Shown here one piece after another: positions 1 through 27,103 of a DNA stretch of 27,103 nt (position 1 is its first letter; every line of letters starts with the position of its first letter). The notes below the pieces were generated by a model, which made no database searches, had not been told where the DNA came from, and worked only from the letters and a program-made list of their open reading frames with translations. The DNA is from a virus, in the IMG/VR virus record IMGVR_UViG_3300025012_000256, positions 1 to 27,103 of that record; one strand, 5' to 3'. The position numbers were made by a program, and so were the translations under genes.

Positions 1-1
1 T

Positions 2-79
2 CAAGCGTTTAAATATGCTTGTCAAGAAGTGAAATCTGAGTATTGTTTCACAATTGGAAATGATAAAAATAATTTTTGA
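2..79 (+). CDS. 3' end of an unidentified gene (partial)
   Basis: An open frame enters from the left edge and stops at TGA 77-79, giving about 25 C-terminal residues that end in GNDKNNF. It shares the strand of the following genes and lies 24 bases before the next start, so it is probably the upstream gene of the same transcript. The fragment is too short to assign to a family. Confidence 0.4.
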   Translation, partial: QAFKYACQEVKSEYCFTIGNDKNNF

Positions 80-103
80 ATCTGCAATGGTAAGGAAGAA
101 TTT

Positions 104-313
104 ATGGTTATAGAAATAGAAGTTATGGAAAAACTTTTTGAGTTTTCATCTTTTACTAAATGGGTAAATAAAGCATCTTCTTGGTTTGATGAAATTGATT
201 TAAATAAAATTATTTGTGTAGATACTAAAGGTCGTATTTGTGTTAAAGGTGTGGAGTTTATGCGAGCGAGGGACGAAGAGGCGTTTCCAGTTAGCGTTTA
301 TAGAATATGTTGA
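104..313 (+). CDS. Small conserved phage protein of unknown function
   Basis: This encodes 69 residues from ATG 104, with AAGGAAG about 8 bases upstream. The middle and C-terminal part (KASSWFDE, ICVDTKGRICVKG, FMRARDEEAFPVSVY) resembles, from memory, a short protein found in many prophages that ends in a Cys-Val-Asp-x-x-Gly-Arg strand followed by an FMRARDE block. I know no experimentally assigned role for that family. No membrane segment or signal peptide is visible. It ends 16 bases before the TTG start of the ORF6N gene, so the two are probably co-transcribed. It is likely a real gene; its function is unknown. Confidence 0.6.
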   Translation: MVIEIEVMEKLFEFSSFTKWVNKASSWFDEIDLNKIICVDTKGRICVKGVEFMRARDEEAFPVSVYRIC

Positions 314-329
314 TCATCGGAGGTGTAAA

Positions 330-944
330 TTGAGCGTAATAAGAGTCGGAGATAAAGAAGTTGGTTTAATTGTGTATAAAGAGCAACCTGTAATTACTGC
401 AAAAATGATTGCTGATGTACACGGTAAAGAAATAAAAGTTATAAATCAACAATTTAAAAGAAATAAAATACACTTTGTTGAAAATGTTGATTTTTTTATT
501 GTGAATAAACAACTAGTCACAAATTGTGACCAGTCTAATCTTTCTAAGTCGCAAATTGCGATTCAGGAATTGTTTATTCAAAATCCATCAAGTGAGGTTT
601 ATCTCTTTACCGAATCAGGTTACTTAATGCTAACAAAGACATTCAGAGACAAAACAAGTTGGGAAGTTCAAAGAATGTTGGTTAATAACTACTTTAAGTT
701 TAAAGAAGTTGTTAAAAAAGTTGAGTCAGAGCCAACCGCTGAAGATGTGGTACTTGGAAGTTTACTTGCTGAGAAAGTTTTTGATTCTATGATAAGAACA
801 TTAACACCAAGAAAGCCGTATAAGCGAAAAAAGTATATACAGATTAATAGGCAAGAAGTTACTAAGCACTTTGAGGAGTTAGAAACTTCTTTAGTTCAAT
901 CTCTGAATACCATCGGGAAACTCAGAGAGATGTTTAAGATGTGA
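330..944 (+). CDS. ORF6N-domain phage regulator (antirepressor-like)
   Basis: The start is taken as TTG 330 because GGAGG at 319-323 lies at proper spacing; an in-frame upstream extension would overlap the previous gene and looks spurious. The 204-residue protein begins with an ORF6N-type domain (about residues 17-123): VITAKMIADVHG, a helix with NQQFKRNK, the FxxNVDFF segment, and the signature LFTESGYLMLTKTFRDKTSWEVQ. ORF6N domains occur in phage antirepressors and DNA-binding regulators. The C-terminal part carries a very basic stretch (KPYKRKKY, about 162-169) and a helical tail. The variable loop at residues 63-79 is encoded by two near-identical palindromes (513-561). It probably acts on phage gene control, but its target is unknown. 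Confidence 0.75.
   Translation: MSVIRVGDKEVGLIVYKEQPVITAKMIADVHGKEIKVINQQFKRNKIHFVENVDFFIVNKQLVTNCDQSNLSKSQIAIQELFIQNPSSEVYLFTESGYLMLTKTFRDKTSWEVQRMLVNNYFKFKEVVKKVESEPTAEDVVLGSLLAEKVFDSMIRTLTPRKPYKRKKYIQINRQEVTKHFEELETSLVQSLNTIGKLREMFKM
513..561. repeat. Pair of related 13-15 bp palindromes inside the ORF6N gene
   Basis: GTCACAA-a-TTGTGAC lies at 516-530 and TCGCAA-a-TTGCGA at 549-561. They are the same dyad (C-R-CAAATTG-Y-G) with a matched A:T to G:C change in both arms, and their centres (523 and 555) are 32 bp apart, about three helical turns. The first is read as V-T-N-C-D and the second as S-Q-I-A, i.e. in different frames. This looks like selection on the nucleic acid (operator or RNA hairpins) rather than on the protein. 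Confidence 0.6.
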
Positions 945-950
945 GTTGTT

Positions 951-1005
951 AAGCGTTGTTAACGCTTGATATAAATAGTCAATGATTTAAACATCGTTGA
1001 TGTTT
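951..1005 (+). other. Two successive hairpins with GTT loops in a 172-bp gap
   Basis: The gap 945-1116 holds two perfect 7-bp stems with the same 3-nt loop: AAGCGTT-gtt-AACGCTT (951-967) and AAACATC-gtt-GATGTTT (989-1005). Neither is followed directly by a T-run, although a run of seven or more T starts at 1024. They could be operators, a leader structure for the radical-SAM gene, or a weak terminator of the ORF6N gene. A weaker imperfect pairing (GCCTCTG with CAGAAGC, about 1062-1090) sits closer to the next start. I see no convincing sigma70 promoter here. Confidence 0.5.
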
Positions 1006-1026
1006 GGGAGTTGGCTTGGGTTATTT

Positions 1027-1043
1027 TTTTTCAAAAAAGTTTA
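1027..1043 (+). repeat. 17-mer shared with the divergent late region
   Basis: TTTTTCAAAAAAGTTTA at 1027-1043 recurs as an exact inverted copy at 18336-18352, upstream of the leftward late operon. In both places it sits in a promoter-sized gap before a gene. It is low in complexity, so chance matching in AT-rich DNA is possible; a role as a protein-binding or bent-DNA element is a guess. Confidence 0.3.
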
Positions 1044-1116
1044 GATGGAAAAATTTTCAAGCCTCTGCAATGAATATTTGTTACAGAAGCTCTTTAAAAA
1101 GAAAGGAGATTGAAAG

Positions 1117-2031
1117 ATGTTAAATGAAATAGGTCAAATAAAAATCAAACATATAGTTGATTTAAGTAGAATACAAATCAGCCCAACTTTTAAATGTTCA
1201 ACTGCAAATTGTGTTAATTGTTACATGAAACAAAATAAAGCATATACAAAAGAGATTGATCTTTCTCTTTGTTATAAATCCACAATCAAGTTTATAAAAG
1301 ATTATATGTCAATTATCATGTTGAAAAATATAACAGTTTTTGGTGGTGAGTTATCTGAGTACGAGCATATTAAAGAGTTTCTAAAAGAGTTGGTGGATGA
1401 ATGTCCTGGCGTAGATATTGATTTATTTTCAAATGGACAAAATCTATTATCAATAATTAATTCTCTTAAACCTAACACAATCAATTCTATCACGCTTTCT
1501 GTTGACGGCTATGCTTATGATTGTGATCTTTTAAGAGGTAAAGAAGGTTATTATAAGAAAATTATTGATTTGATTGATTTCGTCAATGATTATTCTCCAA
1601 AAACTAATATAGTTATATCTTCAATATATAGATTTGAATATCAAGAATCATTACAAGCAATGAAAAGACATTTAACTTATTTTCATTCTGTTGATGAGTT
1701 TTTGCTTTATCCTTTAATTTCTGAGACAGAAAAAAGTTATTTCGATTCATTCAAAGAGTTTTCAAAAGAGTATTTAACAACAGATGAAGATATTAAATAT
1801 TCTTATGTTGGTAGAAAATATTCAAAAGATTTTGTTTATTCAATTTCTTATCTCGGTATCAAACCTGATAACAAAATCTATACTTGTGTTGATTTTGAAA
1901 ATGGTACAGAAATAGCATCGTTATTTAGTTATAACATTTTTGAAGTATTAAATAAAGTTGTAAATCACGACAGAAGTAAAGATTGTGAAAAATGCAATTT
2001 TTATAAATCATTTTCACAACTTTATTTATAA
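1117..2031 (+). CDS. Radical-SAM enzyme with SPASM-like C-terminal cysteines
   Basis: The protein has 304 residues from ATG 1117, with AAAGGAG about 8 bases upstream. Cysteines at 27, 32 and 35 form a CX4CX2C cluster followed by Tyr-Met, as in radical-SAM enzymes, whose usual spacing is CX3CX2C. A glycine-rich GGE motif (76-78), the beta-strand DLFSNG (102-107) and LSVDG (127-131) with LRG (139-141) match the radical-SAM barrel. C257, C290 and C293 resemble a reduced auxiliary-cluster (SPASM or twitch) region. Such enzymes use a 4Fe-4S cluster and S-adenosylmethionine, often to modify peptides. No substrate peptide is obvious nearby. It sits between two regulatory genes and looks like phage cargo. 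It is not clearly a viperin or a queuosine enzyme. The fold assignment is good; the reaction is unknown. Confidence 0.75.
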   Translation: MLNEIGQIKIKHIVDLSRIQISPTFKCSTANCVNCYMKQNKAYTKEIDLSLCYKSTIKFIKDYMSIIMLKNITVFGGELSEYEHIKEFLKELVDECPGVDIDLFSNGQNLLSIINSLKPNTINSITLSVDGYAYDCDLLRGKEGYYKKIIDLIDFVNDYSPKTNIVISSIYRFEYQESLQAMKRHLTYFHSVDEFLLYPLISETEKSYFDSFKEFSKEYLTTDEDIKYSYVGRKYSKDFVYSISYLGIKPDNKIYTCVDFENGTEIASLFSYNIFEVLNKVVNHDRSKDCEKCNFYKSFSQLYL

Positions 2032-2078
2032 AAATAAAGTTGTTTTATAAAATAATGAAGGAGGTAAGGAGGTTACAA

Positions 2079-2315
2079 GTGCAAGAGATTTGTTTGTCTG
2101 AAAAAGATAGAAAAAATCTTGATAGATATATACGCATTTTAAGTCAGATGAGACAACTTCGTTTAGATCAATATGTTCTTGCAGATAAAATCGGCGTGTC
2201 TCAACCGATGGTTTGTTTTCTCATTAATGGAAAAAAGAGAAGTATTGAGCGAGAAAAAAAGATTTGTGAGATATTGAACCTAGATTGGAATGATTTGTGG
2301 GGCAAGTCGGCTTGA
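2079..2315 (+). CDS. Small Cro/C1-type helix-turn-helix regulator
   Basis: GTG 2079 is chosen because AAGGAGG (2066-2072) lies 6 bases upstream; an in-frame ATG at 2055 has no comparable site. The protein has 78 residues, and its central part LRLDQYVLADKIGVSQPMVC followed by FLINGKKRSI is a typical XRE-family HTH: a helix, the turn at IGVSQ, a recognition helix, then the NGKK wing. There is no oligomerisation or protease domain, so it resembles Cro or a Ner-type early regulator more than the long Mu c repressor. It is read rightwards with the early genes. The operators are not identified; the palindromes near 516-561 and 951-1005 are candidates. Confidence 0.8.
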   Translation: MQEICLSEKDRKNLDRYIRILSQMRQLRLDQYVLADKIGVSQPMVCFLINGKKRSIEREKKICEILNLDWNDLWGKSA

Positions 2316-2330
2316 AAAAAAGGAGGTGGG

Positions 2331-2594
2331 GTGAAAGAAACAAGAGAAGATATTGAAAAAAAGATTAAAATTGTTTTAGACAGAATGCAATGTATTGAAA
2401 GTGTTAAAAATAAAAAAAGGTTGTGGCTGATTGACAAAAGAGACAATCTTCAATCAGTCGTAAACGGAATCAATCAAATGCTTGATAGATTTGCCGTAGA
2501 AATAGATTTAAGTTTTATAGAAGAATTATTATCTCTTGATGAGAAATTGGAGGAAGTAAGTGGAAAAAACTTTAATCACATATGCAGGCATTAA
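2331..2594 (+). CDS. Coiled-coil small protein, unknown
   Basis: GTG 2331 follows a strong AAAGGAGGTGGG. The 87-residue protein is highly charged and predominantly helical, with an N-terminal heptad-like part (TREDIEKKIKIVLDRMQCIE) and a second helix around DNLQSVVNGINQMLDRF. No catalytic motif, membrane segment or known domain is visible. It overlaps the next gene by 35 bases and belongs to a run of tiny early genes between the HTH regulator and the DUF3102 protein. Genes in this place in Mu-like phages are poorly characterised and often dispensable. Confidence 0.55.
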   Translation: MKETREDIEKKIKIVLDRMQCIESVKNKKRLWLIDKRDNLQSVVNGINQMLDRFAVEIDLSFIEELLSLDEKLEEVSGKNFNHICRH

Positions 2595-2730
2595 TGGAAA
2601 AACAATAAAAATAAAGTTAATTGTTGAAGATTTTGATAATCTTCTTGAAGATGACAAAGAGACATCTAAACTGCTTTTTGAAGGAATGGAGTTTGATTAT
2701 CGAACTTTAGAAGAAAGGAGGAAAGAATGA
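2560..2730 (+). CDS. 56-residue protein, unknown
   Basis: GTG 2560 is preceded by GGAGGAAG (2549-2556) and the frame runs to TGA 2728-2730. The product begins MEKTLITYAGINGKTIKIKL, two predicted beta-strands, then the acidic helix VEDFDNLLEDDKE and the end LEERRKE. The ribosome binding site lies inside the preceding gene and the stop overlaps the next ATG (ATGA), both typical of translational coupling. I recognise no family. Confidence 0.55.
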   Translation: MEKTLITYAGINGKTIKIKLIVEDFDNLLEDDKETSKLLFEGMEFDYRTLEERRKE

Positions 2731-2900
2731 ATAATAAAATAAAAATTGAATTTAAAACTAATGAAGGGCAAATTGCTTGTTGTTTAGTAGAAATTGAAAA
2801 CTATGAAAGTTTGTCAATTTCTTCAATAGCAGAGATAAAACATGCTTTTAATGAAATTCAAGAAAAAGCATTTAAAACAAATGTCAGTAATATCGTGTGA
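2727..2900 (+). CDS. 57-residue protein, unknown
   Basis: ATG 2727 overlaps the previous stop, and GGAGGAAAG lies just upstream (about 2717-2725). The product has an N-terminal beta-hairpin-like part (KIKIEFKTNEGQIACCLVEI) with a Cys-Cys pair and a helix SIAEIKHAFNEIQEKAF. Its layout (two strands, then a helix) is similar to that of the gene before it, so the two may be diverged duplicates, but identity by eye is low. Confidence 0.5.
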   Translation: MNNKIKIEFKTNEGQIACCLVEIENYESLSISSIAEIKHAFNEIQEKAFKTNVSNIV

Positions 2901-3210
2901 TAATAATCTTGATGTGTTACCTCAAGGCGTTGTAGATAACACATCACTATACAATGTTGATAATATAACTATTGATTGGGAAAATGTCAAGATGTTACCT
3001 AATCAAAATGTAGGTTTTTTATCAAAAAAGTTTTTTAAAGTTGTTGGTGTACAAAAACATCTTTTTAATGAGCAAATAGTTGATGTTGTTGTGGCAACAA
3101 ACTTTAATGAAGAAAGTTTGAGAAAAGTAATTTTTGCTTTTGGATACGAGGTTTTAAGTATCAAACAAGAAGGCAAAAATTTCTCTATTGAGATTGATGT
3201 TGGAGGTTAA
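2881..3210 (+). CDS. Unknown early protein (109 residues)
   Basis: The start is placed at ATG 2881, inside the end of the previous gene (20-base overlap); the Shine-Dalgarno site there is weak, so re-initiation is likely. The product has an N-terminal part rich in Asn and Asp, and a C-terminal part FNEEQIVDVVVATNFNEES-type alternating strands and helices followed by FAFGYEVLSIKQEGKNF, which suggests a small alpha/beta domain. No motif allows a function to be given. Confidence 0.5.
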   Translation: MSVISCDNNLDVLPQGVVDNTSLYNVDNITIDWENVKMLPNQNVGFLSKKFFKVVGVQKHLFNEQIVDVVVATNFNEESLRKVIFAFGYEVLSIKQEGKNFSIEIDVGG

Positions 3211-3211
3211 A

Positions 3212-3493
3212 ATGTCAGATATTAGTATTGATCATAAACAAATATTGTTTGATGAAATAAAAAAGAGTTGCTCTTATATTTTTCGTAAAAGAGTTTTTTG
3301 TAATCGTGTGATAATTATAAATCATAAGTCTTATACTATCTCAAACAATAATCTAATTAAATGTGACATAGCGGTATGTTTTAAAGATGATAACTATTAT
3401 TGTTTGGGTATTTGGGGGCAAGAAAATTGTAATGACTTGGAAATTTTAAAAGAAGTTGTTGAAGAAAAAAAGGAGATATTAAATGCCAGTTGA
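3212..3493 (+). CDS. Unknown early protein (93 residues)
   Basis: ATG 3212 follows GGAGG (3202-3206) with 5 bases between, so the in-frame extension upstream is rejected. The protein is a mixed alpha/beta domain with six cysteines (for example SCSY, VFCNRV, KCDIAVC, YYCLG, ENCND), unusual for a small cytoplasmic phage protein, but without a CxxC pair, so zinc binding is not evident. It overlaps the DUF3102 gene by 11 bases. Confidence 0.55.
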   Translation: MSDISIDHKQILFDEIKKSCSYIFRKRVFCNRVIIINHKSYTISNNNLIKCDIAVCFKDDNYYCLGIWGQENCNDLEILKEVVEEKKEILNAS

Positions 3494-4418
3494 ATTTGTT
3501 AAAGATAATCTTAATCAAGATGATTTGAAGAATTTAGGGAAACTTACTAAAGAATATGGCTTTGGTGATAACGCTCTTGTTGTTAGCAGTGGAGAAATTA
3601 AAGATGTTGTTGTTGATAATGATTTAATAATTAAAATTAAAAATGTTTATTTGCATCATAAAGAAGCGATGGAGAGAACAGTTCAAGCAATGAATGACGC
3701 TTTGGTGTCTGGAATCCAACTTGGAGGTCTTTTACTTTCAGTTAAAGAAGAATTACCGCATGGGGATTTCCAGAAATGGATTGAAGAGCAGGGTTTTGGA
3801 TTTTCCTATCGTACAGCAAGACGATATATGCTTCTTTCTGAAAAACAACAAGAATTAGAGTCTGTTGGCATTTCGTCGCTTGGGGACGCTTATAGATTTA
3901 TCAATAGCAAAAGTGACACAGTGTCACTTTTGAAAACGGAAACTGTTTCACTTTTGAGTGCAGACCAAGAAGAGCAATTTTCACCACTAAATTTCGTAGA
4001 ACAAGAAGATGAAGAGAAGAAAGAATTGGAGAAGCAAGTAGATGATTTGACAGATCAACTTGAGCATAGTCAAAAGGTTATTGATAAACTTAGGCAAGAG
4101 AAATTTCAAGAAAAAGAAACAGAACAAAAATTTCAACATGATAAAGATGTGATACTTAAAGCTGCTAAATATATTGCAGAAAAAGAACCAGATTTGTCTA
4201 TTGAGGTTTGTCTTGATGAGGCATCTGAAATTTTACTAAACATTAAAAAAATAGAAAATAATTTTTCTGCGTTCGCAAAACTTTTTTCTGAATATAATAT
4301 AAATTCTGCAACTAAGGAAAAACTAAAATCTAAAGTAGAATCCCTGTTAAATTCAATGTCGCTTTTCGGCGGGGCGGTTGGTCAACTTTTTGAGATAGAT
4401 TGGAAGAAAATAAGATGA
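3483..4418 (+). CDS. DUF3102-family protein upstream of the transposase
   Basis: The protein has 311 residues from ATG 3483, with AAGGAG at about 3471-3476. Residues about 55-130 match the DUF3102 pattern as I know it: a long helix, then GGLLLSVKEELPHGDFQKWI and FGFSYRTARRYMLLSE, reminiscent of the helical DNA-associated proteins often found with plasmid partition or Mu-type genes. A coiled coil follows (about 180-230, LEKQVDDLTDQLEHSQKVI). Between them lies an odd duplicated peptide, TVSLLKTE-TVSLLSAD, encoded by the palindromic stretch 3908-3957. The stop overlaps the MuA start (ATGA), so it is translationally coupled to the transposase. A role in target DNA or in transposition control is plausible but unproven. 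Confidence 0.7.
   Translation: MPVEFVKDNLNQDDLKNLGKLTKEYGFGDNALVVSSGEIKDVVVDNDLIIKIKNVYLHHKEAMERTVQAMNDALVSGIQLGGLLLSVKEELPHGDFQKWIEEQGFGFSYRTARRYMLLSEKQQELESVGISSLGDAYRFINSKSDTVSLLKTETVSLLSADQEEQFSPLNFVEQEDEEKKELEKQVDDLTDQLEHSQKVIDKLRQEKFQEKETEQKFQHDKDVILKAAKYIAEKEPDLSIEVCLDEASEILLNIKKIENNFSAFAKLFSEYNINSATKEKLKSKVESLLNSMSLFGGAVGQLFEIDWKKIR
3908..3957. repeat. 25-bp perfect palindrome plus a degenerate second copy in the DUF3102 gene
   Basis: CAAAAGTGACAC (3908-3919), one central A, then GTGTCACTTTTG (3921-3932) is a perfect 12-bp dyad. A partial second dyad, GAAAC-t-GTTTC (3939-3949), is followed by the same CACTTTTGA. The half-site GTGTCACTTTTGA (3921-3933) is repeated as GTTTCACTTTTGA (3945-3957), 24 bp further. 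It could be an operator or centromere-like site; a function is not shown. Confidence 0.6.
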
Positions 4419-6142
4419 GATATTACGATGCTAGTCAATTAGTTGGTATTTATCAAAAATCGGGTTTAAAAAAGTCAAAAGATTCGATTTTGAAAAGAGC
4501 AGCTAAAGAATGCTGGCAATTCGTGTTGAAGGGCAAACAAGGAGGACAAACAAAAGTCTTTGACTTTGATGATCTGCCAGCGGACATTCAACTTTTGATT
4601 GTTGAGTCAAAAAAACAAACTGTTATAAAAGAACACAAGTCTTTACAGACTATAAAAACTCGTAATAAAGAAGTTGGATTGATTAAATCTTATATCATTA
4701 GTTTGTATAATAAATGTGCGGTTACACAACAAAAATTTTGTGAATTATATAATAACGACCTCATCGATGTAGAAGAAAAGGCAAAAAAAGAATATCCAAA
4801 CATAGATAATTCTACATTTGGTCGTTGGCTCCGTCAAGGCGATACAGTTGCTGAACTCGCAACTAAATATGGTACAAAACGAAAAGGTGCAGGAGAAAAA
4901 ACACTCTCAGTAGATGATAAACAGATACTTAGAGCATTGTATTTGAATACTCAAAAATGGACAATGAAAAAGTGTTATCGAAAATTTATTGAAGAGTTTA
5001 ACGGTCTGGTAAGTTACGACGTAATTAAGCGATACCTAAATAGTATACCAGATGGAATAAAAGTAAAATTGCGATATGGTTCTAATACATTCAAAAACAA
5101 GTATGTACCATTTCTAACAAGAAAAACAGAGGATGTTCCAGTGATGGATTGTTGGTTTTCTGACCATCACATGTTAGATGCTTTCTGTGTAATAACTCAT
5201 TCCAACGGGAAAAAAAGTGTAATAAGACCTTGGATAACGGTATTTTCTGACCAACGCACTAGAAAAATTGTTGGGTATCATGTTTCTATCAATCCATCTA
5301 CATACTCTATTTTAATGGCATTGAAGATGGCTATATTACGGTTTGGTGCACCAAAAAAAGTTTATTTTGACAATGGTAAAGACTTTAAATCGAAGATGTT
5401 GCAAGGTTACAGTTATGAGTTCACCGATGGTGAGATAGTTAAGATAACAGGTATTCTCGAATCTTTTGGGATTGATGTTACTTTTGCTCAAAAGTTTCAT
5501 GGACAAGCCAAGCCTGTTGAGAGGTGGTTTGGTCATGTTGTTACTGATTTTTCTTGCGAGTTGCCAACATTCGTAGGTAGTAACACAGCAATAAGTCTTG
5601 AAGAACACAAAGCGAATTGGGGTCAAATAAAAAGTAATATAAAGTTGACTTTTGAAGAACTTGAAACGGAGTTTTGTAAATGGATAGAAAAATATAATAG
5701 CAAATGGGAACATTCCGGTAGAGGTATGAATAATCGAACTCCAAACGATGTATTTGATGAAGAATATAAAAACTGGACTAGAATAGACATTCCTGAAGAT
5801 TATATGCTTGAGATTTTCTCTGAGCAAATAATCAGAACTGTAAGACAAGATGGAATTTATATTAATAAAATAGGGTACTACAATCCCGAACTTATCTTAC
5901 ATGTAGGTAAAAGAGTTGTAGTTAAAAGATGTATCGATGATATGTCTCGTATCAAAGTTTTTGATATTGATGGTATTTTTCTTTGTGAAGCAGATAATTC
6001 TATATTACTTGGCACTGGCATAGCAAAAGAAGATATAGAAAGAGTCAATAAAACAAAGAAAAAAGCAAACAAGATATTAAAAGAATATTTTGATTTAAAA
6101 GATGAGATAGATAATGACAAAATATCATCTTATATAATTTGA
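4415..6142 (+). CDS. A: MuA-type DDE transposase
   Basis: The start is ATG 4415, overlapping the preceding stop. The 575-residue protein has a Mu-type N-terminal winged-helix (YYDASQLVGIY ... WQFVLKGKQGGQTKVFDFDDLP), an end-binding helical region, and an integrase core. The catalytic triad is seen by alignment to remembered MuA: D250 in WFSDHHMLDAF (MuA GDGYLH), D319 in VYFDNGKDF (MuA IDNTRG) and E369 in GQAKPVERWFG (MuA GQAKPVERAFG). VIRPWITVFSDQRTRKIVGY matches the MuA strand between the first two acids. A mu-type beta-barrel C-terminal part follows. It catalyses strand cleavage and transfer at the phage ends, with MuB supplying the target. It is slightly shorter than Mu A (663 residues), mainly at the ends. 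Confidence 0.96.
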   Translation: MRYYDASQLVGIYQKSGLKKSKDSILKRAAKECWQFVLKGKQGGQTKVFDFDDLPADIQLLIVESKKQTVIKEHKSLQTIKTRNKEVGLIKSYIISLYNKCAVTQQKFCELYNNDLIDVEEKAKKEYPNIDNSTFGRWLRQGDTVAELATKYGTKRKGAGEKTLSVDDKQILRALYLNTQKWTMKKCYRKFIEEFNGLVSYDVIKRYLNSIPDGIKVKLRYGSNTFKNKYVPFLTRKTEDVPVMDCWFSDHHMLDAFCVITHSNGKKSVIRPWITVFSDQRTRKIVGYHVSINPSTYSILMALKMAILRFGAPKKVYFDNGKDFKSKMLQGYSYEFTDGEIVKITGILESFGIDVTFAQKFHGQAKPVERWFGHVVTDFSCELPTFVGSNTAISLEEHKANWGQIKSNIKLTFEELETEFCKWIEKYNSKWEHSGRGMNNRTPNDVFDEEYKNWTRIDIPEDYMLEIFSEQIIRTVRQDGIYINKIGYYNPELILHVGKRVVVKRCIDDMSRIKVFDIDGIFLCEADNSILLGTGIAKEDIERVNKTKKKANKILKEYFDLKDEIDNDKISSYII

Positions 6143-6153
6143 GGGTAAAAAAT

Positions 6154-7125
6154 ATGGCAGATAAAGAAAAATTTCAAGGCTATGACATGAGTTTTTATAA
6201 TAAAATCATGTTAAAAATAGAGGAATTAAAAAACAAAGGTCAATGGTTTCAAAATCAAGTTAGCAAACAATTAGGATACAGCTCTGGTTCGGCTCTTTCT
6301 GGTTACTTGGGTGGGTATTGTGTAGTAAATGTAATTGAAATGGAGTCAAGGCTTGCAAAGTATTTCACAACTTTGGAGGTTATGGATTCTAAAGTTCAAA
6401 TTGATTATGTAGAAATCAATGCGACAGAATTTATATACGAAGCTGTTGATTCAGCCAGAGTATATAAAGACATTTCTGTTGTATCTGGAGGTGCTGGAAG
6501 TTCAAAAAGTGCCACTTTGAAAAAGTATAAGGTTGAAAAAGGATTTTGTATTTATATTCAACTTTTTGAGTCAAATGTAGGAAAATTGTTAGATATGATC
6601 ACAATAGAAATAGGGCTAGAAACAAAAACAAACAACACTTTGAAAACCTCTAATATTATCAATTTTTTTAAACAAAATCCAAACTATGTACTGATAATTG
6701 ATGAGTTTGAACTGTCTAAAGACTCTCCAAAAATTATGAAAAAAATAAGAGAGATAAATGAGAATGGTGAAATAGGTATTGTTCTCGCTGGTACAAAATT
6801 TTTAGGACTCCAAATAAGTCAAGTTAGAGAAGATTTAGAACAATTGAGATCTCGTGTAGGGGTATTTGTTGATTTATCATTAGACGCTCCATATTGTATT
6901 GAAGATGCAGAAAAGATTTTGAAAACAAAATGGGCTAATATTTCTCCAGAGTTAGTTATGAAATTTTTTAATATGTCTCAAAATAATATAAGGACTTTAA
7001 TAAAATTGATGATTAGAGTAACAGAAGAGATGTCAGATACTAAAAAAACAAGCCCTGAAGAATCGATGTTTGTTTCTTCTAGTTCTAAAATTTTAAGAAC
7101 TAAGCATAAGACGAGTTTGCTATGA
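6154..7125 (+). CDS. B: MuB-type AAA+ target-DNA activator ATPase
   Basis: ATG 6154 is preceded by GAGGG about 8 bases upstream. The 323-residue protein has an N-terminal HTH-like domain (GQWFQNQVSKQLGYSSGSAL, residues about 30-52), as in MuB, and an AAA+ core with a Walker A segment SGGAGSSKSAT (K118) and Walker B VLIIDEFE (D183, E184). The last glycine of the Walker A consensus GxxxxGK[ST] is serine here. MuB polymerises on target DNA with ATP, delivers it to the MuA transpososome and gives target immunity. It lies 11 bases after the transposase gene, in the Mu order A-B. Assignment is firm; the variant P-loop is noted in the findings. Confidence 0.94.
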   Translation: MADKEKFQGYDMSFYNKIMLKIEELKNKGQWFQNQVSKQLGYSSGSALSGYLGGYCVVNVIEMESRLAKYFTTLEVMDSKVQIDYVEINATEFIYEAVDSARVYKDISVVSGGAGSSKSATLKKYKVEKGFCIYIQLFESNVGKLLDMITIEIGLETKTNNTLKTSNIINFFKQNPNYVLIIDEFELSKDSPKIMKKIREINENGEIGIVLAGTKFLGLQISQVREDLEQLRSRVGVFVDLSLDAPYCIEDAEKILKTKWANISPELVMKFFNMSQNNIRTLIKLMIRVTEEMSDTKKTSPEESMFVSSSSKILRTKHKTSLL

Positions 7126-7280
7126 GATTTTTTCATAATATGGATAATAGTGCTTTTGAAAGCATAGTTGATTATAGAATAAAAGAGTATTTAAAAAAAG
7201 ATGAGTTTTCAAAGTCTTTAACAAGTAAGAAAAAAGAATCCTTTTTTAAAAGGATTTTTAGAAAAATATTAGGAGTGTAA
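7122..7280 (+). CDS. 52-residue basic protein, unknown
   Basis: ATG 7122 overlaps the MuB stop (ATGA). The product is short and becomes strongly basic (KKDEFSKSLTSKKKESFFKRIFRKIL), with a helical middle. It is separated by only 5 bases from the DUF3164 gene, whose ribosome binding site AGGAG lies in its last codons. No family is recognised. The tight coupling favours a real gene. Confidence 0.55.
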   Translation: MRFFHNMDNSAFESIVDYRIKEYLKKDEFSKSLTSKKKESFFKRIFRKILGV

Positions 7281-7285
7281 AGAAA

Positions 7286-7900
7286 ATGAGTGATAAAAAA
7301 ATAGAAACAAAAAACAAGCAAGATTTCAATAAAGATACAAAACGAGAGTTAGCAAGTTTAGTTGCTCTTAGAGAATCTGACTTTGTAGAAAAATTATTTA
7401 AAAAAGGTTTGGTTTTAGAAGGAAATTTAAATGACTTTAAAGACAAATCATTTAATGAAATTACTAAATTTGATAATTTTCTAATTAAAAAAAATAAAGT
7501 TAAATTATCGAAAGGTAATAGAACTTTCATTAATTTAGATGAAACTAAAAGAATAAAGTTTCTTACAAGAGACATTATTAAATTTGACAGTCAACTACAA
7601 CAAGCAAAAACAAGATTTAATCAATTCATTGAAAAAGATAAAAATATTTCTCCTGTCGTCACAGATATTATCAAGCAGGCATTTTCTTTGGATAAAGAAG
7701 GTAAGATTAATACAACTGCATTAATTCGTTTAGCAAAATTCAAGACTAAAAAAACTGAAGAGTATAAAGAATTTCAAGAATGTCAAGTATTGATTTTAGA
7801 GAGCATAAAACCTGCAGGAACAAAAAACTATTTATTGTTTCAGACTAGAGATGATGCAAAAAGTGAAGTTTGGAGAACAGTTAAATTATCATTGACTTAA
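7286..7900 (+). CDS. DUF3164-family protein of Mu-like phages
   Basis: The protein has 204 residues from ATG 7286. The C-terminal half matches the DUF3164 pattern found next to MuA/MuB genes: a DKEGKINTTALIRLAKFK block, then EYKEFQECQVLILESIKPAGT and the strand YLLFQTRDD, corresponding to the family's Gly-x-Ile...Leu, Ser-Ile and Tyr-x-x-x-x-x-Arg positions. The N-terminal half is a charged helical region. The family's role is unknown, though it is regularly in early transposition operons. The stop at 7898-7900 lies two bases before the outer stem of the hammerhead ribozyme. Confidence 0.85.
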   Translation: MSDKKIETKNKQDFNKDTKRELASLVALRESDFVEKLFKKGLVLEGNLNDFKDKSFNEITKFDNFLIKKNKVKLSKGNRTFINLDETKRIKFLTRDIIKFDSQLQQAKTRFNQFIEKDKNISPVVTDIIKQAFSLDKEGKINTTALIRLAKFKTKKTEEYKEFQECQVLILESIKPAGTKNYLLFQTRDDAKSEVWRTVKLSLT

Positions 7901-7901
7901 T

Positions 7902-8005
7902 ATAACTCTGTAAGTCGAAACGGCAAGGGTTTCCATGCCATTATCCTTTACTTTGCCGTTTTGCAGTCTGGCAACTGCAACTGATGAGACTGCCTTGGGG
8001 GTTAT
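7902..8005 (+). ncRNA. Type II hammerhead self-cleaving ribozyme
   Basis: All core elements are present. C3-A9 is CTGATGA (7981-7987). G12-A13-A14 is GAA (7917-7919), and A15.1 (7920) pairs with U16.1 (7959). Stem III: ACGGCAA (7920-7926) with TTGCCGT (7953-7959). Stem I: TTGCAGT (7961-7967), loop CTGGCA, ACTGCAA (7974-7980). Stem II is open: AGTC (7913-7916) with GACT (7988-7991), starting with the required G10.1-C11.1, then an internal loop and an outer stem 7902-7909 with 7998-8005 (six Watson-Crick and two G-U pairs). The H17 base is U7960, so the predicted cut is between 7960 and 7961 (GUU triplet). Loop I GGC (7970-7972) can pair with GCC (7992-7994) of the stem II internal loop, like known stem I-II contacts. 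It fills the gap between two early genes exactly. Confidence 0.93.
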
Positions 8006-8006
8006 T

Positions 8007-8141
8007 ATGAAAAATAAAAAGACTTTAAAACAAAAATGGAATGAACTACCAAAAGATGTTCAAGATATTATAAAGGTGATTGGTTTTATTGCTGTTGTTT
8101 TTATTGTTGGTTGGTTTGTAGTCAATAAATTTATTTTTTGA
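8007..8141 (+). CDS. 44-residue single-span membrane protein
   Basis: The start is ATG 8007; GGGGG (7997-8001) 5 bases upstream serves as the ribosome binding site and lies within the 3' strand of hammerhead stem II. The product has a basic N-terminus (MKNKKTLKQKWNELPKDVQ), then one hydrophobic span VIGFIAVVFIVGWFVVNKFIF at the C-terminal end, so it is expected with N inside and the tail in the membrane. It could be a small regulator, exclusion protein or holin-like protein; no family is recognised. Its translation probably depends on opening or cutting the ribozyme. Confidence 0.7.
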   Translation: MKNKKTLKQKWNELPKDVQDIIKVIGFIAVVFIVGWFVVNKFIF

Positions 8142-8148
8142 GGTTGAT

Positions 8149-8418
8149 GTGAAAAATATCAAGGTTTTTGTTTTAGCTAGTAATACAGATGATGCTATCG
8201 AATATTGTCAACGAGAGAATATCAATGCTGAGTTTTTAGATAGAATTGAGCAAATTCTTCCTTATTCGCACGGAGTGATACACATCACATTTAAATTTTG
8301 TAAAAACAAAAATTGGCTTGATATTCTTTCTATTGCAATTGAGAGAAGATTTCTTTTTAGAGGTTTTAATGCGACATGGGTACAAAATAAACAAGGTGAT
8401 TTATGGAAGAAAATTTGA
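8149..8418 (+). CDS. Unknown early protein (89 residues)
   Basis: GTG 8149 follows GAGGT at about 8140-8144; the earlier in-line ATG is followed at once by a stop, so GTG is preferred. The protein starts with a beta-strand (NIKVFVLASNTDDAIEYC), a helix, then VIHITFKFCKNKNWLDILSIAIERRFLFRG, an alpha/beta layout. It has no signal or membrane segment and no motif I recognise. It overlaps the next gene by 16 bases. Confidence 0.55.
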   Translation: MKNIKVFVLASNTDDAIEYCQRENINAEFLDRIEQILPYSHGVIHITFKFCKNKNWLDILSIAIERRFLFRGFNATWVQNKQGDLWKKI

Positions 8419-8657
8419 TAGAAAAATATCGCAATCTTCTGAGAAACTCTTTCTCTGATTTATCTTTTAAAGAGATTTTAGAGCAAGATAAGATTGAAAC
8501 ACCACAACAGTTTAGGCAAATTTATAGAAATTTGAGTGAAGATCAAAAACATGCAGGTGTGAGAATTTGTTTTAGAGTTTTAATAAAAAATGGAAAGAGT
8601 TTAAAAGAGATTTTAAATTTATTGGAGGTTGATGATGGGCGGTATCGGCGAGAATAA
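8403..8657 (+). CDS. Unknown helical early protein (84 residues)
   Basis: ATG 8403, with AAGGTG upstream, overlaps the preceding gene. The product is all-helical by composition (LIEKYRNLLRNSF, FKEILEQDKIETPQQFRQIY, KSLKEILNLLEV), suggestive of a small protein-binding or DNA-associated helical bundle. Its last 23 bases overlap the methyltransferase gene, whose GGAGG sits in its codons for Leu-Glu-Val, so the two are translationally coupled. No domain is recognised. Confidence 0.55.
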   Translation: MEENLIEKYRNLLRNSFSDLSFKEILEQDKIETPQQFRQIYRNLSEDQKHAGVRICFRVLIKNGKSLKEILNLLEVDDGRYRRE

Positions 8658-9339
8658 TTATTTTAAAAACATAAAAGAAAATAAAATTGAGACACCAAAT
8701 TCAATATCTTCTTTTCTTTATGACGTACTTAAAGAAAATAAAATTTTCAGTTATAATAAAACTATCATTGATGTTGGGGCTGGTGCAGGGAATCTCACAA
8801 AAGAATTCAAGCGATTTAAAATACATGCTATTGAAAAAAATAATATAGAGAATCATTTTTCTAACAGATGTTGGCAAGATGATTTCTTGTTGACTGAAAA
8901 TAAATATAATTATTTTTTATTAAATCCGTCTTGTATTTTTTGCAATCCACCTTGGAACATTGGCAAAGGTGAAACAAAAGAATATATTAATAAAATTAAA
9001 AATGAGTTCAATTTGAAATCAAGACCATTATTACCAGAATTATTTTTAAGGCAAATTTTTCTGACTTGGGCAAATGATATTCCGGTGGTTTTAATTGTTC
9101 CGTTTGGTTTCAGATTGAATCAATTAAAGAAATCAAACAGAACTGACTATTTGTTGAGTTGCGGAGCTGAAATCACAAGTATTATTTCGTTACCTTTGGA
9201 TGTTTTTCCAAATGTTAAACATCAGTCTGAAATTTTGATTTTTAATATCCCAGACTTGAAGTCACATTATTTCATTTCAAAAGAATATTATGATTTAGAT
9301 GAAATACAAGAGCAAAAAGAATTGGAGTTTAATAAATGA
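8635..9339 (+). CDS. Orphan adenine-specific DNA methyltransferase
   Basis: ATG 8635 is chosen among adjacent ATGs because GGAGG (8624-8628) is then 6 bases away. The 234-residue protein has the SAM-binding motif I, IIDVGAGAGNLTKEF (about 44-58), an acidic end of strand 2 (AIEKNN) and the catalytic motif NPPW (104-107), typical of N6-adenine (or N4-cytosine) amino-methyltransferases. No target-recognition domain of usual size is apparent, and no restriction enzyme lies nearby. Solitary phage methyltransferases commonly protect phage DNA from host restriction or affect regulation; Mu itself uses Mom modification for this. Target sequence cannot be read. A nucleic-acid methyltransferase is secure; RNA as substrate is not excluded. 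Confidence 0.85.
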   Translation: MGGIGENNYFKNIKENKIETPNSISSFLYDVLKENKIFSYNKTIIDVGAGAGNLTKEFKRFKIHAIEKNNIENHFSNRCWQDDFLLTENKYNYFLLNPSCIFCNPPWNIGKGETKEYINKIKNEFNLKSRPLLPELFLRQIFLTWANDIPVVLIVPFGFRLNQLKKSNRTDYLLSCGAEITSIISLPLDVFPNVKHQSEILIFNIPDLKSHYFISKEYYDLDEIQEQKELEFNK

Positions 9340-9539
9340 TTTGGTTGATTACGATATTTTCTTTGGTTGGTACAGTTTTGAATATCAGAAAAAACAATAT
9401 TTGTTTTGTTTTTTGGATTTTTACTAATAGTTTTTGGGCTATTTTGGATTTCCAAAAAGGCATATATCAACAATCAATGTTGATGTTGATATATTTGTTT
9501 TTGTCGATTTGGGGACTTTTGGAATGGAGGAAAAAATAA
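9336..9539 (+). CDS. Small three-span membrane protein, PnuC-like half
   Basis: The 67-residue protein starts at ATG 9336, overlapping the methyltransferase stop. It has three hydrophobic segments: IWLITIFSLVGTVLNI, FVFWIFTNSFWAIL and SMLMLIYLFLSIWGLLEW. The pattern of Trp residues, the TNSFW motif and the end IWGLLEW recall the repeat unit of PnuC nicotinamide-riboside transporters, which are built from two three-helix halves like SWEET proteins. A single half could work as a dimer, as SemiSWEETs do. Alternatively it is a holin-like or exclusion membrane protein. Resemblance is by eye; the substrate is unknown. Confidence 0.6.
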   Translation: MIWLITIFSLVGTVLNIRKNNICFVFWIFTNSFWAILDFQKGIYQQSMLMLIYLFLSIWGLLEWRKK

Positions 9540-9716
9540 ATGGAGAACGAAGACTTTGAAAAACAAGTAATAGAATTAGAAAAACATTGTAAAGAGCAGT
9601 TAGAAAGAAATTTGTCTAAAAGAATAAAAGAAGAACATCAAACTATTTTAAAATTAATTGAGTTCTACAAAAAAAACACATTGCTCTATCATGTCCAAAA
9701 ATTTTCTTTTTTTTAA
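9540..9716 (+). CDS. 58-residue coiled-coil protein, unknown
   Basis: ATG 9540 immediately follows the previous stop, with GGAGG at 9526-9530. The product is a continuous charged helix (EDFEKQVIELEKHCKEQLERN ...) ending LLYHVQKFSFF. The stop lies in a TTTTCTT/AAGAAAA inverted repeat (9702-9721). From 9717 to 9773 I see no gene except a possible 10-codon frame starting at ATG 9748; TATATTATA (9751-9759) could be a -10 element for gemA, without a clear -35. Confidence 0.55.
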   Translation: MENEDFEKQVIELEKHCKEQLERNLSKRIKEEHQTILKLIEFYKKNTLLYHVQKFSFF

Positions 9717-9773
9717 GAAAAGGACTAAGTTTTTAGGGGATAATTTTATGTATATTATACGAGGAGCGAGAAA

Positions 9774-10250
9774 ATGCTAAAAATATCAAATAAAATTGAC
9801 AAATCTAAAAGCGATTTAGTTCATGTTGCAAAACACTGGGCTTTGAAAAACTTACCTCATTTTTCTGATGATGACTATAGAAAAATGCTTTTTGATGTTG
9901 GTTGTGTTAGTGAAACAAGCAAAGATTTGACAAATCAACAATTCAAAGACTTGATGGATATTTTTTCTTCTCTTGGTTTTGAATCAACAGCACGAAAAGC
10001 AAGAAAAAACATAAATACAATATCAAAAAAACGAGGTTTCTATAAACCTGCAACAGATCAACAAATTGCAATGTTACGCCGTTTGTGGCAAAATAATGAG
10101 TTTGTGATCAGTAAGACAGATGAAGCATTGCTAAAGTTTATTTATCGTATTGTAAAAAAAATAAGTTTCAATATCTTGATTCATAGAGATGTTGAAAAAA
10201 TATCTGAAGCAATAAAAAAAATTAAAGGAAAAAAACATGTTGGAATTTAA
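9774..10250 (+). CDS. gemA: GemA (Mu gp16, DUF1018) regulatory protein
   Basis: The start is ATG 9774 with GGAG (9762-9765). The 158-residue protein matches the GemA/gp16 family: LVHVAKHWALKNLPHFSDDDYRKMLFDV (the family's IhvAkrqLgl-dddtYRamL), the LTNQQFKDLMDIFSSLGF block (LsxxeLxxvLdxlxxxGF), then ATDQQIAMLRRLWQN (the xTxxQxxxIxaLW block) and a C-terminal helical region. In Mu, GemA modulates host gene expression and DNA supercoiling. It has the usual family size and is in the usual place, late in the early operon before the Mor gene. Confidence 0.9.
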   Translation: MLKISNKIDKSKSDLVHVAKHWALKNLPHFSDDDYRKMLFDVGCVSETSKDLTNQQFKDLMDIFSSLGFESTARKARKNINTISKKRGFYKPATDQQIAMLRRLWQNNEFVISKTDEALLKFIYRIVKKISFNILIHRDVEKISEAIKKIKGKKHVGI

Positions 10251-10500
10251 TGGATTTGGGGTAGACGACGAATCTGTGTTAGAGATAGAAAAAGTTTTAA
10301 ACGAAAATCGTTTGAATGCAACTATATATACTTACGAAAATAATACAGACTTATTGAAAATCAATGAATCTGAAAAAAAAATTAATGCAATTTTAAAAAA
10401 ATATAAATTATATGGTAGAGTTTGTATTCATAGAGACTCTAAAGTTGCTTATATACTTTCTTGTTTTTATAGGGGTGAAAATGTCAAAACTAAGAGTTAA
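10237..10500 (+). CDS. Unknown alpha/beta early protein (87 residues)
   Basis: ATG 10237 overlaps the end of gemA by 14 bases, with AAAGGAAA upstream. It holds two similar helix-strand units: EIEKVLNENRLNATIYTY and KINAILKKYKLYGRVCIHRD. The second also resembles the N-terminus of the protein encoded at 10670 (EIEQILEKHDLSGTIFLNDD). These repeats suggest a small domain duplicated within and between neighbouring genes. No function can be given. Confidence 0.55.
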   Translation: MLEFNGFGVDDESVLEIEKVLNENRLNATIYTYENNTDLLKINESEKKINAILKKYKLYGRVCIHRDSKVAYILSCFYRGENVKTKS

Positions 10501-10663
10501 ACTTAGATTTAAATATGAAAAAGAGTATGAAGTCGACCCAGATATTGTTGATTGTTTTCAAGACGATAGTATCAGTGATTTGAAACAAGTTGAATTGACT
10601 CAGCAGTTTTTATCTGAGATTGATTTGAGTGCAAGGTTTAGTTCTCTTGATATTGTAAAGTGA
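10481..10663 (+). CDS. 60-residue protein, unknown
   Basis: ATG 10481 follows AGGGGTG (10471-10477), so an in-frame upstream extension inside the previous gene is rejected. The product starts with a basic strand (SKLRVKLRFKYEKEYEV) and ends in an acidic helical part. It overlaps the preceding gene by 20 bases and precedes the next by 6. It lacks recognisable motifs. Confidence 0.5.
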   Translation: MSKLRVKLRFKYEKEYEVDPDIVDCFQDDSISDLKQVELTQQFLSEIDLSARFSSLDIVK

Positions 10664-10669
10664 GGCTGT

Positions 10670-11035
10670 ATGCAGAATGATAAATATCTAAAAATAGCAA
10701 TGAATGAAATTGAACAAATTTTAGAAAAACATGACCTGTCTGGCACAATTTTTCTAAATGATGATACGAATGTAGGGTATAAACTTTTTTGGACTAAAAA
10801 ATGGAATGGTTTTACTTTAGAAAAAGGAAAAATTAATTTAAAATCAAACGATAAAGATAAAATAACGAATAGCATCAACTTTCTTGTAGCGTTGCAAAAG
10901 TTTACTATTATGCTTTTTGAAATAACAGAGTATTTTCTCGAGACTTTAAGAAATCAATTTAAAATTGAAGTAGATGATATTGAGTTTACTCATGATGCAG
11001 AGTTCGACGAATTGCAGAAAAAGGAGATTAATTAA
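10670..11035 (+). CDS. Unknown early protein (121 residues)
   Basis: ATG 10670 has GAGG at 10662-10665. The N-terminal unit EIEQILEKHDLSGTIFLNDDTNVGY resembles the C-terminal unit of the protein encoded at 10237-10500 (shared Ile-Leu, Lys, Leu-x-Gly, Asp and Val-x-Tyr positions). A long helix follows (NFLVALQKFTIMLFEITEYFLETLRNQF given in part), then an acidic C-terminus. It is not a membrane protein by composition. It is the penultimate gene of the early block. Confidence 0.55.
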   Translation: MQNDKYLKIAMNEIEQILEKHDLSGTIFLNDDTNVGYKLFWTKKWNGFTLEKGKINLKSNDKDKITNSINFLVALQKFTIMLFEITEYFLETLRNQFKIEVDDIEFTHDAEFDELQKKEIN

Positions 11036-11125
11036 ATGAAGATGTTCTTTAATGGTGTCTATGTAACAGAAATCAAAGAATTGTCATTTAAAGATGAAGA
11101 TGAAGATGAAAAATCTTATCAATAA
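11036..11125 (+). CDS. 29-residue acidic micro-protein
   Basis: ATG 11036 directly follows the previous stop, with AAGGAG at 11022-11027. The product is MKMFFNGVYVTEIKELSFKD followed by an Asp/Glu repeat (GATGAA codons) and SYQ. The good ribosome binding site and zero-base spacing favour translation; its small size keeps confidence low. It is the last frame before the terminator-like structure. Confidence 0.4.
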   Translation: MKMFFNGVYVTEIKELSFKDEDEDEKSYQ

Positions 11126-11171
11126 TTTTGAGTTGAAAAATATTAGATTAATAGATATTTAAGAAAAGATT

Positions 11172-11232
11172 AAATTAGGAGAAAGAAAATTAGATTAAGT
11201 ATTACAAAGCAATCTCTAAACCTAATTTTTTT
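11172..11232 (+). terminator. Composite hairpin terminator ending the early operon
   Basis: AAATTAGG (11172-11179) pairs with CCTAATTT (11221-11228), enclosing an inner stem TTAGA (11190-11194) with TCTAA (11215-11219). The 3' arm runs into seven T (11226-11232). The stem is AT-rich with a large interior, so strength is uncertain. It sits between the last early frame and the Mor/C promoter. The heptamer TAGATTA occurs near 11144, 11191 and 11271 in this gap and could be a binding site. Confidence 0.55.
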
Positions 11233-11242
11233 AATAAAATTC

Positions 11243-11271
11243 TTGACAAGGTTTTATAAAATTAATAATAT
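11243..11271 (+). promoter_or_regulatory. Sigma70-like promoter of the Mor/C gene
   Basis: A perfect -35 box TTGACA (11243-11248) is followed after 17 bases by TAATAT (11266-11271). Transcription would start close to the ribosome binding site AAGGAGA (11277-11283), leaving a very short leader. A consensus -35 box suggests activator-independent expression, possibly held off by a repressor. Confidence 0.6.
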
Positions 11272-11290
11272 AGATTAAGGAGATAATGTT

Positions 11291-11578
11291 GTGTGTTTTG
11301 ATGCAATTCGAGAGATTAGTGATATTGAACTCATTAAAAATATCGTAGGTAAAGATAAATTTGACGAGCTTCTTTTTAATTTTGGTGGAACATCAGTATA
11401 TTTCCCAAGTCAGATAGTAGACACTTCTGAGATATTTGATGATTTTGAAAATAATCTTTCATTATCTACTATCAGAAAAAAATATAAAAAGTCTATGACT
11501 TGGGTTAGAAATCAACAAAAATTATACTTAGCAGAAAAGAAAAATGGTCAAAAAAAATTATTTAATAACCTTAACTAA
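11291..11578 (+). CDS. Mor/C-family late transcription activator
   Basis: GTG 11291 lies 7 bases after AAGGAGA. The 95-residue protein has the Mor family layout: an N-terminal dimerisation helix region (EISDIELIKNIVG), the strand signature FGGTSVYFPS (31-40; Mor and C have FGG...YIP), then an HTH (about 56-78) SLSTIRKKYKKSMTWVRNQQ. It is shorter than Mu Mor (129) and C (140). In Mu, Mor activates the middle promoter and C the late ones; here only one such gene is seen in the window, so it may do both jobs. It has its own promoter after a terminator. Its stop overlaps the convergent MuF gene. Confidence 0.85.
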   Translation: MCFDAIREISDIELIKNIVGKDKFDELLFNFGGTSVYFPSQIVDTSEIFDDFENNLSLSTIRKKYKKSMTWVRNQQKLYLAEKKNGQKKLFNNLN

Positions 11579-12944
11579 CTAATTCATTAAATATATCAAT
11601 GATTTTTTGATTATAATTTTTGTAATCTATTTGACCAGCAAAAACATCTTTTACAAACTCAAGTCCATTTTTAGTTGCAGTTTCACTAACTTCTTTTTCT
11701 ATTAATTGTTTTTCTATTTCTGTAAAAATCCGCTCTTTTGCCTTTTGATATAATTCTTTGCTTTTATTATATAAATAGTAACTACCCGCTTCTTTGAATA
11801 TACTATGGTAAATACTATTAGTAGAAAGTATCTTTTTTTTGTATTGTTCTTCTATAACATCTCTATCAATCTTACCTTCGGTAAACAATTCATTAGAAGA
11901 ATTGAAGTATATAGTTTCATCTTCTGGGTTGAAATAAGAAATTACTTTTTTTATATCAATTCCATTGCTTTTTAATATTTCTTCTAGTTTTTCTCTATTG
12001 CAACTTATTTTTTTTGGAGTATTAAATTTTCTTGCTTTTATTTCAGATGTAGCATCTGTCAAATATTTTGCAGATTCTACTGTATCAAATTCGGCTTCTA
12101 TTCCTTCTTCTTTATTGATACTCTCCATATTTTTGGTGTATAAAGATTTTATTTCTTCTATCAATGGTTTTCCATCTTTGTTTAGCGTTTCATTTAAAAA
12201 ATCATAAGATTTCCAATCGGGACTCCATTTTTCTTTGCCCGGGTTGTATCGCCACTCTGGAGGGCAAAAGTTTTCTTTTGTACAATCATCTGGCGTCTCT
12301 TCTAAAACTTCAACACCTTGTCTTTTCGCCCCATCTTCTGAGAGTGAATAAACAGAGCATCTACATCGCCAGCCATTTGGCGGGTAGAAAGAATTCCAAA
12401 AAGGATTATCATATCGAAAGCCTTTGCCGTTAAGTTCTAAATGTTGCGGTCTCGTTCTTTTATCAACGATAGCCGCATAAACCCAAATAGGGCGTGCTTC
12501 ACTTATTTTCATCATTTGTTTATATCGACCCGCGCCATAAGCATTGAATATATTAACAAAATATATCAAATTTAATCGCCATGTGAGATACTTTTCTTTT
12601 TTCTCTTCTGATATATCATCTCTTCCGCCATACCACCCCTTTTTTTCAAGTGTAGGTCTGATATTATATTTGAAAGCTTTGACCGATAAACCATTTTTTA
12701 AACAATTATTTAATTCAGAAAAAATATCTTCTAAAATAGCAGTTTTCATTGAGTGAGCAACAGTGAAGCAATGTGAGTGTTCGCCAAATTGCAAGTCATT
12801 CCAATCTTCAGTTGGTACAAGTTTTTTTGATTTCAAGTATTTGATTGCTTCTTCTGGGTAGAACTTATCTTTCTCTTTTTTTGAAAATGGATCATTATAC
12901 CCAAACATTTTTTTTATAGTTTCTAAAATTTGTAAACGCAACAT
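11571..12944 (-). CDS. F: MuF (gp30/gpF-like) head morphogenesis protein with extra C-terminal domain
   Basis: The start is the ATG at 12944-12942 with GGAG (12951-12954). The 457-residue protein has the MuF core: VDKRTRPQHLELNGK, NPFWNSFYPPNGWRCRCSV and a following acidic Cys-containing segment, as in phage Mu F/SPP1 gp7 minor head proteins, which associate with the portal and are ejected or act in assembly. From about residue 290 an extra domain follows. It ends in ETATKNGLEFVKDVFAGQID, which recalls the C-terminal end (ATNPLEFFAEVFAG-like) of toxin or peptidase domains fused to MuF proteins; no HExxH motif is present. It is separated by 114 bases from the portal gene. Confidence 0.9.
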   Translation of the reverse strand: MLRLQILETIKKMFGYNDPFSKKEKDKFYPEEAIKYLKSKKLVPTEDWNDLQFGEHSHCFTVAHSMKTAILEDIFSELNNCLKNGLSVKAFKYNIRPTLEKKGWYGGRDDISEEKKEKYLTWRLNLIYFVNIFNAYGAGRYKQMMKISEARPIWVYAAIVDKRTRPQHLELNGKGFRYDNPFWNSFYPPNGWRCRCSVYSLSEDGAKRQGVEVLEETPDDCTKENFCPPEWRYNPGKEKWSPDWKSYDFLNETLNKDGKPLIEEIKSLYTKNMESINKEEGIEAEFDTVESAKYLTDATSEIKARKFNTPKKISCNREKLEEILKSNGIDIKKVISYFNPEDETIYFNSSNELFTEGKIDRDVIEEQYKKKILSTNSIYHSIFKEAGSYYLYNKSKELYQKAKERIFTEIEKQLIEKEVSETATKNGLEFVKDVFAGQIDYKNYNQKIIDIFNELVS

Positions 12945-13058
12945 TCTTATCTCCAACCTACCTAACTAATCGATTTCTAAACAGTACTAAACAGGCAAAT
13001 TCTGCGATGAATTTAAAAATCGATATTTTTTACATAAGCAATAAAAAAGCTTGTTTTT
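12945..13058 (-). promoter_or_regulatory. Gap between portal and MuF genes with paired repeats
   Basis: Read leftwards, this gap has an AT-rich hairpin at the portal stop (ACATAA 13032-13037 with TTATGT 13059-13064, inner A-run with T-run), a possible weak terminator. It also has two direct copies of CTGTTTAG 10 bp apart (complement of 12978-12985 and 12988-12995), i.e. on one helix face, and an inverted pair ATCGATTT/AAATCGAT (12970-12977, 13017-13024). Together this resembles an activator site and a separate MuF promoter, without clear -35/-10 boxes. Confidence 0.4.
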
Positions 13059-14669
13059 TTATGTTTTTGCACCGATTTGACTTGCAACATATCGTACGTT
13101 TTCTGCTATGATAACAAGGTCATCGAACTTTGCTTTTGGATGATTTTCTAATAGCAGTTCAATAACAGCCTCAAAAGTTTGGCATTTTTCTAAATCTTGT
13201 AATAAAGTATCAATGATTTTATCAGTCTCTTTTTGGAATTCTTTTTCTTTTTTCGTTGCAAATTCTTCTATGAGTTTTTTTTCTTTCTTTAATTTTTTCT
13301 CCATTTTATTCGTTGAAAAAAAACTATCGATTTTATTGAAGAACTTTCTAAATGAGTTTTCTTGTTTTTTCTTTTTCCCATTTTTTTTCTTTTCTTCAAT
13401 ATGTTCTTTTAGTTTACTTATTATTTCTTCACCTTTTTTTTTGGGTGATTCTTCTACTTCTATTTGATTATTTTTTTTAACATTTGTATCTTTTACAATG
13501 AAATATTTTGATTCAATGTCATAGTGTTTTGAAATGTAATCAGTAGTGAATTCGAGATTGAATTCTTTGATTAATTTTATATCCCTATCCACTCTATCAG
13601 AGTTCAGTCTTTTTTCTTTTTCAAACTCAAAAACAACTAAAGGTTCTTCAGTACCATAGTTTAGAATAGACCAATTTTTGCAGGCTTGATTAATTGCAGG
13701 TTCTATTAGTGTGATGTCCAAATCAGTTTTTTCTTTTCTTACTTCGTTTGCTATTTCAGTTGCAGACCTTGCACCTGTAGATTGTTGAATACTTGTCAAT
13801 ACTTCACCTAAAATTCGTAATGCTAAAGTATTGTCAATTTCTTTTAAATATGCACTAAAAAGGTCTTTTGCTCCAGATTTGTCTTTTGACTCTGTTACTG
13901 TAACTTTTACGCCTTTGGGGAAAACAGCGACACCACCAGTGACCAATAAATCTAAAGCATTCAATACCTCTTTTTTAAAATTTTTATTTTTAAAATCTCC
14001 TTGCTCAAGTTCCGCATGAGCAAAAGCACCACCAAATTTTTCTAAAAATAAAGTAAAAAATTTCCAACCGCCCTTTTTAAAAACCAACATCCAAAACAAA
14101 ACAGAAGCGAGTTTTTTCCCATAAGGGTTTTTGTACGTTGGCCAATATTGAGTTAATATAAAATTATACGGATATTCCTGCATCAAAGGAGTATTAGTAG
14201 CATAAGGCTTATTCACAACAAGATTATTGTCTTTATCGAATGCTACCCATTCTTGCGGTTTTCCCCAAATATTTTTTATGTCTTGAAAAACTCTTCCATT
14301 GCGTGTTTTTACTTCATATTCTATTTCAAGTATAGAAATACCAAAAAGTTGACATTCAATTATATCAGCAAATATTTGAAGCATATTTTTTTTCTTGAAA
14401 CTTTTGTTGAAGAACTCAGAGGCTTCTTTTGCTTCTGCGCTCTCGTTTGTTGGAATGAATGAATATTTTTGTCTTAATATTGAAGCTACTCTTTTTTCCC
14501 AAAGACCATCAAACGTCGGCTCTTTTAAAAGAGTTCGAAAAAAAGAATAATCATATCTTTTCATTCTGAAAATTTCATCAGGGTCAGGCATGATACCAGC
14601 GATTGTATCAAATGCCCGTTCAATGACCCCAGCAGTCAATATTTGTTTTTCAAATTTAGTACTAATCAT
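13059..14669 (-). CDS. DUF935 portal protein (Mu gp29-like)
   Basis: The 536-residue protein starts at the ATG ending at 14669, overlapping the terminase stop by 8 bases. It has the features of Mu-type portals: GIMPDPDEIFRMKRYDY near the start, EPTFDGLWEKRVASILRQKY, IEYEVKTRNGR, PYGKKLASVLFWMLVFKKGGWKFFTLFLEKFGG (quoted only in part: GGWKFFTLFLEKFGGAFA), then QSTGARSATEIANEVRKEKTD. Portals form the dodecameric ring through which DNA enters and leaves the head. The C-terminal third (about 390-490) is an unusually Lys/Glu-rich coiled coil. Order terminase-portal-MuF is as in Mu. Confidence 0.93.
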   Translation of the reverse strand: MISTKFEKQILTAGVIERAFDTIAGIMPDPDEIFRMKRYDYSFFRTLLKEPTFDGLWEKRVASILRQKYSFIPTNESAEAKEASEFFNKSFKKKNMLQIFADIIECQLFGISILEIEYEVKTRNGRVFQDIKNIWGKPQEWVAFDKDNNLVVNKPYATNTPLMQEYPYNFILTQYWPTYKNPYGKKLASVLFWMLVFKKGGWKFFTLFLEKFGGAFAHAELEQGDFKNKNFKKEVLNALDLLVTGGVAVFPKGVKVTVTESKDKSGAKDLFSAYLKEIDNTLALRILGEVLTSIQQSTGARSATEIANEVRKEKTDLDITLIEPAINQACKNWSILNYGTEEPLVVFEFEKEKRLNSDRVDRDIKLIKEFNLEFTTDYISKHYDIESKYFIVKDTNVKKNNQIEVEESPKKKGEEIISKLKEHIEEKKKNGKKKKQENSFRKFFNKIDSFFSTNKMEKKLKKEKKLIEEFATKKEKEFQKETDKIIDTLLQDLEKCQTFEAVIELLLENHPKAKFDDLVIIAENVRYVASQIGAKT

Positions 14670-16236
14670 AATTATGTCCTAATATATTCGATGTTTTTTC
14701 TCTTCTTCTTGTTAATATTCCTTTATGCCTTGAGGTTTTTTGTTTTAACAATTCTAAACCTTTCCTGACGCCTATCTCTAAACTGTCAAGAGCATCATCA
14801 TTCATACCGTCAGGAAACTGTCGCATTTGTCGAATCACTTCTTTTTGTTCTGGATCATCCTCGTTGAATAAGATTTTTCCTTCGGCTACCAAAGTAGATA
14901 GAGTAGATTCAATTCTTGCTTCTTTGTTTAGACCGTTATTATTAATCTTTTCTATTGGTAGCGGATATCCCTTCTTTTCTTCTACATATTCAAATTGTTC
15001 TTGAACTGTTGATGTATTGTCTTTATCTTTTGTAGGATCTTCAAAATACATTACTTCAGGATTATATTCTTCTCCCATAGTATACATACCTTCAATATGT
15101 TTCCCAAGGCGTTCTTTTCTGTTTCTTTGTTTTACTAAGTAGATTTTGCCTTTTATAAATGATATAATGGATGTTGATTTGAAATCTCCTTGCTCGCTTA
15201 TTGATAAATCTGTCGCGCCAACACACAAATCTCTTGTTGCATCTTCTATGTCAGTGTTTGAAAACCAATAAACATTCGAGACATCAAATATTTTTGAGTC
15301 TAATGCTCGTGGAATAAGTAGAAATTCTTGGTTGAAATTTTCCTCTCCCATTATTTTTTTTAATTTATCTAATGTCGCTTGTGGAAATCTTTCAGGCCAC
15401 ATCAACTTCCCGTCACTATCAATCGCAGGGTATTTTTTTGTAAATACTGGATCAATCTCATTTTCTTCGTTTCCTCGCTCTAACTGACAAACAAGGCAAT
15501 TGTCGTGCATTGGCGTTGCGACCACTATACAAACATAAACATCTGGTTCTAAAGCTGGGATCAAGTCTAACTGAATCCATTCAAGCGCATTTTCAACCCA
15601 CTTTTCACTTTTTGCTCGTTTTCTATTTTGTACATCATCAAGAATGACTCTATCTGGTCTGAATGGTCCAGAAATCAAACCTCTTGGGTCTTGTAGAATA
15701 GAGATAGCTTTGATGGTACAAACAACTTTTTTGATTGGTGAGATTATAGAAAAATGTTTTACACTTTTTTTTAAAGATGATTTAATCAAATCACCAAAAT
15801 CATTTAATATTCTTGGATTGTATTTTAGTTCCAATAAAATTCTACCAGTAAAAACAGACGCTTTATCTTCAACATAAGAACCAATCAAAGTAAATTTACT
15901 TTGACCAAAAAGCACTCCATGAAGTGCGAATACAAGAGTGAAAAAAGTTGATTTTGAAAGACCTCTTGAAGCTAATACCAGCTGTATCATTCCTTTATTT
16001 TTTGTGAGTTCTTCCCACTCCTTATGAAATTTTGGAGATTTATTTCTAAAATAGTCAGGGAAATAAGTTTTTGCAAAATATAGTAAATCATCTTCTGATT
16101 TTTTAATTCTTTTTTCTTTTGCTTTTTCTGAATTGTCATCAAAACAGGAACCGGCTTCTATTTCAGATACGAGACTGTCCCATTCTTTATAGAATTGAGT
16201 AAGATTTTTGATTTTCTTTTGTCGACTTTTTGTCAT
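14662..16236 (-). CDS. Large terminase subunit (Mu gp28-like)
   Basis: The 524-residue protein overlaps the small terminase stop by 4 bases. The ATPase domain shows a Walker A-like LASRGLSKST (88-97), the usual Arg-Gly-x-x-Lys form of terminases, and Walker B VILDD (D200, D201; the usual second acid is Glu). TPMHDNCLV is the coupling region. The RNase H-like nuclease begins at VGATDLSISEQGDFKS (D343), with further acids in YFEDPTKDKD and MNDDALDSLEIG. It packages DNA into the head and cuts it; Mu-like phages package replicated copies with flanking host DNA. Assignment is firm. Confidence 0.94.
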   Translation of the reverse strand: MTKSRQKKIKNLTQFYKEWDSLVSEIEAGSCFDDNSEKAKEKRIKKSEDDLLYFAKTYFPDYFRNKSPKFHKEWEELTKNKGMIQLVLASRGLSKSTFFTLVFALHGVLFGQSKFTLIGSYVEDKASVFTGRILLELKYNPRILNDFGDLIKSSLKKSVKHFSIISPIKKVVCTIKAISILQDPRGLISGPFRPDRVILDDVQNRKRAKSEKWVENALEWIQLDLIPALEPDVYVCIVVATPMHDNCLVCQLERGNEENEIDPVFTKKYPAIDSDGKLMWPERFPQATLDKLKKIMGEENFNQEFLLIPRALDSKIFDVSNVYWFSNTDIEDATRDLCVGATDLSISEQGDFKSTSIISFIKGKIYLVKQRNRKERLGKHIEGMYTMGEEYNPEVMYFEDPTKDKDNTSTVQEQFEYVEEKKGYPLPIEKINNNGLNKEARIESTLSTLVAEGKILFNEDDPEQKEVIRQMRQFPDGMNDDALDSLEIGVRKGLELLKQKTSRHKGILTRRREKTSNILGHNYD

Positions 16237-16730
16237 TCTTCAAATACCAGTGCGTAAGATTTTTCAATTTTTTCTTGTATCGAAGGTAATCTGTCTTTGA
16301 ATTTCTTATAGAAATCAGGATCAAGTTTTTTATAGATTTCCATATCTTCAGAAATAATTTTTAGCACATCAATTATTACGCCAAAAACAATGTCTTTGGG
16401 ATAAACTTTTTTTACTATTCCATACAATTTAGATAACGCATCTGCTTGTTTTGAGTCTATGGGTTTTTTTGTTTTTTGAGTTTCAATTAATATTTTAGCA
16501 ATTGATGAAAAAAGTCGATTTTTAATTTCGTCTGGTGACAAACTAAGCAAGTTTCTGTCTGCGTCCCAATCAATATCATTTTCTTTATCTTCTTGTTTGT
16601 ATCTGTATATAGTTGATATTGAGCAACCTAATTCTTTCGCAATCTCTTCAATTCTTTTTCTATTTTCAGTGTATAATCTGTATGCTTTTATTCGCTTTTC
16701 ATCTATATTATTATCAATGTCTTTTTTCAT
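16233..16730 (-). CDS. Small terminase subunit (DUF1804, Mu gp27-like)
   Basis: The 165-residue protein starts at the ATG ending at 16730 and overlaps both neighbours by 4 bases. The N-terminal part RIKAYRLYTENRKRIEEIAKELG, quoted in part, and CSISTIYRYKQEDKENDIDW form a HTH followed by an acidic-aromatic stretch, as in DUF1804 proteins of Mu-like phages. The C-terminal helices (VFGVIIDVLKIISEDMEIY) would make the oligomer. It recognises phage DNA for packaging with the large subunit next to it. Confidence 0.88.
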   Translation of the reverse strand: MKKDIDNNIDEKRIKAYRLYTENRKRIEEIAKELGCSISTIYRYKQEDKENDIDWDADRNLLSLSPDEIKNRLFSSIAKILIETQKTKKPIDSKQADALSKLYGIVKKVYPKDIVFGVIIDVLKIISEDMEIYKKLDPDFYKKFKDRLPSIQEKIEKSYALVFEE

Positions 16731-17533
16731 TTATTATTTCCCTTAATCATCTCTTTCACTTCAGTTTTTAATTGTTGAATTTTTTCTTCTAGACTATTTT
16801 TTATTCGCTTGTGGTCAATCGCGTTTAGTCTTACCCTGTCTAAAATTTTGTAAGTATGTTTTTTCATTGCTTCATTTATAAAATCAACATTTTCTTTCTC
16901 CTGAAACGATTCAGGAACTAATAGAATTTCAGTTTTATATTTAGCTTTTTTTATATCTTTAACAGTCGCCATAAAAACTTCGAGTTTATTTTTTTTGTAT
17001 TCTTCAAACCCAGCCTCAGTATATTCATCAAATCCGTTTTCTATTATAAATATTTTTAACTTTTTCTTATTTTCTTCTGATATTTTTTCAAGTAAGAATG
17101 AATAATATTCTTCAGATGCTTGAGTTTTTGACTCAGAAAAAACTAAGGTTTTTTCTAAAATATATTTATTTAATCTTTCAGAAAAATGCTCTTTTAAAAT
17201 GCAATTCAGTACATTTATTCCTTCTTCAGACTCCCTCATCTGTCGATATAGATGATCAATGTTATTTACTTTGCTCAATTGAGATGAATATTTGTCAAGA
17301 TCATCCACTACTTCAGTATTGATATATACTATTTCATCTGTTGATTGAAGGTTTTCTTTGTCTGTATCGCTTCCTATCTCTATTTCATTTCCTCCAAGAG
17401 AAGCTTTTATTTTTGGTATTTTTGTTAGTTTACTTGTAAATTTAATTACTAAGAAAACAACTAGACTAGCAAGTATTAACCCAAGCCCAAGATACGTTAT
17501 AGTCGCATTTACATTATTGATTTCTGGCAGCAT
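16727..17533 (-). CDS. Single-span membrane protein with long helical tail, unknown
   Basis: The start is placed at the ATG ending at 17533, because AAGGAG (complement of 17541-17546) lies 7 bases upstream; another ATG at 17539 has the box directly before it. The 268-residue protein has a short polar N-terminus (MLPEINNVNATI), one span TYLGLGLILASLVVFLVIKF, and a following basic TSKLTKIPK, so it should have N outside and the rest in the cytoplasm. The rest is charged and helical (for example ENKKKLKIFIIENGFDE, LNAIDHKRIKNSLEEKIQQL). It is in the packaging operon, upstream of the small terminase. A lysis, packaging or exclusion role is possible; none is shown. Confidence 0.7.
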   Translation of the reverse strand: MLPEINNVNATITYLGLGLILASLVVFLVIKFTSKLTKIPKIKASLGGNEIEIGSDTDKENLQSTDEIVYINTEVVDDLDKYSSQLSKVNNIDHLYRQMRESEEGINVLNCILKEHFSERLNKYILEKTLVFSESKTQASEEYYSFLLEKISEENKKKLKIFIIENGFDEYTEAGFEEYKKNKLEVFMATVKDIKKAKYKTEILLVPESFQEKENVDFINEAMKKHTYKILDRVRLNAIDHKRIKNSLEEKIQQLKTEVKEMIKGNNK

Positions 17534-17544
17534 TAACATTCTCC

Positions 17545-18150
17545 TTAAAACATTACTCCAAAACCGAACTTTATTCCACCGCCCCAAAATACAGATGTAT
17601 CAAATAGTTTATAATTCATATCTATTTTTAGACCAGGTATAATGAAAATATATTTTGATAAGAAAATATAATAATCATTGTAAAAATTAAAAGTATTAAA
17701 AATCTCTGAATTCGATTTCATCGATAAATCATAGCCAGCCGAAAAAGAGATTCCAAACTTTTTACTCTTTGCTTCTAATCCCTTAAATGCAAGTTTTGAA
17801 ATCTCTAATTGGCTTGTAAAGAGATTTCTATATTTGATAGTTTCAGATACAGTTATTTGTAAAATTATATATTTTTCGAAATCACCCTTTTTTTTGAAAT
17901 CTTCTAATGTTATTTTTGATGGGGTTTCTATGTACTTTTCTAGTAGTAAATATTTTTCATGCTCACTTTTCTTTTTAAACTCATCAAGACTTATCTTCAA
18001 TTGATTTTTTCTGTATGTTAGTAGTAGTGAATATTTTTCATCATCACTTTTCTTGACATACTCAATAAAATCAATTTTTTTAATATTTTTTGAGTATGTT
18101 GCCATTGATGATACTATCAAAAGTAACATCATTATTATTAGTTTCTTCAT
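17545..18150 (-). CDS. Signal-peptide protein with three 27-residue repeats and an outer-membrane-type C-terminus
   Basis: The 201-residue protein starts at the ATG ending at 18150 with AAAGGA upstream. Residues 1-20 form a signal peptide (KK, then LIIMMLLLIVSSMATYS) without lipobox Cys. Residues 26-106 hold three repeats of 27 residues with aligned aromatic positions (Y31/F58/F85; Y40/Y67/Y94) and the core KKKSxxEKYxLL. The C-terminal part has alternating strands (GISFSAGYDLSM, GLKIDMNYKLF, SVFWGGGIKFGFGVMF) and ends in Phe, the signature of outer-membrane beta-proteins. It suggests a Gram-negative host. It overlaps the upstream small membrane gene by 71 bases. Lysis of the outer membrane or surface exclusion are possible roles. 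Confidence 0.7.
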   Translation of the reverse strand: MKKLIIMMLLLIVSSMATYSKNIKKIDFIEYVKKSDDEKYSLLLTYRKNQLKISLDEFKKKSEHEKYLLLEKYIETPSKITLEDFKKKGDFEKYIILQITVSETIKYRNLFTSQLEISKLAFKGLEAKSKKFGISFSAGYDLSMKSNSEIFNTFNFYNDYYIFLSKYIFIIPGLKIDMNYKLFDTSVFWGGGIKFGFGVMF

Positions 18151-18286
18151 TTGTATCTGTCCTTTCTTCTAACTCTTTGATTGCGTTGTTTTTAGTTGAG
18201 TCGTTTCTTTTTAAAATTTTTGGAAGTGCTATAAAAGCACATATCAAAATAGACGCAATTATTAAAATTGCTATTATTTTTTTCAT
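18080..18286 (-). CDS. 68-residue membrane-anchored protein
   Basis: The start is the ATG ending at 18286, with GGAG (complement of 18294-18297); the longer in-frame version is rejected for lack of a site. A basic start and one span (MKKIIAILIIASILICAFIA) are followed by a polar tail rich in Glu, Asn and Asp (ELEERTDTNEETNNND). The Cys in SILICA is not in a proper lipobox. The gene overlaps the next signal-peptide gene by 71 bases in another frame, an arrangement like i-spanin/o-spanin pairs, though the tail lacks a long coiled coil. It is the first gene of the leftward late operon. Confidence 0.6.
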   Translation of the reverse strand: MKKIIAILIIASILICAFIALPKILKRNDSTKNNAIKELEERTDTNEETNNNDVTFDSIINGNILKKY

Positions 18287-18335
18287 GTTTAGTCTCCGTT
18301 TTAACGGTTTATATAAACTAAAAAACTTATTCAAG

Positions 18336-18402
18336 TAAACTTTTTTGAAAAATCTTTCCTAAACTTTTTCCTAAACTTTTTTCTCAAAACTTTTTTTGAA
18401 AG
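18336..18402 (-). promoter_or_regulatory. A-tract repeat array in the divergent late control region
   Basis: On the - strand the motif AAAAAGTTTA/AAAAAGTTTT occurs four times between 18402 and 18336, with the two AAAAAGTTTAGG copies 12 bp apart. Phased A-tracts bend DNA. Downstream of it on the - strand are TTTACT (about -35) and TTATAT (about -10) before the gene at 18286; the poor -35 fits an activator-dependent late promoter. A 12-bp palindrome CCGTTTTAACGG lies at 18296-18307. The full gap 18287-18454 has no gene. The rightward promoter is not evident. Confidence 0.45.
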
Positions 18403-18420
18403 TGATTTTTTTTTATTGCA

Positions 18421-18448
18421 TTGTCTCCTCATCAACTTTAGGAGACAA
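18421..18448 (+). promoter_or_regulatory. Hairpin sequestering the amidase ribosome binding site
   Basis: TTGTCTCCT (18421-18429) is perfectly complementary to AGGAGACAA (18440-18448), with a 10-base loop. The 3' arm contains AGGAG, the Shine-Dalgarno sequence of the amidase whose ATG is at 18455. In RNA this would hide the site and lower translation, as seen for some lysis and late genes. As DNA it could instead be an operator. Confidence 0.65.
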
Positions 18449-18454
18449 AAATTT

Positions 18455-18985
18455 ATGACTATAAAAGAAATGCTTTTAACTCCAAACCAATTTAGTAGAC
18501 CAGAAAAGCCACTCAGTGCCGTCAAAGGGCTTGTAATACATTATGTTGCAAATAAAAATACAACGGCAGCGCAAAACAGAAATTTTTTTGAAAACAGAAA
18601 AGACGGAAAATCTGATTATGGCTCTGCTCATTATATCATTGGGCTAAAAGGTGAAGTAATAAGATGTATTCCAGAAAACGAAATGGCATATCATGTTGGA
18701 GCAAAAGTATATAAAGAAATTGCTTTGAAAAATCTATCTTCATATCCAAATGATTGCACTATAGGTATAGAATGTTGTCACATCAACGATAACGGAGTCA
18801 TGAACTCAAGTACATACGAATCTTTAGTTTCTTTAACTACGGATTTGTGCAGAAGATACAATCTTGATGCTCAAAAAGATGTTTACTTGCATTATGACGT
18901 TACGGGTAAAAACTGTCACAGATTTTTTGTTGAAAACTCTAAAGAATGGGATGCCTTTAAAAAAGAGGTTTATAACAAAACATGA
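18455..18985 (+). CDS. N-acetylmuramoyl-L-alanine amidase (endolysin)
   Basis: ATG 18455 is chosen since AGGAG (18440-18444) precedes it; an upstream in-frame ATG would place the hairpin inside the gene. The 176-residue protein is an Amidase_2/PGRP-type enzyme: GLVIHYVANKNTTAAQNRNF with the first zinc His, SAHYIIGLKGEVIRCIPE, GIECCH, and HYDVTGKNCHRFF with the second His and the zinc Cys. It cleaves the bond between N-acetylmuramic acid and L-alanine of peptidoglycan. It closely recalls XlyA/CwlA amidases of low-GC Gram-positive prophages, but the CP of the usual NCPRFF is CH here. It has no signal peptide, so a holin would be needed. It opens the rightward late operon. Confidence 0.92.
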   Translation: MTIKEMLLTPNQFSRPEKPLSAVKGLVIHYVANKNTTAAQNRNFFENRKDGKSDYGSAHYIIGLKGEVIRCIPENEMAYHVGAKVYKEIALKNLSSYPNDCTIGIECCHINDNGVMNSSTYESLVSLTTDLCRRYNLDAQKDVYLHYDVTGKNCHRFFVENSKEWDAFKKEVYNKT

Positions 18986-19149
18986 GAAAATATTTAAAAC
19001 ATTTAATTTATAACACAAAAACAGGGTTGGTAAATATTGCTCATGGAATTAATCATTTAATACATGGAGTAGTTCCAAAAATTCCACTTTCTGACAAATT
19101 ACATGTAATGGATAAAGAATGTGGTAATCAGGAGGAATCTAATGCCTAA
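18982..19149 (+). CDS. 55-residue protein, unknown
   Basis: ATG 18982 overlaps the amidase stop (ATGA). The product starts with a basic aromatic part (MRKYLKHLIYNTKTG), then HGINHLIHGVVPKIPLSDKL with four His, perhaps an amphipathic membrane-active helix, and ends acidic. It overlaps the protease start by 8 bases, and that gene's AGGAGG lies in its codons. Its place beside the amidase makes a lysis accessory role possible, without a family match. Confidence 0.5.
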   Translation: MRKYLKHLIYNTKTGLVNIAHGINHLIHGVVPKIPLSDKLHVMDKECGNQEESNA

Positions 19150-20050
19150 GGAATTTCTTATATTTTCCTGTGGTGAATGGCCACAAGGTAAATACACAAA
19201 AGAGGTAGTTGAAGAATTTGTAAATAGATTTAATGCCACAAAAATAAAAATACCAGTTTTTGTAGGACATAAGTATCCGTGGGATTTAAGAACTGATGCT
19301 GATGAATTTTCACAAGGTGAAATTAAAGAGATTCGAATCAACCAAAAAGGGGATGTTTACGCTGTTGATTATTTCTTTAATGATTATATCAAAGAGGCAA
19401 TTGTAACAGGAAAATTAATTGCTTGTAGTCCAGAGGTTTATGGTGACGGAACTAAAAAAATAGATATTGCTGGTTTAGCTCTTTTGGGTAGATCTGCACC
19501 ACAAAATCCTTTTGCATTATTACCCCAACTTTTTGGGCAAACATCAGCAAATTTTAACTACTTATTTCAGTTTGAATTAGATAAGTCTATTTTTAGTAGA
19601 GATAATGAGGGGGGTAAAGAACCAATGACAGAACAAGAAAAAAAAGATTTTGAAGCCTTACAGGCAAAATTTGCCAATATGGAAACTCAAATGAATGGTT
19701 TAACTAAAAATTTCTCTGATGTTTCAAGTGGAGTTGATAAATTACTCAGGTATTTTGAATCTCAAAATACGGTACAAAACAAAAGAGATTTTTCAAAAGA
19801 ATTAAATACTTTAGTAACGGAAGGTAAAATAACAGCTCATGTAGCAACTCAATTTTCTGTAATAATGAAAGATGAAAAAACTTCAGATGAAGTTAAAGAA
19901 CAAATTTTTAATAATTTTAGTTCTTTACCACCAGTTGTAGGGGTTACTGTTTTTGGTCAAAATAGTGGAGATACTTCGAATAAAGAACTTGGTGCAGGCC
20001 AAAGAATTGCAGATGCAATAAATCAATTCAGTAAGCAAAAAGGAATATAG
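19142..20050 (+). CDS. I: Mu I-like head maturation protease with scaffold region
   Basis: ATG 19142 follows AGGAGG (19131-19136). The 302-residue protein has the Mu I peptidase pattern: PVFVGHKYPWDLRTDADEFSQGEIKEI (His of the catalytic site, in part), a strand GDVYAVDYFF, then LIACSPEVYGDGTKKI with the likely nucleophile Ser in the Cys-Ser-Pro-Glu block, and ALLGRSAPQNP. The C-terminal half is a coiled-coil scaffold (DFEALQAKFANMETQMNGLT). It removes scaffold and trims head proteins. As in Mu, an internal start makes the scaffold alone (next entry). Decoration and capsid genes follow directly. Confidence 0.92.
   Translation: MPKEFLIFSCGEWPQGKYTKEVVEEFVNRFNATKIKIPVFVGHKYPWDLRTDADEFSQGEIKEIRINQKGDVYAVDYFFNDYIKEAIVTGKLIACSPEVYGDGTKKIDIAGLALLGRSAPQNPFALLPQLFGQTSANFNYLFQFELDKSIFSRDNEGGKEPMTEQEKKDFEALQAKFANMETQMNGLTKNFSDVSSGVDKLLRYFESQNTVQNKRDFSKELNTLVTEGKITAHVATQFSVIMKDEKTSDEVKEQIFNNFSSLPPVVGVTVFGQNSGDTSNKELGAGQRIADAINQFSKQKGI
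19625..20050 (+). CDS. Z: Internal in-frame scaffold protein (Mu Z-like)
   Basis: ATG 19625 is in frame with the protease gene and preceded by GAGGGGGG (19607-19614), 10 bases away, a strong internal ribosome binding site. It would yield a 141-residue product starting MTEQEKKDFEALQAKFANME, i.e. exactly the coiled-coil part after the protease domain. This is the arrangement of Mu genes I and Z, where Z is the scaffold made from an internal start. The codons before it are a short linker (DNEGGKEP). Confidence 0.75.
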   Translation: MTEQEKKDFEALQAKFANMETQMNGLTKNFSDVSSGVDKLLRYFESQNTVQNKRDFSKELNTLVTEGKITAHVATQFSVIMKDEKTSDEVKEQIFNNFSSLPPVVGVTVFGQNSGDTSNKELGAGQRIADAINQFSKQKGI

Positions 20051-20051
20051 A

Positions 20052-20411
20052 ATGGAATATTTTGAGAGTTTAGAAAAAGAAGGAAAAAATATTATCGCTG
20101 GTGATCATCCAATTATCACTGATGGCGTGACGATTGTTCAAGGCGTTAAACTACCCGCATTGACAATACTCGGAAAAATAACTACTGGAGCAAACAAGGG
20201 GAAATATACAAAATATAATATCGATGCCATTGACGGTAATCAAGAGCCAGATTGTATTTTGAAATATGATGTTGATGCTACATCAAGGGAAGAAAATTCT
20301 ATTGCTTTCTTTCATGCAGAATTAAATAAAGCAATGATTGTAGATATTGATGAGAATGCGATTCAATCTCTCAGAAGCAAAGGAATTTTTCTCAAGGAGG
20401 TTTTAGAGTGA
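20052..20411 (+). CDS. Lambda D-like head decoration protein
   Basis: ATG 20052 starts one base after the protease stop with AGGAA upstream. The 119-residue protein matches the head-decoration (lambda gpD, HDPD) pattern: IIAGDHPIITDGVTIVQGVKLPALTILGKIT (in part), GKYTKYN, DGNQEPDCILKYDVDAT, HAELNKAMIVD and LRSKGIFLKEV. It trims and stabilises the expanded capsid as trimers at local three-fold axes. Mu has no gpD homologue in this strict sense; pairing with the lambda E-like capsid below supports the call. Confidence 0.87.
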   Translation: MEYFESLEKEGKNIIAGDHPIITDGVTIVQGVKLPALTILGKITTGANKGKYTKYNIDAIDGNQEPDCILKYDVDATSREENSIAFFHAELNKAMIVDIDENAIQSLRSKGIFLKEVLE

Positions 20412-21478
20412 GTGGTAAAAAAAATTTTGGCATAACACCTAATGATTTGACATTCAATTGGTGGGATTTAACTGAATCAATAAACAGTATTTTTACACCA
20501 GCAACTTTTTTAACTTATCTTATGTATTCCGGGTATGTTAAAAAAGCATCAAGAAGAATAAAAGTAGATGTTGTTTATGGTGGTCAAACAATGGCTCCAT
20601 TCGTTTCCGTTGGTGATTCATCTCCAATGGTCGCAAAAAACAAAAGAGAAGCACAATTCATCAAATTACCGATGATGGCGTTGAAAAAAGAATTGGATTT
20701 TGAAACTGATGAGATGGTTGTCCCTGGCCAATCTCAAAACAATACTTCTTCAAATATAATCTCTAATGCGAGAGACCTTTATGTAGGTGAAGAACAATTA
20801 GATATGAAAAATCGTATCATACGTAGAATTGAATGGATGGCAGCTCAGACATTAAATGGAAAAATAGTATATAAAGATAAAAAAATGACCATTGAAATTG
20901 ACTTCAGAATGCCTGAAGAGCATAAGCAAATTTACACAGGTTCAATTTGCTGGGATTCCTCTGGAGCTAAGATATTTAAAAACTTAAACGAATGGTCAAA
21001 ATTGATTCTTACCTCTTGTGGTTACAATCCAGATGTTCTGGTCGTTGGTTCAAATGTTGGAAATAGCATTTTGGAAAATACAGATGTTGTAAAACTACTT
21101 GATTCAAGAAATATTGCTGTTGGTGCTTTAGATTTAACAAAAAACTATATCGAAGGCGCTCGTTATCTTGGTACGCTTCCAGGTGGAATAAAACTTTATG
21201 AGTATATTGAAACTTTCTCTGATGGTGGGGTGACTAAGCACATGATTGAACCTAATTCCGTATCACTTATAGCTACAAAGGCTAAATTTAGACGTTACGG
21301 AGGTCCAATTTTTGATAAATCTATAAATCAAGTGATTTCAAGTGAATTTTTCTCAAAAACTTATATTCCAGACGACCCAGGCGATATAGAATATTTAGTC
21401 GCTAAATCAAGTCAGATCACTGTGCCTCATCAACCAGGTGCAGTTGTTACTGCTAAAGTTTTGGAGGGGGTAAATTAA
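20408..21478 (+). CDS. Lambda E-like major capsid protein
   Basis: GTG 20408 overlaps the previous stop; AAGGAGG (20395-20401) is 6 bases upstream. The 356-residue protein fits the Phage_cap_E (HK97-fold) pattern: the N-arm helix, TFLTYLMYSGYVKKASRRIKVDVVYGG (in part), APFVSVGD, KKELDFETDEM, an E-loop, RNRIIRRIEWMAAQTLNGKIV (helix; in part), DVLVVGSNVGNSIL, and IPGG-type LPGGIKLYEYIETF, then C-terminal RYGGPIFD and VPHQPGAVVTAKVLEGVN. It makes the icosahedral shell. The size is near lambda E (341). Confidence 0.92.
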   Translation: MSGKKNFGITPNDLTFNWWDLTESINSIFTPATFLTYLMYSGYVKKASRRIKVDVVYGGQTMAPFVSVGDSSPMVAKNKREAQFIKLPMMALKKELDFETDEMVVPGQSQNNTSSNIISNARDLYVGEEQLDMKNRIIRRIEWMAAQTLNGKIVYKDKKMTIEIDFRMPEEHKQIYTGSICWDSSGAKIFKNLNEWSKLILTSCGYNPDVLVVGSNVGNSILENTDVVKLLDSRNIAVGALDLTKNYIEGARYLGTLPGGIKLYEYIETFSDGGVTKHMIEPNSVSLIATKAKFRRYGGPIFDKSINQVISSEFFSKTYIPDDPGDIEYLVAKSSQITVPHQPGAVVTAKVLEGVN

Positions 21479-21846
21479 TGTATAAAATAAAAATAATAGG
21501 CTTTGTTAAAAATGAAAAAGGAACTATCTCAAAAGGAACTGAGCTTATTATAGAAGAAAAAAAAGCACTTTCATTAATTGAAAGTGGAGGTGCTAAATTA
21601 ATTGAAATTATAAAAGATGATTCTGACAAAGAGGACTCTAAAGTTCCTCCAAAAGATGACTCTGACAAAGAGGACTCTAAAGTTCCTCCAAAAGATGACT
21701 CTGACAAAGAGGATTCTAAAGTTCCTCCAAAAGATGACTCTGACAAAGAGGATTCTAAAGAACCTCCAAAAGATGACTCTGACAAAGAGGAAATTAAAAA
21801 AGGTTTAAAAAAAACAAATGAGGGATTACCTAAAGGTGTTTTATAG
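21478..21846 (+). CDS. FluMu N-type small protein with acidic-proline tandem repeats
   Basis: ATG 21478 overlaps the capsid stop by one base, with GGAGGGGG upstream. The 122-residue protein has an N-terminal domain (YKIKIIGFVKNEKGTISKGT, then a helix ALSLIESGGAKLIE) that resembles the small HI1506/FluMu-type protein after the capsid gene in Mu-like phages. The C-terminal half consists of near-identical 13-residue repeats KDDSDKEDSKVPP, then KKGLKKTNEGLPKGVL. The repeats are highly acidic and likely unstructured. Its role in the head or as a connector is unknown. Confidence 0.7.
   Translation: MYKIKIIGFVKNEKGTISKGTELIIEEKKALSLIESGGAKLIEIIKDDSDKEDSKVPPKDDSDKEDSKVPPKDDSDKEDSKVPPKDDSDKEDSKEPPKDDSDKEEIKKGLKKTNEGLPKGVL
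21613..21789. repeat. 39-bp minisatellite in a coding gene
   Basis: Four full 39-bp units start at 21613, 21652, 21691 and 21730, with a partial fifth at 21769. They encode 13 residues each, differ by only a few bases (GAT/GAC, GAC/GAT, GTT/GAA changes), and keep reading frame. The high DNA identity suggests recent expansion by slippage. The length is likely variable between related phages. It is not a CRISPR array. Confidence 0.9.
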
Positions 21847-21870
21847 AAAGAAACAGGGCAGGAGTTTTGG

Positions 21871-22071
21871 ATGGATAACTTATGGAGAAAATTAGCTAAA
21901 ATCCTATTCGGAGTTAGTTTAATGACAAAAAAAAATAGCAAGTCAAGACTCACTGACTTAGCAAAGCGAAAAATTGATGAAGCGATAGTTCTTTATGAAA
22001 AACAAAGTTTAGTGGACGAGAAACAACCCCAAAAAAAAGGATTTTTTTATAAAATTTTTCATAAGAAATAG
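21871..22071 (+). CDS. 66-residue basic protein, unknown
   Basis: ATG 21871 has AGGAG at 21860-21864; another in-frame ATG at 21922 lacks a good site. The product is basic: MDNLWRKLAKILFGVSLMTK, a helix LTDLAKRKIDEAIVLY, and an end QKKGFFYKIFHKK. The N-terminal part is amphipathic, not a full membrane span. It lies between the head genes and the gp36-like gene. No family is recognised. Confidence 0.5.
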   Translation: MDNLWRKLAKILFGVSLMTKKNSKSRLTDLAKRKIDEAIVLYEKQSLVDEKQPQKKGFFYKIFHKK

Positions 22072-22095
22072 AAGGAAATATATTAAGGTAAGAAA

Positions 22096-22689
22096 ATGTA
22101 TTGTACTGCTAAAGATATTCTAGAAATATCATCAGACCCAGTTAAAATTGCAAAAAATTTGCGTGTTGATGTTCCAGATGTAATGTCAATTGAGGATAGA
22201 AATAATTTTATTGCTAAAATTGATGATACTAAAAAAACATTGTTTAACAAGTTTTATATATTAGATGTAAATAAATACAAATTAAACAATAAAAATTCTG
22301 ATACAGATAAAATATCTTTGGTTGAACTTTTTATTGAAGTCTCTGGCAAAAAGTCTTTAGAAAAGCATATACAAGGTGCAGTAAATGACATTGATGTTGC
22401 ATTATCAACTGGTGGATACGAAACGCCTATTGAGTCTGATTCAAAAAATTATTCTGTTGTAAGTGATTGGGCTATAAACCTTACTCTTTATAGAATTTTA
22501 ATAAATTCTGGTGTAAAAAATGAAAGTGAAGCTGATAAGCAATTTATAGATTACTGCAAAGAAATAAAGACGACACTAAAACTTATTGCTGAAGGTAAGT
22601 ATAAATTGCCTTATGAGACGGATGGTGAAATAGTGATTAAAACAACACCGAAGATTTTTGATAAAATGGCATACGACAGGATTCCATAA
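22096..22689 (+). CDS. Mu gp36-like (DUF1320) head-tail protein
   Basis: The 197-residue protein from ATG 22096 matches the gp36/DUF1320 layout: an N-terminal MYCTAKDILEI, a middle of helices AVNDIDVALSTGGYETPIES with the typical Ala-x-x-x-Ile-Asp...Tyr-x-x-Pro (family IdsyLagRYxxP), NYSVVSDWAINLTLYRIL, and a C-terminal IFDKMAYDRIP (family MFxRdxLrgf). It is an adaptor-like protein at the head-tail joint. It is longer than usual (about 140), from an extension at residues 35-70. The next gene overlaps by one base. Confidence 0.75.
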   Translation: MYCTAKDILEISSDPVKIAKNLRVDVPDVMSIEDRNNFIAKIDDTKKTLFNKFYILDVNKYKLNNKNSDTDKISLVELFIEVSGKKSLEKHIQGAVNDIDVALSTGGYETPIESDSKNYSVVSDWAINLTLYRILINSGVKNESEADKQFIDYCKEIKTTLKLIAEGKYKLPYETDGEIVIKTTPKIFDKMAYDRIP

Positions 22690-23141
22690 TGTCTGTGACT
22701 GTTGTACTAGGACCAGAATATCCAGATATAGTTGCTCAATTGATAGCTTTCACAGAATATGACAAAGAATATTTGTTGTCGTTTATGGGAGAAGAAGCAC
22801 TTGTTCATACAGAGAGATCTTTTCGCGATAAAGTTGATCCTGCAACGAATGAAACATGGCCAGAATCGATGGCTTCTATTTGGAGAAATAAAGGAAACAC
22901 AACTCTCATTGATACGAGTACAATGCGTAAAAGCGTATCTTATAATGTTTCTTTAGATATTTCAGGCGGGAATGTCATCATTGGTTCAGCAATGACATAT
23001 GCCAAGCAACATCAAGAAGGTAAAATAGAAGTAGAAATAGGCTGTATACCTGTTGTTCGAAGGGCGTTTCTTGGTGTTCCTGAGAGTTTTGGTAAAGATG
23101 TAATGAATGATAGTGTCATAAAAAGGATGTTTAGAAGATGA
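22689..23141 (+). CDS. G: Mu gpG-like virion morphogenesis (tail completion) protein
   Basis: ATG 22689 overlaps the previous stop by one base. The 150-residue protein has the phage_tail_S/gpG layout: helix EALVHTERSFRDKVDPATNETWPESM (in part; the family's F...dP.G..W.pl), LIDTSTMRKSVSYNV, the strand NVIIGSAMTYAKQHQEGK, and VVRRAFLGVPESFGKDV, i.e. the family's PaRpfLGls. It acts in completing the tail or head-tail joining. Synteny with gp36 before and tail genes after agrees. Confidence 0.88.
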   Translation: MSVTVVLGPEYPDIVAQLIAFTEYDKEYLLSFMGEEALVHTERSFRDKVDPATNETWPESMASIWRNKGNTTLIDTSTMRKSVSYNVSLDISGGNVIIGSAMTYAKQHQEGKIEVEIGCIPVVRRAFLGVPESFGKDVMNDSVIKRMFRR

Positions 23142-23851
23142 TTGCATCCATAGCAAAAACTATTTTAGAAAAAGTAGTGGATAAATATACTGATATTGTT
23201 CGTATTGCTAGAAATAAAGTAGAGGAAGATAAATATAGAAGTGATGAAGCATTTCCTTTTGTTTCTTTTCTTTCTGCTGACGGGGATTTTGATGAGCGAT
23301 ACGCAAAAGAAGGAGTTACTTATAGTAAGGTAATACCAAATGAAATTTCTTATTATGAGTTTCAAAAAATGTTGGAAACTTTAGAAGAATCAGAAAAATA
23401 TTTTTTAGAAAGTTGTTTTAGTTTAGATGAATCTGAAGCGTTTTATTTAAAAAATAGTTGGAATCAAGACCAACAGAATAAAGCGACAGAGATTTTAGGA
23501 ACATTCGGATATAACAAAAGATACATTGTCAATATTCGTGGTGCTGCAAAAATGCCAATTGAAGTTAGAGTTCATTGCAGAACAGAGATTGAATGCGAAG
23601 AAATAGTTCTAAAAGTCGTGGGTAATCTTCAAAGAGATTTTGTAGCAAATAACATGCAAGGTAAAATCTATTGCGAACGCTTTGGAAATACTGATTGGAT
23701 CAGTAATATTGGAGATTATTTTGTGTCATTTGTTTTTGTAACATTTATTCTTGATGTCGCAGGAGAAGTGATAGAAAGTCCACATATTGGTGGTGTAAAA
23801 AATATAGTAAGTAATTCAATTTTTAGTGGAGGTGGGTATGGAAAACTATAA
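23138..23851 (+). CDS. Probable tail-terminator region protein (Mu gp37 position)
   Basis: ATG 23138 overlaps the gpG stop (ATGA). The 237-residue protein has an N-terminal helix, a Glu-rich insert (about 70-115), and a C-terminal alpha/beta part: YNKRYIVNIRGAAKMPIEVRV, a helix IECEEIVLKVVGNLQ and strands DYFVSFVFVTFILDV. This strand-helix-strand order resembles tail terminators (gpU/gp37-type). The family is not recognised by motif; the call leans on position between gpG and the sheath. It overlaps the next gene by 14 bases. Confidence 0.5.
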   Translation: MIASIAKTILEKVVDKYTDIVRIARNKVEEDKYRSDEAFPFVSFLSADGDFDERYAKEGVTYSKVIPNEISYYEFQKMLETLEESEKYFLESCFSLDESEAFYLKNSWNQDQQNKATEILGTFGYNKRYIVNIRGAAKMPIEVRVHCRTEIECEEIVLKVVGNLQRDFVANNMQGKIYCERFGNTDWISNIGDYFVSFVFVTFILDVAGEVIESPHIGGVKNIVSNSIFSGGGYGKL

Positions 23852-23999
23852 AGATATAGAAGAACATGCAATAGAAAATAATGTGCCAGAACATATTTCG
23901 AAAGGCATTATGTTACAAAATAATTGGTGCAAAGGCAAACAAGTAACACAAGAAGAATTTTTGAAAGCATATAATGTTTTCATGAATGATTATATTTAA
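23838..23999 (+). CDS. 53-residue protein before the tail sheath, unknown
   Basis: ATG 23838 lies inside the end of the previous gene, with GGAGG (23828-23832). The product is compact: ENYKDIEEHAIENNVPEHIS, KGIMLQNNWCKGKQVTQEEF and LKAYNVFMNDYI. The pattern, a helix, a Trp-x-x-Gly-Lys turn and a Thr-x-x-Glu-Phe helix, recalls a small conserved protein seen before sheath genes in Mu-like phages, in which the Lys-x-Val-Thr-x-x-Glu-Phe block is kept. Its role is unknown. Confidence 0.65.
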   Translation: MENYKDIEEHAIENNVPEHISKGIMLQNNWCKGKQVTQEEFLKAYNVFMNDYI

Positions 24000-24014
24000 A
24001 GTTAGAGGTAAAAA

Positions 24015-25460
24015 ATGTTAGCTACTCATGATATTACAATTCAAGATGGCGGACTTGGTGTATCACCATCAAATCAATTGAGCGTTTTTTGTGCAATTGG
24101 CGTTGGCGATAAAGTAAGTAAAGATGTTATGTTTATAACAAGTATTAAAGACATAAACAATAAAATCGGTGGTGGACCTCTAAGAGATTTCTTAGCAGAT
24201 GCCTTTAGTTTTAAAATTACGCCAATTGTGTATGCGATTTCTCTTGAAGGTACTGTTGATGGTGAAGTTTCGTCTGTTGAAAAATCTTCAACAAATATAG
24301 GTGCTGGAAGTATCAGCGTTTCTGGAAAACCAAGAAATCAATTTGATATAAATATCAAAATCGCTTCTAATGGCGGTTTGAATGAATCTACTTTTGATGT
24401 ATTTGTTGATAATAAACCTTTAGAACGCTCAACTGTGCCTTTGAATGGTGTTTTTGTCTGTGGTGACACAGGTTTAACAATCAATTTCAATGAAGGTAAC
24501 CCTATAACTGGGCAGGTGTCTTTTGCTATAAACGACTTCTTTAGTTTCTCTACAACAGCACCAAAAGTTACAAACGGTGAACTTTTAGATGCTTTAGAAA
24601 AAATTTTATCTCTAAATAGAGATTTTAGATTTATTGCTATTCCTATCATTACTGATAAAGTTTTGTGGAGCGTTATAAACTCAAGACTCGAAATGGAAAC
24701 TAGTAGAAATAGATATACTTTTGCGGTCACTATGGGTAGAGAACCATCAAAAGATGAAGCATTAGACCAATTTGTCAATAAAATGTCTAACAATGAAGAT
24801 GAGAGAGGTATAACTCATCTTGATAGAGTACAAGTTGTTTTATCAATGAATAAAATTGATGATATTGTTTTGGGTTACACTGATGAAAGAAGTGCTATTG
24901 GTAAATATTGTGCTTGGATAGCAATTCACAAAAGAAGTGAGTCTCCAGGTAAAACAAGAAACAAAGCCATTTCAGGAATTTCTGGATTTAAAAAATATAA
25001 AGAAGACTCTTTTTCAATAGGACATTTGACAGTACTTGATGAGGCTGGATATGTGACTACTAGAACTTATAATGAAGAAACAGGAATCTATTTCACTTCT
25101 GGTAGAATGCTTAATTCAAACACTTCTGATTTTTCCGAAGTGATGTATGTTGATGTAATGAATAGAGCTTGTTTTATTGTAGCTAAAGCTCTTTTTGTGT
25201 ATTTAAACCAAGAACATGATATCGATCGCGATGGATCCATCTCCGGTATAGAATATATAAAAAAGGTAGGACAGAATGCAATCGACGATATGCAAAAAAT
25301 AGAAAAAGAAATTTCTTGGGGAAATTTTATAGTTCCTGAAGGGCAAGACCTTCTTAAGACTAAGACTTTAGAATATTTTATTGAAATTATACCAAAAGGT
25401 TATACGAGCAGACTTAAAGGAACAATAAAATTTGCAAATCCAAATATAGGAGGTGAATGA
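24015..25460 (+). CDS. Contractile tail sheath protein (DUF2586, gpL-like)
   Basis: The 481-residue protein from ATG 24015 (AGAGG upstream) looks like DUF2586-type sheaths: an N-terminal DITIQDGGLGV, FCAIGVGDKV, FSKF-type start of domain 2, a Gly-rich middle, RYTFAVTMGREPSKDEAL, KYCAWIAIHKRSESPGKTRN and the conserved C-terminal domain LTVLDEAGYVTTRTYNEETG, then GRMLNSNTSDFSEVMYVDVMN and a helix. The sheath polymer contracts to drive the tube through the envelope, so the virion is a myovirus as in Mu. The tube gene follows directly. Confidence 0.85.
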   Translation: MLATHDITIQDGGLGVSPSNQLSVFCAIGVGDKVSKDVMFITSIKDINNKIGGGPLRDFLADAFSFKITPIVYAISLEGTVDGEVSSVEKSSTNIGAGSISVSGKPRNQFDINIKIASNGGLNESTFDVFVDNKPLERSTVPLNGVFVCGDTGLTINFNEGNPITGQVSFAINDFFSFSTTAPKVTNGELLDALEKILSLNRDFRFIAIPIITDKVLWSVINSRLEMETSRNRYTFAVTMGREPSKDEALDQFVNKMSNNEDERGITHLDRVQVVLSMNKIDDIVLGYTDERSAIGKYCAWIAIHKRSESPGKTRNKAISGISGFKKYKEDSFSIGHLTVLDEAGYVTTRTYNEETGIYFTSGRMLNSNTSDFSEVMYVDVMNRACFIVAKALFVYLNQEHDIDRDGSISGIEYIKKVGQNAIDDMQKIEKEISWGNFIVPEGQDLLKTKTLEYFIEIIPKGYTSRLKGTIKFANPNIGGE

Positions 25461-25912
25461 TGACAGGAACATCTTTGGTTGTCAATGGAATAACCTATTC
25501 GTCAAAAAATGTAAAAGTTTCAATCCTAACTGGCTATCAAGTTGAATTGAAATCTATTGAATACGGTGACTCTATGGATAAAACTGTAATAAATAATATG
25601 AATGGCATCCCTATTGGAGAAAATGAAGGAGAATACAAAGCTGATTGCAAATTTACAATTGGTTTGACTGATTTTAATAGGTTGAATGCACTTTCATCAG
25701 CAAGTGGGGGCATTTACGGATTACCAGCGTTTCCTTTGGTTACCACATATATCAATAATCAAAAACTTACATCAGTAGACTCTTTTACAGTTTCGATTAA
25801 AAAGTTAGGGCGAAAAGTCACAGAAAAGGAAACTTGGATAGCACAAGAGATAGAGTGTAATATCATTGGACCCATTTATTGGAATGGTGTACCTGCGTAT
25901 GTACCAGGTTAA
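25460..25912 (+). CDS. Tail tube protein (gpM-like)
   Basis: Two adjacent ATGs compete (25457, 25460); GGAGG (25449-25453) has better spacing to 25460, so that is used. The 150-residue protein is beta-rich: TSLVVNGITYSSKNVKVSIL, VELKSIEYGDSMDKTVINN, EYKADCKFTIGL, FPLVTTYINNQKLTSVDSF, and TWIAQEIECNIIGPIYWNGVP. This suits a contractile-tail inner tube protein, and the place right after the sheath agrees. It polymerises into the DNA conduit. Confidence 0.75.
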   Translation: MTGTSLVVNGITYSSKNVKVSILTGYQVELKSIEYGDSMDKTVINNMNGIPIGENEGEYKADCKFTIGLTDFNRLNALSSASGGIYGLPAFPLVTTYINNQKLTSVDSFTVSIKKLGRKVTEKETWIAQEIECNIIGPIYWNGVPAYVPG

Positions 25913-25940
25913 TTTAATATAAACTAAACGAGGTAAAAAA

Positions 25941-26321
25941 ATGAATGAAGTAATAATTACAGACAAAGAAAAAACAGATTTCTTAGCCAAACACGCTAAT
26001 GAAATAGCAGAAGCAAAAAAAGTTCATAAAGAACTATTTTTAACAAAAATTGAGTGGAAAGATGAAAAAAAGAATAAACATTCTATTTTGTTTGCATTTA
26101 GAAGACCAACGGTAGATGATGCGGATCAAGTAGCTTCTAACTTACACACTGGTAAAAATAAAGTTTTTCAAAATCTTTTTATAGATTTATGTATTGTACC
26201 ACATCCAACTGCGTGCCTAAAAGAGATAGGCGATTATACAGGTGTTTATGATATTTTCCAAGGGGTGTTAACACCTTTTTTGGGACTGAATGCGATAGTA
26301 GCAGAGCCGGTAGTCATTTAA
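25941..26321 (+). CDS. Tail assembly chaperone, zero-frame product (Mu gp41-like)
   Basis: The 126-residue protein from ATG 25941 (GAGG upstream) lies between tube and tape measure, the position of the G/GT-type chaperones. It is mixed: an N-terminal acidic helix, KIEWKDEKKNKHSILFAFRRP, quoted in part, a helix DDADQVASNLHTG, and LCIVPHPTACLKEIGDYTG, IFQGVLTPFLGLNAIVAEPVVI. Chaperones of this type bind the tape measure during assembly and leave the virion. A -1 slip at 26276-26282 gives a longer form to 26452. Confidence 0.75.
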   Translation: MNEVIITDKEKTDFLAKHANEIAEAKKVHKELFLTKIEWKDEKKNKHSILFAFRRPTVDDADQVASNLHTGKNKVFQNLFIDLCIVPHPTACLKEIGDYTGVYDIFQGVLTPFLGLNAIVAEPVVI

Positions 26322-26452
26322 CGGATTTAAAAAAAGCAAAACTTTTTATTAAAAAATATCTAGGTGAGGAATGCCATAACCTTTCATTCTGTCGTGATTT
26401 GACGATTGGAGATTTTGCTTCTGCAATTTCAAAAGTTTTTGGGGGACAATAA
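25941..26452 (+). CDS. Frameshifted long form of the tail assembly chaperone (gp41-42-like)
   Basis: After the slippery heptamer T_TTT_TTG the -1 frame stays open past the zero-frame stop (26319-26321) to TAA 26450-26452, adding about 57 residues: GTECDSSRAGSHLTDLKKAK, a basic helix, then KKYLGEECHNLSFCRDLTIG and DFASAISKVFGGQ. The extension has no own start with a site. Such a fusion before the tape measure is a general feature of long-tailed phages, including Mu. Confidence 0.75.
26261..26282 (+). promoter_or_regulatory. -1 ribosomal frameshift site with an upstream hairpin
   Basis: The heptamer TTTTTTG (26276-26282) in zero frame reads T_TTT_TTG, a classical X_XXY_YYZ slip site. Directly upstream, GGTGTTAACACC (26264-26275) is a perfect 12-bp palindrome: a GGUG-UUAA-CACC hairpin that can extend by G-U and A-U pairs into the U-run. 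No clear downstream pseudoknot was seen. Confidence 0.75.
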
Positions 26453-26457
26453 AAAAA

Positions 26458-27103
26458 ATGGGTAACTTTGCTACTTCAATAAGTTTATTATTTAAGGACC
26501 AGTTTTCTGTTGGTTTTAACAAAGCTACCCGTAATTTTATTGGCTTGAAAAACTCTCTAAATGATTTATCAAGAGAAACCCCTCTAACAAAAACCGCTTC
26601 TCAACTCTCTATGATGTCAATGAATTTTCGTCAAACACAAGAGTCTTTTTCTGCTTTTGCTCAAAAGCCTCGTGAACTTGGCATAGCCATGGAAGATTCA
26701 CTCAAAATAGTCAACTCTGTTGTTAATGAATCAAACGCTTTGGGTGGGAATGTTTCAAAAAGTATGTCTATAATACAAAACGAAGCTGAGGCTTGGACAA
26801 AAACACATTCTGATTTAGCTACTGATTTCACAAAAAATTCTTACGTGATGGTTGGTGCAGGGCTTAATGTTCAAGAATCAATTTTTGGAACAAAACAAGC
26901 TCTTTTACTTGCAAAAGCTACGCAAGGTACAGTAGGTGATTCTACAAATCTTCTAGCCGATAGCTACAACAACATGGGTAAAAAGATTTTTGATTCACAA
27001 GGAAATGTAATAAATGCTCAAGAAGAAATGACTCGATTGAGCGATGTCATTGCAAAAACTCAAGGACTTTTCAAAATTGAAAATCTTGATCAGTTGAATC
27101 AGG
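26458..27103 (+). CDS. Tail tape measure protein (5' part, cut by window end)
   Basis: ATG 26458 follows the chaperone stop by 5 bases, and the frame is open for 215 codons to the end of the window. The protein starts GNFATSISLLFKDQFSVGFN, has a helical N-terminal region with Leu/Ser repeats, and includes SYVMVGAGLNVQESIFGTKQ and ALLLAKATQGTVGDSTNLLA, which match the TP901-type tape measure core (the family's AGxxxxea...allLaka...d...A). Tape measures set tail length and pass into the host on injection. Completion lies beyond the window. Confidence 0.9.
   Translation, partial: MGNFATSISLLFKDQFSVGFNKATRNFIGLKNSLNDLSRETPLTKTASQLSMMSMNFRQTQESFSAFAQKPRELGIAMEDSLKIVNSVVNESNALGGNVSKSMSIIQNEAEAWTKTHSDLATDFTKNSYVMVGAGLNVQESIFGTKQALLLAKATQGTVGDSTNLLADSYNNMGKKIFDSQGNVINAQEEMTRLSDVIAKTQGLFKIENLDQLNQ

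Follow-up and report, generated by a model that had tools for sequence, protein, structure and literature searches.

The closest described relatives of the element analysed here are the type II (GSC) hammerhead ribozymes, which combine a CUGAUGA/GAA core with closed stems I and III and a short, open stem II, and in which a pseudoknot joins loop I to the tail that directly follows stem II (Perreault et al., 2011, PMC3088659). Type II hammerheads are very common in bacteria, where hammerheads flank prophage genes; of 18 consensus hammerheads assayed in vitro, 14 cleaved, a hammerhead array from A. tumefaciens cleaved in E. coli, and disrupting the type II pseudoknot lowered activity by orders of magnitude in the one case tested (PMC3088659). 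A pseudoknot hammerhead was about ten times faster than other forms, and the crystal structure of the pseudoknot hammerhead has the same core as our element with the pseudoknot beside it, although the crystallised form was designed and made of two strands; the Pistol ribozyme likewise has a pseudoknot next to the core, but its core and mechanism are different (PMC11300833). Bacterial hammerhead and twister ribozymes have also been associated with Mu-like phage genes (work cited in a passage of PMC10085705).

The element lies in a virus record of 27,103 bases (IMG/VR IMGVR_UViG_3300025012_000256; the whole stretch analysed, called the window here) that encodes a Mu-type transposase, a TniB/MuB-like ATPase, a DUF3164 protein, and Mu portal and Mu F proteins. 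From its bases we consider it very probable that this is a type II hammerhead with a loop I/3'-tail pseudoknot, which would cut the polycistronic early mRNA of the phage after U7960. It is a fresh example of a known ribozyme class in a known context: it shares with the elements of PMC3088659 the stem topology, the core, the pseudoknot right behind stem II, and the prophage gene context, and differs from them in having U at position 17, which is usually C, and an extra 8-bp outer helix.

Anatomy and position of the intergenic element

The stop codon of the DUF3164 gene (TAA, 7898-7900) and the next ATG (8007) are separated by 106 nt, and the element occupies this space, as the initial annotation had claimed. 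Elsewhere in the early region of the window, genes overlap or are spaced by at most 11 nt, save for one gap of 234 nt that contains a small ORF from ATG 9540 (read by eye). G and C make up 46% of the element, against about 28% of the surrounding region. Features of the locus are collected in Table 1; the small protein encoded downstream is, judging from its own residues, a putative membrane protein.

Table 1. Features of the intergenic element and its neighbouring genes, in window coordinates.
Feature	Positions	Strand	Remarks
DUF3164 gene, upstream neighbour	7286..7900	+	Pfam PF11363, E 2.7e-23; phrog_846
Entire intergenic element (hammerhead and outer helix), DUF3164 stop to next ATG	7902..8006	+	106-nt gap in an otherwise tightly packed early operon
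Outer helix, upstream strand AUAACUCU	7902..7909	+	8 bp with 7998-8005; would mask ribosome site
Stem II, 3' strand (A)GUC	7913..7916	+	pairs with 7988-7990 (7991); C7916 = C11.1
Core GAA (G12 A13 A14)	7917..7919	+	read directly
Stem III hairpin, 22-nt loop	7920..7959	+	predicted pair probability near 1; A7920 = A15.1, U7959 = U16.1
H17 = U	7960..7960	+	predicted cut 7960/7961; 8 of the 324 type II elements parsed among the matches listed have U17
Stem I hairpin, 7 pairs, loop CUGGCA 7968-7973	7961..7980	+	UUGCAGU 7961-7967 / ACUGCAA 7974-7980
Pseudoknot, loop I strand GGCA	7970..7973	+	4 Watson-Crick pairs with 7991-7994
Core CUGAUGA	7981..7987	+	read directly
Stem II, 5' strand GAC(U)	7988..7990 (7991)	+	read directly; G7988 = G10.1
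Pseudoknot, 3' strand UGCC	7991..7994	+	directly behind 3-bp stem II, like the published type II arrangement
GGGGG, likely Shine-Dalgarno of the gene at 8007	7997..8001	+	inferred from spacing
Downstream gene, 44-aa small protein with hydrophobic stretch	8007..8141	+	no family match

Read from 5' to 3', the element runs AGUC, GAA, hairpin III, U17, hairpin I, CUGAUGA, GACU. Both parts of the type II (GSC) core are present (CUGAUGA at 7981-7987 and GAA at 7917-7919), the pairs A15.1-U16.1 (A7920-U7959) and G10.1-C11.1 (G7988-C7916) are formed, and H17 is U7960 and not G. Stems I and III are closed, with 7 and 9 pairs, and stem II is open, with 3-4 pairs. Stem III is built from ACGGCAA 7920-7926 and UUGCCGU 7953-7959, whose seven Watson-Crick pairs are followed by a G-U and a G-C pair. 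The hammerhead reported in the initial annotation is thus borne out base by base from 7913 to 7991, and an independent covariance model recognises it; its seven pairs in stem I and seven pairs plus an extension in stem III agree with our reading, and the core and stem order lead to the same predicted cut position, 7960/7961. Its core and three stems stand, and two points of anatomy change: stem II is 3-4 bp, and a pseudoknot of 4 pairs between loop I and the tail, a feature of the majority of type II hammerheads that the annotation lacked, is present.

Several other features of the window are recorded here as observations in their own right. Mu F-like, portal, and terminase genes lie on the minus strand (11571-18525) with plus-strand early and late modules on either side, an arrangement that seems unusual for a Mu-like phage. 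A radical SAM protein gene (1117-2031) lies upstream of the transposase region, and a 67-aa protein (9336-9539) matches PF04973 (nicotinamide mononucleotide transporter family) only over its C-terminal third. At 21612-21791 a near-perfect 39-bp tandem repeat (4.6 copies, 97%) encodes DDSDKEDSKVPPK repeats in a small protein whose gene follows that of the capsid.

Evidence beyond chance and the reach of covariance models

The arrangement is not random. A descriptor spanning all three circular permutations of the hammerhead finds one at this site only in the window, and its sole hit across 400 dinucleotide shuffles (10.8 Mb) is a weak site, with 4+4+4 pairs against 7+4+9 here; no site with at least 7 pairs in both stems I and III turned up in the shuffles. 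The check suggested in the initial annotation, a search with the Rfam type II model (RF02276), came out differently: Rfam gave nothing relevant across the window or in the 181 nt round the element, and RF02276 run alone at E up to 10 returned no match, so that a score of 37 bits or more was not reached. RF02276 is a consensus of 66 positions, a detection model and not a definition of type II, and we take the miss as a limit of a short-consensus model and not as evidence against the element; the model is probably hampered by the long stem III loop and the GUC/GAC stem II.

Because Rfam does not report the window element, type II elements were collected independently through two pattern scans of IMG/VR DNA, each yielding at least 120 stretches, and 324 distinct type II elements, the window element included, were parsed from all loci among the matches listed. 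An alignment of 40 phage type II elements that leaves the window element out (A3, which replaced a first MAFFT alignment, A2, that had mixed stem I lengths) was used to build a covariance model, R1. With filters off, the window element scores 31.1 bits (E 2.2e-6), against 12.2 bits (E = 0.19) for the next-best match in the window; with default filters it scores 37.5 bits (E 2e-7). These E-values are rough owing to a short calibration. The elements that Rfam detects in DUF3164 phages are found by R1 as well. The 12-bit match (5386-5446, within the transposase gene) aligns only stem II and the core edges and was rejected as a second hammerhead. Covariation of stems I-III in A3 is partly built in, because stems I and III were selected for pairing and stem II was fixed by the scan patterns. 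The loop I/tail pseudoknot was not selected for, and there all 6 of 6 pairs changed on both sides, with 62% of cells pairing; among the 324 parsed elements (matches listed), loop-tail complementarity is 3.43 versus 2.52 in shuffled tails.

Searches for close relatives of the phage itself gave little. None was found by DNA among phages, through DUF3164 or the MuB-like ATPase in IMG/VR, or in two scans of genome contigs; a MuA search gave only a 27% relative, and the DUF3164 protein alignment was too diverse for scanning. Terminase and capsid searches led to one contig only (IMGVR_UViG_3300025030_000454, L332/L333), which is 100% identical over the late part, with identical terminase and capsid proteins, and, judging by its length, seems to continue past the right end of the window. 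At its other end this contig breaks off within the terminase gene, short of the hammerhead region, and R1 has no match in it. No relative with the same intergenic region was found in which compensatory changes at this very site could be seen.

Type II hammerheads behind DUF3164 and before ribosome sites

The element had been presented as a rare permutation in a place where no hammerhead was known to have been described. Type II is, to the contrary, very common in bacteria (PMC3088659), and each pattern scan found it in at least 120 IMG/VR stretches. At least ten other phage contigs have a type II hammerhead directly after the DUF3164 stop (L021, L224, L235, L247, L254, L283, L290, L297, L305, and L329), and a link with Mu-like phages is already published, as the same passage of PMC10085705 indicates; in the literature searched, we found no paper that mentions DUF3164 and hammerhead ribozymes together. 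In those ten loci the distance from the DUF3164 stop to GAA is 5-58 nt, and it is 19 nt by the same count for the window element, which differs from them in stem II (GC-type in the ten), in position 17 (C in the ten), and in the downstream genes (judged from their first codons).

The recurrence of type II hammerheads behind DUF3164 extends beyond immediate neighbours. Among the matches listed, 77 loci have both, a few of them retrieved through DUF3164 itself; the hammerhead is on the DUF3164 strand in all 77 and downstream of the gene in 74, and it falls within 60 nt of the DUF3164 stop in 11 loci, including the window element. The association is uneven with respect to stem II: among the matches listed, DUF3164 occurs in 68 of the 120 stretches from the scan for GC-type stem II (L092-L211) and in none of the 120 from the scan for GUC/GAC-type stem II (L212-L331). 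The window element therefore has a GUC/GAC stem II although it lies beside DUF3164. More generally, the type II elements form two populations, with GC/GC or GUC/GAC stem II, and in much of the GUC/GAC population loop I is only 3 nt long and a pseudoknot is not evident.

RF02276 matches 11 of 71 records reached via DUF3164 or the transposase; two of the 11 are Burkholderia phage KS10 and Pelagibaca phage vB_PeaS-P1, where the match directly follows the HU-beta gene. The RF02276 elements of DUF3164 Mu-like phages (KS10, vB_PeaS-P1, L012, L013, L014, L016, L017, L019, L020, L028, and L076) share with the window element their architecture and an early-region position near DUF3164, most of them with a ribosome site behind the pseudoknot strand. 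They mostly have a GC/GC stem II and AGCC or AGCU tails, whereas the window element, which RF02276 misses, has GUC/GAC and UGCC.

Type II elements also recur in front of ribosome sites. Among the 324 parsed elements (matches listed), a ribosome site and start codon follow in 263; under strict criteria, 217 have a ribosome site and ATG behind them, versus 37 and 48 at control positions. The median distance from G10.1 to the start codon in this set is 24 nt, and it is 19 nt in the window element. In each of three contigs (L237, L127, and L183), 8 to 10 type II hammerheads were parsed, which seem to precede successive genes.

The window element resembles these hundreds of phage elements in architecture and is unusual in a few respects. 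Of the 324 parsed elements (matches listed), 304 have C at position 17, 12 have A, and 8 have U, counts that lean to C because one of the two scan patterns required it. In the same set the stem III loop is mostly 2-5 nt, against 22 nt here, and the commonest stem I region is 22 nt, against 20 nt here. Two loci directly behind DUF3164 (L224 and L283) have similarly long stem III regions, so a loop of this length is not unique, and we regard the window element as an ordinary member of the class with slightly unusual details.

Competing readings and the proposed cleavage of the early mRNA

The minimum-free-energy structure of the element is not the hammerhead: in it GAA pairs with UUU 7960-7962 and GCAGUCU 7963-7969 pairs with AGACUGC 7987-7993, and it is 4.2 kcal/mol better than the hammerhead, computed without the hammerhead's pseudoknot. 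Fast natural cleavage triplets are GUC and GUA (PMC3138052), and the GUU triplet created by U17 could, together with this competing fold, make cleavage slow. An inactive relic or a slow hammerhead, with the fold present and poor or no cutting, is an unlikely reading; 4 of 18 consensus hammerheads failed to cleave (PMC3088659). However, an energy gap as large is found in 14% of the type II elements parsed among the matches listed, so the competing fold is not disqualifying; seven further U17 elements among the matches listed look intact; and the core bases, stems, and pseudoknot are all intact here, although sequence not under selection would be expected to drift in so AT-rich a phage. The two competing strands form a perfect 7-bp inverted repeat that excludes stems I and II, and an alternative helix this long occurs in 1.2% of the 324 parsed type II elements (matches listed).

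These same strands enter into a reading in which the ribozyme is coupled to translation, which we judge quite unlikely. Here the outer helix (7902-7909/7998-8005) would mask the GGGGG ribosome site in uncut RNA, the alternative fold would shut the ribozyme off, and once the RNA was cut and its upstream part lost, the ribosome site in front of the gene at 8007 would become accessible. The outer helix pairs without mismatches and extends to the ribosome site, with pair probabilities up to 0.98; none of the 324 parsed elements (matches listed) scores higher, and 1.5% of permuted pairs reach this score. The perfect 7-bp alternative helix (7963-7969/7987-7993) cannot form together with stems I and II. 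Chance could nevertheless produce a value of 1.5% at a single site, and the outer helix would still join both pieces after the cut. Nor is the helix conserved in the class: over the 324 parsed type II elements (matches listed) it scores 9.20 versus 9.26 for permuted flanks, and masking of ribosome sites by an outer helix was on these numbers rejected as a general type II property, which leaves the idea of a switch resting on the sequence of this one element. The full form of this idea, an 8-bp helix that extends the open stem II to mask the Shine-Dalgarno while the exclusive 7-bp helix flips the RNA between active and inactive folds, we hold to be improbable.

It is very improbable that the stretch is coding, with the downstream gene beginning at ATG 7935 (68 aa) instead of 8007. 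The frame 7935-8141 is open and in frame with 8007, and AAGGG precedes ATG 7935, but the first 24 codons from there fall entirely within the ribozyme gap, their GC content is far above that of the phage, and the usual distance from the end of a type II hammerhead to the start codon, about 24 nt, fits 8007. An intrinsic terminator, attenuator, or other early-operon hairpin in place of a ribozyme is the least probable of the readings: stem III is by itself a strong hairpin with U residues behind it, yet of the GC-rich hairpin and U run that mark an intrinsic terminator the U run is only short here, a terminator scan (which ignores loops as long as 22) finds none on the plus strand here, and such a hairpin would leave CUGAUGA, stems I and II, the pseudoknot, and the covariance match unexplained.

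On the preferred reading, a self-cutting type II hammerhead, the predicted cut would fall between the DUF3164 cistron and the small-protein cistron and yield two messages from one transcript, with no host nuclease required for the split. Hammerhead cleavage at 17/1.1 leaves 2',3'-cyclic phosphate and 5'-OH ends. The upstream message would keep the closed stem III hairpin at its 3' end, and the 5'-OH end of the downstream message, some 46 nt ahead of the following start codon, would open with the closed stem I hairpin. The stability and translation of the two messages could then differ. Because the type II topology gives each new end a hairpin, the ribozyme may serve to produce messages that are stable independently of each other, and the steady place of these elements before ribosome sites hints at a significance of the downstream 5' end.

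These results place the window element within a wider pattern. Phages contain hundreds of such elements. The pattern that emerges from the set gathered here is a position on the coding strand of the early operon, downstream of DUF3164 and usually about 24 nt before a start codon, and at least 11 phages have a type II hammerhead directly behind the DUF3164 stop. The Rfam type II model misses likely real members that have long stem III loops. Contigs that contain 8 to 10 type II hammerheads are good material for finding the role of these ribozymes in phages.
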